Positions 1-64,000 of a DNA stretch of 64,000 nt are shown piece after piece. Every line of letters begins with the position of its first letter. Position 1 is the first letter of the stretch. The position numbers and the translations under genes are program-made. Below the pieces are notes generated by a model that was given only the letters and a program-made list of their open reading frames with translations, did no database searches and was not told the DNA's origin. This stretch comes from Bacteroidales bacterium (GTDB lineage Bacteria > Bacteroidota > Bacteroidia > Bacteroidales > 4484-276), in NCBI GenBank assembly GCA_014860585.1, contig JACZJL010000114.1, positions 1 through 64,000 on the forward strand, given 5' to 3'.

Positions 1-9
1 AAAAAAACC

Positions 10-630
10 ATGAAAAATTTATTCATCGCCATCGAAGGCATTGACGGAAGCGGAAAAAGCACGCAAATCAATCTATTAAAGGAAAATCTCCAAAAGGCTG
101 GCCACCACGTTTTTACTACTTTCGAACCAACCGACGGCCCAATCGGGAAAATGATCCGGGATATTTTCAACCACCGATTGGAAGCCGACCAGCGTACAAT
201 CGCAGCTTTGTTCGTCGCCGATCGGTTCGAACACCTGCTCAACAAACATCATGGCCTGGTAAGAAAAATGGAAGAGGGGTTTACGGTGATCACAGATCGT
301 TATTACTTCTCCTCCTATGCTTATCATGGCGTACACATGCCGGTTGATTGGGTCATACGTTCGAATGCCTTGTGTGCGGAAATACTGCAGCCTGATCTCA
401 ACATTTTCATTGATATTGATCCAGAAACAGGAATGGAAAGGATCAGGAGAGGACGCGAGTCTGTTGAAATGTTTGAGACCCTCGAGAATCTCAAGTTAGT
501 TAGGGAAAAGTATTTTGAGGTGATGGAAAGACTAAAACCGGAAGAGAAGATATTCATCACCAACGGCAACCGCCCGCCAGAAGAGATTGCCGAAGATATT
601 TGGAAAGCGGTGAAAAGGATTGGGGAATGA
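10..630 (+). CDS. tmk: Thymidylate (dTMP) kinase
   Basis: Phosphorylates dTMP to dTDP with ATP in the cytoplasm, a required step of dTTP synthesis. The P-loop GIDGSGKST lies at residues 10-17, the substrate-binding DRY motif of thymidylate kinases at 96-98 (TDRYYFSSYAY), and an arginine-rich LID segment (RIRRGRE) near 143-150. At 206 residues it has the usual family length, so it looks complete. The ATG at position 10 directly precedes the conserved FIAIEGIDG strand and is the only sensible start. The gene converges on the DUF418 gene with a 15-bp gap and no visible hairpin. What lies upstream is outside the window. Confidence 0.96.
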   Translation: MKNLFIAIEGIDGSGKSTQINLLKENLQKAGHHVFTTFEPTDGPIGKMIRDIFNHRLEADQRTIAALFVADRFEHLLNKHHGLVRKMEEGFTVITDRYYFSSYAYHGVHMPVDWVIRSNALCAEILQPDLNIFIDIDPETGMERIRRGRESVEMFETLENLKLVREKYFEVMERLKPEEKIFITNGNRPPEEIAEDIWKAVKRIGE

Positions 631-645
631 GATTGATTGCTTTCT

Positions 646-1884
646 CTACTTCCTCATCGGTTGCCATTGCAGGTAAGTCAGGCTGCGCCAGAGCCACTCA
701 AACGGACCAAACCTGAAATGCTTCAGCCATAAATTGCTTAGCGGTATCTGAACAGCAAATATTGCAATTGTTATCAGGATCCCCTGCCAGATGTTTACTT
801 TTCCATAAAGTGCAAACCCATAGCTGAGATACAAAACGGAAGCGATGATACTGTGCATCAGATAATTGGTCAAAGCCATTCTGCCAACCGGTGCAAGTTT
901 GGCAGAGAAGGATTTGAGATGGTCTTTGCTGATTAGCAGAACGATTCCGGAAACATAAGCCATTGTGAGGGCGGGACCGCCAAAGCCGGAACAAATCGTA
1001 GCAATTAAGGTGTAAATTGACGGCTGGTTCATTTGTCCCATCGAATAGATTGTAGTATAGATAATATTTAGCGGTAATCCGATGAGTAACCCACGGACGA
1101 ATACTTGACGGAAGAATGGCAAATGATTTTCAGGATTGTTCAGATAACCTTTACGTGCAGCATATTGCCCTAAAAGAAACATGGCAAGTACGTTTGGATA
1201 AAAGAAGACAATACCGGGTAGTAACATGCCGTATTCGGTAAGCCGCATTTTTACGATATCCGAAAAACTTCCCGAAGGATAAACCTCTAAAGCCTTGGTA
1301 ACGACTGCTGATAATCGTTGGGTGTTTTCGGCAAAACCTGCTTCCATGGCCGATTTTGCTTCGGGACTGAACCCGGCAAGAAAAACAAAAAAGACCATGA
1401 TCGCATTGAGTGTTATGGGTACAAGGATGAAACCCAGCGCCCATTTCACCAAACTACGGTCTGGCGTTTTTTTGAACAGCAACAGCAAAAACCCGAATAA
1501 TGCATAAAAAATCAGGATATCGCCCGGCCAAAGTAACGTCATGTGTGCAATCCCAAACAGCAACAGAAAAAATACCCGCCTGCGATAAACCGGAATGACT
1601 GTTTTGCCTTCCGGCATTGTTTTGTTTAAAAACAACCAGAAACCATAACCGAAAAGCAACGAAAACAGTACATAGAATTTACTTTCGAAAAAGAGTTTGA
1701 TAAATCCTGTTGTCAGTTGGTTGGGCAGGTCAGTCCAAAGTTTAACATCCGAAAGTATGGTAACCAGCGGTGCATTCATCAGGGGCATGTTGACCATCAG
1801 GATGCCGAAAATAGCCAGTCCGCGCAGCATGTCAAGCGTTTGAATCCTTTGATTCCCGGGAATAGGTGTAAATAGACGTTCCAT
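646..1884 (-). CDS. DUF418 / YeiB-like polytopic membrane protein
   Basis: About 412 residues, mostly hydrophobic, with roughly eight to ten predicted membrane helices. The N-terminal segment RIQTLDMLRGLAIFGILMVN carries the LDxLRG signature shared by the DUF418/YeiB and heparan-glucosaminide acetyltransferase-like families, and the C-terminal part (GRMALTNYLMHSI, then FGPFEWLWRSLTY) is the classic DUF418 domain with its GPxEWLWR motif. The biochemical role of the family is not settled; transport or acyl transfer across the inner membrane has been suggested. The frame is open upstream to 1968, but those 28 residues are polar and unlike the family; the ATG at 1882-1884 puts the LDMLRG helix at the expected distance from the N-terminus. 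It diverges from the next gene across about 100 bp. Confidence 0.88.
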   Translation of the reverse strand: MERLFTPIPGNQRIQTLDMLRGLAIFGILMVNMPLMNAPLVTILSDVKLWTDLPNQLTTGFIKLFFESKFYVLFSLLFGYGFWLFLNKTMPEGKTVIPVYRRRVFFLLLFGIAHMTLLWPGDILIFYALFGFLLLLFKKTPDRSLVKWALGFILVPITLNAIMVFFVFLAGFSPEAKSAMEAGFAENTQRLSAVVTKALEVYPSGSFSDIVKMRLTEYGMLLPGIVFFYPNVLAMFLLGQYAARKGYLNNPENHLPFFRQVFVRGLLIGLPLNIIYTTIYSMGQMNQPSIYTLIATICSGFGGPALTMAYVSGIVLLISKDHLKSFSAKLAPVGRMALTNYLMHSIIASVLYLSYGFALYGKVNIWQGILITIAIFAVQIPLSNLWLKHFRFGPFEWLWRSLTYLQWQPMRK

Positions 1885-1983
1885 AATTTTTACAGATTTA
1901 TTGTATTGGCAAAAAAAAGAAATATTTTTGATGAGCAGAAACGTGTAAAGTTTTGTTAATTTGTACATTGAAAAATTCGATCT

Positions 1984-3177
1984 ATGGTACTTGCAAATCG
2001 TTATGTTTTAATTGAGGTCAGTGGGGCAAAACTTGAACAGGAATTTCTCGATTTTCCGTCGCACCTTTACAAGGAGGACAAGAATTTCATCCGGCCCCTC
2101 GATCAGGACGTGAATGCAATTTTTAATCGTCAAAAAAACAAATTGTATCGAAATGGCGATTCAAAGCGCTGGTTATTAATGGATGATAAGGATCAGACCC
2201 TTGGGAGAATTGCAGCTTTTTACAACCACGCTGTTGCAAAAGCCAACGATCAACCGACGGGTGGAATAGGCTTTTTTGATTGTATCAACGATAAAGAAGC
2301 GGCTGCCCTTTTGTTTGATGCTTGTAGAGACTGGCTTAAGGAGAACGGGATGGAAGCCATGGATGGACCGGTCAATTACGGCGATCGCGACAGTTTTTGG
2401 GGATGCCTGGTGGATGGGTTTTATGAACCGCTGTACAACATGCCCTATAATTTCCCTTATTACCAAGAACTTTTTGAGTCTTATGGCTTTAAGAACTATT
2501 TCAATCAATACACCTATCACCGCACAACCGAACCCGGAGGTGTGGATCCTGTAATTGAAGAAAAGGCAAACCGGATTTACAACAATCCTGATTACCATTT
2601 TGAGACCATCAACCTGAAAAATACAGATAAATATGCTGAGGATTTTATGGTGATTTTCAACAAAGCATGGGCAAGGTTTCCTGGTGTGAAGAAACTCTCC
2701 AAATCCCATGCGGTCGCTTTGCTAAGAAAAATGAAACCAATTATGGATCCCAGGCTGGTACTTTATGGCTATTATAAAGAGGATCCGATTGCATTTTTTA
2801 TCATGATGCCCGATATTTACCAGATCATCCGTAAGTTCAAAGGGAAATTCAACCTGATCAATAAATTGAGATTACTTTACCTGCTTAGGGTAAGAAAGAC
2901 GTGTACACGTATTGTAGGTCGAATTTTCGGTGTGGTACCCGAACATCAGGGCAAAGGGGTGGAAGGCGGTATCATCAAAGCTTTCCAGGAAGTAATTTCG
3001 GCATCAAGAAACTTCCAATACACTGATTTGGAAATGAACTGGATCGGCGATTTCAACCCCTCGATGATGAAAGTATGCGAACAAATAGGCAGCAAAATCC
3101 GAAAGACCCATGTCACTTACCGCTATCTTTTCGATCGCACCAAGACCTTCAACCGGTCAAGGAGGGTAAACATCTAA
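1984..3177 (+). CDS. GNAT-like N-acetyltransferase family protein
   Basis: 397 residues, cytoplasmic. Near residues 314-327 the segment GVVPEHQGKGVEGG looks like the acetyl-CoA pyrophosphate loop of GNAT enzymes (Q/R-x-x-G-x-G/A), followed by a helix. The N-terminal part (FLDFPSHLYKEDKNFIRPL) and the GPVNYGDRDSFWG segment match a family of long GNAT-like proteins, related to YghO, common in Bacteroidota. The substrate is unknown. The ATG at 1984 is the natural start. The small RuvC-like gene follows after 18 bp in the same direction, so the two are probably cotranscribed. Confidence 0.75.
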   Translation: MVLANRYVLIEVSGAKLEQEFLDFPSHLYKEDKNFIRPLDQDVNAIFNRQKNKLYRNGDSKRWLLMDDKDQTLGRIAAFYNHAVAKANDQPTGGIGFFDCINDKEAAALLFDACRDWLKENGMEAMDGPVNYGDRDSFWGCLVDGFYEPLYNMPYNFPYYQELFESYGFKNYFNQYTYHRTTEPGGVDPVIEEKANRIYNNPDYHFETINLKNTDKYAEDFMVIFNKAWARFPGVKKLSKSHAVALLRKMKPIMDPRLVLYGYYKEDPIAFFIMMPDIYQIIRKFKGKFNLINKLRLLYLLRVRKTCTRIVGRIFGVVPEHQGKGVEGGIIKAFQEVISASRNFQYTDLEMNWIGDFNPSMMKVCEQIGSKIRKTHVTYRYLFDRTKTFNRSRRVNI

Positions 3178-3195
3178 AAACCTTTGACCTGCATA

Positions 3196-3663
3196 ATGGA
3201 ATTTCTGCTTTCAGTTGACCTTGGTATCCGAACCGGTTTGGCTATGTTTGGATCCGACCAGAAGCTTTACTGGTTCCGTTCTCAGAATTTTGGTTCTTCT
3301 GCACGCCTTCGCAGGGCAATTCCCTGGTTGCTCAACCAGGAAGAGGATCTGGCTTATGTCATCATTGAGGGAGGCGGGCCATTGCTTAAAATCTGGGATG
3401 CTGAACTTCAAAGACGAAACCTTGAAGTGATCAAAATCATGGCAGATAACTGGCGCAGCGAGTTACTCTACTATCGCGAACAGCAAAACCGCAGCGATGC
3501 CAAATCCAATGCGATTATTTATGCCGGAAAAGTAATCGAAAAGCTTTCTGATCACAAGGCCACATCCCTCGATAATAACGCCGCAGAAGCAATCCTGATC
3601 GGACTTTACGGTATGCAAAGATTAAACTGGATTCGATCTGCAGGACAATACATGAGGAAATAG
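3196..3663 (+). CDS. Small RuvC/RNase H-fold nuclease candidate
   Basis: About 155 residues, close in length to RuvC. Acidic residues sit where RuvC-like nucleases keep theirs: FLLSVDLGIRTGLA (D8, first strand), YVIIEGGG (E58, fourth strand), and the C-terminal helix SLDNNAAEAILIGLYG (D126, E131), comparable to the RuvC HAADALA segment. This suggests a two-metal RNase H-fold nuclease or a Holliday-junction-resolvase relative. It is not recognisable as the housekeeping RuvC itself. The frame begins at a TTG (3184), but the ATG at 3196 puts the first strand at the normal position. It follows the GNAT-like gene closely; no DNA-repair gene is adjacent. The function is inferred from motif pattern only. 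Confidence 0.6.
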   Translation: MEFLLSVDLGIRTGLAMFGSDQKLYWFRSQNFGSSARLRRAIPWLLNQEEDLAYVIIEGGGPLLKIWDAELQRRNLEVIKIMADNWRSELLYYREQQNRSDAKSNAIIYAGKVIEKLSDHKATSLDNNAAEAILIGLYGMQRLNWIRSAGQYMRK

Positions 3664-4018
3664 CTTACTATCCTTAAGTCTTTCCTTTTTGAAGGGCTGA
3701 AAATAGTTACCCAATAAAATTTCCATTTTAAATACTTTTTTACCAACCATCCGCGCCCAAATGTCCAGAGCTTTTTAGAATATGTTGGGGACTTCCGGGG
3801 AACTTACCTATGTGACGTATTGAGGTCAACAATCAAGGATAAATCCCGGATTTTTTAAAGATTTTAATTGATAAATGATGAAGGTTAGAATGACCGTTTA
3901 ACAAAATTTAGGATTAATTAGTGTTTTTTTTGAAAATAAGGTAATTAATTACCTTAATTTTGTGATCGTCAATTCAATTTATTCATTCACACCCATTTGG
4001 GACTAAACCTGTTTAATT
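3664..4018. other. Intergenic region, 355 bp
   Basis: AT-rich and without a supportable coding frame, tRNA-like cloverleaf or strong terminator. The distal end holds the promoter and palindrome described separately, about 55-80 bp before the giant secreted-protein gene. Confidence 0.6.
3929..3962 (+). promoter_or_regulatory. Bacteroidota-type promoter with overlapping 20-bp perfect palindrome
   Basis: TAATTTTG at 3955-3962 matches the -7 consensus TAnnTTTG, and TTTG at 3929-3932 is a -33 candidate with 22 bp between them (usual 19-21). The spacer is almost filled by the perfect palindrome taaggtaattaattacctta (3937-3956), which runs into the first two bases of the -7 element. A dimeric regulator bound here would occlude RNA polymerase, so this is a good operator candidate for the 2264-residue protein. 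No regulator gene is adjacent. Confidence 0.6.
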
Positions 4019-7000
4019 ATGAAAAAGCTTAACACAATGGCATTGTTTCTTTTTTTGTGGTCGATGTTCACTTTGCAAGTCGCCGGACAAGATCATCCGG
4101 CTTTGAAAATCACAGCTAATCAAGAGGTTATTCAGCAGAAGGCCACACGTGACTTTTCGCTGCTTTACAGCCAGATGGACAATCCGTCTGATGTTGGAAC
4201 CAATTCGCAGATGTATCCTGACTTTCCAACGTTTTCCTGCCAGGGAGCGGATGATTTCTTTGTTCCTGGCGGTGAAATATGGCAGATAAATTTGATTGAA
4301 GTTACCGGATTTTATTCTTTGGGGGGCGGTCCGGCTCTTAAGGCAAATGTTTTTGTGTATCAAAACAATCCGACAACCAATTCACCGGGTGAAGAAATGT
4401 ATGCTTATTATCAGTATTTAGTTGAAGCACTTCCGGATGGTTCACTGTTACTTATTTTTCCAGTCCCACTTGTTATTCCAGAGGGTCATTACTGGTTATC
4501 GGTTCAACCAGTGATGGATTATACTACTTTCGGTCAATGGTTTTGGAGGCGACAGTCCGCCCCTACGATACTTGAAGAGTTTCACTGGCAAAATCCCGGC
4601 GGCGGTTTTGGTCAACCCAATGCGCTGACATGGCAAAAAGCTTCATTAATTGACTTTGGTACAACATCGGTGGATTACAATCTGAGTTTTGCTCTTTCAG
4701 GGACCATCGTAGAAGAGCCCGGCGAGATGAGTTTTGATCTGATAATAGGAAAATACTTAAATCCGGAGCCCTGGAACAATTGGGTCGGGGGTATTGGAGA
4801 AGTTACAAAAGTTACCCTGATACCCACAGGTGTTGGCTTAACACCAATGACCAATATTGAAGGGGTAAATTTTTCCTATTCTTCAGATGGACTCGTGTAT
4901 GTTGACTTTTATTTTGATACAGAAGGTTCAAATATTGTTTTGAACAGCATTGGGCCGGATTATGGCGCCGGAGATGGCTGGAGCGGTTATTTGCCCCATG
5001 AAATGCTTCCACAGATCAATTTTGAGCTGTTCATTAAAGCTACTGTTAGCCTGTTAGACGGCTCTATGCATGAAGTTACAAAATCAATATTTTATGATCC
5101 TACACCTCCCTCGGCTGCAACAATTAATATTTATGACTGGCTTGCAGTTGAGGATGAAACCATCCTGATCAACATTCTCCCGGAACTGGCAGCCGACCTT
5201 GCCGAAGTGCAAATTGCAGTGGAAGACAAACCCGAAGAATTTCTGAAAGGTGTCGGTGATTACAGTCAGTTTGATGATGATGGTTGTGCCTCGGCCAGTG
5301 CTGCAGCCTGTCTGAAATGGTTTGCTGACTCGCTCGGAGATGACCAGATCATGGGCGGCCTTACCCTAGACCAGCTTTACGACCAGTTGTATGAAGATTT
5401 TCAAACCAGCCAACGGGTACTGGAGGATGGATCGAATATGTTCGGAGCACATTACGAAGATGTGGTAAGCGGTTTGAGAAACTGGATTGCGCAACATGGC
5501 AACGGATACCGGGTGAACCTGCAAAATCCGTTTAACTGGCAGGAGATGCGCAACCAACTGGAAAGAAGACAGGATGTGCTCACTACTTTTTACTATAATA
5601 CGGACAATGGACAAGCCGGGCATCAGGTAACCTTTAATTCGATAAAAAACCGGCCTGAAGAAAACGGAACGATCCGTGTGGATTTTATGGATCCCTGGGG
5701 TGACGGAGAAATTCAACACGGCTACCTCAATCCTGAAACAGGCCAGATCACCGGTTACACAGGGGAGTTGTTCAATGAGGGAACAATTGCAGGAAATATA
5801 ATCATTTGTCCTGTAGAAGAAGGAATTAACCTGCCTGAATCTCAAGCTGTTTCATCCGGACCTGACTTCCCACCGGTACTGATCAACCTGGGTGAACCCG
5901 GACTGAAATGGGTAAGATTACGGTTTATTGATTTTTCAGGTCACGCCTGGCAGGAGGACATTATTCTGGAAAGGATATTGCCCACACCTTTGCCGGTGGA
6001 TGGCTATTTGCGAATCGGTGATTGGAGTATAGCTGAAAATTGGCATAACTGGATTGGCGGACAGGATGGGACGACACAATTACAACTGCATGGTTTTTCG
6101 GAGTTTCCGGTTGCCAAAGTCAGTTTTTTGGTGCAAATTGGAGATGAATGGGTGGTGTTTGATGAGGATGAAGATGGTTATGAACTCATTGAAAATACCA
6201 CCGGAACGGGGAGCGGAGAGGGTGATGGCTGGAGTGGCTATTTTCCGCACAATTTCGTTCCACAGATCAATGCCGACCTGATGTTCAGGGCAGATGTAAT
6301 TCTTGAGGACAACAGCACCTTCGAAGTGATGAATTCGATCACATACGACCCCACGCCACCGGATGACGTGCAATTGAACATAGAGGATTTTATGATCCTG
6401 CAGGATAATTTTTTGTTGTTGGATATAGAACCAGGATCAGCAAATATTCAGGAAGTGAATATTGAAGTGGTAACAAAGCCAGAGGAATTCAATAAGGGAA
6501 TCCCCGGGATTACCCAACCCACCGGTGTAACCTGTGCCCCCACTGCTGCCGCTGCCTGTCTGAAATGGTTCGAAAGCCAGGGCGACACGCAGATCACCGC
6601 AGGGTTGACCAATGCAGCGTTGATCGACAGCTTAAAAAAATACTGCAAAACAAGTGCAACTGGCACACTTCCGGAAAATCTGGCCAATGGACTCAAAAAG
6701 TGGATAGAAGGTCATGGCAATGGATATACGATCAGGGGACCACTCCCATTTGACTGGAAAGAGATGCGCAATGAGCTGGAAAGAGGCCAGGATGTGCTGT
6801 CGGGTATCGCCTGGACAGGTGGTGGCGGTCACCGGATGACCTTCAATTCGATCAAGAACCGCCCGGAACCAGACGGTAAGATCAGGGTGGATTTTATGGA
6901 TCCCTGGACCGGCCAGCAAGAGTGGGGTTACCTTGACCCGGCTACCGGTGAGCTCACCGGCTTTACCTCTACAGCAGGAAATTCAGGAAAACTCAAAGGG

Positions 7001-10000
7001 ATCATCATCATTTGCCCTAAAGAAACGGCGCCATTGCCTGCATCCGGATATACCGTGACGGGTCCCAATCCGCCACCCGTCACCATTCCGGTTGATGATC
7101 CCGGGTTGTATTTCCTCCGCATTAATATCCTCGACCAGGACGGGCATACTTCGAGGTTCGACCTGGTGGTTGACCGGGTAGTTCCTGTGGAGCCCTTTGA
7201 TGGTTTCATCAGCATTGGCGATTTTGTAAATCCTGAGCCCTGGAATAACTGGATAGGAGGAGTTGATGCGACCAGCACGGTTCAGTTGTTCCAAACCTCG
7301 GGAGAAGTGTCCATCGACAAGGTTGAATTTTCGTTCAGAAATGAAGACCTGACCTGGAGTGAATTCTATATTGATCTTGACGGCAGCCAGACCTCACTTA
7401 ACACCCATGGCCCGCTCTATCCCGAAGGGGACGGCTGGAGCGGATACCTGCCGCATGCGCTGCTGCCACAAACCGACCATGAAGTCTTTATTAAAGCCGC
7501 AGTAACATTGACCGATGGCACAACCCATGAATTCATTCATTCAACATTCTATAATCCGACACCGCCTGATGGAGTGGAGATAAACCTCACGGACTGGCTG
7601 ATCATTGACGACGAGACACTCTTACTTGAAATCAATCCTGGAACATGCACAGACATTCAGCAGATCGAAGTAGAGGTTGTGGAGAAGCCCGAAGAGTTTA
7701 ACAAGGGCATTCCGGATGTATGGCAATTCCCGTATGATTACGGATGTGCTCCGGCCAGTGCTGCGGCTTGTCTGAAATGGTTCGAAAGTCAGGGTGATGA
7801 TCAGATTGCGGGAGAATTGACTTCTGACCAGTTGCTCGATAGTTTGTACAAATACATGCACACCGATCAAAGGGTAAACGAGGAGGGAGACACCATCAGG
7901 GGAACCCTCCCCGCGGATGTGGTTTCGGGTTTGAGAGAATGGATAGAAAAACACGGGAACGGATACAGGGTAACACCCGTGCAGCCCTATGACTGGAAAC
8001 AGATGCGTGATGAACTGGAAAAGGGGCAGGATGTGCTTACAGGTGTGCTGCATTCAACAGGCGGCCACATGATGACCTTCAATTCCATCAAAAACCGTCC
8101 TGAACCAGATGGCCGCATCCGGGTAGATTTCATGGATCCCTGGTCGGGAGAGGAGGAATACGGATACCTGAATCCCGAGACCGGAGTGATATCTGACTTT
8201 TCAAATCCTGACACCTTTGAAAGTGCCACGATTTTCCTGAATGTCATCGTTTGCCCCAATGAAACGACGTCATCAATGCCTTCACCTGATGTCGTGATTC
8301 CTGGTCCTGTGCCAGCCCCGACACCAATCGATGTAGGGGATCCCGGCCTGAAGTGGATCCGTATCCGTGTCATTGACCAGTCAGGTCATGTTTGGCAGGA
8401 AGATTTGGTGGTTGAACGTACCGAACCAATAAATCCGTTTGCTGATGTTATCGTCAAAATCGGCGATTACATTGGGTCAGAGGATTGGTACAATTGGTTT
8501 GGCGGACCAGATACAACAACTCCGGTTCAGCTTTTGGATCTGCCGGGCGTTGGCGATGCCTGTTACGATATTCAACTGGTGAACTTTTCCTGGTCAGCTG
8601 ATGGGATTGAATGGCAGTTATTCGACAGCGATGACGATGGATCAGAACCCTACGAAAACACATTTGGCAGTTTTCCTTCTGAGGGTGATGGCTGGACCGG
8701 ATACATCGAGCATGCCAACCTGCCACAAAGTTATCAGGAGATTCTGTTCAAAGCTGAAATTGTCACCGACATGTGTGGTTCGTTCGAAGTGGGAGGTTCG
8801 AAAAACTTTGATCCAACACCTCCTTCGGGTGTAATCATAAATGTTGAAGATTTTGTCATGATAGAAAACAATGAAATAGTGCTGGAAGTAAACCCGGGCC
8901 TTTGTTCCAATCTGACGGGCATTCAATACAACATCACCAAAAAACCCGAGTACTACAACAAAGGCATTCCACATGTGGGTCAGCGCGAAGGAGACCACCC
9001 GAATGGGGGTAATGCCTATTGCGCACCAACTGCGGCAGCTGCCTGCCTTAAATATTTTAACGACCCGTTTGCCACTGGTTTCATCGACAGCATCCATGTT
9101 TTGATAGATTCACTTGCAAGAATTTGCAGAACGGATTCGATAAGAGGAACCGCTCCTTCCAATCTTGCCGGAGGTATGTTGGAATGGATCCTGAGATATG
9201 GATTCCATTATTCAGTGCGTGGTCCGCTGGCTTTCAACTGGCACCAGATGAGATCGGAGTTGCTGCGCAGCCAGAACGTGCTATCCGGCATATACTGGCC
9301 AAATGGTGACGGGCACCGCATGACCATGAATTCGATAAAATTGCGACCTGAAAAGGATGGAAAAGTCAGGGTTGATTTTATGGATCCCTGGACAGGCAAG
9401 GAAGAATGGGGATATTTGAACACAACTACCGGTCAGCTGACAGGTTTTACCGGAGCCGGCGCCAGCGGCAGGTTAGGAAATATCATTATCGTTTGCCCCC
9501 GTGAGCCAGAACCTGTATTACCAGATTATCCTTATTTGCCTGGAAGTGGTGGAGTATTGACCACGATTTCAGTACCTGATCCCGGCCTTTATACACTGGA
9601 AGTACGGGCGATCAATGAATCAGGAAGCATTTACACCCATTATTACATTCTGGAGAATCCGGTTCGCCAGGAAGTCGCTTTAAATGCCGGATGGAGTGGT
9701 CTTTCTTCTTATGTTGTTCCTTCTGATGACAACTTCGAGGCAATCTTCGGATCCGCTATTGACGATCTGATTATTATGTATAATAACGATGGCATGCTCT
9801 GGCCTGCTGAAAATATCAACACGCTGGGATTCTGGAATGCAGACGAAGGGTATGTGATAAAAATGGCCGCTGATGCCACTGTAACGTTCACTGGACAACC
9901 CAATCCATTGACAACCGTTACACTCACGGAAGGACTGAATATTCTGCATGTTCCAACCGAATGCGGCATGTTAACATGGGAAGTATTCGAACAATTGAAC

Positions 10001-10813
10001 GAAAATTTCCTCTATATCCAGGGAATTGCCCTTCCACAAATATTTATTCCCATGTATGGTATCGACAATTTGAATATCCTCGAACCTGGCAAAGCCTACT
10101 TCATCGTTACAACCCAGGATGTGACCCTCACTTTCCCTGAATGCGGGGTTTCTCGTGGAGATGAAAAGGGACAGATTATTTTTGAAGAAGAGGAATCACC
10201 CTGGGGAGTTACCATCAAGTCGCCAGTAAGTCATAATATTGTCGTAACCTCTCATGCAACGGGTTTTTTGAACCCTGGTGATTTTATCGGGGTGTTTAAC
10301 CCGGCCGGACAACTTGCCGGATATGTATTGGTGGGGGAAAGCCATTCGTCGGTCAATGTTACCGTTTTTGGGAAAGATCCTTTCAATTCTGTTGCTTCCG
10401 GGATGAATGAAGGCGAAAAGTTTGAATTCAGGTATTATGATAATGCCTCACGATTGACCAGAACTCTTGAGCCGGTTTATGACGCTTCGCTTCCCGCTGC
10501 AGGAACGTTCCAGCCTTTTGGTCTTTCGGTAGTTATCGGGTTTAAAACCAGTTCCTTATCCGTTACTATCCCGGATGTCAGTGAAATCACCCTGTATCCC
10601 AATCCAAACGACGGTACCTTTACCATTATTCAGAACAATGACCAGCCATTTATCCGATTTGAGGTTATTGATCCGACAGGTCAATCGGTTAGTGAGGGAG
10701 CGCTGCAGGCGCAAACGACAATCAATCTGAAAAAAAGAACCGGCGGAATCTATTTTATCCGGCTTTCAGGACCAGGAACAGTTTTATTGAAAAAAATTGT
10801 GATTCAACGGTAA
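4019..10813 (+). CDS. Giant T9SS-secreted protein with four tandem C39-like peptidase domains
   Basis: 2264 residues: signal peptide (1-23), an N-terminal beta-rich region, then four modules of about 400-425 residues. Each module is a beta-sandwich opening with IGxxxxxEPWNNWxGG (near residues 242, 666, 1066, 1481) followed by a papain-like C39-type domain. Predicted oxyanion Gln and catalytic Cys/His/Asp are Q417/C423/H535/D558, Q833/C839/H938/D961, Q1236/C1243/H1350/D1373 and Q1655/C1668/H1766/D1789. The His-to-Asp distance is 23 in all four, within GHxxTFNS...VDFMDPW. After residue about 1880 come an adhesin-like segment (ALNAGWSGLSSY) and a T9SS type A sorting domain (LYPNPNDGTFTI). It is presumably displayed on or released from the cell surface as a protease or protease-like binder. 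The substrate is unknown. A strong hairpin terminator follows. Confidence 0.85.
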   Translation: MKKLNTMALFLFLWSMFTLQVAGQDHPALKITANQEVIQQKATRDFSLLYSQMDNPSDVGTNSQMYPDFPTFSCQGADDFFVPGGEIWQINLIEVTGFYSLGGGPALKANVFVYQNNPTTNSPGEEMYAYYQYLVEALPDGSLLLIFPVPLVIPEGHYWLSVQPVMDYTTFGQWFWRRQSAPTILEEFHWQNPGGGFGQPNALTWQKASLIDFGTTSVDYNLSFALSGTIVEEPGEMSFDLIIGKYLNPEPWNNWVGGIGEVTKVTLIPTGVGLTPMTNIEGVNFSYSSDGLVYVDFYFDTEGSNIVLNSIGPDYGAGDGWSGYLPHEMLPQINFELFIKATVSLLDGSMHEVTKSIFYDPTPPSAATINIYDWLAVEDETILINILPELAADLAEVQIAVEDKPEEFLKGVGDYSQFDDDGCASASAAACLKWFADSLGDDQIMGGLTLDQLYDQLYEDFQTSQRVLEDGSNMFGAHYEDVVSGLRNWIAQHGNGYRVNLQNPFNWQEMRNQLERRQDVLTTFYYNTDNGQAGHQVTFNSIKNRPEENGTIRVDFMDPWGDGEIQHGYLNPETGQITGYTGELFNEGTIAGNIIICPVEEGINLPESQAVSSGPDFPPVLINLGEPGLKWVRLRFIDFSGHAWQEDIILERILPTPLPVDGYLRIGDWSIAENWHNWIGGQDGTTQLQLHGFSEFPVAKVSFLVQIGDEWVVFDEDEDGYELIENTTGTGSGEGDGWSGYFPHNFVPQINADLMFRADVILEDNSTFEVMNSITYDPTPPDDVQLNIEDFMILQDNFLLLDIEPGSANIQEVNIEVVTKPEEFNKGIPGITQPTGVTCAPTAAAACLKWFESQGDTQITAGLTNAALIDSLKKYCKTSATGTLPENLANGLKKWIEGHGNGYTIRGPLPFDWKEMRNELERGQDVLSGIAWTGGGGHRMTFNSIKNRPEPDGKIRVDFMDPWTGQQEWGYLDPATGELTGFTSTAGNSGKLKGIIIICPKETAPLPASGYTVTGPNPPPVTIPVDDPGLYFLRINILDQDGHTSRFDLVVDRVVPVEPFDGFISIGDFVNPEPWNNWIGGVDATSTVQLFQTSGEVSIDKVEFSFRNEDLTWSEFYIDLDGSQTSLNTHGPLYPEGDGWSGYLPHALLPQTDHEVFIKAAVTLTDGTTHEFIHSTFYNPTPPDGVEINLTDWLIIDDETLLLEINPGTCTDIQQIEVEVVEKPEEFNKGIPDVWQFPYDYGCAPASAAACLKWFESQGDDQIAGELTSDQLLDSLYKYMHTDQRVNEEGDTIRGTLPADVVSGLREWIEKHGNGYRVTPVQPYDWKQMRDELEKGQDVLTGVLHSTGGHMMTFNSIKNRPEPDGRIRVDFMDPWSGEEEYGYLNPETGVISDFSNPDTFESATIFLNVIVCPNETTSSMPSPDVVIPGPVPAPTPIDVGDPGLKWIRIRVIDQSGHVWQEDLVVERTEPINPFADVIVKIGDYIGSEDWYNWFGGPDTTTPVQLLDLPGVGDACYDIQLVNFSWSADGIEWQLFDSDDDGSEPYENTFGSFPSEGDGWTGYIEHANLPQSYQEILFKAEIVTDMCGSFEVGGSKNFDPTPPSGVIINVEDFVMIENNEIVLEVNPGLCSNLTGIQYNITKKPEYYNKGIPHVGQREGDHPNGGNAYCAPTAAAACLKYFNDPFATGFIDSIHVLIDSLARICRTDSIRGTAPSNLAGGMLEWILRYGFHYSVRGPLAFNWHQMRSELLRSQNVLSGIYWPNGDGHRMTMNSIKLRPEKDGKVRVDFMDPWTGKEEWGYLNTTTGQLTGFTGAGASGRLGNIIIVCPREPEPVLPDYPYLPGSGGVLTTISVPDPGLYTLEVRAINESGSIYTHYYILENPVRQEVALNAGWSGLSSYVVPSDDNFEAIFGSAIDDLIIMYNNDGMLWPAENINTLGFWNADEGYVIKMAADATVTFTGQPNPLTTVTLTEGLNILHVPTECGMLTWEVFEQLNENFLYIQGIALPQIFIPMYGIDNLNILEPGKAYFIVTTQDVTLTFPECGVSRGDEKGQIIFEEEESPWGVTIKSPVSHNIVVTSHATGFLNPGDFIGVFNPAGQLAGYVLVGESHSSVNVTVFGKDPFNSVASGMNEGEKFEFRYYDNASRLTRTLEPVYDASLPAAGTFQPFGLSVVIGFKTSSLSVTIPDVSEITLYPNPNDGTFTIIQNNDQPFIRFEVIDPTGQSVSEGALQAQTTINLKKRTGGIYFIRLSGPGTVLLKKIVIQR

Positions 10814-10833
10814 ATGCCGGATTGAAGGGTAAC

Positions 10834-10867
10834 ACAATAGGGTTGCTTCGGCGACCCTGTTGTTTTT
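10834..10867 (+). terminator. Rho-independent terminator with TTCG tetraloop
   Basis: A 13-bp stem (10834-10846 with 10851-10863, containing two G-T pairs) closes a TTCG loop at 10847-10850 and is followed by a run of T. It lies 21 bp after the stop codon of the giant secreted-protein gene and separates it from the convergent exonuclease gene. Confidence 0.88.
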
Positions 10868-10890
10868 ATGGTTAGTCGGATTCTATGGAA

Positions 10891-11484
10891 TTATTTGAAA
10901 ACCAACTCTTTTGTCAGGTCGAACAGGGCAATAAAGCATTTTGCTGTCAATCTGGAATCTTCAAGTGCATTATGGGTTTCGCCTTCACGCTCAAAGCCAA
11001 AATAAGCCGCTACATTGGTGAGGCTATGCGACCGGGGAACTTTTTTACCATTATTTTCCAGGATCATAAATGCATATTGCGAAATGCTGCTCAGTTCAAG
11101 CATCCGGTAGGAAAACGGCCAGGGTATTTTTTCCTTTTTATAGGCATAAGTCAGAAAATTGATGTCGTTGATGATGCTCTGGCCACAGATCACGATACTT
11201 TTTAAAGAATCCTGTTGTCGAAAGAAGAGACTTTTCCTCATCCAGGCCTCAAACTCCTCCAGTACTTCGTTTAGCATTGGTGCTTCATCAAGATCGTCGA
11301 TGGAAATCCCGTGAATCTCCTCAGAATGCCCGGAAAAAGCATCTTCATTTTCAGGATAAACATTACTGAGGAATTCTCCCCTGAACTTCCAGTCATCATC
11401 GTAAACTTCGGCGCCGATCTGAATAATCTCATTGTAATCGGGTTCCGGCCCGGTCATTTCTAAATCAAGGACAAGGTAAGGCAT
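10891..11484 (-). CDS. DEDDh 3'-5' exonuclease (DnaQ-like fold)
   Basis: About 197 residues. All five residues of a DEDDh exonuclease are in place: D7 and E9 in LVLDLEMTG, D107 in INDINFLTYAY, H171 and D176 in ETHNALEDS. It should remove nucleotides from 3' ends with two metal ions; whether it works on DNA or RNA cannot be told. The family includes KapD/ERI-like and DnaQ-like stand-alone exonucleases. The frame extends to 11529, but a TAnnTTTG element for this strand lies at 11499-11506, downstream of that longer start, so the ATG at 11482-11484 is chosen. It faces the giant gene across the terminator and diverges from the CotH gene. Confidence 0.86.
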   Translation of the reverse strand: MPYLVLDLEMTGPEPDYNEIIQIGAEVYDDDWKFRGEFLSNVYPENEDAFSGHSEEIHGISIDDLDEAPMLNEVLEEFEAWMRKSLFFRQQDSLKSIVICGQSIINDINFLTYAYKKEKIPWPFSYRMLELSSISQYAFMILENNGKKVPRSHSLTNVAAYFGFEREGETHNALEDSRLTAKCFIALFDLTKELVFK

Positions 11485-11498
11485 TGTTTTTTTTGTGG

Positions 11499-11506
11499 CA
11501 AAAATA
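11499..11506 (-). promoter_or_regulatory. -7 promoter element of the exonuclease gene
   Basis: Minus-strand TATTTTTG, an exact TAnnTTTG match, 15 bp before the chosen ATG. No clear -33 TTTG is visible. It rules out the longer upstream start of the exonuclease frame. Confidence 0.55.
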
Positions 11507-11568
11507 GAATTATTCAGGTTCAATTCCATTTAAAACATGAATACCTCTGTTTTCTAATTATTTATCCA

Positions 11569-11576
11569 TAGCTTTG
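11569..11576 (+). promoter_or_regulatory. -7 promoter element of the CotH-family gene
   Basis: TAGCTTTG exactly matches TAnnTTTG. A weak -33 candidate (TCTG near 11546-11549) lies 19 bp upstream. The element overlaps the TTG that opens the longest frame, so translation must start further in, at 11628. Confidence 0.6.
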
Positions 11577-11627
11577 CAAAAAAAAACTTTGGTATTATTT
11601 GATTTTTCTTCTTGCTTAAATACAAAA

Positions 11628-13724
11628 ATGCAGGCCATGTCACGCTTCGCCCACTTCTCTATACTCCTGAAACTGCTCTTCCCTATAGCGCTGATAGCGT
11701 TTACAACGACCCTGTATTCACAGAATTTTACCGATAGTAACCTTCCGATCGTAATCATCAACACCGATATTGACCCCAACACCGGCCAACCCGCAATCAT
11801 TCCTGATGAGCCGAAGGTGCTGGCTACCATGAAAATCATTTACCATCCGGATGGCTCACGTAACTATGTGAGCGATCAAAACAACCCGGATTATCTTAAC
11901 TATAATGGCCGTATCGGAATTGAACTCCGGGGCACAACGTCTCAATGGCCGCCGAAAAAACCGTATGGCCTTACCACGCTGAAAGATGATAACCAGACCA
12001 ACAATAACGTGGAAATTCTTGGCATGCCCAGCGAGAACGACTGGATTCTGAATTCTTTTGCATTTGACCCCTCTCTGTTGCGCGACGCGCTTTCTTATCA
12101 ACTCTCCAGAAACATTGGAAACTATTCCACTCGTTTTGTTTACTGCGAGGTAATGGTGAACGGGGATTACAAAGGCCTTTACATTTTTATGGAAAAAATA
12201 AAAATTGACAATGACCGCCTGGATTTGGTTAAACTCACTACTCTCGACAACACATTACCTATTGTTACCGGCGGATATATTACTAAGGCGGATAAAAATA
12301 CCGGGGGCGACCCGGTAGCCTGGACCATGCCCTCCTATTCCGGCCCCTGGGCTAATGTGGATTACATTCACGACAATCCAAAGCCGGAAGATATCACCAC
12401 TCAACAACATAACTATATCTATAATTATTTCATGGCTTTCCAGCAAACGATGACTAGCGGGAATGCTTCACTGGTCACCGGGTACCCCTCCAAGATCGAT
12501 ATTCCTTCATTTATCGATTTTATGATCATTAACGAACTGGCCTCCAATGCGGATGCTTATCAGTTCAGTACATATTTTCACAAAGACAGAAGCGGAAAAT
12601 TGCGCGCAGGCCCTATTTGGGATTTGAATTTAACCTACGGCAATGACTTATTTTTATGGGGTTTCGACCGAAGCCATACAGATGTGTGGCAGTTCAACTA
12701 TGAAAATCGGGGATCAAAATTTTGGAAAGACTTGTTTGACCATGCTACCTTTAAATGCTACCTGGCCAAAAGATGGAATGAACTTGCAACATCGGGGCAA
12801 CCACTCAGCTACGCTATTGTGACCGGCCAAATTGATGAGATCGTCACTCTGATCTCAGAAGCAACTGTCAGAGAAAGCCAACGCTGGGGAACTATTGGTA
12901 ATCACGCCAATAATATTGCCGAAATGAAAACCTGGCTTCAGGAACGGATCACCTGGCTAAACGCGCAACTCAACAACTACCAGAACTGCGCCAACCCTGA
13001 TGTGCCGGAATTGGTTATCACAAGGATACATTATCACCCTTTGGAAGAGCAGGGATTTGCCGAAGATGAGCTTGAATATATCGAAATTCTTAACAATAGC
13101 AGTGAAACTGTTGACCTGACAGGTATCTATCTCAAGGAATTAGGAATTAGTTACCAGTTTCCACCCAACACGTTTATCAGTCCTTTTGAAACCATACAAT
13201 TGGCTGGTAATGCTATAGCTTTTGAGCAGTTTTGCGGGATTACCCCCTTCGGGCAATATACCCGGTACCTTTCCAACAAATCACATAATCTGGTTTTATG
13301 CGATGCTTTTGGAAATATTATTGACGAAGTTGAATACTTCGACTCGGCGCCATGGCCAGAGGAAGCAGATGGCGATGGTCCTCACCTCAAACTGATCAGC
13401 CCCGAGCTTGATAATAGCCTGGCTGAAAACTGGATCGCCTCAACCGATCCTTTGCTTAGCCTTTCGAGACCCCGAAACCAGGTACATCTTTCGTTGTTTC
13501 CTAATCCTGCCCCTACCAGCTGCCTCATCGAAAGTGACCACCTGATCATCAACTGCCGCCTGACTGACGTCTTTGGAAAAACCGTAATCGAGGACCAACA
13601 CCCCCTATCTTACTCTCATACCCTTATAGTTGAGAATCTGAAACCGGCAACCTATATCCTGATCACCAGCTTTGAAGATGGGTCAAGAACAATTAACAAA
13701 CTTGTTGTTTGTAGAGCCAACTAA
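11628..13724 (+). CDS. CotH-family protein with lamin-tail domain and T9SS sorting domain
   Basis: About 698 residues. A signal peptide (FSILLKLLFPIALIAFTTTLYSQ) is followed by a CotH-like kinase-fold region with GRIGIELRGTTSQWPPKKPY, a segment ending LRDALSYQLSRNIG, then VNGDYKGLYIFMEKIKIDNDR and the late AGPIWDLNLTYGN. CotH proteins of spores are atypical protein kinases; secreted Bacteroidota members are poorly understood. Near residues 460-570 a lamin-tail-like domain follows (LEYIEILNNSSETVDLTGIYL), then a short C-terminal sorting domain (SLFPNPAPTSCLIESDHLII), so export by T9SS is expected. The ATG at 11628 (or 11637) is chosen because the promoter overlaps the upstream TTG. No cotranscribed partner is visible. 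Confidence 0.86.
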   Translation: MQAMSRFAHFSILLKLLFPIALIAFTTTLYSQNFTDSNLPIVIINTDIDPNTGQPAIIPDEPKVLATMKIIYHPDGSRNYVSDQNNPDYLNYNGRIGIELRGTTSQWPPKKPYGLTTLKDDNQTNNNVEILGMPSENDWILNSFAFDPSLLRDALSYQLSRNIGNYSTRFVYCEVMVNGDYKGLYIFMEKIKIDNDRLDLVKLTTLDNTLPIVTGGYITKADKNTGGDPVAWTMPSYSGPWANVDYIHDNPKPEDITTQQHNYIYNYFMAFQQTMTSGNASLVTGYPSKIDIPSFIDFMIINELASNADAYQFSTYFHKDRSGKLRAGPIWDLNLTYGNDLFLWGFDRSHTDVWQFNYENRGSKFWKDLFDHATFKCYLAKRWNELATSGQPLSYAIVTGQIDEIVTLISEATVRESQRWGTIGNHANNIAEMKTWLQERITWLNAQLNNYQNCANPDVPELVITRIHYHPLEEQGFAEDELEYIEILNNSSETVDLTGIYLKELGISYQFPPNTFISPFETIQLAGNAIAFEQFCGITPFGQYTRYLSNKSHNLVLCDAFGNIIDEVEYFDSAPWPEEADGDGPHLKLISPELDNSLAENWIASTDPLLSLSRPRNQVHLSLFPNPAPTSCLIESDHLIINCRLTDVFGKTVIEDQHPLSYSHTLIVENLKPATYILITSFEDGSRTINKLVVCRAN

Positions 13725-13910
13725 AGGTTACTCATTTAGCATTCCGGGAAGCAAATCAAAATCCATGCGTTTACTAGGGGCTTTGACTTTATTAAAAGCC
13801 AATAAAGATAAGTATTCCAGAAATATTCAGCCTCCTTTTTGTCCACTTGACTGAAAAGTAATTCCTTTATATTGAATACAGAATCATTACTGTTCTTTTG
13901 AAAAACAAAT

Positions 13911-13918
13911 TACCTTTG
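13911..13918 (+). promoter_or_regulatory. -7-like element before the unknown membrane protein gene
   Basis: TACCTTTG matches TAnnTTTG 45 bp upstream of the ATG at 13964. No TTTG at the correct -33 distance is present, so support rests on this box alone. Confidence 0.45.
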
Positions 13919-13963
13919 CTCAAAGAATTTTGAATTTGAACAACTACTAAAAACCCAAATCAA

Positions 13964-14620
13964 ATGACAAGTCAAAAATCGAATGAGTACAGTAAAAAGC
14001 AGAGTCGCATGTCGCGGATCATCAAAATCAGGGGGATCCTATTAGGGCTTGCTGCCGCTGTTGTGGCTTATTATTACCAGATGGATGCGTTAAGTTTTAA
14101 GACTGATCTCGATATTACTGATGTCCCCCAGCTATTCGGTTACCTGATTTTAATTGCCCTGTTTGTAGAAAGAGCCATTGAGTTATTGCTTGCGCTTTGG
14201 CGCAGTGCTGAAGCTGACAGCCTTGACAGGAATATTGAGAAACTGAAAGAAAGAATGGCAAAAATTTCTGACAATACGGAAGCAGAAAAGGAAGCCAAGC
14301 GCCAAATTATGACAGAGATTGAACTTGCAGAGGACGACAGGGTAGATTTCAAAGCTGAATCACGGTTGGCAGCTATTTGGACAGGGATGGTTATTGGTGT
14401 GATCATTTCAACGATTGGTGTCAGAATACTGGGAAGTATTTTTGAAGACCCGGTTTCATCTCATAAGATTCACATGGGGCTTTTTATTGTTGTTGACGTA
14501 TTTCTGACAGGTTTTGTCCTGGCCGGCGGATCTGGCGCCATACACAAAATCATGACGCTTTACGATAGTGCCATGACCCGTGCTACCGAAAACAACAAGG
14601 CGAAAAAGGGGCAGAGCTAA
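13964..14620 (+). CDS. Unrecognised four-helix membrane protein with cytoplasmic coiled coil
   Basis: 218 residues. I do not recognise the family. Four hydrophobic segments are visible near residues 23-41, 57-78, 136-156 and 168-190. Between the second and third is a charged stretch (about 80-130, LDRNIEKLKERMAKISDN and on) that should form a coiled coil. The N-terminus is basic with no cleavable signal, and the C-terminus ends in a polar lysine-rich tail, so an inner-membrane protein with a helical cytoplasmic loop is likely. It stands alone, with the toxin-antitoxin pair about 150 bp downstream. No catalytic motif can be seen. Confidence 0.7.
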   Translation: MTSQKSNEYSKKQSRMSRIIKIRGILLGLAAAVVAYYYQMDALSFKTDLDITDVPQLFGYLILIALFVERAIELLLALWRSAEADSLDRNIEKLKERMAKISDNTEAEKEAKRQIMTEIELAEDDRVDFKAESRLAAIWTGMVIGVIISTIGVRILGSIFEDPVSSHKIHMGLFIVVDVFLTGFVLAGGSGAIHKIMTLYDSAMTRATENNKAKKGQS

Positions 14621-14771
14621 TTGAAAAGCATATTTTAAAGATTTTGGTTTTTGCTTGAAATTCAGCAATTCATGAGACCAATAAGAGGTGATTTTGATCG
14701 TTAAAATATTTGTAGTGTGGGTATGAGTATTCAAGTTTAAACAGTTATAGCTTTATATAAGTTAATTGACA

Positions 14772-14984
14772 ATGACAACAATACGCATTGATACAAAAAC
14801 AAAACCTGCCAGAGAATTGGTGAATTTCCTGAGGTCGCTATCGTTTGTACAAGTCCTGGAGGCTAAAGAAGTTGACAGTGAGCTCAACGAAGAAACGATT
14901 GAGGCGATCAGGGAGTTCGAATCCGGTGAAAGTGTTGTATGTGAGAATTATGATGACTATCTGAAAAAGATAGAAGATGTATAG
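14772..14984 (+). CDS. Antitoxin of a YafQ-type toxin-antitoxin pair
   Basis: About 70 residues, acidic towards the C-terminus (EAIREFESGESVVCENYDDYLKKIEDV), with a short N-terminal strand TTIRIDTKTKPAREL that resembles DNA-binding or dimerisation strands of small antitoxins (DUF2683/RelB-like). It overlaps the following toxin gene by 8 bp, the usual coupled arrangement, and should neutralise the toxin and repress the operon. The frame opens with TTG at 14766, but the ATG at 14772 is preferred. An AT-rich inverted repeat (TTATA and TATAA, 14745-14760) just upstream could be the operator. Confidence 0.72.
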   Translation: MTTIRIDTKTKPARELVNFLRSLSFVQVLEAKEVDSELNEETIEAIREFESGESVVCENYDDYLKKIEDV

Positions 14985-15252
14985 GATTGTTTTTACTAAA
15001 AAGTTTCAACGCGATTATAAACTAGCTCAAAAACGGGGCTTAAACAATGATCTGCTCAATGAAGTTGTAAGGCTGTTAGCATCAGAAAAAAAATTGCCTC
15101 CCAACAACAAAGATCATTTACTAAAAGGAAACTACATAGGTTTCAGAGAATGTCACATTCAACCGGATTGGTTACTGATCTATCTAATTGATAATGACAG
15201 AAAGATAGTAAGCCTGATCAGAACCGGAAGCCATGCGGATTTATTCAGCTAA
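14977..15252 (+). CDS. YafQ/RelE-family mRNA interferase toxin
   Basis: 91 residues, the typical length. The C-terminal half is very YafQ-like: DHLLKGNYIGFRECHIQPDW and then LLIYLIDNDRKIVSLIRTGSHADLF, with the ECH-x-x-P-D-W stretch and the terminal TGSHADLF that carries the catalytic histidine in this family. YafQ-type toxins bind the ribosome and cut mRNA in the A site. The ATG lies inside the end of the antitoxin gene, so the two are translationally coupled. The pair looks intact. Confidence 0.9.
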   Translation: MYRIVFTKKFQRDYKLAQKRGLNNDLLNEVVRLLASEKKLPPNNKDHLLKGNYIGFRECHIQPDWLLIYLIDNDRKIVSLIRTGSHADLFS

Positions 15253-15322
15253 ATGAAAAGGTTTTCACCCTGGAAAATCATAATCTATTAAGCAGCTTGG
15301 CGACCCATCAACCCAAAAGATG

Positions 15323-15330
15323 TATTTTTG
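15323..15330 (+). promoter_or_regulatory. -7 promoter element of the atypical flavodoxin gene
   Basis: TATTTTTG exactly matches TAnnTTTG, 41 bp before the ATG at 15372. TTG at 15297-15299 could be the -33 contact, with a slightly long 23-bp spacer. Confidence 0.55.
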
Positions 15331-15371
15331 TTCCTTAATCAAATCAAACAAAATCAGAAAAACTGGATACA

Positions 15372-15896
15372 ATGAACAAAATCGGATTGTTTTACTGGCC
15401 CAAAGGGGGCAATGTCGAGTATTGCGCTAAAAAGATCGCAGCAAAACTTAACAACTTTGAAACAGAGGTTTATAGCCTGAATATGATCAGGGAGCTGGAC
15501 CTGCCATTTTACGACCTGGTGATTGTGGGTGGCTCCACTTCGGGCGCTGACATCTGGGAAAATGCAGCCGACAACAACTTGTGGTTCGACTTTTTTGCCC
15601 GTCTCGAAGGAGCAAATCTCCAGGGGAAACCGGTTGCTATTTTCGGCCTTGGCGACCAGGTGCTTTACCCCGACCACTTTGTGGATGGCATGAGTGTGAT
15701 CAAACGGGAATTAGATCGTGTGGGCGCTTCACTTGTCGGGCGCTGGTCCACCGACAGTTACGACTTCACCGGATCCGAATCGCTGGAGGAGGGGAAGTTC
15801 ATCGGCCTTGCTCTCGACGAAGACCAGCAACCCGAACTCACCGATCAGCGAATTGAAAAATGGATTAACCAGATTTTGAAGGAGGCCGGGTTGTAA
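15372..15896 (+). CDS. Flavodoxin with atypical phosphate loop
   Basis: 174 residues, flavodoxin fold: FMN-binding loops STSGADIWENAADNNLW (about 55-72) and IFGLGDQVLYPDHFVDG (about 96-112), and a C-terminal IGLALDEDQQPELTDQRIEKW segment as in long-chain flavodoxins. The N-terminal phosphate loop is FYWPKGGNVEY instead of the usual T/S-x-T-G-x-T, so the FMN phosphate must be held differently, or another cofactor is used. Flavodoxins carry electrons to cytoplasmic reductases. A second, canonical flavodoxin lies 3.5 kb away at 19012-19515. A hairpin terminator follows this gene, so it is probably monocistronic. Confidence 0.87.
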   Translation: MNKIGLFYWPKGGNVEYCAKKIAAKLNNFETEVYSLNMIRELDLPFYDLVIVGGSTSGADIWENAADNNLWFDFFARLEGANLQGKPVAIFGLGDQVLYPDHFVDGMSVIKRELDRVGASLVGRWSTDSYDFTGSESLEEGKFIGLALDEDQQPELTDQRIEKWINQILKEAGL

Positions 15897-15930
15897 AAAG
15901 GTTTTGTTTTTATGAAACCTCCAATTTATT

Positions 15931-15966
15931 ATCCCTGCCCTAACCAGCAGGGATTATTGTTTTATT
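15931..15966 (+). terminator. Hairpin terminator after flavodoxin gene
   Basis: ATCCCTGC (15931-15938) pairs with GCAGGGAT (15947-15954) around an 8-base loop, followed by TATTGTTTTATT. It ends the flavodoxin transcript 35 bp past the stop codon. Confidence 0.7.
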
Positions 15967-16000
15967 GGTTAACAGGCTTTTAAGTTTAAAACATAATAAA

Positions 16001-16936
16001 ATGTCCGAAGTCATCAAATACATAGCTCCAGAAACCGAAATTGAACTTGAAGTCGGTTTTGAAAGGGATACTGTTTGGCTTTCACAAGATCAAATGGTGG
16101 CTCTTTTTCAGCGCGATCAATCTGTAATTTCAAGGCATATAAAAAACGTTTTTATTGAACGGGAATTGGATGAAAAAAGCAATATGCAAAAAATGCATAT
16201 TGCAAATTCTGATAAGCCAGTCATGTTTTACAACCTTGATGTGATCATTTCTGTTGGATACCGTGTAAAATCTCTTCGTGGCACCCAGTTCCGAATTTGG
16301 GCTACAAAAATTCTGAAAGAGAAACTGCTCGAATCGGTGAGGCGGAAAAGTACAGCAGAGGAACTGGTGAATGTGGTTAAATACATTGGCAGGATCACTC
16401 AGGGTAGAGCGCTGGAAAAGGAAGAAGCGGTGGGCTTGCTGTATGTGATCACTGATTACAGTCATGCCCTGGAAATGCTGGATAAATACGATCACCAACT
16501 CCTGGAATTAAAAGCAGGGTTGAAAGAATCAACACTAGTTACCGTTGAGGAAATTAGGCAACTTATTGCTGAGATGAAAACGAAATTTGGGGGTAGCGCC
16601 CTTTTCGGACTTGAAAAAGACCGGTCACTCGAGAGTTCCGTGACTGCCATATACCAGACTTATGACGGTAAAGAGTTGTATCCTTCACCGGAAATCAAAG
16701 CTGCAAACCTGCTTTACTTTTTGGTAAAAAATCACTCCTTTGTTGATGGCAACAAGCGTATTGCTGCAGCATCATTTATCTTCTTTTTGCATAAAAACAA
16801 CCTCCTGTATAGCGATTATGGCGCAAAAATCATTGACAACAACACCCTGGTGGCTTTAACATTGATGCTCGCCGAAAGTAATCCGGCTGATAGAGAAATG
16901 TTAGTTAAGGTAGTTGTAAACTTGCTAAATAGATAA
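16001..16936 (+). CDS. RhuM-like domain fused to Fic/DOC domain
   Basis: About 311 residues from ATG 16001. The N-terminal half is the RhuM family region (DTVWLSQDQMVALFQRDQSV, then VMFYNLDVIISVGYRVKSLR), which looks like a DNA-binding helix-turn-helix domain. The C-terminal half carries a canonical Fic motif, HSFVDGNKRIAAASFIFFL, near residues 246-264, in which His is the catalytic base and DGNKR binds nucleotide phosphates. Fic enzymes usually add AMP to proteins, and some act as toxins (Doc phosphorylates EF-Tu). No separate antitoxin gene is adjacent. An upstream frame to 15965 is rejected because it overlaps the terminator region and adds no family residues. Confidence 0.88.
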   Translation: MSEVIKYIAPETEIELEVGFERDTVWLSQDQMVALFQRDQSVISRHIKNVFIERELDEKSNMQKMHIANSDKPVMFYNLDVIISVGYRVKSLRGTQFRIWATKILKEKLLESVRRKSTAEELVNVVKYIGRITQGRALEKEEAVGLLYVITDYSHALEMLDKYDHQLLELKAGLKESTLVTVEEIRQLIAEMKTKFGGSALFGLEKDRSLESSVTAIYQTYDGKELYPSPEIKAANLLYFLVKNHSFVDGNKRIAAASFIFFLHKNNLLYSDYGAKIIDNNTLVALTLMLAESNPADREMLVKVVVNLLNR

Positions 16937-17060
16937 AGTACTACAAAGAGATTGGCTTTTATAATAACCTCCAACTATTGATATCTGGCAAAAAAAGCGG
17001 AGTTTTTAGTTTCGGAATTTGCCTGTCACAAATCTATTCACCGCTAAGGCAACTATTTGC

Positions 17061-17068
17061 TAATTTTG
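17061..17068 (+). promoter_or_regulatory. -7 promoter element of mazG
   Basis: TAATTTTG, an exact TAnnTTTG match, 33 bp before the mazG ATG. No TTTG is found at the expected -33 distance. Confidence 0.5.
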
Positions 17069-17101
17069 CAGGCATTAACAACCCTCAACTAATACCGGAA
17101 A

Positions 17102-17872
17102 ATGAAAGAAAAATTGGCTGCTTTTGAGCGCCTGCTGAAGATTATGGACGACCTGCGCGCCGGTTGTCCCTGGGACCAGAAACAGACGCTTGAAAGCCTC
17201 AGATACCTCACCATCGAAGAAACTTACGAACTCTCCGACGCCATTCTCGAAAAGGATATGATCAACATTAAGAAAGAACTCGGCGACCTGATGCTACACC
17301 TGGTTTTTTACGCAAAAATCGGTTCTGAAACCGGCCACTTCGACATCAAGGATGTGCTGGACAGCATCAGCGAAAAGCTGATTGAACGTCATCCGCATAT
17401 TTATGGCGACGTGAAAGTGGCCAACGCGGAAGATGTGAAAAATAACTGGGAGAAGATCAAATTGCGTGAAAAAGACCGAAAGTCGGTGCTGGATGGTGTG
17501 CCCAATTCACTACCGGCAACGGTGAAAGCATACAGGATGCAGGAAAAGGCCCGTGGTGTGGGTTTCGATTGGGAAAATGCAGACCAGGTTTGGGAAAAGG
17601 TGAAAGAGGAAATGCAGGAACTCCAATGTGAAGTGAAAAATGGTGAACCCGAGAGCATGGAAAAAGAATTTGGCGACCTGATGTTTTCGCTTGTTAATTA
17701 TGCCCGCTTCATTGGTGTTAATCCTGAAGATGCTTTGGAGCGCACCAACAAAAAATTCCTCCGGCGGTTTAAATACATCGAAGAACAAACTAAAAATCAG
17801 GGAAAAAACCTAAAGGAACTAACCCTTCAGGAAATGGATGCCTTTTGGGATGAGGCAAAGAAGTGTGAATAG
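17102..17872 (+). CDS. mazG: Nucleoside triphosphate pyrophosphohydrolase MazG
   Basis: 256 residues, the normal full length. There are two MazG modules in tandem: an N-terminal one with CPWDQKQTLESLRYLTIEET (about 21-40) and KKELGDLMLHLVFYAKI (about 58-74), and a C-terminal one with EEMQELQCEV (about 165) and KEFGDLMFSLVNYARF (about 187-202). The paired E-x-x-E and E-x-x-D motifs bind magnesium. The enzyme hydrolyses NTPs to NMP and pyrophosphate, cleaning the pool and, in E. coli, lowering ppGpp responses. It is transcribed from its own promoter, with a small hairpin over the stop codon. Confidence 0.95.
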   Translation: MKEKLAAFERLLKIMDDLRAGCPWDQKQTLESLRYLTIEETYELSDAILEKDMINIKKELGDLMLHLVFYAKIGSETGHFDIKDVLDSISEKLIERHPHIYGDVKVANAEDVKNNWEKIKLREKDRKSVLDGVPNSLPATVKAYRMQEKARGVGFDWENADQVWEKVKEEMQELQCEVKNGEPESMEKEFGDLMFSLVNYARFIGVNPEDALERTNKKFLRRFKYIEEQTKNQGKNLKELTLQEMDAFWDEAKKCE

Positions 17873-17892
17873 TGAAGCCATCAATGGCTTCA
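17873..17892. terminator. Short hairpin between mazG and the convergent OsmC gene
   Basis: TGAAGCCAT (17873-17881) and ATGGCTTCA (17884-17892) are perfect inverted repeats starting right after the mazG stop. There is no following T-run, so it may be a weak bidirectional terminator or an mRNA 3'-end stabiliser. Confidence 0.45.
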
Positions 17893-17930
17893 TTACGAAA
17901 TTCCCGCTTACGACTCAGAGGAATCAACCC

Positions 17931-18335
17931 TTAAAAATGAAACTCGAGGTTTTTCTTCAGATCAGGATGTAAACTTTGAAAAACAGGACAAGTAAGAGCT
18001 GATTGACGGATAATGGTTTTCTGTTTTTCGGTGTAGTCATTTTTCGGGAAATAAAACTCAACGATTACCTCACTCACCCGTCGTGGATTGGCAGCCATAA
18101 TCTTGGTGATGTTGATCTTGGTTCCGTCAATACAGAAACCGTGCGTATTGGCAGCAATCCCGATAATAGTTACAGCACAGGCTCCAAGCGAAGTAGCCAG
18201 CAGATCGGTGGGTGAAATCGCCTCTCCCTTTCCCTGGTTATCGGGCGGTGCATCGGTGATAAATTGTTGACCCGAGCGGGTATGGGTTATCCGGGTGCGA
18301 AGTTCCCCCAAATATTCAATGGTAGATGTAGTCAT
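17931..18335 (-). CDS. OsmC/Ohr-family peroxide-reducing protein
   Basis: 134 residues, typical size. The two OsmC cysteines are present: C53 in TSLGACAVTIIG and the second in ALTCPVFQSLHP near residue 115. The early arginine region (ELRTRITHTRSGQQ) and GKGEAISPTDLLATSLGAC match the OsmC fold, which works as a homodimer reducing organic hydroperoxides. The OsmC and Ohr subfamilies cannot be separated by eye. It has its own -7 element, and the membrane methyltransferase gene lies upstream on the same strand. Confidence 0.92.
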   Translation of the reverse strand: MTTSTIEYLGELRTRITHTRSGQQFITDAPPDNQGKGEAISPTDLLATSLGACAVTIIGIAANTHGFCIDGTKINITKIMAANPRRVSEVIVEFYFPKNDYTEKQKTIIRQSALTCPVFQSLHPDLKKNLEFHF

Positions 18336-18358
18336 TATTTCATATTTTTACGTTGGAG

Positions 18359-18366
18359 CAAATTTA
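18359..18366 (-). promoter_or_regulatory. -7 promoter element of the OsmC-family gene
   Basis: Minus-strand TAAATTTG matches TAnnTTTG, 24 bp upstream of the ATG at 18335. Confidence 0.55.
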
Positions 18367-18417
18367 AATCAAACCTTACAACCGCTACAAAATCTTTCAT
18401 AACCCTGAGATTTCAAT

Positions 18418-18984
18418 TCACAAATACCTTCTTGTGTGCTTTTTGTATATTGAATACCGCTGCCCAAATTTTTTCTCAAGAAACGCTTCTTCTTTGAGAA
18501 TGATGAGGTGATGCAGGTAAATTCCGGTCACACCAATTGGTAAACTTATGATGTTTGGTACGATTAAAACCGATGAAATAGTCAGCAGGATAACTCCCAG
18601 ATACATTGGATTGCGGCTGAAACGATAAATTCCGTTGGTTTGCAGTTGGATAGTGTCATTTTTCGGAAGTCCCATTTTGGTAAATTTCCCCAGATCGGCC
18701 AATGAAAGGTAAAGAAAGCCTGAAGCAATTATCATGATTAAAATACCGGCAAGTTGAACGAATTCGGGCAAACGATAACTGGGAATTTGCACACCGGCCA
18801 TATGCACAACCATCAGTAAAACCGGGAACAACGCAGCAAATTTGGAAAACAGCACAACAAAATTAGTGATTGATGCCTTTCCGTAAAGCTCCCCTCCCCG
18901 TTTCCTTACAGCATGAATTGTCATAGCCATCCGGACAGAAAGGACGAGAAACAACAGCAGAACAACTAAACTTTGGGTTCCCAA
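18418..18984 (-). CDS. Membrane methyltransferase, isoprenylcysteine/PEMT-like family
   Basis: 188 residues with about four hydrophobic segments. The C-terminal part has the family signature GIYRFSRNPMYLG (about 125-137), a hydrophobic hairpin, then KEEAFLEKKFGQRYSIYKKH, the SAM-binding tail shared by bacterial isoprenylcysteine carboxyl methyltransferase-like and phospholipid methyltransferase proteins. Bacterial members usually have no known substrate. It is an inner-membrane protein with the active site facing the cytoplasm. The flavodoxin gene lies 27 bp downstream of its start on the same strand, so both may share one transcript. Confidence 0.85.
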   Translation of the reverse strand: MGTQSLVVLLLFLVLSVRMAMTIHAVRKRGGELYGKASITNFVVLFSKFAALFPVLLMVVHMAGVQIPSYRLPEFVQLAGILIMIIASGFLYLSLADLGKFTKMGLPKNDTIQLQTNGIYRFSRNPMYLGVILLTISSVLIVPNIISLPIGVTGIYLHHLIILKEEAFLEKKFGQRYSIYKKHTRRYL

Positions 18985-19011
18985 AATGTGTTTTCAAAAA
19001 GGTTGAAAGGA

Positions 19012-19515
19012 TTAATGAAACTCACTGCGCAGCTGCTCAACCCATCTGCTGATGCGCGCTTGCGTTAAGTCTGCCTGGTTTACATTGTCAATTGCCAGCC
19101 CGACAAACCTGTTGTTTTTAATGGCCAGCGAAATTTCAAAATCATAGCCAACAATGGGGGTGAAGCCAACGATGGTGATCTTATCTTTAAAACGGTGATA
19201 AAGGGCGCCCAGGCCGTTCACAAAACTGTCGGCCCACTCTTTCTGATCTCCGGTTCCAAACAGGGCAATCCGTTTAGCCGAAAGGTCAGTTGAGTCTATT
19301 CGGCCTGCAAATTTCTCCCAGTCTTCCTGCATTTCACCCAAACCCCAGGTAGATGTTCCGAAAATCAGGTTATCATATTTTTCAATGTCTTTTGCTGTCG
19401 CTTTTTCGATGCTGAACAGGTCGGCCTGATCGGCGCCAAAAGCTTGTTGTATCTGTTCAGCAACTTTCATTGTGTTCCCGAGCGTAGAACCGAAGAATAT
19501 TCCAATTTTTTTCAT
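19012..19515 (-). CDS. fldA: Flavodoxin, long-chain type
   Basis: About 167 residues. A canonical phosphate loop FFGSTLGNTMKVAEQI sits at the N-terminus, FGTSTWGLGEMQEDW near 50-65 is the first FMN loop, and ALFGTGDQKEWADSFVNG near 84-101 the second. The C-terminal FVGLAIDNVNQADLTQARI is the long-chain insertion region. It carries electrons at low potential to cytoplasmic oxidoreductases. The ATG at 19513-19515 (MKKIGIFFGS) is chosen; the 21 extra residues of the longer frame are unlike any flavodoxin. It diverges from pdxH across about 130 bp. Confidence 0.93.
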   Translation of the reverse strand: MKKIGIFFGSTLGNTMKVAEQIQQAFGADQADLFSIEKATAKDIEKYDNLIFGTSTWGLGEMQEDWEKFAGRIDSTDLSAKRIALFGTGDQKEWADSFVNGLGALYHRFKDKITIVGFTPIVGYDFEISLAIKNNRFVGLAIDNVNQADLTQARISRWVEQLRSEFH

Positions 19516-19646
19516 TTTAAATCCATTTTTACAGATAGTAAACAACACGGATTTACTTTTGTTTGTGTGAAGAGCCAATGCTTAGGGATTAATTCAGTCA
19601 ATTCATTTTAGTAAAAGAAATATTCCGAAATTCAATCTCCACCTTT

Positions 19647-20294
19647 ATGGAAAATTTAAAATTAGCAGAAATCAGAAAAGAATATTTGCAGGGCGAACTG
19701 GACGAAAAGAGTGTGGATAAAAATCCTCTGATTCAATTTAGCCTTTGGATGAATGATGCCCTGAAAGCAGAGGTGTTGGAGCCAACTGCCATGGTGCTTG
19801 CAACAGTTGGTAAGAATTTTAAGCCCTCCGCCAGAATGGTTTTGCTCAAAGGCGTTGATGATGGGGATTTTTTATTTTTTTCCAACTATGAAAGTAAAAA
19901 AGGATTACAAATTGATGAAAACCCGCATGTTGCGCTGACCTTCTTCTGGAAGGAACTTGAACGTCAGGTACGGATTGAGGGTGAAGTGGAAAAAACTTCG
20001 CAAGCCATTTCTGATGACTATTTTAAATCTCGCCCTTACGAAAGCCGTCTAAGCGCTGCTGCATCACCCCAAAGTAAGCCCGTCACGGGCAGGCGGGAGC
20101 TTGAACGTTTAAAAGATGAGTTAAGAGAGCAATTTCCCGACAGGAACTTTCCCCGGCCGGCAAACTGGGGAGGATACAGGGTTAAGCCCCGGTTGATTGA
20201 ATTTTGGCAGGGTCGCAGAAGCCGCCTTCACGACAGGGTTGTTTATGAACTGAATAGCCAGGGAGTGTGGCTAATTAGCAGGCTGGCGCCATAG
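19647..20294 (+). CDS. pdxH: Pyridoxamine/pyridoxine 5'-phosphate oxidase
   Basis: 215 residues, full length. It oxidises pyridoxine or pyridoxamine 5'-phosphate to pyridoxal 5'-phosphate with FMN and oxygen. FMN-binding ARMVLLKGVDDGDFLFFSNY lies near 61-80, PQSKPVTGRRELE near 135-148, and the C-terminal signature FWQGRRSRLHDRVVYEL near 192-208. The RSRLHDR substrate-binding motif is intact. It converges on the TolC-like gene with a 36-bp gap. Confidence 0.96.
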   Translation: MENLKLAEIRKEYLQGELDEKSVDKNPLIQFSLWMNDALKAEVLEPTAMVLATVGKNFKPSARMVLLKGVDDGDFLFFSNYESKKGLQIDENPHVALTFFWKELERQVRIEGEVEKTSQAISDDYFKSRPYESRLSAAASPQSKPVTGRRELERLKDELREQFPDRNFPRPANWGGYRVKPRLIEFWQGRRSRLHDRVVYELNSQGVWLISRLAP

Positions 20295-20330
20295 TTTCAA
20301 TGGGCAGTTGAAAATTCTGAGCTTTCTGTT

Positions 20331-21815
20331 TTAGCGCAGCAGATCGAAATTGATTGAAATTTCCCTGTTTTCGCGGAAATCGTACATCGTGAGTTTCCTT
20401 ATCTGGTAATAGTTGTTCCAGTAGTTTTGGAGACTTCTGATGAAGCTGACTCGTGAGTTGTCGCTGTTGATTTGTGCCGTTGTAAGGTCGGTGATGCTCA
20501 CTTTATCAATCAGGTAGCGCTGTCGTGAAATTTCATAGCTTTTCTGCGCTACGGTGTCGGATTTGGCAGCAATCTCAAGCCGTCGCTGTTGCATCTTGAA
20601 ATCCATCACCTGTAAAAAAACACTTTGATTAAAGTCAATTCTTTCCTGTTCCACCGCGGTTCGTACGATATCTCTGTCCGATTCAGCCACCTTGATTCGT
20701 CCCTTCGCCAGACCCCAGTCAATGATTGGAATTTGGATGCCGAGCACAAATAATTGTTGATCCTGCGGGTCTTTGTAAACTTCTTCGAATTCAGCAGAAC
20801 TTTGGGTTAAACCGTATTGTGCAAAAATATTGGCACTAAAGCGATCGGTAGTACGGGCACGGACCACTTCTCTGTCTGATTCGATTAACCTGCGATCAAA
20901 AGCCAATGCCTGAGAGTTATTCAGGTTAGCCAGTTCGATGGCAAAATCGGGGGGTATTTCAAAGTAGCTCACGCCCTCGACGGGTGGAACCGGTTCTATG
21001 GAAACATCATCCTGCAATCGAAGGTAAGACTTCAGTTTAAACATTCGATCTTCAACATCAAGGGCAGCGGTTTCGTAATCGGCCTGTGCCCTCAGGTAGC
21101 TAAGCTCAAGTTGCAACAATTCGTTTTCACCGATACGGCCAAGATTAAAACGACCAAGCCCGATTTTATACAGCGTGTCATAGTAGGCCGTGTTTTGTTC
21201 AGCAACATCCTTTTGAATTTGCGAAATGAGCAGGTTAAAAAACAGGTTCGTAACATTGATTGCAATCTGTTCCACTTCCTCCAGATACCTTCGTTTGGCC
21301 TCGTTGTAGCGGATCGGATCAATCATCTTCGACCATTTATAAGGGTTAAATCCGAAGATGTTTTGTGAATATCCAACCACCAACGGCGTCGAGAGCCATG
21401 CATTCGGCGCAAGTCCGGTGAGGTAGTCGATCCGCTGGAGACCTGTTCGCATATACACCTGCCCTCCTGTAACCCCGATATTTTTACTCAGGGTAAGGTC
21501 TGCCGAGGCAGTCGAAAGGCTTCGCTCCCTGAAAGCTTCGCTGCCATCTGGCTGGATTACTTTTTCGATCGAACGGGTATATTGTGGCAAGGTGGCTTCA
21601 AAATCGAGTTTTGGGAGAAGCATAGCTTCGGAAGTGCGTAATTCCCAGAAGCTTTTCAGGAACCTGTTTTTGGCTGAAAGTGCATCCGGTGACTGCTCCT
21701 GTGCAAGGGTAATCACCTGATCAAGAGTCATCTGCTTACGAAGCGGCTGAGTATGGACGCTTGTTGTGAGTAGTAAACTCAATATTGCTAAAGCGAAATT
21801 TTTTATTCTTTTCAT
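20331..21815 (-). CDS. TolC-family outer membrane efflux protein
   Basis: 494 residues with a signal peptide (FALAILSLLLTTSVHTQ). Two long alpha-helical OEP halves are visible: LDQVITLAQEQSPDALSAKN near 35-55 opens the first, and the second contains TVAQKSYEISRQRYLIDKVSITDLTTAQINSD (split here only for description) near 420-455, where the usual R-x-G-x-x-S/T-x-x-D/E pattern is kept. It should form a trimeric outer-membrane channel. It is the last gene of the three-gene operon adaptor-permease-channel, 6 bp after the permease stop, so it serves that exporter. Confidence 0.9.
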   Translation of the reverse strand: MKRIKNFALAILSLLLTTSVHTQPLRKQMTLDQVITLAQEQSPDALSAKNRFLKSFWELRTSEAMLLPKLDFEATLPQYTRSIEKVIQPDGSEAFRERSLSTASADLTLSKNIGVTGGQVYMRTGLQRIDYLTGLAPNAWLSTPLVVGYSQNIFGFNPYKWSKMIDPIRYNEAKRRYLEEVEQIAINVTNLFFNLLISQIQKDVAEQNTAYYDTLYKIGLGRFNLGRIGENELLQLELSYLRAQADYETAALDVEDRMFKLKSYLRLQDDVSIEPVPPVEGVSYFEIPPDFAIELANLNNSQALAFDRRLIESDREVVRARTTDRFSANIFAQYGLTQSSAEFEEVYKDPQDQQLFVLGIQIPIIDWGLAKGRIKVAESDRDIVRTAVEQERIDFNQSVFLQVMDFKMQQRRLEIAAKSDTVAQKSYEISRQRYLIDKVSITDLTTAQINSDNSRVSFIRSLQNYWNNYYQIRKLTMYDFRENREISINFDLLR

Positions 21816-21821
21816 AAGGCA

Positions 21822-23138
21822 CTATTCATGTCTTAACGAAGTAACCGGGTCTTGTCCGGCGGCTTTTCGGGCTGGCATCAGGCCAAACACAATACCCACT
21901 GAGGCGGCTACACCGAAGGAGACCAGTATTGAAAACAGCGAAACTACTGTTAGAATCCCTGTGGTTGTCATAATGATATGAGCCAGAATAACGCCGAGTA
22001 CTATCCCGATAAAACCACCACTGATACTGATGATGGTAGCCTCGGCTACAAACTGAAAAATAATGTCATTTCGCCTGGCGCCAATGGCTTTGCGAAGTCC
22101 GATCTCACTGATGCGCTCCATCACCGAAGCGAGCATAATGTTCATAATACCGATGCCGCCAACAATGAGTGAAATGCTGGCAATAGCCCCCAGCACAATG
22201 TTGAAAATGTCTTTAGTTCGTTGTTGCTGTTTGAGCAGGAGTTCAGGTATGATGATCTCGAAATCGTCTAACCCGGCATGTCGACGTATTAGCATGCGCT
22301 GAATGACTGCAGCGGTGGCAGCCAGTTGCTCGCTTTCCTTCATCTGGACAATCAATTTATCCAACTGATTGGTATTATCGCTGGTTTGCTCGTTGTTTCC
22401 CTGGTTAATGCTGGCTTTGGTGAGTAAAGAACGATCGCGGTAGCGAAGCAGGACGGTTTTTATAGGAGCAAAAACTGTGTTGTTAAACTCGCTCACACCC
22501 AACGTTTCTGTTGCTGCTTTGCTTACTGCACGCGATTTGGTCACCCCGATCACTTCAAGCCAGATATTTCCGCATTTAATCTTTTTTCCGATTGGATTTT
22601 CCTGTTTAAAATACTTTGCGCGAATATCCGGCCCTATGATACAAACGGGAGCTCCGTGTTCGCGTTGCCAGTCTGAAAACATTTCGCCTTCGTATAATTC
22701 CAGGTTGTACACATCGAAGAAGCCGGGTTCGACACCCGAAAAACGTGCATTTCCACGGGTACCTGATTTAACAACAAATGTATTGTAAACCACTTCAGGG
22801 CTAATTCTATCAACTCCAGGAATAATTTCGCTGATGCTTTGAGCGTCGGCAAGTGTAAGTCCCGGGGAATATTTTTTATTTACCGTCTGACCGTCTTCTT
22901 CGGTTTGTTCCTCTTCGGTTTTGGTTTCGTCAGTAATTTTTGGGGTAATTACGATGTTGTTGACGCCAACCATCCGGATTTGTTCCAGAATTTCCTGCTG
23001 GGCACCTGTTCCAATTGCCATCATTGCTATAACTGCAGCCACACCAAAAATGATTCCCAGCGCAGTAAGGATTGAGCGGAATTTGTTGGTAAATACCGCT
23101 TCAACCGCTGAATTCAGGTTATAGAGATGCCGCTTCAA
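21822..23138 (-). CDS. MacB/LolC-type ABC transporter permease
   Basis: 438 residues. One transmembrane helix near 22-42 (LTALGIIFGVAAVIAMMAIG), a periplasmic MacB-PCD domain (about 45-310) and three C-terminal helices of the FtsX domain, with SVMERISEIGLRKAIGARRNDII at about 340-362 as the cytoplasmic coupling region. It couples ATP hydrolysis by a separate ATPase to efflux through the adaptor and the outer-membrane channel. Unlike E. coli MacB it has no fused nucleotide-binding domain, and no ATPase gene is in this operon. Only 3 bp separate it from the adaptor gene. The substrate is unknown. Confidence 0.9.
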   Translation of the reverse strand: MKRHLYNLNSAVEAVFTNKFRSILTALGIIFGVAAVIAMMAIGTGAQQEILEQIRMVGVNNIVITPKITDETKTEEEQTEEDGQTVNKKYSPGLTLADAQSISEIIPGVDRISPEVVYNTFVVKSGTRGNARFSGVEPGFFDVYNLELYEGEMFSDWQREHGAPVCIIGPDIRAKYFKQENPIGKKIKCGNIWLEVIGVTKSRAVSKAATETLGVSEFNNTVFAPIKTVLLRYRDRSLLTKASINQGNNEQTSDNTNQLDKLIVQMKESEQLAATAAVIQRMLIRRHAGLDDFEIIIPELLLKQQQRTKDIFNIVLGAIASISLIVGGIGIMNIMLASVMERISEIGLRKAIGARRNDIIFQFVAEATIISISGGFIGIVLGVILAHIIMTTTGILTVVSLFSILVSFGVAASVGIVFGLMPARKAAGQDPVTSLRHE

Positions 23139-23141
23139 AAG

Positions 23142-24392
23142 TTATTTGTTGAGGGTGACAAGTTTTAAATCTGCATGATTTTCAGGAATAGCAATGTGCA
23201 CTTCATCTCCCTGTTCCAACCCCTCAAGAATGATAATTTCATTGTTGTTGGTCGGACCGGGCAAAACCTGTTTTTTTACAGTGTTCATTCCCACATCCTG
23301 AAAAACATAACTTATTGTATCGTTGCTGTGTAAAGCTTCAATCGGGATAAAAAGCACACTGTCAATCTGAGCTGTAATGATCATATTTTTAGTGGTCATG
23401 GCCGGACGCATGATGGTATCGGACTCGTTTACAGCAATAATTACTTCAAACACTTTAGCATCTGAGCCCGGGCGTTGTTCGCCAATATTTGCCACTTCAC
23501 TGACAATCCCCGAATATTCGCGTTCGGGGAAAGCATCTATGTTCACCTTTACCTGCTGGCCGGTTTTCACTTTTGAAATGTCTATTTCGTTAACATAGGT
23601 TTTCGAAATCATTCTCGAAAGGTCGGGTAGCAAAGCAACCACATTATCCCAGGAGTTGACGGTTGATCCTGTTTCGGTTTTTCTTCCCCGCCAGTCTCTG
23701 CGATAAATAATCATTCCCCGTTTTGGGGCATAAACGGTGAATTGCTTGAGGATGTCGAGCATACGTTCTCTGCGACGCTGCGCCTGCTCAAGCGTTGCCG
23801 TGACTTCCTGCATCTCAGCTTTCGATTTTTCAAACCTGAGCACATAATTTTCAACAGCCTGGTCGTATGCACGCTGTGCCTTTTCGTAGTTGATGGCCTC
23901 CTGGCGCTGCACTGCAGGGGGTTCATAGATAGATTGTTCAACTTTGATCTGCTGTTCTTCGAGGCCAAACTTAAGGTTTATCAGCTCATTACGGGCAGCC
24001 CTCATGTTGAGGGACGTGTCGAGCATGGTCTTGGTATATTGGGACTCCAGTTTCTCCAATTCACTCTCGAGGTCTTTAAGTTTACTCATGACCTCAGTCT
24101 GATCAAGGGATGCAACAAAAGCGCCTGAGTCGACAATGGTACCTTCAGGGATCAACTGATTGATCCTTATGTCACTCCAGATTTGAATTGAACGAAGGTT
24201 TTCGGGTCCGTAGATGTTTTCGGAACTTTTTGCTTCAAGCTCGCCTGTGGTGTTCACATCAACGATAAATTTCCCGTATCTGACCGGCACCTTTATTGAT
24301 TCTACCGTTGATGTTTCTTGTCGCATCAGGTACCAAACAACGACAATGAGCACGAATGCCGAAACCATAAATATTACCAACTTTTTATTCAT
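23142..24392 (-). CDS. Periplasmic adaptor (HlyD/MacA-like membrane fusion protein)
   Basis: 416 residues. An N-terminal anchor helix (LVIFMVSAFVLIVVVWYLM, about 4-22), a lipoyl half (RYGKFIVDVNTTGELEAKSS), a long coiled-coil hairpin (about 100-215, rich in E, Q, K, R) and the second lipoyl/beta-barrel half (YAPKRGMIIYRRDW, then VNIDAFPEREYSGIVSEV). It links the permease to the outer-membrane channel. It is first in the operon; about 95 bp separate it from the moxR stop upstream, so it may have its own promoter. Confidence 0.9.
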   Translation of the reverse strand: MNKKLVIFMVSAFVLIVVVWYLMRQETSTVESIKVPVRYGKFIVDVNTTGELEAKSSENIYGPENLRSIQIWSDIRINQLIPEGTIVDSGAFVASLDQTEVMSKLKDLESELEKLESQYTKTMLDTSLNMRAARNELINLKFGLEEQQIKVEQSIYEPPAVQRQEAINYEKAQRAYDQAVENYVLRFEKSKAEMQEVTATLEQAQRRRERMLDILKQFTVYAPKRGMIIYRRDWRGRKTETGSTVNSWDNVVALLPDLSRMISKTYVNEIDISKVKTGQQVKVNIDAFPEREYSGIVSEVANIGEQRPGSDAKVFEVIIAVNESDTIMRPAMTTKNMIITAQIDSVLFIPIEALHSNDTISYVFQDVGMNTVKKQVLPGPTNNNEIIILEGLEQGDEVHIAIPENHADLKLVTLNK

Positions 24393-24486
24393 AGTCAGTA
24401 TTTTACTAATTAGTTATCATTACCCGAAAAAAGTAAATCACCAGGAGCAAGAGTTAAGAAAATATGGATGATAGAAATAAACAGAA

Positions 24487-25458
24487 TTATTCATCTTTTA
24501 ATAACTCGTTGATGATTTTTTCGATGGAGATACCTTCTGCTTCTGCTTTGTAATTGCGCACAATTCTGTGACGCAGGATGGATGTTGCTACACTTTTCAC
24601 ATCTTCGATATCGGGAGAATATTTACCATTTATCGCTGCATGACATTTTGCTCCCACAATGAGGTACTGGGATGCACGTGGACCAGCTCCCCAGGTCAGG
24701 TATTCGTTGGCCCATGGATGTGATTCCTTGCGGTTTGCCCGGGTTTTGGTGGCCAGCTTCACAGCATATTCATACACATTGTCTGCCACCGGTATTTTTC
24801 TGATCAGGTTTTGGAAATATAAGATTTCATCACTGCTGATTACTACTTCAGGCTTGGCTTCGTAGGTGGTCGTAGTAGCTTTCACCACGTTGATCTCCTC
24901 CTGAAAAGACGGGTAATCGAGCCAGATGTTGAACATGAAACGGTCGAGTTGTGCCTCGGGCAAAGGATAGGTTCCCTCCTGTTCGATCGGGTTTTGGGTA
25001 GCCAGCACAAAGAAAGGCTCAATCAACTGATAATTTTTACCGGCAACCGTAATGGCTTTTTCCTGCATCGCCTCAAGAAGAGCCGACTGCGTTTTAGGTG
25101 GCGTACGGTTGATTTCATCGGCAAGGATGATGTTTGCAAATACAGGTCCTTTGATGAATTTAAAATTCCGGGTTTGGTCAAGAATCTCCGTTCCGATGAT
25201 ATCAGAAGGCATCAGGTCGGGGGTAAACTGAATCCGGCTGTAAGTGAGGCCGAGCACTTTCGAAACAGTATTCACCAGCAAAGTTTTTGCGAGGCCGGGT
25301 ACACCTATCAGGAGAACGTGTCCTTTCGAAAAAATTGAAATGATGACATTATTCACCACCTCATCCTGCCCGACAATCACTTTGGCAATTTCCTTTCGTA
25401 ATAGTTTTATTTTTTCTCCAAAAGCATCAATTGCTTCAACATCAGATTTGTATTGCAT
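24487..25458 (-). CDS. MoxR-family AAA+ ATPase
   Basis: 323 residues. Walker A GVPGLAKT (about 47-54), Walker B IILADEINRTPPKTQSALLE (about 110-129), sensor 1 LATQNPIEQEGTYPLPEAQL (about 151-170), and the C-terminal lid. MoxR ATPases act as chaperones in assembly of metal-dependent or surface proteins, typically with DUF58 and von Willebrand A proteins encoded next to them. Here no DUF58 or VWA gene is adjacent, so its partner must be elsewhere. It sits 56 bp downstream of the SurA-like gene and could be read from the foldase operon. Confidence 0.93.
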   Translation of the reverse strand: MQYKSDVEAIDAFGEKIKLLRKEIAKVIVGQDEVVNNVIISIFSKGHVLLIGVPGLAKTLLVNTVSKVLGLTYSRIQFTPDLMPSDIIGTEILDQTRNFKFIKGPVFANIILADEINRTPPKTQSALLEAMQEKAITVAGKNYQLIEPFFVLATQNPIEQEGTYPLPEAQLDRFMFNIWLDYPSFQEEINVVKATTTTYEAKPEVVISSDEILYFQNLIRKIPVADNVYEYAVKLATKTRANRKESHPWANEYLTWGAGPRASQYLIVGAKCHAAINGKYSPDIEDVKSVATSILRHRIVRNYKAEAEGISIEKIINELLKDE

Positions 25459-25514
25459 AAAGATTTTGTTTTTCGTTTAAATGGTAAATTAATGGTGTAA
25501 TAAGGATAAATGCT

Positions 25515-26867
25515 TTAAAGCCATTTGTGTTCAAAGTCGCAATTAAGAAAACTATCATCAATCCGAATAAATGCCTTACGCGAATTGGCGACGATCCATT
25601 TTTTTATAATCTCTGATTTTTTCTGAAACAGCGCCCAGTTCTGTATCTGGTCATAATCTTCCTCAAGACTTGCACGATGGGGTTGGGTTCTTTTTTTCAG
25701 ATAGAGTAACCGGTAGGCTTCGCTGCCATCCTGATCCTGCATCAAAACGGGAGTTGATAACTGTCCGACCTCTATTTTGTCAATTACAAAGAAAACTTTT
25801 GGATCCAATTCTTCTGGAGACCATTGGGTACCCCCTGTGTTAGGGTTGATCATAATACCTGCGTTGTTGCGTGATGGGTCGGTGGAGAATTTTGTTACTG
25901 CCTCCTCGAACGTGAGAGAATCAAGTCGAATTAATTGTGCAATGCTATCCAGAAAATTACGTGCATTTAAAAGTTCCTGGGGAGATACCTTGGGCTTCAT
26001 CAGGATATGCCGGACACGCATAAAATCACCGCGCCGTTCAATACCCTGGATGATATGAAATCCGGCTTCGGTTTCGACTATGTCTGATATCTCACCCGGA
26101 TCAAGTTTAAAAGCAATCGTTTCAAATTCAGGGTAAAGTTCACCACGTCCGCGTAATCCAATATCACCCCCCTGTCGTGCTGAACCCGGATCTTCGGAAT
26201 AGAGCACAGCCAATGCTTCAAAACTCTCACCGTTAACAATCCGTTGGCGGTAGGATTGAAGACGTTCTCTGACCTCAAATTTCTCCTCCGGCGAGATGAC
26301 CGGTTTCTTGACAATCTGAGCCAGCTCAACCACTGAACTGATTAACGGAATGCTGTCGGTCGGGATGTTCTTGAAAAACTTGCGTACCTCCGAAGGGGAA
26401 ACTTCAGCAAATTCGGTAATACTTTGCTGCACCTGTTCGATCAATATCTGCTTTTCGATCACATCACTGAGATCGCTTTTGAATTCAGTCACCGATTTAT
26501 CATAGAACTGCTCAAGTTTTTCCTGTGAGCCAAACTGGCCGATAAAATACCGCATTCTCCTGTCTAACTCCGAATTCACCTGGTCAGGCGTGACCACAAC
26601 ACTATCCAGTTCAGCCTGATGTAAGAGCAGTTTTTCGAACAACAAATTTTCCAAAATCATACATTTGGTGGCTTCTTCGCTCTCCTTTACGCCGCCCTGC
26701 ATTCGCATTTGTAAATATTGCTGCTCAATGTCGGATAGCAATATATACTCTTTGCCCACTACAGCTACCACTTCGTCAATCACTACACCCTTTGACTCCT
26801 GACCTGAAGCAGGTTGTTGAAAACAAAAGAGGGTGATCATCAGAACGATTAAGATTGTTTTATTCAT
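25515..26867 (-). CDS. SurA-like peptidyl-prolyl isomerase with two parvulin domains
   Basis: 450 residues with a signal peptide (TILIVLMITLFCFQQPASGQ). The N-terminal SurA chaperone domain (VIDEVVAVVGKEYILLSDIE, about 29-48) is followed by two parvulin domains, about 170-275 (EDPGSARQGGDIGLRGRGEL) and 280-400 (MRVRHILMKPKVSPQE). This is the domain order of SurA, a periplasmic chaperone for outer-membrane beta-barrels. Second-domain residues (RVRHILMKP) look catalytically sound; the first domain starts with ELAQIVKKP and may be inactive. It lies 9 bp from the lipoprotein foldase gene, third in the foldase operon. Confidence 0.9.
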   Translation of the reverse strand: MNKTILIVLMITLFCFQQPASGQESKGVVIDEVVAVVGKEYILLSDIEQQYLQMRMQGGVKESEEATKCMILENLLFEKLLLHQAELDSVVVTPDQVNSELDRRMRYFIGQFGSQEKLEQFYDKSVTEFKSDLSDVIEKQILIEQVQQSITEFAEVSPSEVRKFFKNIPTDSIPLISSVVELAQIVKKPVISPEEKFEVRERLQSYRQRIVNGESFEALAVLYSEDPGSARQGGDIGLRGRGELYPEFETIAFKLDPGEISDIVETEAGFHIIQGIERRGDFMRVRHILMKPKVSPQELLNARNFLDSIAQLIRLDSLTFEEAVTKFSTDPSRNNAGIMINPNTGGTQWSPEELDPKVFFVIDKIEVGQLSTPVLMQDQDGSEAYRLLYLKKRTQPHRASLEEDYDQIQNWALFQKKSEIIKKWIVANSRKAFIRIDDSFLNCDFEHKWL

Positions 26868-26876
26868 GGGTCACTT

Positions 26877-27725
26877 TTAAAAGTATTCGAAGTCATTTTT
26901 TGCCCTCGCCTGTTCGTAAATTTCCTGGTGCATCTCACGGATGAGTTTCTGCTTCCTGTCGTTCAGGATAATGAGCTTGATATTATCCCGCTCATAGAGC
27001 AATGGGGCAATGGTTCCTTTTAGTTTGTATTCGGTAAAATAGATCAGGTGGTAATATGGTGTTTCCTGAATTTCAACAAAACTGTTTTGTTCGAGAAATG
27101 ATTTTGTGTTTTCCACCTGCAAAGGCACCTTTGAAAGGAAACGATTGAATGGTATCCATTCGTCAGTTATGATCGCATAATCTTCGCTAAAATTTACCGC
27201 ATAATATATGAGCGAATCCTGGTTTCTTTCAAAATTCCTTTTGAAAAGTTTTCTCATCTGAGGCAGCTGGGGCGACTCCTCTCTGATTTTGATGTATAAG
27301 AATCGTACAATGTCATCTTTCAGGATGAAGTTGGCGAGGTTGGCTTCGTAATAAGTCAATAATTCCCTGTCGCTAACAATAGTATCCAGGTTCTGACGTA
27401 TCAGTTCGCTTTCGTAAGTATAAATAATGAGCGAATTGCGGTAATCTCTTAACTGTAGGGTAAAATCCTTTTTTTCACTGGTCAGGTTCTTTTCTGCCTG
27501 TTGCAGCAGCAATTGATTTTTAATCCAATTGTTGATGTAGCTGTTGATGATGGCCATACTGTCAGCAGGTGTAGCATCTATTGGAACCAATCCGATCAGT
27601 TCAGACTCATAAAGGTAATTACCATAAACTCTTGCCACAGCACGTTCGTTGGTGATCAAACGGTTGTCGTCGCAGGAGCTGAAAATGATGGCCAGGAGAA
27701 AAAATGAAAATTGGAAAAATCTCAA
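26877..27725 (-). CDS. SurA/PpiD-like periplasmic lipoprotein lacking a clear catalytic domain
   Basis: 282 residues. A lipoprotein signal (FFLLAIIFSSCDDN) puts Cys at about residue 19. The next part (RAVARVYGNYLYESELIGLV, then INNWIKNQLLLQQAEKNL) resembles the SurA N-terminal chaperone helices, and a middle segment (LLTYYEANLANFILKDDIVR) the region linking to parvulin domains. No full parvulin domain is recognisable. It is therefore probably a membrane-anchored holdase for outer-membrane proteins. Its position between two PPIase genes with 9-bp gaps on both sides supports a shared job. Confidence 0.78.
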   Translation of the reverse strand: MRFFQFSFFLLAIIFSSCDDNRLITNERAVARVYGNYLYESELIGLVPIDATPADSMAIINSYINNWIKNQLLLQQAEKNLTSEKKDFTLQLRDYRNSLIIYTYESELIRQNLDTIVSDRELLTYYEANLANFILKDDIVRFLYIKIREESPQLPQMRKLFKRNFERNQDSLIYYAVNFSEDYAIITDEWIPFNRFLSKVPLQVENTKSFLEQNSFVEIQETPYYHLIYFTEYKLKGTIAPLLYERDNIKLIILNDRKQKLIREMHQEIYEQARAKNDFEYF

Positions 27726-27734
27726 ATCAGGTGA

Positions 27735-29768
27735 CTATTTTATTGTCGAAAGAACGTCCTGGTTAACTGTTACAGTATATTTCTCCCTCAATTGTTTCAA
27801 CCACTCCTGCTCAAGATAATTTTGATAATCAGCTGTAATTATACCCCTGGCTTCGCTTAATGATTTTGTTTCCGGGTCAAGTAAATCTTTGATCACTGCA
27901 AATCCAAAACGGTCATCTTTTTCTTGAACAACCGGTGATATCCCTTTTTTCCACTCAATATTGTCAATGATAAAGTCTTCCTCCTTTGGGAATTTTCTTT
28001 CGGTGATAGTGATCTCATTGGTTTCGTCAGCGTTGAAGGCTTCTTTGATCTGATCAACACTCATTCGCTGCTCTGCCATGGCATGGGCCTTCTCAGCTCC
28101 ATTTTTTGTTGTTGAAGTCATCAGGATAGCATCAACCCTGCTTCCCCACATGTAATTCACCCGGTTCTTTTCATAAAAATCTTTTAATCCTGTCGTATCT
28201 TTAATGGCTTTACTCCATACTTTCTGATCCGTAAGTTCAAAGAGCAAGATGCCGTCACGGTATTCTTTAACCAGCGCTTTAAACTCTGGATGTTTTTCCT
28301 CAAGGCGGGCATCTTCGTATTGTATTGCGTTGTCTTCGATGAATTTATCAAAGCTACGGTCAACAAATTGAACTACGGTTTCCTTTGGATTGATAGACTG
28401 ATTTTTGGCCAGATATTCAGCAAACTCCTGTTGATAATATTCCTTGTCGCCTAACCTGGCAATCACACTATTTAGGCCGGCGGCTTGTTCAACTTCCCAT
28501 TTTCTGCTGTAAATGCTTGAATCAATCACATTGTAAAAGGCTTCAATCGCTTTGTCAAATTTCTTGAATGGGGCTTCTTGTTTAATTCGCCTTATGATGG
28601 ACTCCTTGCTTAAATTAGCACGGGTGTCCTTTGTCAGACTTTGTTTCAGGTTAGCTTTTTCGTCTTCGAAAGTACCGATAGGTTTAACATCAATCAGCTT
28701 GATGATGTGCCATCCATAGGAGGTTAACACAGGCTCAGAAATCTGTCCGGTATCTGCAATAGTCCGGATGCCATCGATAAACTGCGGCACCATACGATTG
28801 GAGCTGAACCATGGGAGTACTCCGCCATTCATTGAGGAACTTTTATCGTCGGAAAATTTCCGAACCAAAGTGTCCCATTCAGCACCCGATTTCAGTGCAT
28901 TATAAAGAGAGTCGGCTTTTGCTTTCAGTTGAGCATTGTTTTCATCAGTGGGTTCCTGGGGCGTTTGCAAAAAGAGATGTGCAACCTGTACCCTTCCAAG
29001 CGCAGGCTTTTTATCCTGAAGTTTTACCAAATGGAATCCAAATTGGGTTCTGACCGGTTGTGAAACCTCGCCAACTTTCAAATTGTATGCTGCCTCCTCG
29101 AATGGATAGACCATATCGAAAACTGAGAAATAACCGATATCGCCTTTGTTTCCTTTACGGGCAGGCTGGAAGCCGCGTGCAGCCATATCGCGAGCAGACG
29201 GGTCGTCAGAAACCTCGGCAGCAACTTCACCGAAATCTTCTCCGTTTTCGACTATCCGCTTTCTGATTCCCATAATTTTGTTGTAGGCTTCAATGGTATC
29301 TTGTGTGGGGGCAAACTGGTCAAGGGTGATGAGGATATGGCTGGCGCGGATGTCATATTTCTTTCGCTCATAAGCCTGTTCAAGCATTTGATTGTTTAAA
29401 TCCTCGTCCACAAAATATGGCTTGGCCAATTGATCACGGTATCCTTTCAACTCGTTTATAAATGAGGGAACCGTGTCAAGACCCAAGTCTTCGGCCTCTT
29501 TTACCTTTAGTTTAAAATTGATGTACAAATCAAGATACTCCTCAAGCGACTTACGATCAAGCACCTCGCCTTCAACGTTGTTTTTTTGATAAACGGCCAT
29601 GAATTCCGAAACAGTGATGTTTTGATTCCCGATACTCAGCAAAACGGGGTCTTTGTCTTTTTGAGCAAACAGGGTAAGCGTTGAGATGGTTAAAATGGCA
29701 ACAAGCAGTGTTGATTTGACCAGTTGCGGTATTTGTTTGTGTTTCACTGAATAACTCTGTTTTTGCAT
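27735..29768 (-). CDS. PpiD/SurA-like peptidyl-prolyl isomerase, large
   Basis: About 677 residues from the internal Met (MQKQSYSVKHK), which gives a proper signal peptide (STLLVAILTISTLTLFAQ); the longer frame to 29819 adds 17 residues. Two parvulin domains follow a chaperone-like N-terminus: RASHILITLDQFAPTQD (about 140) with GNKGDIGYFSVFDMVYPFEE, and GRVQVAHLFLQTPQEPTDE (about 265) with MNGGVLPWFSSNRMVPQF. The remaining 300 residues are helical and may form a second chaperone arm. It acts in the periplasm on unfolded outer-membrane proteins. It leads the foldase operon, about 100 bp after guaB on the same strand. Confidence 0.9.
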   Translation of the reverse strand: MQKQSYSVKHKQIPQLVKSTLLVAILTISTLTLFAQKDKDPVLLSIGNQNITVSEFMAVYQKNNVEGEVLDRKSLEEYLDLYINFKLKVKEAEDLGLDTVPSFINELKGYRDQLAKPYFVDEDLNNQMLEQAYERKKYDIRASHILITLDQFAPTQDTIEAYNKIMGIRKRIVENGEDFGEVAAEVSDDPSARDMAARGFQPARKGNKGDIGYFSVFDMVYPFEEAAYNLKVGEVSQPVRTQFGFHLVKLQDKKPALGRVQVAHLFLQTPQEPTDENNAQLKAKADSLYNALKSGAEWDTLVRKFSDDKSSSMNGGVLPWFSSNRMVPQFIDGIRTIADTGQISEPVLTSYGWHIIKLIDVKPIGTFEDEKANLKQSLTKDTRANLSKESIIRRIKQEAPFKKFDKAIEAFYNVIDSSIYSRKWEVEQAAGLNSVIARLGDKEYYQQEFAEYLAKNQSINPKETVVQFVDRSFDKFIEDNAIQYEDARLEEKHPEFKALVKEYRDGILLFELTDQKVWSKAIKDTTGLKDFYEKNRVNYMWGSRVDAILMTSTTKNGAEKAHAMAEQRMSVDQIKEAFNADETNEITITERKFPKEEDFIIDNIEWKKGISPVVQEKDDRFGFAVIKDLLDPETKSLSEARGIITADYQNYLEQEWLKQLREKYTVTVNQDVLSTIK

Positions 29769-29866
29769 CTGATGAGGTTCTTTATTGATGTTAATTAATT
29801 TATTATATTTAAGTTTCATTTACGATTAAACAGCCTGATTATTTTATGATTAAGAGTAAAAAACAA

Positions 29867-31339
29867 CTAAAATTTGCTGTAGTTCGGCGCCTCACGTGTA
29901 ATGGTGATGTCGTGAGGATGGCTCTCAGTAACACCGGCAGCGGTGATTTTGATGAATCTCGCTTTTTGCAGATCATTTATATTACGCGAGCCCGTGTAAC
30001 CCATGCCAGCCCGGAGGCCACCTACCAGCTGATGGATTACTTCGCTCAATGTTCCTTTAAAAGGTACTCTGCCAACGATCCCTTCAGGTACTAATTTTTT
30101 AATGTCGTCTTCCATATCCTGGAAATAGCGATCCTTCGATCCCATTTGCATGGCTTCGATTGAGCCCATACCCCTGTAGGTTTTATATTTTCTGCCCTCA
30201 AAAATGATGGTGTCTCCGGGTGATTCATCCACACCGGCAAAAAGTGAGCCGGCCATGATTGAATTTGCACCTGCAGCAATAGCTTTTGCAATATCTCCGG
30301 TATAGCGGATTCCGCCGTCAGCAATCACCGGAATACCGGTATTTTTAATTGCACGTGCCACTTCATACACCGCCGAAAGTTGAGGAATGCCAACACCAGC
30401 AATAATTCTTGTGGTGCAGATTGACCCCGGCCCAATACCAACCTTTACTGCATTGGCTCCGGCTTTCACAAGGTCACGGGCAGCCTCGGCAGTACCAATG
30501 TTTCCAACAACCAGTTGAAGATCGGGATATTTTTGCCTGATCATTCTCGTGGTCTCTAAAACACCCCTTGAATGGCCATGGGCAGTATCTATTACAATAG
30601 CGTCCACCTGGTTTAGCACCAACTCATCAACCCGGTCCATTGTATCAGCACCAACACCTACGGCCGCTGCTACACGCAGTCGTCCACGTTCATCCTTGCA
30701 TGCATTTGGTCTGGCTTTAATTTTAATGATGTCTTTATAGGTGATCAGTCCGACCAGCCTGAAATCCTTATCAACTACCGGTAGTTTTTCAATTTTATAT
30801 TGCTGAAGAATGTCTCCTGCTTTTTCAAAATCGGTAAATTCCGTGGTAGTTACAAGGTTTTCCTTGGTCATGATTTCGTCCACAGGACGGAACAGATTTC
30901 TCTCAAAACGCAAGTCGCGGTTAGTAATGATACCCACCAGACGGTTTTCTTTATCAACCACCGGAATTCCTCCGATACTAAATTCTTTCATGATATGCAG
31001 AGCATCCTCCACCCTTGCTGTCTTGTCAAGCGTGATCGGGTTGAGAATCATTCCATTCTCGGCACGCTTAACCTTTTTCACTTCAATACCCTGCTTCTCA
31101 ATATCCATGTTTTTGTGCAACACACCAATGCCACCCTCCTGTGCAATAGCGATGGCGAGTTTATGCTCAGTTACTGTATCCATTGCCGCTGATACAATTG
31201 GAATGTTCATCCGGATGCCGGTGGTGAAATGCGTTGATAGGTCTACTTCGCGGGGCAATACTTCGCTATATGCCGGAAGCAGCAACACATCATCGTAGGT
31301 CAATCCCTCGCCGGTAAATTTATCTTGATATTGAACCAT
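29867..31339 (-). CDS. guaB: Inosine-5'-monophosphate dehydrogenase
   Basis: About 490 residues. It oxidises IMP to XMP with NAD+, the committed step to GTP. The TIM-barrel is split by two CBS domains (about 95-210, [19 protein letters not shown] and [20 protein letters not shown]). The catalytic loop [20 protein letters not shown] carries the active-site Cys near residue 300, followed by [19 protein letters not shown] and the flap ([22 protein letters not shown]). The open frame extends to 31366, but a -7 element at 31364-31371 sits on that upstream start, so the ATG at 31337-31339 is used. Confidence 0.97.
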
Positions 31340-31363
31340 TTGCTGTTTCTCTAAAATTGGTGG

Positions 31364-31371
31364 CAAAATTA
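31364..31371 (-). promoter_or_regulatory. -7 promoter element of guaB
   Basis: Minus-strand TAATTTTG matches TAnnTTTG, 25 bp before the chosen ATG. It overlaps the longest-frame start and so decides the start site. Confidence 0.6.
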
Positions 31372-31468
31372 GAAAAATTACTTGGAAATTTGCTTATAAA
31401 GTTATCTTACTATGATTTTGGTTACAGTTACCCCATAAATATCTTATTTTGCAAATTAAAATGTTGTC

Positions 31469-31936
31469 ATGAACGAACAGATCAAAAGCATCAACCTCAG
31501 GGTTTATGGAATTGTTATCAATGAGAAACATCAGCTTTTAGTCACAGATGAATTCCGGTTGGGATTGCGCATGACCAAACTCCCTGGTGGAGGGCTAAAT
31601 CCTGGAGAAGGAACAATTGATTGTCTTAAGCGCGAATTCATGGAAGAGTTAGGACAGGAAATTATAGGGATAGATCATTTCTATACTACCGATTACTTCC
31701 AGGTTACCAGTTTGTTGAAAGAACCACAGCAGTTGATCAGTATCTATTATCTGGTAAAGATATTATCATGGCATCAAATTGAAACAAAAGAAAAGCCTTT
31801 TGACTTTGAGGATGTAGATGGTGCTCAATCCTTTCGCTGGGTTGATCTGGAGTCATTTCAGACTGTAGAACTTACCTTCCCGATTGATCGGAAAGTGCTG
31901 AAAATGCTAAAAGAAAAGAATTTTTCAAACCGCTAA
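31469..31936 (+). CDS. Nudix hydrolase
   Basis: 155 residues. The Nudix box is complete: GGGLNPGEGTIDCLKREFME followed by ELGQE (about 41-64), matching G-x5-E-x7-REUxEExGU. Nudix enzymes hydrolyse nucleoside diphosphates linked to another moiety, and the substrate cannot be deduced. The gene runs opposite to guaB, with a 130-bp spacer that holds the guaB promoter and a near-match TTATTTTG on this strand. It converges on the large histidine kinase gene. Confidence 0.9.
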   Translation: MNEQIKSINLRVYGIVINEKHQLLVTDEFRLGLRMTKLPGGGLNPGEGTIDCLKREFMEELGQEIIGIDHFYTTDYFQVTSLLKEPQQLISIYYLVKILSWHQIETKEKPFDFEDVDGAQSFRWVDLESFQTVELTFPIDRKVLKMLKEKNFSNR

Positions 31937-31995
31937 GAAATCGATCTTCAGCGATTTACCGTATTCACCGTCTACCGAATAAATCATTGCAAAAT

Positions 31996-34900
31996 TTACA
32001 CGTACAAGGAGTTTTCGATAAACGGCAGGCTAATTGTAAACACCGTACCACTTCCTTGTTTGGACTCAAAACTAATTTGCCCATCCGAATTTGCAATGAT
32101 ACTTTTTACGATGGCAAGACCAAGGCCCATTCCACTTGTTTTTGTAGTGAAATATGGGGAGAAGATTTTTTCAGTTAACTCTGGGGAAATGCCCATTCCG
32201 TTATCCGAGACCTTGATAATACACTGCTGATTTTCTTTCTTTACTTCAACATTAATAGTACCTGATGATTTGCGGCCAATGGCTTGCACAGCGTTTTTAA
32301 TCAGGTTATTAAATGCCCGAAGCAATTGATCTTTATCTGCAAATACAATCACTTGTTCTTCTGAAAAACTCAATGTGATGGTGATGTTCACATAATTTCT
32401 AAATAAGTTGATTGTGGTTTGCATAATGTCAACCACATTTACCGCCTGCTTTCGGGTTGCCGGCATTTTGGCAAAATCCGAAAACTCGGTAGCAATGATC
32501 GAAAGAGCATCAATTTGTTCTATCATTGTTTGCGTGAACTTGTCCAGCCTGCCAGCCCAGTTAGGTGAGTCCTGGGTCCAAGCGCGTTGTAGGTGCTGAA
32601 CGCTGAGTTTCATTGGAGTTAACGGGTTTTTAATTTCATGTGCTACCTGCTTGGCCATCTCACGCCAGGCACTTTCACGTTCTGATCGGGCTAGCAGCTC
32701 AGCGCTGATTGCTAATTCATCAACCATTCGGTTATAGGCATTTACAAGCTGCCCGATTTCATCTGCATGCCTCCATTCAATCTTTTCATTTTTCCCGCCA
32801 AGGTTAAGACCAGCGATCTTACCCATAATTAGCTTAATGGGGCGTGAAACATAATTGGAAATGATTAAAGCTATAATGATCGAAATAGCAATCAGAATAA
32901 CATAAATATTAATATATGCCACAAGAAAGGTTGAGATTTCACGCTTCAGGTCGTTTTCCTTAGCGAAATAGGGAAGATTTAAATAAGCAATCACTTTATT
33001 TCTCTCATTTACAAATGGGATATAGGCCGACAAATAGTCTTGCTTTCCGATATTTTCATTTTGAATAAACAGCGAACTGCTTTTCATCGATAGCTCTTTG
33101 TATGCTCTGGGATTCATCTGCGTACCGATCAATTTCTCATCATAAATCTGCTTACGGGAAGAGGCGATGAGCTTCCCATCCAGGTTGAATAAATTGATAT
33201 CAGTAAAAAACACATTTGAAAACTTTACCAGAAGATCACCTACATATGGTGTAAGATATTCATCAATTTGCTCTTCATTAAAAAGCTTATGTTGCATTTC
33301 AACAAGTATCGAATGAGTTTTTTCGCTCAAAATATCATTGTTTTTCTGAGCATTTAGGTTTTGGATATAAAACAACGTAAAAATACCGATTACCAAAAAT
33401 GAGAATAAAATAACAGCAGACATCGAAAGTTGCAATCTTGTCCGGAAATTAAAACTGATTTTATGGTAGGAAAATGGAAGTATGAAAAAAGTAAATATGA
33501 TCCCTGAAAAGAGCGCATAGAACAGAAACAAATAGGAAAATGGTGCAATAACGTCAAGAATCGTTTTATTTTTTTTGCTGATGATAAGATCACGTGATTC
33601 ATCTATATGATAAATAAAGTGATTGTAGTTGTTCTGATCAATGAATGAATTCTTCACTTCATTTGGCAAGTAACTTGCAAGGGTGAAATTATAGAAATAC
33701 TTTCCTACACGCTGCTGCAATTCACCATGCTGATATTTGGCATACGAATACTCCGAAAGATCAGGACTTCTTATTATTTCACGATCAATCAGCAATTCAG
33801 GAAAACCCAGATCCCGAGCTACATATTTGGGTGTGAGTTCCACAAAAATCCTGATAGGCAGAGATTCGGGCAATTTATTGTTATATTCCAAAACTGCTAT
33901 GTAACCATAGTCTGCAGGTCCAAAATTCAAAAAATATAAATAGGGATTTTGTGTTGCTTTTCCCGAATTCCTGATCATGTTTTCAAAAAATGCCCAACAT
34001 TCCAACTCTTTTTCATCTGGTTTAACAATCAGAAAATCAACGCTATTGCAAACTGTTATTTGATGATCATATTTGCGCCAGTAATCAGAAAAATACACTC
34101 TGCTTAAGTATTTTTCAACTGAATCGAGGTTGTTTGATTGTGATGTGTTAGTATAAATGAAATAATTAATTATGGAGTCGGATAAAATGATATTGACGTT
34201 TTTATCAAATAAATACTCGGCTACTGGATCGCGTTGGTCAGATGCCAGGTATAAAGCTAAAAACTTCCGGTGTTCTCGCTCTTTCTCATTATTGTAGGTA
34301 TGTAAAGCATAGGTAGTGATGAGCGAAAACATCAGAATGTAAAAAACGATAATGCTAAGATTGAATTTCCATTTGCCAATATGAAAGAAACCCCCAAAAG
34401 ATAGAATGTATAATAGAACAAATGAAATGTAAACCCAATTGCACTTCCCATAAAATGAACAAAACACAGCCCATACAGCAAGGACAGAAAGGGCTAAAAT
34501 CGCATAAGTAGATATTCTACCAGCAGCCTTAAACGCCATAAAGGCCATTTTTGAAGTAATCAATAAATAGGTTAATATTGAAATAGAAATGATTAGAAAG
34601 GACAGCATGCTCATCCAGGAAAGGCTAAAAATGTTGTTAAGATTAACTGACACAATAGAATCGTTGATAAGACTGTCGTAGATGAAAATCAGGCCATTGA
34701 AGAAAATAAAAAAATGTAACATCAGAGAAAATGAAAAGAAATACCTGAAGAAAGGTTTCCGTCGCGTGATTTTCCAACTGAATTTATAGTGATAGAAAAC
34801 GAAGAATGCAATGAGTAGTAGAAATATCATATTTATGAAAAGGTCTCCAAGCGAAGGAATCAATTCCGAATGCGCATAATAATGTGGGCCAAAAAAGCTG

Positions 34901-35709
34901 GAATTGTAAAGAATGTTTGGAATCTTAAAGTAGAACAGAACGACCCTAATCAGGATAATATCAAAAATAAAAGCAGTCAAAAACAACAGGTTTTTACCTC
35001 TCCCACTGAAAATTCTGAGATAAATCTCATAAATGAATCCGATAAAGAACAGCAGTGCTAAAAGATAGAACACGAAAAGCATGAACAACTGATGATTTGA
35101 CAATAAGCACTTTTGACTTAAGTCAATCGAAAATAAATAATCACCCTCTTCGGAATAAACAGAACTGCCAGATTCCTTATCAATTGATATCTCCGCTGAA
35201 CACGGAAAACCGAAAGATGGATGAAATTCGTTTTCTAAGTATTTGTTCTGGTAACTATAATTAAACTTAATCAGGTAAACCCCCAAATATTGAGTGGTTC
35301 CGGTTTTTTTCTGTGATAACCGGTAAAAGGCATTTCCTGAAAAAACTATATGATCAGAAAGAGCATTATTTACGAAATCAACCGGGACTGAATTCTCAGT
35401 CCAGAAAACCAATGAGTCAGATTCAAAAATAAAAAAAGCAAACCCATTTTCCTTAAAAGTAAGTTCATATAGGTTAAGTAAAAAAAAGACGGAATCACTA
35501 TTGTTTTCGTAAAATCTTTGAAGATTTTCAAGTTCTGACAAAATTTTCTGATCCTTTTGATTGATCTTTTTTTGCAAGTCATTTATCGTTTTTTGCAAAT
35601 CGACAGATTGCTGATAATATCTACCGGAAAAAACTGCCATAAGGATCATCACCATTGAAGAGATGAGATAAAACTTAACTTTACGACTATTTTGTCCAGA
35701 TGACCACAT
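31996..35709 (-). CDS. Very large membrane histidine kinase, NtrY-like
   Basis: 1237 residues. The N-terminal 770 residues hold a first anchor (VKFYLISSMVMILMAVFSG), an extracytoplasmic segment, then a cluster of about eight membrane helices (about 205-480) and a second extracytoplasmic region. After more helices near 735 and 775 come a sensor segment, a helix near 945, HAMP (SNYVSRPIKLIMGKIAGLNL), then HisKA with the phospho-acceptor H1024 in VAHEIKNPLTPMKLSVQHL, and HATPase boxes NLIKNAVQAIG, SDNGMGIS and SGMGLGLAIVKS. The kinase half is NtrY-like. No response regulator is adjacent. The extended multi-helix N-terminus is the unusual part; its ligand is unknown. Confidence 0.88.
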   Translation of the reverse strand: MWSSGQNSRKVKFYLISSMVMILMAVFSGRYYQQSVDLQKTINDLQKKINQKDQKILSELENLQRFYENNSDSVFFLLNLYELTFKENGFAFFIFESDSLVFWTENSVPVDFVNNALSDHIVFSGNAFYRLSQKKTGTTQYLGVYLIKFNYSYQNKYLENEFHPSFGFPCSAEISIDKESGSSVYSEEGDYLFSIDLSQKCLLSNHQLFMLFVFYLLALLFFIGFIYEIYLRIFSGRGKNLLFLTAFIFDIILIRVVLFYFKIPNILYNSSFFGPHYYAHSELIPSLGDLFINMIFLLLIAFFVFYHYKFSWKITRRKPFFRYFFSFSLMLHFFIFFNGLIFIYDSLINDSIVSVNLNNIFSLSWMSMLSFLIISISILTYLLITSKMAFMAFKAAGRISTYAILALSVLAVWAVFCSFYGKCNWVYISFVLLYILSFGGFFHIGKWKFNLSIIVFYILMFSLITTYALHTYNNEKEREHRKFLALYLASDQRDPVAEYLFDKNVNIILSDSIINYFIYTNTSQSNNLDSVEKYLSRVYFSDYWRKYDHQITVCNSVDFLIVKPDEKELECWAFFENMIRNSGKATQNPYLYFLNFGPADYGYIAVLEYNNKLPESLPIRIFVELTPKYVARDLGFPELLIDREIIRSPDLSEYSYAKYQHGELQQRVGKYFYNFTLASYLPNEVKNSFIDQNNYNHFIYHIDESRDLIISKKNKTILDVIAPFSYLFLFYALFSGIIFTFFILPFSYHKISFNFRTRLQLSMSAVILFSFLVIGIFTLFYIQNLNAQKNNDILSEKTHSILVEMQHKLFNEEQIDEYLTPYVGDLLVKFSNVFFTDINLFNLDGKLIASSRKQIYDEKLIGTQMNPRAYKELSMKSSSLFIQNENIGKQDYLSAYIPFVNERNKVIAYLNLPYFAKENDLKREISTFLVAYINIYVILIAISIIIALIISNYVSRPIKLIMGKIAGLNLGGKNEKIEWRHADEIGQLVNAYNRMVDELAISAELLARSERESAWREMAKQVAHEIKNPLTPMKLSVQHLQRAWTQDSPNWAGRLDKFTQTMIEQIDALSIIATEFSDFAKMPATRKQAVNVVDIMQTTINLFRNYVNITITLSFSEEQVIVFADKDQLLRAFNNLIKNAVQAIGRKSSGTINVEVKKENQQCIIKVSDNGMGISPELTEKIFSPYFTTKTSGMGLGLAIVKSIIANSDGQISFESKQGSGTVFTISLPFIENSLYV

Positions 35710-35845
35710 AAATTAATAAAAAATATTTATCTTCCTAAAATACAGTATGTTAACTTCGAATTAAAATAATGACCAAATTCGAACGATTTCCAATATTTTG
35801 TACAAATGTACCAGAAAACCTAAAACACTGCCAAAGGGGCTCAAA

Positions 35846-36736
35846 TTAAATATTTTGATGTTTGATTAAAAAAACAAGACTTGAATAATTATTTAGGTTC
35901 TGTTTTGCCGATTGATTTGAACGCATACCGTTTATCAGAGCATGAATAAAGCCAGGCTTAACGTGTTTGTATTTCTCGCTTAGCAAGCTGATATAAAAAG
36001 CATCAAACTTCATCGGATGAGAGGAAATTATTTTTAATTGATGGTTTTTAATTATCAGTGAAAATGTTTTTTTCGAAAAATGATAGAAATGACGGGGAAC
36101 ATCCCATGCTGCCCAGAATGTTTGATAGTGGCCCGCATCCCAGGATTCATGATTTGGCAAAGCAACCACAAGCAATCCATCACTTTTTAGCAGATTTTTG
36201 ATTTGCTTGATTAGCAGATTTAAATCAGGCACGTGTTCAAGAACATGCCAAAGGGTGATCACATCAAAATTTCCAAAAGGAAGATGGGGAAGTTCTTTCT
36301 CGTCAAAAACATCTATATTATAGTTTTGGAGTGCAAACCCGCGGGGACTATCAGCGGGTTCGATACCAGTAACTTCCCACCCTTTCTTTTTCATAAAATG
36401 TAAAAAGTCTCCTGTTCCGCAACCGATATCCAGAATTTTCGAGGCTGTTTTGTGTTTGGCAATGAGTTTATACTTCCTGTAAAGTGAAATATTTCGGACA
36501 ATGTTATAAACGCTACTCAACCATCCGACTTTGTTTTTATTATGAGAGATGTATTCATCAGACTGATAATACCGGGAAATTTCGGATTGTGCTGGTCTTG
36601 GATTTGTGAACAAGAAACCACAGTTGTTACATTGTACTACCTGAAATTCTTCCTTCGTAAGAAAATGATCAACAATTTTTTTGAACAATTGAAATTGATC
36701 GTTATCACAGACAGGGCAATGAGATAAAGCTTCCAT
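35846..36736 (-). CDS. SAM-dependent methyltransferase with N-terminal zinc ribbon
   Basis: 296 residues. Cysteines in HCPVCDN and QCNNCGFLFTNP (C7, C10, C36, C39) form a zinc ribbon. Then follow motif I ILDIGCGTGDFL (about 105-116), FDVITLWHVLEHVPDL and LLVVALPNHE, a class I Rossmann methyltransferase of the UbiE/Methyltransf_23 type. Such proteins often modify sugars or lipids of cell-surface polymers; the substrate here is unknown. The gene follows mnmG after a 28-bp gap, and this gap contains a parS site. It is the last gene of the DUF4175-ybeY-mnmG run. Confidence 0.85.
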   Translation of the reverse strand: MEALSHCPVCDNDQFQLFKKIVDHFLTKEEFQVVQCNNCGFLFTNPRPAQSEISRYYQSDEYISHNKNKVGWLSSVYNIVRNISLYRKYKLIAKHKTASKILDIGCGTGDFLHFMKKKGWEVTGIEPADSPRGFALQNYNIDVFDEKELPHLPFGNFDVITLWHVLEHVPDLNLLIKQIKNLLKSDGLLVVALPNHESWDAGHYQTFWAAWDVPRHFYHFSKKTFSLIIKNHQLKIISSHPMKFDAFYISLLSEKYKHVKPGFIHALINGMRSNQSAKQNLNNYSSLVFLIKHQNI

Positions 36737-36743
36737 TTAAAAT

Positions 36744-36759
36744 TGTTTCTCGTGAAACA
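36744..36759. promoter_or_regulatory. parS-like ParB binding site 1
   Basis: tgtttctcgtgaaaca differs at one position from the consensus parS TGTTTCACGTGAAACA, which is conserved across many bacterial phyla. It fills most of the 28-bp gap between mnmG and the methyltransferase gene. See the second site at 38648. Confidence 0.82.
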
Positions 36760-36764
36760 TTTGG

Positions 36765-38645
36765 CTACCTTCCTAGATATACAATCAGTACAGAGATATC
36801 AGCCGGTGAAACTCCACTGATCCGCGAAGCTTGTCCGATTGTTTTTGGTCTGATTTTCGATAATTTTTCCCTTGCTTCCCACGACAAGGATTTTAGGTTT
36901 TGGTAGTCAAAATTATCATTTAAGTGAATATAATCCAGTTTTGACATTTTGCCGGCTACATCCTGTTCTTTCTGAATATAATTATCATATTTAATCAATA
37001 TTTCAGCCTCTTCAACAGTCTCTGAAAGATGAGTTTCCCCAAGTGATGTGATGAAGTTTGAAAGAATAGGAAGTTGGCTAGTTAGATCAACAAAACTAAC
37101 TTCAGGTCGAAGAATAAGGGTTTCGATTTTGACTTTTTGATTAAGGGGTGTTGACCCTATCTTTTCAAGGTAAGAATTTACTTCATCAGGAGAAACACTT
37201 TCTTTTTTTAAAAAAGTTCTCAATTTTTCGATGACCGAGAGTTTATAATTTACCCTTTCCATGCGGTCATTTGATGCCAAGCCGATTTTATGAGAAAGAG
37301 GAGTAAGGCGTAAATCAGCATTGTCCTGACGTAGCAAAATCCGATATTCTGCTCTGGATGTGAACATCCGGTAGGGCTCATCCACTCCTTTAGTAATAAG
37401 ATCATCTATCAATACACCGATATAGGCATCCGAGCGGGTTAGGACGAATTCAGGCCTTTCATTTATTTTCAAATGAGCATTAATACCGGCGATAATTCCT
37501 TGTGCAGCAGCTTCTTCATAGCCTGTAGTTCCGTTGATTTGCCCGGCAAAAAAAAGATTATTAATCAGCTTTGTTTCAAGGGTATTATTGAGTTGAATGG
37601 GGGGGAAATAATCGTATTCAATAGCATATCCGGGTCTGAATATCTTGGCATTAGCGAATCCTGGAATTTTTCTTAATGCATCTACCTGAACGTAATCAGG
37701 AAGGGAAGATGAAAAACCGTTGATGTAATATTCGATGGTATTCCAACCTTCAGGCTCAACAAAAAGTTGATGGCTTGATTTGTGCGAAAACCGATCAATT
37801 TTATCTTCAATCGAAGGACAATACCGTGGGCCAATACCCTCAATTCGGCCAGTGAACATGGGTGATTCACTAAACCCTATCCGCAAAGCTTCATGTACTT
37901 TAAGATTTGTGTAGGCAACAAAACAGCTTCTTTGGTTCTTTAAAGTGGGTGTGTCAGTAAATGAAAATTTCTGTGGGTTTTCGTCCCCACTTTGTTCTTC
38001 TAATCTTGAAAAATCAATAGTGCGCCCATCAACCCTAACAGGTGTTCCTGTTTTCATTCTTGAAGATTCAAATCCCAGTTGAACCAAAGATTCGGTCAAG
38101 CCTTGAGATGGCTTCTCCCCAATCCTTCCACCACCAAATTGCTTTTTACCTATATGAATGATGCCATTAAGGAACGTTCCGTTGGTGAGAATTACGGATT
38201 TGGAACGAATTTCCAGACCCATGCTGGTTTTTACGCCTACAACCTTTTTATCCTCGACTAAAATACCAACAACCATGTCTTGCCAGAAATCAACATTGGG
38301 TGTTGCTTCAAGCATTTCCCTCCATTTAATCGAAAACTGTATTCGATCATTTTGAGCGCGGGGGCTCCACATGGCAGGACCTTTGGATTTATTCAGCATC
38401 CTGAATTGGATTGTAGTATGATCGGTTACTATTCCCGAATAACCACCCAAGGCATCAATTTCACGAACGATTTGCCCTTTTGCAATACCTCCCATGGCCG
38501 GATTACATGACATTTGGGCAATCGTAGTCATGTTCATGGTAATCAGCAGAACCTTTGATCCCATATTCGCTGCAGCTGCAGCTGCTTCGCTTCCGGCATG
38601 TCCGGCTCCAACAACTATTACATCATAATTTTCGAACATCATCAA
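36765..38645 (-). CDS. mnmG: tRNA uridine 5-carboxymethylaminomethyl modification enzyme
   Basis: 626 residues, full length (also called GidA). With MnmE it installs the cmnm5 group at the wobble uridine of several tRNAs. FAD-binding [19 protein letters not shown] lies at the N-terminus, [17 protein letters not shown] at about 52-68, [11 protein letters not shown] and [16 protein letters not shown] at about 155-185, and the C-terminal helical domain ends with [16 protein letters not shown]. There are three possible Met codons at the start (MMMFENYD), and the true one cannot be told. The short spacers on both sides of the gene contain parS-like sites. It belongs to the minus-strand operon with ybeY and DUF4175. 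Confidence 0.97.
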
Positions 38646-38647
38646 TT

Positions 38648-38663
38648 TGTTTCACGTGGAACA
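38648..38663. promoter_or_regulatory. parS-like ParB binding site 2
   Basis: tgtttcacgtggaaca differs at one position from parS TGTTTCACGTGAAACA. It occupies the 24-bp gap between ybeY and mnmG. Together with the site at 36744-36759 it brackets mnmG, 1.9 kb apart. Confidence 0.85.
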
Positions 38664-38669
38664 CCCCGC

Positions 38670-39107
38670 TCAATGTTTAAGTTCATCTGGTCTGCGGAAA
38701 AGATGCAGGTCTTCTGCCGATCTAATTTTTTCTGTATCCTCGGGTGTTTTATCTGTGTATCCGCACAAGTGAAGGACGCCATGAATAATTACGCGATGCA
38801 GTTCATCGGTTTTGTTTTTTGAAAAGATGGTGCTGTTATCTATTACCCTTTCAATGCTTATGTATAGATCACCGGAGATACTATCACATTCGGAGTTGTC
38901 GAATGTAATTATATCGGTGAGTTCATCATGCTGCAGATACTTGTTGTTCATAGTATGTAAAAAGTCATCCGAACAAAGAATAATATTAATATCCCCCGGG
39001 GTTTTATTTTCTTTAAGGATTGTTTTCCTGATCCAGTCCTTTACCAGCCTTTTGTTCTTTATTCTGTAAGGGACGTCTTCATTGAAAAAATTTATGGAAA
39101 AGTTCAT
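38670..39107 (-). CDS. ybeY: rRNA maturation endoribonuclease YbeY
   Basis: About 145 residues. YbeY trims rRNA 3' ends and takes part in ribosome quality control. The zinc motif region is HRVIIHGVLHLCGYTDKTPE. The first two His ligands (HGVLH) are kept, but the third, normally in GYDH, is here replaced by GYTD, so Asp may be the third ligand; this pattern appears common in Bacteroidota. Upstream, LNTMNNKYLQHDELTDIITF (with HDE and TDI) matches the family. The ATG at 39105-39107 (MNFSINFF) is preferred to the one at 39128, which would overlap the upstream gene. Confidence 0.93.
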   Translation of the reverse strand: MNFSINFFNEDVPYRIKNKRLVKDWIRKTILKENKTPGDINIILCSDDFLHTMNNKYLQHDELTDIITFDNSECDSISGDLYISIERVIDNSTIFSKNKTDELHRVIIHGVLHLCGYTDKTPEDTEKIRSAEDLHLFRRPDELKH

Positions 39108-39120
39108 TGGCAAGCAGGAT

Positions 39121-42100
39121 TTATTCAAAACGGATAAAATACTCGGAAACTTTATTTCTGTAAAATGGAGTTAAATTCGGTGGCAGAGTTTTAAGTAATT
39201 CGACCTCACGATTTTTTAACTTAAAGTATTGGAATATTTCGTCAGGATTGCTGCGGTTAAAAGTTCTAGCTTCGTTCGATTCGCGTCTTTCCTCCTCTTC
39301 ACGTTGCATTTCAGCTTTTTCTGATTTTAGCATCCGCGTTAATATCTCTCTTTGTCGTTCTATTGTTTCCTGTGTAATCTGTCGGTTAACAATATCCTTT
39401 TCGGTTTTTTCCATGTCCTCAATGATTTTGGATACATTACCGTCAGATTTGCCGGTTTCCTCTTTAAGCTGATCCCTAAACTCCTCCATTTTTTTCCTCA
39501 ATGCTGACTGCTGGGCTGCCATCCGGGCCAGTTGTTCGCTCATTTGCTGTCCTTGTCTTCCATCCATTTTGCCGGGTTTTTGACCATCCCGCATTTGCTG
39601 CAACTGTTGGTTAAGTTGTTGCTGGAGTTGCTGCATTGATTTCATTTGTTGCGAACCACCTGGTTTTCCTGGATTAGGGCAGGAGGATTTTCCTGAAGAC
39701 TGCATATTCATCATTTGTTGTTGCATCTGATCAAAGGCCTCGAAAAGAAGCAGTGCAAGGTTGTTCATGGAGGTCATTGCTAATTGCTGACTTTCCTGTG
39801 CTTTTCTTGTTTGCCTGTCATTCATAGCCTCAATGGATAGTTCAAAATTCCTGTCAATGGCATTCAGTTCTTTTGTAACAATTGACTGAATGGCCATTTG
39901 GCGTTTGCTGAGTGCTTTCAGTGAATCGGCGACCATACTCATGTTATCTTTAATATCAAATTGAGTTTTGATGGCTTCGGTATATTTTGGATCATTAGTG
40001 CTTGTGCCTCCATAAGTAATCGTTAAATCTTCCTGATCAAATGAAAGTTTAATCAAATTGTCGAGAATCTGACGCAATGCATCCAGATCCTCTCCTACCT
40101 GATCCATCATCATTCCATCCATCATTTCCTGCAATGCATCTGACAATTCCTCCATTTTTTCCGATGCATCTTTTTGTTTTTCCGATGCTTTTTTATTTTG
40201 TTGTTTTTGCAATTGGTCGGAGCTTTCTTTCATGGATTCCTCTATACTTTTTTCTTCCTCCAGTGTGTCCTCCATTTGATTTGGATTTTCAAGTTCTTCG
40301 TTTTTCTCTCTTAAATTATCCAGATCCTTTCTCACTTTATCAAATTCCTGATTCAGCTCATCCTGTTTCTCTTTAAGATCATCAGTGGATTGGTCTTTAT
40401 CGGTATCTTTGGTTTCTTCAGCCAGTTTATCTTGCTTTTCAGCCAGTTTTTTAAGTTTATCAATCGTTTCCTGGAGCTTCTGTTCAAATTCAAGTTGCTT
40501 AAATAACTCAAGACTCCGGTCGAGTTCATCTTCCAGGTCCTTATTCGACATTTTCATCTCTTCGAGCATTTCGCTCACTTTATCTTTATCAAGTTCATCT
40601 AAAAGTTTCTGGATTTCTTCCATCATTTTCTTCATTTCATCGGTCATCAACTCATCCATCAACTTTTTCAACTCCTCATGTTTTTGCAGCAATGATTCAT
40701 CCAATTCTTTAAACCGCGATTCATTCCTTAATTTTTCCTCATTTTCTTTCTGAAGGTTTTCAACGCGTTTTTGGATGGACATCTGCATATTTAGCAGGTT
40801 CTCCAATTTTTGCCTGTCCTGAAAATTCAAGGTATTTTTTTCCAGCATTTGACGGTTCATCTCGTCGATTTCCTTCTGCAGCAGATTTAAATCCCTTAAC
40901 GCGCTTTCCATATCATCTTTAATCTGCTGGTTTGAATTTTCAGTGTTTTTCGCAATTTCCTCAAGCGTAGGCGTTTTAAAGATCATTTTCTGGGTACGTG
41001 ATGCTTTACTGCCATTTACTCCGTCGTTATCCCAAACCTCAAAAAAGTAAGAAATTTCATCACCTGGTTGAAGGCTTAGTATTTGAAGGTCAAAAAAATG
41101 AAAAAACTGCTGCTGATTAGTATTGGTCAATATTTGAAGATTCTGTGATATCAACTGAGGTTCAATATCTCTTTCGAAATTTTTTATGTACTCATAATTA
41201 AAAGACAGTTTGCTGAAACCATAATCATCTTTAATTAATCCCCTGAAATAGATACGGTCAACAAAGGCAGAATCAACAAATTCTTCAACAGTAATTGTTG
41301 GATAAATGTCAGGGATCACACTTATTGTAAAGACGAGGGAATCAGTATTTCGCAGGTATTGGTTTTTTGTATTAATCGAATAAGAAGCATTTTGCAGGAA
41401 TCGGTCTCGGTAGGTAAAGAGATTTGCTTTTTCAGGGTTAAGCGATATCATAGTATCACTAAAGGATATACCAAGCGCATCTGTATCTCTTGTAAATAGT
41501 TTCCATTTAACCCAGGTGCCTTCAGGAATTAAAAGATCACCGGTATTGTCAAGTGTTTCATCCTTTCTTCCGGTGTAACCGGGATAATCCAATTCTGTTG
41601 AGAAATTGAGAACGATTGGTTTAGGTAATACTTTTACAGAGAAAACGTCCGACTTCACACCATCTGCTTCAAAGCTGAATTTGACGTCTTTTTGAATATT
41701 TCTGTATGTATAATCAAATTCGGAAATACTTTTTTTCCGCATCCTTACAGGTCCATTTTCGGTAATTATGAAAACTGTATTGGGCACCTGTTCACCTTCG
41801 ATGAGGATTTCGATTGTGTAATCATCCTGCTGAACTGCAGTTAAATCATTGTTAAGGAGCACAAACCGGAATGGTGCTTCTTTTTCAAAATATTCGCCAT
41901 GGTTAATAATCCTGTTTGTAGGTTCGGTGATCACATTTGGAGCGGCAAGAAGAAAGCCGATGAAAATGAGCAAGGGAGGGAGGGCATATTTCAAGTACTT
42001 CCGGTTACTTTTTAAGTCTATTGCACGATTGAAGGGAACCGGCTGCAGTTTGGAAATCCTCTGATCAATACTTGCCCGGATCAGATCAATGTTCTCGGTA

Positions 42101-42468
42101 GATTGTTCACTTAGCTCCTTTAATTGTAATGTGTTAAGCAGCCTGTCCTGCACATCGGCAAAATGTTTTCCGATAATTTCAGCTGCCTGGCGATGAGAGA
42201 TGATTTTTCCAATTCTGAATAATTTAAAAACCGGTAAAAAAATCAATTTAGCAAGAATAATAGAGCTGATTGTCAGGTAAGTATAGAAGATAACAGTTCT
42301 GACACCAGTGTTGAGCCAGGCAAAATACTCAAACAGGGTGATGGTCAGGTAAAAAATCAATAATGCAGCAATACTGTACAATAAACCTCTGATTATTTGA
42401 TTTTTATAGTACTTTTTGATGAAATTATCTAACTTCTGTATTAATAATTGATAGCTATCAACAATCAT
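39121..42468 (-). CDS. DUF4175-family membrane protein with long coiled coil
   Basis: About 1115 residues from the ATG at 42466-42468. Two N-terminal helices (GLLYSIAALLIFYLTITLF; VIFYTYLTISSIILAKLIFL) and a third near 145 (ALPPLLIFIGFLLAAPNVIT) are followed by a beta-rich extracytoplasmic segment (about 170-480). A very long acidic, lysine/glutamate/glutamine-rich coiled coil (about 485-760) comes next, then a Met/Gln-rich stretch (about 880-1000). DUF4175 proteins are found in many Bacteroidota and have no established function. A TAnnTTTG element at 42552-42559 lies between this ATG and the longer frame start, so the shorter start is used. ybeY follows 13 bp after its stop. Confidence 0.85.
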   Translation of the reverse strand: MIVDSYQLLIQKLDNFIKKYYKNQIIRGLLYSIAALLIFYLTITLFEYFAWLNTGVRTVIFYTYLTISSIILAKLIFLPVFKLFRIGKIISHRQAAEIIGKHFADVQDRLLNTLQLKELSEQSTENIDLIRASIDQRISKLQPVPFNRAIDLKSNRKYLKYALPPLLIFIGFLLAAPNVITEPTNRIINHGEYFEKEAPFRFVLLNNDLTAVQQDDYTIEILIEGEQVPNTVFIITENGPVRMRKKSISEFDYTYRNIQKDVKFSFEADGVKSDVFSVKVLPKPIVLNFSTELDYPGYTGRKDETLDNTGDLLIPEGTWVKWKLFTRDTDALGISFSDTMISLNPEKANLFTYRDRFLQNASYSINTKNQYLRNTDSLVFTISVIPDIYPTITVEEFVDSAFVDRIYFRGLIKDDYGFSKLSFNYEYIKNFERDIEPQLISQNLQILTNTNQQQFFHFFDLQILSLQPGDEISYFFEVWDNDGVNGSKASRTQKMIFKTPTLEEIAKNTENSNQQIKDDMESALRDLNLLQKEIDEMNRQMLEKNTLNFQDRQKLENLLNMQMSIQKRVENLQKENEEKLRNESRFKELDESLLQKHEELKKLMDELMTDEMKKMMEEIQKLLDELDKDKVSEMLEEMKMSNKDLEDELDRSLELFKQLEFEQKLQETIDKLKKLAEKQDKLAEETKDTDKDQSTDDLKEKQDELNQEFDKVRKDLDNLREKNEELENPNQMEDTLEEEKSIEESMKESSDQLQKQQNKKASEKQKDASEKMEELSDALQEMMDGMMMDQVGEDLDALRQILDNLIKLSFDQEDLTITYGGTSTNDPKYTEAIKTQFDIKDNMSMVADSLKALSKRQMAIQSIVTKELNAIDRNFELSIEAMNDRQTRKAQESQQLAMTSMNNLALLLFEAFDQMQQQMMNMQSSGKSSCPNPGKPGGSQQMKSMQQLQQQLNQQLQQMRDGQKPGKMDGRQGQQMSEQLARMAAQQSALRKKMEEFRDQLKEETGKSDGNVSKIIEDMEKTEKDIVNRQITQETIERQREILTRMLKSEKAEMQREEEERRESNEARTFNRSNPDEIFQYFKLKNREVELLKTLPPNLTPFYRNKVSEYFIRFE

Positions 42469-42551
42469 GTTATTTTCCTTATTTATATTTTGGTCAGGGC
42501 AGCGCCTCAAGAAAAACGAACCGTTCCTTCCAAATATTTCAAACAAATGGG

Positions 42552-42559
42552 CAAAGGTA
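42552..42559 (-). promoter_or_regulatory. -7 promoter element of the DUF4175 operon
   Basis: Minus-strand TACCTTTG matches TAnnTTTG, 83 bp before the ATG at 42468. It is back-to-back with the divergent element at 42570-42577. Confidence 0.55.
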
Positions 42560-42569
42560 AAATATTCCA

Positions 42570-42577
42570 TATCTTTG
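42570..42577 (+). promoter_or_regulatory. -7 promoter element of the M1 aminopeptidase gene
   Basis: TATCTTTG matches TAnnTTTG, 41 bp before the ATG at 42619. It lies 10 bp from the opposite-strand element, so the two promoters share one control region. Confidence 0.55.
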
Positions 42578-42618
42578 CCATTCCATATTCAAATAATTCT
42601 AAATTAAACATCCTCAAA

Positions 42619-44586
42619 ATGAAACAACTTGTAGTACTTTTATTGCTTCTGCTCATAACCAGTCAGCTTAGTGCTCAGAATGCCGGCCAACCAACCCTGG
42701 TGAAATGCAAACACCAGGAACACCATACATCACATTTCGGTTTCGGTCGATATGAACGCCCGGAATGGTATGATGATTACAATGTTACATTCTACTTCCT
42801 TGATATTAACGTTGAAAACAACACTACTTTCGTTAGCGGTAATGCTACAACAATTGCCGACGTGAAAAGGTTGAGTCTTGAAGAATTCAAATTTGAGTTG
42901 CTTGCTCAACTGACCATAGATTCAGTAATTGTCAACGGTGTGAATAGTAGTTTTACCCGCCTTGATGATGAAGTGACTGTTGCCCTTCAAAACAATTTAA
43001 CCTTAGGTGAGACCTTAAGCTTTACAGTTTATTACAATGGTCAGGCGCCGTCCGGGGGTTTCTTTTCCGGGATATCAACTGCCTACATTCAATCGTGGGG
43101 GAAAAACGTTACCTGGACACTATCGGAGCCTTTTAACGCAAAGCAATGGTGGCCCTGTAAGCAGGATTTATACGATAAAGCCGATTCAGTGTATGTTTTT
43201 GCCACCACAAGCGACATTAACAAAGTGGGTTCAAATGGTCTATTGACTGCAGTTACATCAATGCCCGGCAACAAAGCCAGGTATGAATGGAAATCTTATT
43301 ATCCGATAGCCTATTACCTGATCTCCATATCGGTTTCCGATTACCAGGAATATAACATTTATGCAAAGCCGACCGAACTTCCGGGTGACTCCATTTTGAT
43401 ACAAAACTTCATTTATAATTCTCCCGGATGCCTCAACTATTACAAAGAAGGCATTGACCGGACAAGCAGTTTCATTGAATTACTTTCCGAATATTATGGG
43501 ATGTATCCCTTTAAGGATGAGAAATATGGACATTGCCTTGCAGGAATTGGGGGTGGGATGGAGCACCAGACCATGACCACGATAGGTGGGTTCAGTTTTG
43601 GTTTGGTGGCCCACGAATTGGGTCACATGTGGTTTGGCGACAATGTTACCTGTGCCACATGGAGCGACATTTGGATCAACGAAGGTTTTGCATCCTATAC
43701 TGAATATCTTACCGCATATTACATCCAGGGGCCGTCCAGCGGCGCCTCATGGATGAACGGTGCTCATAACTCCATTAAATCTTCTCCCGGAGGGAGTGTT
43801 TATGTTCCACCAGATGAAGTGAATCCCGGCAATGTCTGGAGAATATTCGACGGAAGACTTTCCTACAAAAAAGGTGCTGCCATCATTCATGTGCTTCGCC
43901 AGGAGATCCAGAATGATGAGTTGTTCTTTGAAATTTTGCAGGAGTTCCAGGATCAATACAGGGACAGTGTTGCTACAGGTGTGGATTTTGTAAATGTGGC
44001 AAATCAGCTGTCGGGACAGCATTTTGGCTATTTTCTCGAGCAATGGTATTTTGGAGAGGGCTACCCGATTTATGATGTCATCTGGAATCAATCTGCTGAC
44101 AAACTTTACATAACAACAACACAGACTGCATCAACAAATGTAACCACACTGTTTGAAACCTATGTTGAGTATAAAGTGAATTACACCGACGCTACCAATG
44201 AAATTATTTTACTCCGGCAAACTGAGAATGTAAACAACTACGAAATTCCAATCAGTAAACCCGTTGCTTCCATTGAATTAGATCCTGATAATTGGTTGAT
44301 AAAAGATGTGGATGGGATAATGGTCGGCATATCCAACCATGATTCGCCGGTACATTTTTCATTGGCGCCAAACCCCTCTTCGGACAAAATGAACCTTTAT
44401 TTTGATCAACAGAACATTAGCCCCAAAGAAGTGTTGATCACCGATCTTACAGGGAAAGCCATTTTAAAAACTACAGCGGGCGATCCAATTTTCACGATTG
44501 ATGTTTCGGGTTTTGCACCAGGTGTTTACCTGGTAACAGTATTTGATGGGCAACACAGGCTCACGCAAAGATTGATAAGGAAATAG
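42619..44586 (+). CDS. Secreted M1-family aminopeptidase with T9SS sorting domain
   Basis: About 655 residues. Signal peptide KQLVVLLLLLLITSQLSAQ. The catalytic zinc site is intact: VAHELGHMWFGDN gives H332, E333, H336, and INEGFASYTEY gives E355. The substrate-recognition motif GAMEN appears as GGMEH (E315), so the Asn is replaced by His. The C-terminal part has a T9SS type A signature (SLAPNPSSDKMNLYF, then DVSGFAPGVYLVTVFDG). It should remove N-terminal residues from peptides outside the cell. The frame to 42448 is rejected because the promoter and the signal peptide fix the start at 42619. Two further T9SS genes follow. Confidence 0.9.
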   Translation: MKQLVVLLLLLLITSQLSAQNAGQPTLVKCKHQEHHTSHFGFGRYERPEWYDDYNVTFYFLDINVENNTTFVSGNATTIADVKRLSLEEFKFELLAQLTIDSVIVNGVNSSFTRLDDEVTVALQNNLTLGETLSFTVYYNGQAPSGGFFSGISTAYIQSWGKNVTWTLSEPFNAKQWWPCKQDLYDKADSVYVFATTSDINKVGSNGLLTAVTSMPGNKARYEWKSYYPIAYYLISISVSDYQEYNIYAKPTELPGDSILIQNFIYNSPGCLNYYKEGIDRTSSFIELLSEYYGMYPFKDEKYGHCLAGIGGGMEHQTMTTIGGFSFGLVAHELGHMWFGDNVTCATWSDIWINEGFASYTEYLTAYYIQGPSSGASWMNGAHNSIKSSPGGSVYVPPDEVNPGNVWRIFDGRLSYKKGAAIIHVLRQEIQNDELFFEILQEFQDQYRDSVATGVDFVNVANQLSGQHFGYFLEQWYFGEGYPIYDVIWNQSADKLYITTTQTASTNVTTLFETYVEYKVNYTDATNEIILLRQTENVNNYEIPISKPVASIELDPDNWLIKDVDGIMVGISNHDSPVHFSLAPNPSSDKMNLYFDQQNISPKEVLITDLTGKAILKTTAGDPIFTIDVSGFAPGVYLVTVFDGQHRLTQRLIRK

Positions 44587-44632
44587 CTGGGATATGAAGT
44601 AACCGTTTTTATAACAACAAAAAGTTTATGAC

Positions 44633-46429
44633 ATGAAAAAATTGTTATTCGTTGTAGCACTAATGCTGTTTCTAAAATTGCCAGTATGGTCACAAACCAT
44701 TTACTGGGTTGAAGAATTTGATGCAAACCAGGGCTGGTCTTTGGATGAAAACTGGAGTTTTTCCGGAGGTAAAATACGCTTTTACTGGACTCCTACAATC
44801 ACAAACTTTGATCTTTCTGCGGTTTCGCCAGCCATTCAACTTCATGAAAACACCGCTGATCTTATCGTAAATCAGCACCTCGACGCATTCAGCGCAAGCA
44901 ATCCACCTGAAGCTGCAGAAATTTATATCATTGCGGGTGAAACGGAGTTGCTGCTTTGGGATTACACATTGAACCTTGGCGACTGGGGGCTTAGCACAGG
45001 CAGTGATATTGCTTTTGATATCAGCGAATTTGCCGGACAAACCGTACAATTTAAATTCAGGACGTATGGCCCCACGACTTATCAATGGAACTGGTGGGAT
45101 GTGTTTAGCCTCAAGCTTACTGCTTTGTTTCAAAACGACCTGACAGCATCCGGGATTACCGGTCCATCAATCATTAATCCTGACGAAACCGGAACCTGGA
45201 GTGTTCAGGTAAAGAATCTCGGATCCCAACCGCAATCGGGTTTTACGATCACATTATTCAGTATTAAAAACAATGATCTGATAGGTACAATTGATGTTAA
45301 TGAAAGTATTCAACCCCAACAGTCACTTTCTGTTGATTTCAGCTGGACACCGGAAATAGCCCATAATACTGCTTTATACGCCTCTGTTGAACTTATCGGG
45401 GATGAATTTGAAGAAAATAATATTTCTAAAAGTTATTTTTTAAGGATTAAACCGGACATAGAGTTCTCAGTATTGGTCTGGGATAATGACAATGGGATTC
45501 AAACCATTAACGACCCTGAAATAGGTGATGAAATAGAACCCTCCTTATCCCTCACCCGCGCGCTTGACAACACCGGAATTACTTACCAGTTGGTGAGTTC
45601 GCTCCCACCCTTCCTGAACAACTACGATATCATTTTTGCCACTATGGGTTGTTACTGTCTGAGCTGAGGTGTGACTCCTCCCGGTTCTGTAAGTGTAGCA
45701 GACCAGGCAAAACTCATAAGTTATCTTCAAAATGGCGGTAGTTTATACCTCGAGAGCGTAAACATTGCGAAAGATTACGCAAGCAGCAGCCTTAATGGTT
45801 ATCTGGGTTTGACGTTTATGCATGACGGAAACGACAACGAAGTCAATGTGCTTTACGGAAACAATCAACCATTAACCGAACAACTGGAAATGAATTACCA
45901 TGGGGGCACAAATGCTCATTACAATGTTGACCGGATGAATACCTTCTCGGGTGAAATGCTCTTCACCTGCGATGGTGACTTCGGTAGAATGGTAATAAAT
46001 GAAGGGGAGAATTTCAAGGTTGTTTCCTCATCGGTCATCATGGGTGCAATGGCTAACGGCTATGGACTTAATCTCAAACCTTACCTGATAGGTGAAATGG
46101 TGAATTATTTCCTGGGCTATGATCCAACAACGGGATTTAACGACCTTTCTTTAGCAAACCATACAATCAGCAATTTCCCCAACCCCTTTTCCTCAACCAC
46201 AACCATTCATTTTTCTGTTGATGAACCCGGAAATGTCACTGTTGAACTATTTGATGCTTGGAGTCGTAAGATTAAAACGCTGAAACAAGCTTTTTTGATT
46301 CCGGGCGATTACACCGTTGTTTGGAACGCCACTGATGAATCGGGGAATCTGGTCAACAGTGGGATTTATTATTCCAAAATGGCCATTGGAAATACCGTCA
46401 AAACAAATAAGATGATTTTAGTCAGATAG
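44633..46429 (+). pseudogene. T9SS-type secreted protein gene interrupted by an in-frame TGA
   Basis: One frame of about 598 codons is cut by TGA at 45665-45667; both halves stay in the same frame. The N-terminal half (344 residues) has a signal peptide (LLFVVALMLFLKLPVWSQ), a jelly-roll-like region and an Ig-like CARDB-type repeat. The other half has a DUF-like YLQNGGSLYLES segment and a T9SS C-terminal domain (ISNFPNPFSSTTTIHFSVDE). The stop separates the signal peptide from the sorting domain, so no exportable full-length protein results unless the TGA is read through. A point mutation, sequencing error or programmed readthrough could explain it; no clear selenocysteine hairpin follows. 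The function of the intact family is unknown. Confidence 0.72.
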
Positions 46430-46463
46430 ACTGCAATACCTATTACTCAAACTAAAAATTAAA

Positions 46464-48182
46464 ATGATGAAAAAAAATTTGTTGGTTCTTTTATTAGCCG
46501 GCGCTTTATTTGCCCTGATCCCGGCACATGTTTCGGGACAAACATTAAACACTCCAAAAGGTAACAAAACCCAAATGCATCAGGAAACGCCTGACGATCC
46601 TTACCTTCCGAACGCTCACTTAAACAAGAAAACCGGGCCGGCCTATAAAGTGCGCAACAGTGGATTCTTTTCTACCCAGGTAAACGTGGACGAATTTGGT
46701 CAGAATATTTACGATGATGCGGCAAACGAACCGTCCATTGGCATCGATCCTACTGATCCTCAGCGAATGGTGATCGGCTGGCGGCAGTTTGATAACATCA
46801 ACAGCAATTTCCGGCAGGCGGGCCATGCCTACACCACTGATGGCGGTGAAACCTGGACTTTTCCGGGGGTGATCAATCCCGGTATTTTTCGTTCTGATCC
46901 AGTGCTTGACACCGATGCGGAAGGAACTTTTTATTACAACAGCCTGTCGGTTGACAACCAAAACAACTACTGGTGCGATGTTTTTAAAAACGGAGAAGGA
47001 GGATTTGAGTGGGATGAAGGCACCTATGCCCAGGGAGGCGACAAGCAATGGATGGTGATCGACAAGAGTGGCGGAATGGGAGACGGGCACATTTACTCTT
47101 TCTGGACTTCAAACTGGAGCATATGTTACCCACAAGCGTTTACCCGATCCATTGATGAAGGCGCCAGTTATGAAGACTGCGTTGAGGTACCCGGCGATCC
47201 TTACTGGGGAACAATGGCCGTTGGTCCTGACGGTGAGTTGTATGTTGTCGGCGCCGGGCAATTCGGAAGCCTGACTGTCACCAAATCCACAATGGCGCAA
47301 AACCCGGCATTTCCGGTTTCCTGGAATTTTACGACCCAGGCCTATGTGGATGGTGAGCTGAATGGGTGGACCAACGTAAATCCAGCCGGATTGATGGGAC
47401 AGGCCAACATCTGTGTTGACCAGTCGGACGGTCCCGGAAGGGGTTATGTGTATGTGCTTGCCTCAGTTGACCGGCTTTCGACCAACGACCCCGGAGATGT
47501 AATGTTTGCAAGGAGTACCAATGGCGGCTCCACCTGGGACCCACCCGTGAGGATCAACAATGATTTGGGAAACAATAAAGTTCAATGGTTTGGAACCATG
47601 TCGGTAGCGCCAAATGGTCGTATTGACGTTGTTTGGCTTGACACCAGAAACGGCGGATCCGGATCGGTCATGTCGGCACTCTATTATTCTTTTTCACTTG
47701 ACCAGGGCGAGACCTGGTCGGACAACGAACAATTGTCCGAGCCTTTCGATCCACATGTAGGATGGCCAAACCAGGAAAAAATGGGTGATTATTTTGACAT
47801 GAAATCAGATGAAGAGAGTGCTCACCTGGCTTGGTGTGGAACCTTCAACGGCGAGCAGGACGTTTACTACGCACGCATCACGCCGGTCATCACTTCAGTT
47901 CACCAAAAACCCCAGTCGGTCAATACGCCGGCCATTTCGTGCCTGCCCAATCCATTTACCGGCAGTGCAACAATCAGTTATTACATTCCGGAAACCGGCC
48001 ATGTGGATGTTTCGATCTTTGATATGTACGGAAAAAAAATTAACACACTGGTTAACGGCCATCAACAAGGAGGAACCCACACCGTTTCGCTCACCGGCGA
48101 CCAACTGACCGGAGGAATTTACATCTGTAGAATTACAGCCGGGGGAATAACCAAGACTTGCACTGTTGTTCACATAAAATAG
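46464..48182 (+). CDS. Secreted BNR-repeat (sialidase-like) protein with T9SS sorting domain
   Basis: 572 residues. Signal peptide NLLVLLLAGALFALIPAHVSGQ. Asp-box-type repeats are visible: TTDGGETWTFPG (near 130), RSTNGGSTWDPP (near 355) and SLDQGETWSDN (near 415), giving a sialidase-like beta-propeller. The catalytic Arg triad of true sialidases cannot be confirmed, so the enzyme activity is open. The C-terminal domain (CLPNPFTGSATISYYIPE, then DQLTGGIYICRITAGG) is a T9SS sorting domain. It follows the interrupted gene by 34 bp. Confidence 0.84.
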   Translation: MMKKNLLVLLLAGALFALIPAHVSGQTLNTPKGNKTQMHQETPDDPYLPNAHLNKKTGPAYKVRNSGFFSTQVNVDEFGQNIYDDAANEPSIGIDPTDPQRMVIGWRQFDNINSNFRQAGHAYTTDGGETWTFPGVINPGIFRSDPVLDTDAEGTFYYNSLSVDNQNNYWCDVFKNGEGGFEWDEGTYAQGGDKQWMVIDKSGGMGDGHIYSFWTSNWSICYPQAFTRSIDEGASYEDCVEVPGDPYWGTMAVGPDGELYVVGAGQFGSLTVTKSTMAQNPAFPVSWNFTTQAYVDGELNGWTNVNPAGLMGQANICVDQSDGPGRGYVYVLASVDRLSTNDPGDVMFARSTNGGSTWDPPVRINNDLGNNKVQWFGTMSVAPNGRIDVVWLDTRNGGSGSVMSALYYSFSLDQGETWSDNEQLSEPFDPHVGWPNQEKMGDYFDMKSDEESAHLAWCGTFNGEQDVYYARITPVITSVHQKPQSVNTPAISCLPNPFTGSATISYYIPETGHVDVSIFDMYGKKINTLVNGHQQGGTHTVSLTGDQLTGGIYICRITAGGITKTCTVVHIK

Positions 48183-48216
48183 TTATAGGCTCTGCAAATA
48201 AATCACATCGATTGAT

Positions 48217-48639
48217 ATGAGCAAATTTGATAACAAAGCGGTTATTCGCCGATACATCGAAGAGATAGAAAATACCGGAGATGTATCTAACATCCGGGAA
48301 TTCATCTCAGAGGACTATGTGGAAGTTTTTGAGGGGGAGCGCTATAAGATCGGATTAAAAGGAGCAATAGATCACATTCTCGGTGTAAGACGGGTCTATC
48401 CCGATTTGAAACTGACGATCGAAAACCAGGTTTCCGAAGGTGAATGGGTTGTAACAAGCTACTCGGTTACTGGCACATTTAAAGAAGAATGGTTTGGTAT
48501 GAAACCAACAGGAAAGTCAATTACCTTTACAGGAGTAAATGTTGATCGTATCAAGAATGGTAAAATTATTGAACACGGAGGTGCTGCCAACCTGTTGGAG
48601 CCATTAATGAAAGCAGGAGTAATAATTAAAAAAGAATGA
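48217..48639 (+). CDS. SnoaL-like polyketide cyclase/ester cyclase family protein
   Basis: 140 residues, NTF2-like fold. The N-terminal KAVIRRYIEEIENTGDVSNI, central DHILGVRRVYPDLKLTIENQ, GKSITFTGVNVDRIKNGKI and KIIEHGGAANLLEPL all match SnoaL-like ester cyclases. Many such proteins are small enzymes or binding proteins of unknown substrate. It is separated from the BNR gene by 34 bp and may be cotranscribed, but is not secreted. Confidence 0.83.
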   Translation: MSKFDNKAVIRRYIEEIENTGDVSNIREFISEDYVEVFEGERYKIGLKGAIDHILGVRRVYPDLKLTIENQVSEGEWVVTSYSVTGTFKEEWFGMKPTGKSITFTGVNVDRIKNGKIIEHGGAANLLEPLMKAGVIIKKE

Positions 48640-48799
48640 GCACAGCCCAACATACCCAATGCCGGCCCATGGGTCATCAGTTAAAAGAATTATAAAATTG
48701 AGAATGTGGAAAATCAATAAGTATCAGAGTAAAAAGCTGGATTGGGCAGCTTGTTATCATGATGTTCAATGATTGAGTTTAAGTAAGCAATTTCAAAAC

Positions 48800-49297
48800 A
48801 TGACCAAAATGAAAGTCAAATGGTTCCTTTTGTTCATTATTACATCACTACCAATTTTCTTTTGCAATAGCTGTGAAAAGAACGAATCAGTGAGCCTGGA
48901 GGAACTCATAAAAAGCACTACCTGGACGCAGAAAACCGGATTCCTGAACGGGGAAGACATTGGCCAAATTAAAAGATTTCACCAAATGACCTTTTTTGAA
49001 AACGGATTTTGCCATATTGTCTGGGATCCCTGGCAGGGAGGATATCCTCCGCCTTCTGAATTGGACACCCTTGACACAAAGTATTATATTGAAAATAACC
49101 AACTCATTTTCCCTGAATCATTTGGTGAAATTATTATCGAATTAAATGGCACTATAGATACGCTTAAAACTTACGTAATGAGCTATGAAATAATTTCATT
49201 TGAAGAAAAACTGATTCACATGGATGGGCGGTTTGAACCAGATGATAGCAGTTCAATGTATTTGGGACCCCGGGAGATGTATTTGGAACCCTATTAG
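48800..49297 (+). CDS. Hypothetical lipoprotein
   Basis: About 165 residues. After a hydrophobic stretch (KWFLLFIITSLPIFFCNSCEKN) there is a lipobox with Cys, so membrane attachment is likely. The mature part (TTWTQKTGFLNGEDIGQI, then MTFFENGFCHIVW) looks beta-rich, like small lipocalin-type Bacteroidota lipoproteins, but I do not recognise the family. The ATG at 48800 or 48809 is the plausible start. It ends 25 bp before hsdR and may be the last gene before the defence-like island. Confidence 0.68.
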   Translation: MTKMKVKWFLLFIITSLPIFFCNSCEKNESVSLEELIKSTTWTQKTGFLNGEDIGQIKRFHQMTFFENGFCHIVWDPWQGGYPPPSELDTLDTKYYIENNQLIFPESFGEIIIELNGTIDTLKTYVMSYEIISFEEKLIHMDGRFEPDDSSSMYLGPREMYLEPY

Positions 49298-49322
49298 TGA
49301 AAATAGAATTACAGCTTTTAAA

Positions 49323-51851
49323 ATGAAAAATGAAGCTCATGCAAGGATTAAAATCAACCAATTGCTGACAAAAGCGGGATGGAGATTCTTTGACAATGAG
49401 GACGGCAAAGCCAATATTTTACTCGAAAACCATGTGAAAATCACGCAACATGAAATTGACGCCTGGGGCAATGATTATGAAAAAACAAAATCCGGCTCTT
49501 TAGATTTCCTTCTCCTTGACAGCGACAACAATCCCGTTTGTGTGCTTGAAGCAAAAAAGGAGAGCCTTCATCCTCTGGTTGCCAAAGAACAAGCCCGAAA
49601 GTACGCTAAAACGGCTGGTGCGAGATATGCGATTTTGTCAAATGGCATTGTTCATTATTTCTGGGACGTAACCAAGGGCAACCCAAAACCTATTTACAAA
49701 TTTCCTTCACCCGAAGAAATTGGAGCAATCAAAAACTGGAATCCTGACAGAAATTCCTTAGTCAGCGAAATAGTAACGGGTGACTACATCGTCAAGATAC
49801 AAATGCCTGACTATGCAGAAAGGCCAGATTGGAAAGGCAGTGTAGATGCCAGCAAAGATTTTATCTGGTCAAATGGACTTAGATTTTTAAGACATTATCA
49901 GTTAAAAGCAATTCAGGCATTACAAGATGCTGTAGCAGAAGGAAAAGACAGATTTCTTTTTGAAATGGCAACAGGAACCGGAAAAACCCTGACTTCTGCG
50001 GCTGTAATCAGATTGTTTTTGAGAACCCAAAACGCAAGGCGGGTTTTGTTTCTGGTTGATCGCCTGGAACTGGAAGACCAGGCCTGGAAAGCTTTTACCG
50101 AATACCTGAAACCCGATTACAGCACATTCATTTTCAAAGAACACAAAAGCGACTGGCGAAAAGCGGACATCCTGGTAACAACCATTCAATCGCTGATGCA
50201 CAACGACAAGTACCGGTATGATTTTTCGCCAACCGATTTTGACCTGTTAATATCTGATGAAGCCCACCGCTCGATTTCAGGAAATGCCCGTGCAGTGTTT
50301 GAGTATTTCCACGGCTACAAATTAGGTTTAACTGCTACCCCCAAAGACTATCTGAAAGGTGTTGATCCTGAAAAGGTAAAAGAGAACGACCCGAGGGAAA
50401 TCGAACGCCGGATGTTGCGCGATACCTACACAACTTTCGGCTGTGAAGGCGGCGATCCAACTTACCGCTATTCATTGCTGGATGGAGTGAAGGATGGTTA
50501 CCTGATCAATCCAAAGGTATTGGATGCCCGCACAGAAATTACCACCCAATTGCTTTCTGACAAAGGTTATGCAGTTGTTGTTCCAACCGAAGAAGGCGAA
50601 GAAACAGAAACCTTTATTTCACGTGATTTTGAAAAGAAATTCTTCTCCGAAAAGACCAACAGCATTTTCTGCCAGACATTTTTGGAAAATGCCTTGCGCG
50701 ATCCGATAACAAAAGAAATCGGCAAAACCATCATTTTCGCTGTAAGCCAGAACCATGCGCGCAAACTGACCGAAATGCTGAATGAATTTGCCGGGCAGCT
50801 TTTTCCCGGGAAATACCATTCCGATTTTGCCATGCAGGTAACGTCTCAGGTAGCTGAAGCCCAACAAATGACCATCAACTTTACCAACAACAATCTGAGC
50901 GGAAAAACTACCTGGCTCGAAGGCTACAAGTCATGTAAAACAAGGGTTTGCGTTACCGTTGGGATGATGACAACCGGCTATGACTGCCCCGACCTGATGA
51001 ACATCTGCATGATGCGACCCATTTTCAGTCCCGCCGATTTTGTGCAGATCAAAGGAAGGGGAACCCGCAAAAACACCTTTGAATTCAAGTTCAAAAACGA
51101 GCTGAACGACGAAGAAATCATCAGGCACGACAAGAAGGTGTTCTACCTGTTCGACTTTTTTGCCAACTGCGAATATTTCGAGGAGAAGTTCGACTATGAT
51201 GAGAAACTGAAATTGCCGCTCCCGAAAAAAGGTACAGGCGTTGGTAGCGACGGCGGGGTTGACATTGATAAATACACCAGCTTTCGTCCCGACCCGCTAT
51301 TAACCGTTAACGAAAAGGAAATTGGCTATGAAGGGATGCGGGTTGATCGCGAGCTGTTCAAAAAGTTTGAAGACCGCATTGTGATGGACGACATCATTAA
51401 AATGAATGTAGAGCTCGGCAACTGGGAACACGTTGTAAGTCACATACAACAGGAAATTTTCGACAAGCCCGAAGAATACTTTAACCTCGAAAAAATCAGG
51501 AAAGCCGCCAAAATTGACCGCAAAGTTTCTATCCGTGAAATCGTGGAGAAAATATTTGGCATCATTCCCAAATTCAAGTCAAAAGACGAATTGCTGGAGG
51601 AAGAGTTTGACAAGTTCATCTCTATCTATCCGCCGGAGGAAGATGTCAACCTCCGGGCGTTGAAGTACTTTTTCAAGGCGTACATAGTTGACCAGGACAT
51701 CAGAAAGATTATTGAGACCAAAGATTTCCATGCTTTACAAACCCACCCAACGCTCACCATTTCACAATTCAGGGCGGTAGCGGCAAAATACAGGGAAGTG
51801 ATTCCTGTTTACATCAAAGATTACATTAACCTTGATAAATTTGCCGCCTGA
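49323..51851 (+). CDS. hsdR: Type I restriction endonuclease R subunit (EcoEI-like)
   Basis: 842 residues from ATG 49323 (MKNEAHARIK); the frame to 49224 overlaps the lipoprotein gene. The N-terminal nuclease has the PD-(D/E)xK pattern LDFLLLDSDNNPVCVLEAKK (about 60-79). The SF2 motor has Walker A FEMATGTGKT (about 213-222), DEAH in LLISDEAHRS, LGLTATP and the arginine-finger motif QIKGRGTRKN. The C-terminal part (about 640-840) resembles the EcoEI R C-terminal domain. It should translocate and cut unmodified DNA with the M and S parts encoded two genes downstream. It overlaps the following gene by one base (TGATG). Confidence 0.93.
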   Translation: MKNEAHARIKINQLLTKAGWRFFDNEDGKANILLENHVKITQHEIDAWGNDYEKTKSGSLDFLLLDSDNNPVCVLEAKKESLHPLVAKEQARKYAKTAGARYAILSNGIVHYFWDVTKGNPKPIYKFPSPEEIGAIKNWNPDRNSLVSEIVTGDYIVKIQMPDYAERPDWKGSVDASKDFIWSNGLRFLRHYQLKAIQALQDAVAEGKDRFLFEMATGTGKTLTSAAVIRLFLRTQNARRVLFLVDRLELEDQAWKAFTEYLKPDYSTFIFKEHKSDWRKADILVTTIQSLMHNDKYRYDFSPTDFDLLISDEAHRSISGNARAVFEYFHGYKLGLTATPKDYLKGVDPEKVKENDPREIERRMLRDTYTTFGCEGGDPTYRYSLLDGVKDGYLINPKVLDARTEITTQLLSDKGYAVVVPTEEGEETETFISRDFEKKFFSEKTNSIFCQTFLENALRDPITKEIGKTIIFAVSQNHARKLTEMLNEFAGQLFPGKYHSDFAMQVTSQVAEAQQMTINFTNNNLSGKTTWLEGYKSCKTRVCVTVGMMTTGYDCPDLMNICMMRPIFSPADFVQIKGRGTRKNTFEFKFKNELNDEEIIRHDKKVFYLFDFFANCEYFEEKFDYDEKLKLPLPKKGTGVGSDGGVDIDKYTSFRPDPLLTVNEKEIGYEGMRVDRELFKKFEDRIVMDDIIKMNVELGNWEHVVSHIQQEIFDKPEEYFNLEKIRKAAKIDRKVSIREIVEKIFGIIPKFKSKDELLEEEFDKFISIYPPEEDVNLRALKYFFKAYIVDQDIRKIIETKDFHALQTHPTLTISQFRAVAAKYREVIPVYIKDYINLDKFAA

Positions 51852-53734
51852 TGAGTGAAAGGAAATACAAGGTTTTTATCAGCAGTGTTCAAAATGAGTT
51901 TGAATCGGAGCGGGCTGCACTGGAGCAATTCTTTTCATCGGATGTTTTACTGCAATTATTTTTCGAAACCTTTCTTTTTGAGCGGATTTCTGCCACAAGT
52001 CAGCCGCCGGAAAGCGTCTTCCTGGGGGAGGTGCAGAAAGCCGATCTCTATATTGGCCTGTTGGGAAAAAAGTACGGATTTGAAGACAAGGATGGGGTTT
52101 CTCCCACCGAAAAAGAGTATGAAGCAGCTAAGAAAAAAGAAATTCCACGCTGGATTTACATTTTAAAAACACCGGAAAAAAGGGATGAAAAGGAAGAGCG
52201 GTTCATTGAGAAAGTGAGCAGCGAAGTTTCGTGGAAGTTCTTCTCCGACATCGAAAGCCTCCGAAAGGAGGTGTATCACACCTGTATTGAGTTTTTGAAA
52301 CAGAAGGGAAAAATCGAAAACAGTGATTTCGACAGCTCGCTTCATCCTTATGCCACACTTGACGACATTAGCGACAACCTTTTGCAGGAATTCATTGTTT
52401 TGGCGCGCGAAAAACGAAACTTTCCCGAAAAACCCAACACCCCCAAAGCTGATGTTTTAAAACGGCTGAACCTGACCCGCAACGGAAAAGTGGTAAACAG
52501 TGCATTGCTGCTCTTTTCAGCTAATCCGCAGCAGTTTTTTCCGTCGGCAACCGTAAAATGTGCACACTTTCACGGAACACTTGTTCAAAAACCAATACCC
52601 GATTACAAGGAATTCGGAGGCACCGTCTGGGATATGGCCGATAGTGCTGTGGACTTCATTCTCTCCAAAATCAATGTCTCAACCGGAACGCGCGACCATT
52701 CCAACCTGGTCGAAACGCAGTATGAAATTCCCAGGGTGGCCTTAGCAGAAGCAGTAATCAATGCCATTGCTCACCGTGACTATTACAGCAAGGGCAGTGT
52801 ACAGATTTCGGTATTCACCGACCGCATTGAAATTGAAAACCCGGGACGCCTGCCCGACGAAATAACCATTGAAGACCTTAAAAAGGTACATTCATCCTAT
52901 CCGCACAATTCTCTTCTGGCAAATTGCCTTTTTCACACCGGCGCCATCGAGCGTTTCGGCACCGGCACCAACGAGATGGTTGATAAGATTACTGAGAGGG
53001 GACTGGCAGAACCTGTATTTGTATCGAGAAATACCTTTAAGGTTGTTCTTTGGCGAAAACTTTTTGCTTATGGGCTAAAGAATAAAGTTAGGGAACAAGA
53101 TAGGGAACAAGATAGGGAACAAGATGGGATACAAGATAGGGAACAAGTAGCAGAACAAATTTTACAGTTGATCCGGCAGATTCAGGGCGAAATGTCAGCC
53201 TCCGAATTGATGGATTTACTGAGCCTGAAAGGCAGAAGGAATTTTACGGAATACTATTTGCAACCATCTATAATGCAGGGTTATATAGAAATGAGCGATC
53301 CTGATAAACCTACAATAAAAACACAAACCTACCACCTGACAACCGACGGTTTGAAGCTTAAAGAAGCCATGAAAGCAGCGCCACCCACGCAGGAAACATC
53401 GCAAGCTACCGAACAAGTAACCGACCAGGTAGCCGAACAAGTAGCCGAACAAGTAACCGAACAAGTAGCCGAACAAGTGACCCGTTTAATAATGCAGTTG
53501 GATGATGAAATGAGTATTAAAGAAATATTGAATGTGTTGGGATTAAAACATCGGCCTACCTTAATTTATGGTTATCTAAACCCTTCATTGAATTCAGGTT
53601 TGGCAGAAATGACCCAACCTCATTCACCCAAAAGCCCGACGCAAAAATACCGCCTCACACCAAAAGGAAAACTTTTGCAACAACAACTCAGAAAAAAGCA
53701 ACATGTTAGACACCCAGACCAAAAGAAGAATTGA
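51851..53734 (+). CDS. DUF4062-HATPase_c_4-winged-helix fusion protein between hsdR and hsdMS
   Basis: 627 residues. An N-terminal DUF4062 domain (YKVFISSVQNEFESERAALE, then ADLYIGLLGKKYGFEDKDG) covers about 5-120. Next is a remnant of an AlbA_2/Schlafen-type module (SALLLFSANPQQFFPSATVK), then an HATPase_c_4 domain of RecG-like type (ALAEAVINAIAHRDYYSKG about 296-314; FTDRIEIENPGRLP; ERFGTGTNEM about 366-375). Two linkers made of four-residue repeats (REQD-type, 413-436; EQVA/EQVT-type, 520-543) are followed by winged-helix segments (SASELMDLLSLKGRRNFTEY and MSIKEILNVLGL). DUF4062 is thought to be a TIR-like fold; that is inference. It overlaps hsdR by 1 bp and hsdMS by 32 bp, so it is translated with them and probably regulates or assists the restriction system. 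Confidence 0.82.
   Translation: MSERKYKVFISSVQNEFESERAALEQFFSSDVLLQLFFETFLFERISATSQPPESVFLGEVQKADLYIGLLGKKYGFEDKDGVSPTEKEYEAAKKKEIPRWIYILKTPEKRDEKEERFIEKVSSEVSWKFFSDIESLRKEVYHTCIEFLKQKGKIENSDFDSSLHPYATLDDISDNLLQEFIVLAREKRNFPEKPNTPKADVLKRLNLTRNGKVVNSALLLFSANPQQFFPSATVKCAHFHGTLVQKPIPDYKEFGGTVWDMADSAVDFILSKINVSTGTRDHSNLVETQYEIPRVALAEAVINAIAHRDYYSKGSVQISVFTDRIEIENPGRLPDEITIEDLKKVHSSYPHNSLLANCLFHTGAIERFGTGTNEMVDKITERGLAEPVFVSRNTFKVVLWRKLFAYGLKNKVREQDREQDREQDGIQDREQVAEQILQLIRQIQGEMSASELMDLLSLKGRRNFTEYYLQPSIMQGYIEMSDPDKPTIKTQTYHLTTDGLKLKEAMKAAPPTQETSQATEQVTDQVAEQVAEQVTEQVAEQVTRLIMQLDDEMSIKEILNVLGLKHRPTLIYGYLNPSLNSGLAEMTQPHSPKSPTQKYRLTPKGKLLQQQLRKKQHVRHPDQKKN
53087..53158 (+). repeat. In-frame 12-bp tandem repeat array 1
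   Basis: Six 12-bp units of the form gatagggaacaa (with variants in units 1, 4 and 6) encode REQD-type repeats. Because 12 is a multiple of three, slippage would change protein length without shifting frame. Confidence 0.9.
53408..53479 (+). repeat. In-frame 12-bp tandem repeat array 2
   Basis: Six 12-bp units of the form gccgaacaagta encode TEQV/AEQV repeats. It lies 250 bp after array 1 in the same gene and again keeps the frame. Confidence 0.9.
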
Positions 53735-56366
53735 CGATTGCAGGGATATCCTGGTGGGCAAACTTCCCGACCCCAAAGCGCAGATAGAGCAGATTACCAT
53801 CGGTTTGATTTACAAGTTTATGGACGACATGGACAAAGAAGCCATTGAACTTGGAGGGAAGTCCAAGTTTTTTTCGGATTATCTGGCGCCCGACCCCGAA
53901 TTTCCCAACGACCGGAGCAAGGACAAAGTGGTGGAGTTCAGCAGGTATGCCTGGAACAACCTGCTGAACCCAAAAGTAACGGCAGCCGAAATGCTCACAC
54001 GCTACTCCGAAGCCATTCAGGGAATGGAGAAAAACCCGAACATCCCACAGTTGTTTCGCGATATCTTCAAAAATGCCTATTTGCCTTACCGCGACCCAGA
54101 AACGTTGAAGCTCTTCCTGAAAACCATTGCCGAATTTGAATACACCCACAGCGAAAAGCTGGGCGACGCCTTCGAGTACCTCCTTTCGGTGATGGGCTCG
54201 CAGGGCGATGCAGGGCAATTCCGCACTCCCCGCCATATCATTGATTTTCTGGTGGCCATCACCGACCCCGGCAAAACCGACGCCATCCTCGACCCGGCGT
54301 GTGGCACGGCAGGCTTCCTGATTTCGGCCTACAAACACATTCTGCTCAAACATACCAAAGCCAATCAGCATGCTGTACAAACGTTGCATGCAACGTCTCA
54401 ACAGTACAATATTTTTAGCTACAACCAGATGGCAGAAAAGCCTTTCAACAACCTGGGCGACCTGCTCACCCCCGACGAGCGCAAAAAGCTGATCCAGAAC
54501 TTTGCGGGGTACGACATTTCGCCCGACATGGTGCGGCTGAGCCTGGTAAACCTCTACCTGCACGGGTTCAACACGCCCAGCATCAGCGAGTACGACACCC
54601 TGAGCAGCGAGGAGCGGTGGAACGAAAGCTACGATGTGATCCTGGCCAATCCGCCGTTTATGAGCCCCAAAGGCGGCATCCGCCCGCACAAGCGGTTCAC
54701 CATCAGCAGCAACCGCAGCGAAGTGCTGTTTGTGGATTACATTGCCGAGCACCTCAACCCCAACGGCCGCGCCGGCATCATTGTGCCCGAAGGAATCATT
54801 TTCCAGAGCGGAACGGCCTACAGGGAGTTGCGCAAAATGCTGGTGGAAAACTACCTGTATGCCGTGGTGAGTTTGCCCGCCGGCGTTTTCAATCCCTACA
54901 GCGGTGTGAAAACCTCCATTCTTTTGCTTGACAAGGAACTTGCGAAAAAGCGGGACGAAATCCTTTTTATCAAAATTGGCAACGACGGCTACAACCTGGG
55001 CGCACAGCGCAACGCCGTGAAAGGCAGCCAGTTGGAAGAGGCCATCGCTATGATTACCGCCTTCCGCCAGGGGTCGCTTTCCCCCCTTCAGGAGGGGCAG
55101 GGGGGGATTATGCATCTTGTCCCCAAACCCGAAATTGTTAAAAGCGGAGATTATAATTTGAGCGGGGAGAGGTATAAATCTATTTTGGTAGTGAATTCAA
55201 ATTATGAAATGATAAAACTATCAGACGAGAGATTTTTCAAGATAGTTTCAGGCGGAACCCCAAGTTCTAATATTGATGAATACTGGAATGGTAGCATAAA
55301 TTGGGCGACATTGGCAGACTTACCTCAATCAGATTTTATTTCATCAATATACGCAACTACAAGAAAGATAACTGAAAAAGGGTTGAAGAATTCTTCTGCA
55401 AGAATTTTACCTGCTAACTCGATTCTGGTCTCAACAAGGGCTACAATAGGAAGAATTGCAATAAATGCTTTAGAGTGTGCCACAAATCAAGGATTCAAGA
55501 ATATCATAATCCATGATATTCAAAAGGTAAATACCTATTTTGTAGCTCTCATGTTGACCAGGATAATTGATAAAATGAATGCAATGGCTACTGGTGGAAC
55601 TTTTAAAGAACTTTCAACTTCAAACTTTAAAACACTTCAAATCCCCCTTCCCCCCTTATCCATCCAGGAAGAGATTGTAGCCGAGATTGAGGGCTACCAA
55701 AAGATTATTGATGGCGCCAAAGCCGTGGTGGCCAACTACAAACCCAAAATTGACATTGACCCGGAGTGGGAGATGGTGGAGCTGGGGAATTTGGCAAAAA
55801 ATTTAGATGGAAAAAGAGTCCCTATTACAAAATCGGATAGACTGAAAGGAAAATATCCCTATTATGGAGCGTCTGGAATTGTTGATTACGTCGACAATTA
55901 CATTTTTGATGATGACTTGCTTTTAATCTCTGAAGATGGGGCGAATCTCCTGGCACGTGTAACCCCGATTGCATTTTCTGTTTCAGGTAAAATTTGGGTT
56001 AATAATCATGCTCATGTTTTAAAGTTTGCACGATATGAAACTCAAAGATTCATTGAGATTTATCTAAATTCTATATCATTGGAGCTCTTTATTACAGGTT
56101 CTGCTCAACCTAAGTTAAATCAGAAAGCACTTAATTCAATACCTATTCCACTCCCTCCCCTTGAAAGACAACACCACATCGTTGCTCAAATCGAAAAAGA
56201 GCAGGAGCTGGTGAATGCCAACAAGCAACTGATCGAAATCTTTGAGCAGAAGATCAAGGACAGGATAGCCAAAGTGTGGGGCAAGCCGCAAAAGAAAGCA
56301 GAAACCGCCACAGAAATTTCGCTGGCCGCTGAACCCCGCTCCGGGTATGTTACAAAGAACCGCTAA
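53703..56366 (+). CDS. hsdM: Fused type I methyltransferase (HsdM) and specificity (HsdS) subunit
   Basis: 887 residues. The N-terminal HsdM part (1-480) has DPACGTAGFLIS (motif I, D197) and ILANPPFMSP (NPPF 316-319), so it is an adenine-N6 methyltransferase. The C-terminal 400 residues are HsdS: TRD1 (about 493-646, SGGTPSSNIDEYWNGSINWA), conserved helix PLPPLSIQEEIVAEIEGYQ, TRD2 (about 697-816, KYPYYGASGIVDYVDNYIF) and the second helix PLPPLERQHHIVAQIEKEQ. M and S are usually separate genes. The two TRDs are clearly AT-richer than the GC-rich HsdM and spacer parts, as if exchanged. A C/G-rich hairpin lies at the M-S junction. It overlaps the DUF4062 gene by 32 bp. Confidence 0.93.
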   Translation: MLDTQTKRRIDDCRDILVGKLPDPKAQIEQITIGLIYKFMDDMDKEAIELGGKSKFFSDYLAPDPEFPNDRSKDKVVEFSRYAWNNLLNPKVTAAEMLTRYSEAIQGMEKNPNIPQLFRDIFKNAYLPYRDPETLKLFLKTIAEFEYTHSEKLGDAFEYLLSVMGSQGDAGQFRTPRHIIDFLVAITDPGKTDAILDPACGTAGFLISAYKHILLKHTKANQHAVQTLHATSQQYNIFSYNQMAEKPFNNLGDLLTPDERKKLIQNFAGYDISPDMVRLSLVNLYLHGFNTPSISEYDTLSSEERWNESYDVILANPPFMSPKGGIRPHKRFTISSNRSEVLFVDYIAEHLNPNGRAGIIVPEGIIFQSGTAYRELRKMLVENYLYAVVSLPAGVFNPYSGVKTSILLLDKELAKKRDEILFIKIGNDGYNLGAQRNAVKGSQLEEAIAMITAFRQGSLSPLQEGQGGIMHLVPKPEIVKSGDYNLSGERYKSILVVNSNYEMIKLSDERFFKIVSGGTPSSNIDEYWNGSINWATLADLPQSDFISSIYATTRKITEKGLKNSSARILPANSILVSTRATIGRIAINALECATNQGFKNIIIHDIQKVNTYFVALMLTRIIDKMNAMATGGTFKELSTSNFKTLQIPLPPLSIQEEIVAEIEGYQKIIDGAKAVVANYKPKIDIDPEWEMVELGNLAKNLDGKRVPITKSDRLKGKYPYYGASGIVDYVDNYIFDDDLLLISEDGANLLARVTPIAFSVSGKIWVNNHAHVLKFARYETQRFIEIYLNSISLELFITGSAQPKLNQKALNSIPIPLPPLERQHHIVAQIEKEQELVNANKQLIEIFEQKIKDRIAKVWGKPQKKAETATEISLAAEPRSGYVTKNR
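55080..55107. repeat. G/C-rich palindrome at the HsdM-HsdS junction
   Basis: TCCCCCC (55080-55086) pairs with GGGGGGA (55101-55107), with a further C-run/GGAGGGG pairing inside. It encodes the unusual SPLQEGQGG linker, resembles Bacteroidota REP-like palindromes, and marks the change from methylase to specificity sequence. Confidence 0.6.
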
Positions 56367-56373
56367 GGCAAGC

Positions 56374-57693
56374 CTACCCGAACATATCCTCCAACGAAAA
56401 AGCGATATGAGTAATCTGATAGCCCGGTAGTTTTTCGGTGATTTCGGTTGAACGAAGCCTTAGTTTTTCGAGATTTATTTTTTTTCGGTTACGCTTTACT
56501 TCGGCAATGAGGGCTGTTTTTTCGTAGTCGTTAACAGCAACCAGGTCAATTTCGTTTTGATTTCGTTTGCTCCAGTAGCGGCCGACCTGTGAGAAGTTTC
56601 CGGTAAGGGCAAGTTTTTCTCTGAAATATTTTTCGAGAAACAAACCGCTATACGTTTCATAATCGCGCTGTACGAGATTCTTCACATAGCCATAATTGCC
56701 AATCTCGAGAGCATTGAGGTATTTATGCACAAATCGGAACCAGAAATTCAGGAAGTTGTCGCTGATCAGATATTTTACATTTCTTGAGCCGGGTTTGGAG
56801 AGCACAGGGCGGATGCTGCTGATAATCTGGTATTCGTGCTCAAGTTTATCTAAAAATCCACCCACATTTTTTTCGAGCACCGATTCAATTTCACTGCGTG
56901 AAGTCCTGGAGGATGCAATCAGTGACAATATGGAAAAATAGGTGGCGTATTCTTTCCCGAACTCTTCAATCAGCAGATTTTTACCCTCTTCAATCAGCAA
57001 CGAGTTGTCGCGAAATATCTCATCAAGCATCAGGTCAAGTGTAAAACATTGTTTATCAGCAAAAAGTTCCACATACTTTGCCACACCACCGGTCAGAACA
57101 TAAAATGCAAGCATATCGTCGGCGCTGAAGCCATTGGGGTTGTAATCCTGCATAATTTCCCCCAATGTATTGATGGAGAATGGCTTTAGGTATATTCTTT
57201 CATTCGTCCTGCCGAACAATGGCTCTTTGGCGTTCTCAAAAATCTTTTTCATCAGGGTAAATATTGAGCCGCTCATGACCAGGTTCATTTTTGTGCGGTT
57301 CTTATATTGATCCCAAAGGTTTTGCATCTCACTGAACACTGATTTGTTGATGTTGTTGAATTCCTGAAATTCATCCAAAACCAAAGTAAAATGCTCGGTT
57401 TCCGAAATTTGGAGCAGTTGCTCAAACAATTTTGAAAAGCTTTTAAACTCCCCGGGTACAGACCGGTTGGTTTTCATAACTAATTCATCTACAAACTCCT
57501 CGCAGAGCAAAGCTTCACTTTTCCGGGTAATAAAGAAGTAAAGCATTTTTTGGTCTTTAAATGCTTCTTTGATCAGTGTAGTTTTGCCAATACGCCGCCT
57601 GCCAATGATCACTGTCATCCTCGATGATTGTTCTGCCATTTTCCGGGTTTCCTCAAATAGTTTCAGCTCAGGGTCACGGTCGTAAAATTTCAT
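56374..57693 (-). CDS. AAA ATPase with DUF234 / PD-(D/E)xK nuclease-like C-terminus
   Basis: About 439 residues from the ATG at 57691-57693. Walker A IIGRRRIGKTTL (about 29-40), Walker B TLVLDEFQEFNN near 110-121, and the segment AKEPLFGRTNERIYLKPFSI (sensor region, about 160-180) place it in the archaeal-type ATPase/DUF234 family. The end has WSKRNQNEIDLVAVNDYEKT followed by ALIAEVKRNRKK, an E-x-D-(x)n-ExK nuclease pattern (about 375-415). These ATPases occur widely in bacterial defence islands and in archaea, and function is mostly unknown. It converges on the hsdMS gene with 7 bp between stops. A -7 element at 57723-57730 rules out the longer frame to 57720. Confidence 0.83.
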   Translation of the reverse strand: MKFYDRDPELKLFEETRKMAEQSSRMTVIIGRRRIGKTTLIKEAFKDQKMLYFFITRKSEALLCEEFVDELVMKTNRSVPGEFKSFSKLFEQLLQISETEHFTLVLDEFQEFNNINKSVFSEMQNLWDQYKNRTKMNLVMSGSIFTLMKKIFENAKEPLFGRTNERIYLKPFSINTLGEIMQDYNPNGFSADDMLAFYVLTGGVAKYVELFADKQCFTLDLMLDEIFRDNSLLIEEGKNLLIEEFGKEYATYFSILSLIASSRTSRSEIESVLEKNVGGFLDKLEHEYQIISSIRPVLSKPGSRNVKYLISDNFLNFWFRFVHKYLNALEIGNYGYVKNLVQRDYETYSGLFLEKYFREKLALTGNFSQVGRYWSKRNQNEIDLVAVNDYEKTALIAEVKRNRKKINLEKLRLRSTEITEKLPGYQITHIAFSLEDMFG

Positions 57694-57722
57694 AATGTTA
57701 ATCTTTAAGTAAAAAATCACTG

Positions 57723-57730
57723 CAAAAATA
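57723..57730 (-). promoter_or_regulatory. -7 promoter element of the ATPase/DUF234 gene
   Basis: Minus-strand TATTTTTG matches TAnnTTTG, 29 bp before the ATG. A palindrome cluster (57741-57770) sits right over the -33 region. Confidence 0.55.
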
Positions 57731-57740
57731 AAAAATTAAT

Positions 57741-57770
57741 GTAATGATCATTACTGTAATGACTGTTACA
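57741..57770 (-). promoter_or_regulatory. Palindromic operator candidate of the ATPase/DUF234 gene
   Basis: GTAATGATCATTAC (57741-57754) is a perfect 14-bp palindrome. Immediately next, TGTAA (57755-57759) and TTACA (57766-57770) form a second inverted repeat with a 6-bp spacer. Both cover the -33 region of the minus-strand promoter. Confidence 0.6.
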
Positions 57771-57821
57771 TTGCACGAGAAATAGCATCCACTTTAAGAT
57801 CGCACTCAGCAAAGTATTAAA

Positions 57822-57881
57822 TAGTCCCCGCCAGAAAACTCCTTAAAATAGATTTTCAACTAAGGTAGTTTTCTTGCTGAT
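57822..57881. repeat. Short copy of the inverted-repeat element (see 60927-61115)
   Basis: 57822-57840 matches the 19-bp terminal repeat of the longer element with two mismatches, and the next 20 bp also match its right flank (CC..AAAAT..GATTTTCAAC). The right arm (AGTTTTCTTGCTGATA) is a degenerate inverted copy, and inner CCTTA/TAAGG pair, so the whole can fold into a single hairpin. It lies between the ATPase and DUF488 promoters. Confidence 0.7.
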
Positions 57882-57944
57882 ACCAGTTAGGGTGTGGTTT
57901 GAAAGAATTTCACAGTAATCCATACACATCAACCTTCCACCAAA

Positions 57945-57977
57945 TTGCATACCCCAAAAACTATATTCTTAACTTTG
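57945..57977 (+). promoter_or_regulatory. Promoter of the DUF488-family gene, very close to its GTG start
   Basis: TTG at 57945-57947 and TAACTTTG at 57970-57977 (TAnnTTTG) are spaced by 22 bp. The GTG start at 57982 is only 4 bp after the -7 element, so the mRNA would be leaderless or nearly so. Confidence 0.62.
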
Positions 57978-57981
57978 CATC

Positions 57982-58872
57982 GTGTTTTACCGGAGAAAAA
58001 TAATACTCGCTTTGCTTCAGCTGTTTGACGGACAATTGGATAAAATCCGCTTGCAGAAGCTGCTTTTCCTGTTTACCCAAAGACAGGCGAAGGCTGAATA
58101 CGACTTTATCCCTTACCGCTTCGGATGTTTCTCTTATTCTGCCAATGCCGATATGACGGCAATGGTTAAACGGGGCTTTTTAAATGAAGATGAACGAACC
58201 TTTGAAAAGAAAGACAAAACCGACTATTTGAATCAACTAAAGTCAGCCGACCTGAAACTGTTACAGGAAATAAAGTTGCATTTCGGCAGAATGAGTGCGC
58301 CGGCTTTAGTGAAGCATACATACTTGAATTACCCTTTTTACGCCATTAAAAGTGAATCCGCCGAAAGTATTTTGACAAAAGAAGAGTTGGAGAGGGTGTA
58401 CAAGTCGAGGCCGGAAGGAAATAGGACGGTGCTTTTTACCATTGGTTACGAGGGTATTTCGTTGGAAGAATATTTGGTTCGTTTACTAAAGAATGATGTA
58501 AAAGTATTGGTTGATGTCCGGAACAATCCCTTAAGCATGAAATACGGGTTTAGCAAAAGCCAGTTGATGAAATATTGCGGAAGTTTAGGAATACAGTATG
58601 TGCATATTCCCGAAGTTGGCATACAATCAGAACAGCGGAAGGAATTGAATACGCAAAGTGATTACGACAAACTTTTTGCAGTGTATTGCAAAAACAACCT
58701 GCCAAAAACAACTGGTTCGCAAATTCAGATTTTAAACTTGCTGAAAGAGCATAAACGCATCGCGTTGACTTGTTTTGAAGCCAATATTTGTCAATGCCAC
58801 CGGAAGCATTTAGCTGATGCCATTTCCCGACTCATCGGGTCTGCATTCGACTATGAGGTAAAACACATTTAA
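57982..58872 (+). CDS. DUF488-family protein with an N-terminal winged-helix-like domain
   Basis: 296 residues from a GTG. A stop codon just upstream (TAA at 57970-57972) and the conserved start of the protein (RRKIILALLQLFDG) leave no other start. Residues 1-90 (IRLQKLLFLFTQ) look like a DUF4065/Panacea-type helical domain, and 140-290 is DUF488: FTIGYEGISLEEYLVRLL, VLVDVRNNPLSMKYGFSKSQ, and the Cys/His-rich LTCFEANICQCHRKHLADAI with C264. DUF488 proteins are small and found beside phage-defence genes; their activity is uncertain. A truncated gene that often accompanies it follows (58876-59007). Confidence 0.78.
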   Translation: MFYRRKIILALLQLFDGQLDKIRLQKLLFLFTQRQAKAEYDFIPYRFGCFSYSANADMTAMVKRGFLNEDERTFEKKDKTDYLNQLKSADLKLLQEIKLHFGRMSAPALVKHTYLNYPFYAIKSESAESILTKEELERVYKSRPEGNRTVLFTIGYEGISLEEYLVRLLKNDVKVLVDVRNNPLSMKYGFSKSQLMKYCGSLGIQYVHIPEVGIQSEQRKELNTQSDYDKLFAVYCKNNLPKTTGSQIQILNLLKEHKRIALTCFEANICQCHRKHLADAISRLIGSAFDYEVKHI

Positions 58873-58875
58873 AAT

Positions 58876-59007
58876 ATGGCATTAACAAAAGTCCTGATCG
58901 CGGTAAAAACTTATCCAACACTATCATCCAAATATGATGAATTGGTTTGCACAGCAGGGTTTCGTGAAGATGGCGCCTTCTATCCAAAAGACAGCTGTTT
59001 TAGTTGA
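58876..59007 (+). pseudogene. Truncated remnant of the gene usually paired with DUF488
   Basis: 43 codons from ATG 58876, 3 bp after the DUF488 stop. MALTKVLIAVKTYPTLSSKY and the following DELVCTAGFREDGAFY read like the beginning of a larger protein often found after DUF488 genes, but the frame then ends after a few unrelated residues. The family name is not known to me. Probably a deletion removed the rest up to the yebC promoter region. Confidence 0.62.
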
Positions 59008-59092
59008 ACTCATTACACAAAACAGGAAGCAGGAAAACCGGGTAAATTATTCTTTCATGATCACCGGATAAATTATTCCTTCTACTTTTGCG

Positions 59093-59100
59093 CCTTAAAA
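59093..59100 (+). promoter_or_regulatory. -7 promoter element of the yebC-family gene
   Basis: TACTTTTG matches TAnnTTTG, 9 bp before the ATG at 59110, giving a very short leader. Confidence 0.5.
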
Positions 59101-59109
59101 ATTTGAACC

Positions 59110-59823
59110 ATGGGACGTGCATTTGAATTCCGTAAAGCCCGCAAAATGAAGCGGTGGGGCAGTATGGCCAAGACTTTTACCAAACTGGGAAAAGAAATCT
59201 CAATAGCTGTGAAATCGGGTGGCCCTGACCCTGAAAACAACCCGCGCCTTCGCGTATTGGTGCAAAACGCCAAGGCGGCCAATATGCCTAAAGATAACGT
59301 GGAACGGGCAATCAAAAAAGCCACTGCAAAAGATACCGACGATTACCGCGAGGTGGTTTATGAAGGTTACGGGCCGCATGGCATCGCGGTGGTGGTGGAA
59401 ACATTTACTGACAACCCGACCCGCACCGTTGCCAACGTCCGCAGCTACTTTACGCGCAACGGCGGCTCGCTGGGAACCAGCGGCAGCCTGAGTTTCATGT
59501 TTGAACACAAATGCGTTTTTAAGCTGAAAGCAAAAGATGGCCTCGACCTCGAAGAACTTGAGCTGGAACTGATCGACCTGGGGGTTACCGAAATCTTTGC
59601 CGAAGAAGAAACCATTTTCATTTACGCTGAATTTGAATCCTTCGGCGCTTTGCAAAGCTATTTTGAAGAAAACGGGTTTGAAATCATCAGTGCCGAATTT
59701 GAACGCATTCCCACACAAACCAAAACGCTGACCCCCGACCAGGTAGCAGATTTCGAAAAGATGCTTGGCAAATTTGAAGAAGACGAGGATGTGAGCAATA
59801 TCTTTCACAATATGAAGGAATGA
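59110..59823 (+). CDS. YebC/PmpR-family transcriptional or translational regulator
   Basis: 237 residues, typical length. The N-terminal GRAFEFRKARKMKRWGSMAK and KLGKEISIAVKSGGPDPENN (about 20-42), DNVERAIKKAT near 63-73, YEGYGPHGIAVVVETFTDNP near 84-103, and RNGGSLGTSGSLSFMFEHK near 115-133 are hallmarks of the YebC/TACO family. Members bind DNA or act on ribosomes at proline-rich stretches; which applies here is not known. It stands alone, with its own -7 element. Confidence 0.95.
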   Translation: MGRAFEFRKARKMKRWGSMAKTFTKLGKEISIAVKSGGPDPENNPRLRVLVQNAKAANMPKDNVERAIKKATAKDTDDYREVVYEGYGPHGIAVVVETFTDNPTRTVANVRSYFTRNGGSLGTSGSLSFMFEHKCVFKLKAKDGLDLEELELELIDLGVTEIFAEEETIFIYAEFESFGALQSYFEENGFEIISAEFERIPTQTKTLTPDQVADFEKMLGKFEEDEDVSNIFHNMKE

Positions 59824-60141
59824 CTCCCGGTGGCCTGATAGGGAAATGAGTTGACATTACCCTGCAATCAAAAGTCTATTCCTGTTTTTTCCCGCTACAA
59901 AAAGGAGCATCTCTGCATTGGTTTCATCCGGCAGCCCGTCGTCCGCAAAGCTGAAGAACGTTGCGAAGGCGTCGTTGCACTTAATTCAATCCGGCTGACA
60001 CATAGCCTTTCAGCATTATTTTGAATGCCTTAAAAAATCTTAGCCAAAAAAAATTAAAAAATACTATCCAATAAGTTAATTAACATACCTTTACACCGAA
60101 ATAATAATTCTCCGGTTTTTAACCTGCTTAACCCTGATGGT
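59824..60141. other. Intergenic region, 318 bp
   Basis: No clear gene. A minus-strand frame from 59985 to 59857 (42 codons, GC-rich, ending AEMLLFVAGKNRNRLLIAG) reads like coding sequence but has no start codon or identifiable family; it may be a gene fragment. A near-match TACCTTTA lies before the response regulator gene. Confidence 0.4.
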
Positions 60142-60894
60142 ATGATACGAGTAATTGTTATTGACGATGAAAACCACGTCCGCGATTCGCTGATCAAGAT
60201 TCTCCACCGGCATTGTCCGGAAGTTCAGGTTGTCGGGCAGGCCAATGGCGTTTCGACCGGCCTGGAAGCAATTCGTGAACTTCTGCCCGAGCTGGTCCTG
60301 CTCGACATACAAATGAAGGACGGTACAGGTTTCGATCTGCTTTCCACTCTCCCTTCCATTGACTTCAAGGTGATTTTTGTTACTGCTTTTGATGAATTCG
60401 CTATCCAGGCTTTCAGGTACAGCGCCGTGGATTATTTGTTGAAACCGGTGAATCCCGAGTTGTTGAAGGAGGCCGTAAATCGTGCGGGGATGATGATCAA
60501 AGAGCACTTCAGGATGCAGATGCAGGTGCTTGAAGAAAACCTCAGGAACCTAAGCAATAAAAACAAGAAGATCATCATTAAGACAGCCGAAACCATGCAT
60601 CTGATCGAGGTGAAGAATTTGGTCTGCTGCGACTCCGACAGTTCTTATACCTCAATCCACACTGCCGATGGAGGTAAAATTATGGTTTCGAAAACGCTGA
60701 AAGATTATGAAGATATGCTGGCTGATTGCGGGTTTTACAGGGTGCATAAATCGTATCTGATCAATCTTTTGCACATCAGGCGTTTCGAGCGGCAGGACGG
60801 CGGTTATGTGGTGCTGACCAACGATTTGAAAATCCCGGTGGCTTCGCGTAAGCGGGACGAGTTGCTGGAACTTTTTGAAAAACTGGCCGAATGA
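60142..60894 (+). CDS. LytTR-family response regulator
   Basis: 250 residues. The receiver domain has the acidic pocket IDDENHVRD (about 8-16), phospho-acceptor D55 in LVLLDIQMKDG, VTAFDEFA near 83-90 and LKPVNPELL near 104-112. The LytTR DNA-binding domain spans about 145-245 (LVCCDSDSSYTSIH; MVSKTLKDYEDMLADCGFYR; HKSYLINLLHIRRFERQDGG). It activates transcription upon phosphorylation by a LytS-type kinase, most likely the one starting at 62275 in this window, with the inverted-repeat element and the propeller lipoprotein gene between them. Confidence 0.93.
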   Translation: MIRVIVIDDENHVRDSLIKILHRHCPEVQVVGQANGVSTGLEAIRELLPELVLLDIQMKDGTGFDLLSTLPSIDFKVIFVTAFDEFAIQAFRYSAVDYLLKPVNPELLKEAVNRAGMMIKEHFRMQMQVLEENLRNLSNKNKKIIIKTAETMHLIEVKNLVCCDSDSSYTSIHTADGGKIMVSKTLKDYEDMLADCGFYRVHKSYLINLLHIRRFERQDGGYVVLTNDLKIPVASRKRDELLELFEKLAE

Positions 60895-60926
60895 TGACGA
60901 GTAAGAAGGGTAGAGTAGGAAGTAGG

Positions 60927-61115
60927 TAGTCTCTGCCAGAAAACTATTAAAGTTGAAAATCATTGTTTACCCCAACCCTCCCGAAGTCTCGGGATAAATT
61001 CCGGGAGCAATGATTTTCAACGATTTACTCCCTTTTCCCGAAGGGATCCCTTTGGGAAGGGCGGGGTAAATAAATCGTTGAAAATCAAATTTTTGGAGTT
61101 TTCTGGCAGAGACTA
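60927..61115. repeat. 189-bp element with perfect 19-bp terminal inverted repeats (MITE-like)
   Basis: tagtctctgccagaaaact (60927-60945) is the exact reverse complement of 61097-61115. Inside, GTTGAAAATCATTG recurs as CAATGATTTTCAAC, and GATTTTCAACGATTTA is matched by TAAATCGTTGAAAATC near the right end, so several nested hairpins are possible. It begins and ends with TA, as IS630/Tc1-related miniature elements do. A shorter related copy lies at 57822-57881. The rest of this 301-bp intergenic region (60895-61195) shows no gene. Confidence 0.78.
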
Positions 61116-61195
61116 AGCAGAAGTGGAGACAATACTGAGCGGTGATGAAATCAGGTTGATGCTGTCATTGAATAAACATCGATTACCCAATAATT

Positions 61196-62278
61196 ATGAG
61201 CATGAGATTTACCAGGTCTGTAATTCTTTTTGTGTGTTTTTTATTCAGTGCCTGTAATGCTGATAAGTTTTCCGATGCAGTAGAATTCACAGCCTGGAAA
61301 CAGAACCCGATTTTGACTCCCGGGCCTCCCGGCTCATGGGACAATTTGGGTGTATGGGCGCCACAGATCATCTTCCATCAGGATACTTTCTATTTGTTTT
61401 ATATGGGAATTCAACCCCCATGGAATATTGGGGTAGGCCTGGCCATCTCAACGGATGAGTATAATTTTTCGAAGTACGCCAATAATCCCGTATTGGCGCG
61501 TGGCGATCATGGTTTTGATACGGAAACGGTTGGCCCCGGAATCGTTGTAAAAAAGGATTCAGTGTGGCTGATGTATTTCAATGCACAGCATCTCGACAAC
61601 TACAAACCCGGGCAGAACATCGGGAGGGCCAGGGCAAAATCCATAACCGGCCCGTGGGTTAAAGATGAAAAACCGGTCATTCGGTCAGGTATCAAAGGCG
61701 AATGGGATGCCGGTTTTATACTTCCCAGTGCTGTGCTCCTGATGGATGATGGAACATTGGTTATGTATTATACCGCAGGAGAAGACATTGCGCTCTGGAA
61801 CAACTTTTACATAGGCATGGCTACTTCGGAAGACGGATTGAACTGGCAGAAATACAATGATCCGACAACTACCCGCCCTCCCTTTGCCGAAAGCGACCCG
61901 GTGATGAAAAATGGAGAGCCGGGAGAATGGGATGCTGCTTACGTTTGGATGGCCAATGTGCAAAAGACAAGGGATGGTTTCCTGATGTATTATACCGGTT
62001 CGAAAGAGAGTGTTGGCAATGCAGTTGGTGGGATCGGTTACGCTACTAGCAGTGATGGCATCCGTTGGAAGAAACATGAAGGAAATCCCGTTTTTCACAG
62101 GGACCGTGATCCTTTCGTGAAAACGTCAGCCAATGCATACCTTGAAAATGCATCCGTTCTTTTTCTGGATACCCTTTGCCTGATGTATTACGATTGCGGC
62201 CCGTTTGATATTGAAACCTACTACATCGGGATGGCAACGGGAAAGAGAAAATCAATCAACTATTTCAATCCCGAATGA
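61196..62278 (+). CDS. Five-bladed beta-propeller lipoprotein (GH43/GH130-like)
   Basis: 360 residues with a lipoprotein signal (SVILFVCFLFSACNADK; lipobox Cys at about 20). The mature part has repeated blades: NPILTPGPPGSWDNLGVWAP, FYLFYMGIQPPWNIGVGLAI, VWLMYFNAQHLDN, LVMYYTAGEDIALWN, FLMYYTGSKES and CLMYYDCGPFDIETYYIGMA. This is the pattern of GH43/GH32/GH130-like propellers, which cleave or bind arabinans, fructans or mannosides; catalytic acids cannot be assigned with certainty. It ends in an ATGA overlap with the kinase gene, so the two are translated together, and it may act as an extracytoplasmic ligand-binding subunit. Confidence 0.8.
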   Translation: MSMRFTRSVILFVCFLFSACNADKFSDAVEFTAWKQNPILTPGPPGSWDNLGVWAPQIIFHQDTFYLFYMGIQPPWNIGVGLAISTDEYNFSKYANNPVLARGDHGFDTETVGPGIVVKKDSVWLMYFNAQHLDNYKPGQNIGRARAKSITGPWVKDEKPVIRSGIKGEWDAGFILPSAVLLMDDGTLVMYYTAGEDIALWNNFYIGMATSEDGLNWQKYNDPTTTRPPFAESDPVMKNGEPGEWDAAYVWMANVQKTRDGFLMYYTGSKESVGNAVGGIGYATSSDGIRWKKHEGNPVFHRDRDPFVKTSANAYLENASVLFLDTLCLMYYDCGPFDIETYYIGMATGKRKSINYFNPE

Positions 62279-64000
62279 AAACACGGGCAATCATATTATG
62301 CTTAATCCTGTTGTGGCTCATGACTGACGGGAAATTGTCGGGGAAACCGTTCACTCAAAGACCCGATAGTCTCCGGATGATATTAGCCAAAGCCACATCT
62401 TCTGAAAGTATCGCAATCCTGAATGCGCTTGCCAATTGGTATGCGCCGGTGGATTTTGATTCGAGCATCATGTATTCAGCGCAGGCCATGCGGCTTGGGA
62501 CTGTGCACGGCGACCAGGTTGAAGTCGGGATCGCAAGGCTGAATACCGGGAATGCCTATTATTATCAGTTGGATTTTAACAATGCCCTGATCTCTTACCT
62601 GGCTGCTGCAAAAATTCTTGAAGAAAATGGAGCCCGGAAAGAAGCCGGAGATGTCTATCTGCAGTTAGGAAACATCAACTTCTTTGTATGGAACAGCGAG
62701 AAGTCTTTTATCAATTACCACAAAGCAAAGGAATGCTTTATCAGTGCAGGCGATGAAGAATCGCTGACTACAGTTTTTGATGCCTTAAGCATGAGTATGT
62801 ATTTCCTGAAATATCCCATTGCAGACAGTGCCTTGATCTATGGATTCAGAATGCTTGAAAATACCAGGAAGTTTAACAACTCCTACAAGGAAGTATATGC
62901 CCTGATGCAGATTGGAATGTTTTACGAGGTAAAAAATACAATGGAGGAAAAACAGAAAGCACTTTCATACGCTGATTCGGCAATACTATTGGCCACAGAA
63001 AGGAATTATCAGGGTTTGAAGACAATTGCCTATATTATTTACGGAGACTACTACGATGGTATCCCTCCTCTTTTTGAAGTAACCGACGATCCCGCTAAAG
63101 CGCGCCATTACTACACGCTTGCTCTTGAAAATGATATTGCTGATGGTTCGAGCTATTTACAATTGACAATTCTTAATGATCTGGCAAGAATTGACTTGAG
63201 TGAAAAGAAATATGAGGTGGCTGAAGAGCATCTTAAGACCTGTGAAGCAAGAATGGATGAGTTTTTTAACTCACGGTGGAAAAGCACGGACGGTCATGGT
63301 TATATCATTTGCCCTTTGGGAAAAGTCATGGACTATTTTATGGCTATGCGCGAGAGGATGAATATGTACAATATGCTCTTTGTGCTCTCAGAAATCAACA
63401 ACAAGCCTGGAATGGGAATCGAATACCTTAATTCATATTATAGCTCCAGGGATGATTTTTTCAGTTCCACGCTTGGACAGCAGCTTGAACTGATGATGAC
63501 CGAAGCCGAAGCCGAAAAAACCGAACAGAAAATCCGGATGCTCTCACAGGAAAATGAGTTGAAACAGCTCCGGCTGAACCAGTCATTGCTGGCCTTTGCC
63601 GGCGGTGGCGGGTTGATTATTTTTTCAAGCCTGTTTATCCTGATGTTTATTCACCGCAAACGGAGCAAGGCCGAACAGAAATCGGTGCTGATGGAACAAC
63701 GGTTGCTGCGCGCCCAGATGAACCCTCACTTCCTGTTCAACTCGCTGGCGAGCATCCAGAATTACATCCTCAACGAGCGACCGGATGAAGCCAGCACCTA
63801 TCTCTCGCGCTTTTCACAATTGGTGAGGGATGTGCTCGACAATTCGGTGGAGGAGTTTGTACTGCTGCGCAACGAGATCAATGCCATCACCAACTACCTC
63901 GAACTGCAGAAAGCCCGCTATGAAGACCAGTTTGTTTACAGCCTCGAAGTGGACAATGTGCTTGATGAAGACGGTCTGCTCGTTCCGCCAATGCTGGCAC
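62275..64000 (+). CDS. LytS-type TPR sensor histidine kinase, C-terminus beyond the window
   Basis: 575 codons visible without a stop, and the gene continues beyond 64000. The N-terminal hydrophobic segment (TRAIILCLILLWLMTD) is a signal or anchor. Residues 30-390 look like TPR-type helical repeats (LNTGNAYYYQLDFNNALISY; AGDVYLQLGNINFF). A coiled coil near 405-435 precedes a membrane helix (GGGLIIFSSLFILMFIH, about 445), then the His_kinase domain with QMNPHFLFNSLASIQNYI; H485 is the phospho-acceptor. ATP-binding boxes lie beyond the window. It overlaps the lipoprotein gene by 4 bp and likely phosphorylates the LytTR regulator at 60142. Confidence 0.88.
   Translation, partial: MKTRAIILCLILLWLMTDGKLSGKPFTQRPDSLRMILAKATSSESIAILNALANWYAPVDFDSSIMYSAQAMRLGTVHGDQVEVGIARLNTGNAYYYQLDFNNALISYLAAAKILEENGARKEAGDVYLQLGNINFFVWNSEKSFINYHKAKECFISAGDEESLTTVFDALSMSMYFLKYPIADSALIYGFRMLENTRKFNNSYKEVYALMQIGMFYEVKNTMEEKQKALSYADSAILLATERNYQGLKTIAYIIYGDYYDGIPPLFEVTDDPAKARHYYTLALENDIADGSSYLQLTILNDLARIDLSEKKYEVAEEHLKTCEARMDEFFNSRWKSTDGHGYIICPLGKVMDYFMAMRERMNMYNMLFVLSEINNKPGMGIEYLNSYYSSRDDFFSSTLGQQLELMMTEAEAEKTEQKIRMLSQENELKQLRLNQSLLAFAGGGGLIIFSSLFILMFIHRKRSKAEQKSVLMEQRLLRAQMNPHFLFNSLASIQNYILNERPDEASTYLSRFSQLVRDVLDNSVEEFVLLRNEINAITNYLELQKARYEDQFVYSLEVDNVLDEDGLLVPPMLA

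What the first reader, a model, noticed from the sequence alone, without database searches (positions are those of the whole stretch)
49323..56366. Three-gene type I restriction operon with a DUF4062-HATPase regulator between R and a fused M-S
hsdR, the DUF4062-HATPase-winged-helix fusion and hsdMS overlap by 1 and 32 bp, so they should be made together. The standard type I set has separate M and S genes and no such middle gene. A DUF4062 (TIR-like, predicted) sensing part joined to a RecG/HATPase_c_4 core looks like a conflict-system component. A regulated or multi-layer defence (restriction plus a second NTP-dependent effector) is possible and seems undescribed.
Basis: partly seen in the sequence, partly recalled or inferred. 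Interest (0 to 1): 0.74.

Follow-up and report, generated by a model that had tools for sequence, protein, structure and literature searches.

The report
Restriction operon carrying a TIR-like NADase
A bacterial DNA-cutting defence operon carries, between its cutting gene and its tagging gene, a predicted NAD-destroying "suicide" gene on a sensor chassis; the same gene sits inside restriction operons in many bacteria and some archaea, which suggests a two-layer antiviral defence, although neither layer has been tested here.

Summary
The operon is real: hsdR (49323-51851), a 627-aa middle gene (51851-53734) and a fused hsdM-hsdS (53703-56366), overlapping by 1 and 32 nt. The middle protein is DUF4062 + HATPase_c_4 + two Fic-like winged helices. 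DUF4062 was shown in May 2026 (Swarozyc preprint) to be a TIR-like NADase that acts by abortive infection. The window protein keeps the catalytic Glu (E89, 99 of 100 relatives) and the HATPase N-box. So it is more likely an effector than a regulator, with DUF4062 as warhead rather than sensor. It is not peculiar to this genome. In 100 DUF4062-HATPase loci from many phyla, 36% of directly adjacent same-strand genes are type I R/M/S genes, against 2.4% of genes more than 6 kb away. Orders include R-D-M-S, M-D-S, M-S-D-R and D-R; type III and SNF2-MTase loci also carry it, but about half of the loci are outside restriction systems. The winged-helix tail diverges far faster than partner R and M subunits, as a pathogen-facing sensor would. 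Best reading: a restriction enzyme with an embedded NADase back-up, analogous to PrrC in EcoprrI and Schlafen-HATPase-wHTH back-up effectors of BREX. A new variant of a known kind; the trigger is unknown.

The parts
49323..51851 (+). hsdR, type I restriction subunit (842 aa): PD-(D/E)XK part (EAK at aa 76) and DEAH translocase motor (TGTGKT, DEAH, GRGTR)
   Evidence: PADLOC REase_I E=5e-55; resembles EcoAI family (NF046051, 226 bits, below its cut-off of 550)
51851..53734 (+). middle gene D (627 aa): DUF4062-HATPase_c_4-2x winged helix; predicted NADase effector with sensor tail
51869..52129 (+). DUF4062 (TIR-like NADase) domain of D, aa 7-93; the fold runs on to about aa 150
   Evidence: Pfam 68.8 bits; KpSwz PDB chain 10wc E=0.003; model pLDDT 92.7
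52115..52117 (+). codon of E89, aligned with the catalytic Glu (E97) of KpSwz
   Evidence: invariant in A4/A5, 99/100 in the family
52796..53050 (+). HATPase_c_4 (minimal GHKL/histidine-kinase ATPase) of D, aa 316-400; the N-box E300/N304/H308 lies just upstream
   Evidence: residues 100/100 conserved
53144..53659 (+). C-terminal tail of D with two winged helices (Fic-like_C), aa ~432-603; fastest evolving part of the family
53703..56366 (+). hsdMS fusion (887 aa): N6 adenine methylase joined to a two-TRD specificity subunit
54153..55178 (+). N6_Mtase domain (NPPF motif at aa 316)
55197..56222 (+). two Methylase_S target-recognition repeats

Best explanation
It is a complete type I restriction-modification operon with a built-in second layer. 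HsdR and the HsdMS fusion form the restriction/methylation enzyme (inferred from domains and motifs). The middle protein is a TIR-like NADase (DUF4062) carried on an ATP-binding HATPase core and a winged-helix tail. It is kept idle in healthy cells. When a phage gets past restriction, the tail (or the enzyme's own inhibition) signals infection, the HATPase core oligomerises or rearranges, and the DUF4062 domain degrades NAD+ and stops the infected cell. Shown here: gene structure, domains, conserved catalytic Glu and HATPase residues, recurrent and tightly coupled placement inside restriction operons, fast evolution of the tail. Inferred: NADase activity in this protein, idle state, trigger, abortive outcome. 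On the trigger I lean to direct recognition of a phage component by the tail rather than sensing of R-M inhibition.
For: DUF4062 proteins are NADases and antiphage effectors needing Glu97 (PMC13174449). The Ala in the deposited KpSwz chain is Glu in a 73%-identical natural relative and aligns with E89 here, 99/100 conserved. HATPase N-box E300/N304/H308 100/100. 39 of 110 adjacent same-strand genes are R/M/S vs 4 of 166 genes >6 kb away (odds ratio 22, p=6e-14); control by Pfam alone: N6_Mtase 18/155 vs 2/120, Methylase_S 12/155 vs at most 1/120. 44 of 58 restriction-type neighbours lie within 30 nt of D or overlap it, vs 18 of 57 other neighbours. R-D-M-S order in L053, L062, L086; other orders in many phyla and archaea. 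In related loci R/M are 93-94% identical but the D tail 42-43% over most of its length (L053/L062); R 88% vs tail 48-57% (L082/L083). KpSwz senses the phage portal through an HTH/winged domain.
Against: No activity was measured. About half of the family is not next to restriction genes, so D does not need them; it stands alone on Legionella plasmids and in a sialic-acid-type sugar locus. The G1 box of the HATPase is atypical (NPG instead of DxGxG). A structure search with the DUF4062 model alone returns Ras-like and TIR/N-glycosidase folds alike, so fold alone is not decisive. Homology between the tail and the KpSwz auxiliary domain was not shown.
Confidence: 0.55

Rival explanations
1. PrrC-like guard: D is bound and silenced by the R-M complex itself and fires when a phage anti-restriction protein disables the enzyme.
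For: PrrC is embedded in the EcoprrI type IC operon, sequestered in the enzyme and released on T4 infection (PMC3874165, PMC12707154); D recurs between R, M and S genes with overlapping stops/starts.
Against: D also occurs in type III and SNF2-MTase loci and alone, and its tail diverges much faster than R and M, which is odd for a part that must bind them.
Confidence: 0.25
2. D is a regulator of the restriction system (expression control or restriction alleviation) acting through ATP binding and the winged helices.
For: Winged helices and a minimal histidine-kinase-like ATPase; position inside the operon.
Against: The DUF4062 catalytic Glu is kept in 99 of 100 relatives, which a pure regulator would not need; D occurs without restriction genes in about half of loci.
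Confidence: 0.12
3. D is an independent stand-alone defence gene (Swarozyc-like) that merely hitch-hikes in defence islands and landed in hsd operons without functional coupling.
For: Half of the family is elsewhere; type I context changes at least 14 times on the tree; further defence candidates downstream in the window.
Against: Enrichment is strongest for directly adjacent, same-strand, tightly spaced genes and falls to background beyond 6 kb; repeated insertion between subunits of one enzyme is unlike cargo.
Confidence: 0.25

Closest known systems
Swarozyc (KpSwz), DUF4062 NADase (PMC13174449, May 2026 preprint)
   Same: DUF4062 domain with aligned catalytic Glu; winged/HTH-type C-terminal part
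   Different: KpSwz has no HATPase core and acts as a single gene; here the domain sits on a HATPase core inside an hsd operon
Schlafen (AlbA_2)-minimal histidine kinase-wHTH back-up effectors of BREX and BREX-related systems (PMC12839542)
   Same: apparently the same HATPase_c_4 + winged-helix chassis; found next to modification-based defence; AlbA_2 genes also lie within 2 kb of type I hsdM genes in the genomes searched here
   Different: warhead is a Schlafen RNase there, DUF4062 here (no AlbA_2 hit)
PrrC in EcoprrI (type IC)
   Same: effector gene embedded in a type I operon as a second layer
   Different: PrrC is an anticodon nuclease with an ABC ATPase; no sequence relation
EcoAI-like (type IB) R-M systems; M~S fusions
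   Same: R, M and S domain set; nearest NCBIfam model for R is the EcoAI family
   Different: R scores below the family cut-off; M and S are fused; extra gene

Membership tests
Type I restriction-modification | HsdR with nuclease and translocase domains | tested here: met
Type I restriction-modification | HsdM N6 methylase and HsdS with two TRDs | tested here: met
   (fused in one chain)
Type I restriction-modification | ATP-dependent restriction and methylation activity | not testable with these tools
   -
DUF4062 / Swarozyc NADases | DUF4062 domain above curated cut-off | tested here: met
   68.8 vs 24.7 bits
DUF4062 / Swarozyc NADases | catalytic Glu (KpSwz E97) | tested here: met
   E89
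DUF4062 / Swarozyc NADases | KpSwz-type architecture (DUF4062 + stalk + winged AUX, no HATPase) | tested here: not met
   a HATPase_c_4 core lies between; relation of the tail to AUX not tested
DUF4062 / Swarozyc NADases | NAD+ hydrolysis and abortive infection | not testable with these tools
   -
Schlafen AlbA_2-HATPase-wHTH family | AlbA_2 (PF04326) domain | tested here: not met
   no hit at E<=1
Schlafen AlbA_2-HATPase-wHTH family | HATPase_c_4 core and winged helix | tested here: met
   (3lmm E=1e-14)
PrrC anticodon nucleases | PrrC sequence/ABC ATPase | tested here: not met
   no such family
PrrC anticodon nucleases | gene embedded in a type I operon | tested here: met

The most novel reading that the evidence does not exclude
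DUF4062-HATPase-winged-helix proteins are a general 'plug-in' suicide module for restriction systems (type I, type III and SNF2-MTase) across bacteria and archaea: an NAD+-depleting counterpart of PrrC in which the HATPase core couples the state of the restriction enzyme, or a phage protein seen by the fast-evolving tail, to the NADase.
Probability: 0.35. Interest if true: 0.75.

Novelty: new variant of a known kind. Interest (0 to 1): 0.52.

Why it matters
It would show that NAD+-depleting (TIR-like) immunity is wired into the oldest known antiviral system, restriction-modification, and that one HATPase-winged-helix chassis swaps warheads (Schlafen RNase or DUF4062 NADase) between modification-based defences. 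That makes the long-standing 'immunity coupled to suicide' hypothesis (PMC3506569) testable in a compact three-gene operon.

Tried and rejected
A single-protein scan of named genomes found no relative, but the profile scan found 80. No relative turned up in viral contigs. PADLOC's best hits for the middle gene are Argonaute-associated models that match the shared HATPase core only; rejected as pAgo. 'RecG helicase' rejected: it is only the Pfam description. Promoter and terminator scans gave no more than shuffles. The structure search with the DUF4062 model alone was unspecific. I considered that the enrichment came from my own R/M/S profiles being seeded from these loci; the Pfam-only control shows the same contrast. 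The R-D-M-S order is not shown to be one inherited cassette: the window D is sister to D-R loci L082/L083, not to the other R-D-M-S loci.

Full report
What is there. The finding is accurate. Three genes run on the + strand: hsdR 49323-51851, a middle gene 'D' 51851-53734 and a fused hsdMS 53703-56366, with overlaps of 1 nt (TGATG) and 32 nt. Pfam gives HSDR_N/ResIII for the first, DUF4062 + HATPase_c_4 + two Fic-like_C winged helices for the second, and N6_Mtase + two Methylase_S repeats for the third. Motor, nuclease and methylase motifs are intact.

What D is. DUF4062 was shown in a May 2026 preprint (PMC13174449) to be a TIR-like NADase that protects E. coli from phages by abortive infection (system Swarozyc); the active Glu is E97 of KpSwz. 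The KpSwz chain in the PDB (10wc) aligns with D (E=0.003). At the position of D's E89 the deposited chain has Ala, while a 73% identical natural relative from Acinetobacter has Glu, as expected if the deposited chain is the E97A mutant. E89 is present in 99 of 100 DUF4062-HATPase proteins. The HATPase N-box residues E300, N304 and H308 are present in all 100; the G1 box is atypical (NPG). A model built from 54 sequences is good (pLDDT 87.7); the best solved match is 3lmm (E=1e-14), then a Fic protein (winged helix) and TIR-STING. The DUF4062 part alone matches many Rossmann-like folds, TIR and nucleotide N-glycosidase folds among them, so the fold by itself is not decisive.

Where D occurs. 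The single sequence finds few relatives, but a profile finds DUF4062-HATPase proteins in Bacteroidota, Pseudomonadota, Poribacteria, Planctomycetota, Nitrospirota, Verrucomicrobiota, Omnitrophota, methanogenic archaea and others. I labelled the neighbours in 100 loci. About one third sit in type I loci, in several orders: R-D-M-S (window, L053, L062, L086), M-D-S (L064, L072, L073, L076, L087, L119, L129), M-S-D-R (L106, L126, L128), D-R (L082, L083, L097, L135) and D-R-M-S (L141). About six sit by type III genes (for example Res-D-Mod in L078, SNF2-D-Mod-Res in L084 and L085). About eleven are next to an SNF2 helicase, some of them with a large methylase on the other side. The remaining half have other neighbours. 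The labels are partly manual and some contigs are short.

Is the association real? Among same-strand genes within 300 nt of D, 39 of 110 are R/M/S, against 4 of 166 genes more than 6 kb away in the same loci (odds ratio 22, p=6e-14). An independent check with Pfam models only gives N6_Mtase 18/155 against 2/120, Methylase_S 12/155 against at most 1/120, and HSDR_N 9 among 73 downstream neighbours against at most 1/120. Spacing is tight: 44 of 58 restriction-type neighbours lie within 30 nt or overlap, against 18 of 57 other neighbours. On the tree the type I label needs 23 changes (at least 14 forced by well supported branches), so the module has been taken up or lost many times. The window D is sister to two D-R loci (L082 Chitinophaga, L083), not to the other R-D-M-S loci.

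A clue to function. In three pairs of related loci, D changes faster than its partners and its tail fastest of all: L053/L062 R 94%, M 93%, D core 71-89%, D tail 42-43% (67% in its last stretch), S 37%; L053/L086 R 81%, D tail 43-49%; L082/L083 R 88%, D tail 48-57%. A tail that binds conserved R or M would not be expected to behave so; a tail that reads phage components would. KpSwz reads the phage portal through an HTH/winged domain.

Mechanism. I propose restriction as layer one and NAD+ depletion as layer two, as set out in the best explanation. The idea has precedents: PrrC in EcoprrI (PMC3874165, PMC12707154), the general coupling hypothesis (PMC3506569), and Schlafen-minimal histidine kinase-wHTH proteins as back-up effectors of BREX (PMC12839542). 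AlbA_2 (Schlafen) domains also lie within 2 kb of N6_Mtase genes in several of the genomes searched (for example G243:C89, G343:C4, G362:C9, G243:C14, G271:C189, G413:C274, G343:C25, G267:C66, G267:C21, G378:C95). D is thus the DUF4062 version of a known chassis, placed in R-M operons. What is inferred and untested: NADase activity here, the idle state, the trigger and cell death.

Novelty. No paper held in the library links DUF4062 with restriction operons, but the supplement of the Swarozyc preprint, which shows DUF4062 defence operons, was not readable. I rate it a new variant of a known kind. M-S fusion is a known arrangement of gamma-class methylases (PMC3874165) and is a minor point.

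Noticed in passing
window 56374-57720 (-): ATPase_2/DUF234 protein matching PADLOC candidate PDC-S27 (E=4e-46), convergent with the operon.
   Followed up: no
window 57982-58872 (+): DUF488 protein matching PADLOC candidate PDC-M19A almost end to end (E=4e-127); with the operon this makes a small defence neighbourhood.
   Followed up: no
L096, L153, L156 (also L101, L113, L149, L155, L161): SNF2-type helicase directly upstream of a DUF4062-HATPase gene, in three cases with a 1200-1500 aa methylase-like protein downstream: looks like a distinct restriction-type system that carries the same module.
   Followed up: partly
L078:3861-11394, L084, L085, L121: Type III restriction loci (Res/Mod) with the DUF4062-HATPase gene inside or beside them.
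   Followed up: partly
L056:9511-10992: A DUF4062-HATPase gene inside a NeuB/epimerase/aminotransferase sugar-biosynthesis locus, an unexpected place for a defence effector.
   Followed up: no
L054:6100-14523 (-): Two GmrSD_N-type genes, the DUF4062-HATPase gene and hsdR in a row: modification-dependent restriction next to type I.
   Followed up: no
L162 (Acinetobacter junii plasmid), 164-2052: A Swarozyc-like DUF4062 gene directly downstream of a reverse transcriptase gene, which looks like a retron-type pair.
   Followed up: no
L163, L164 (Legionella plasmids): DUF4062-HATPase gene next to plasmid partition genes; annotated as two CDS in L. hackeliae, so possibly broken there.
   Followed up: no
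L053 and L062: R (94%) and M (93%) of two R-D-M-S loci are nearly identical in genomes of different orders, while S is 37%: recent transfer or shuffling of the cassette.
   Followed up: partly
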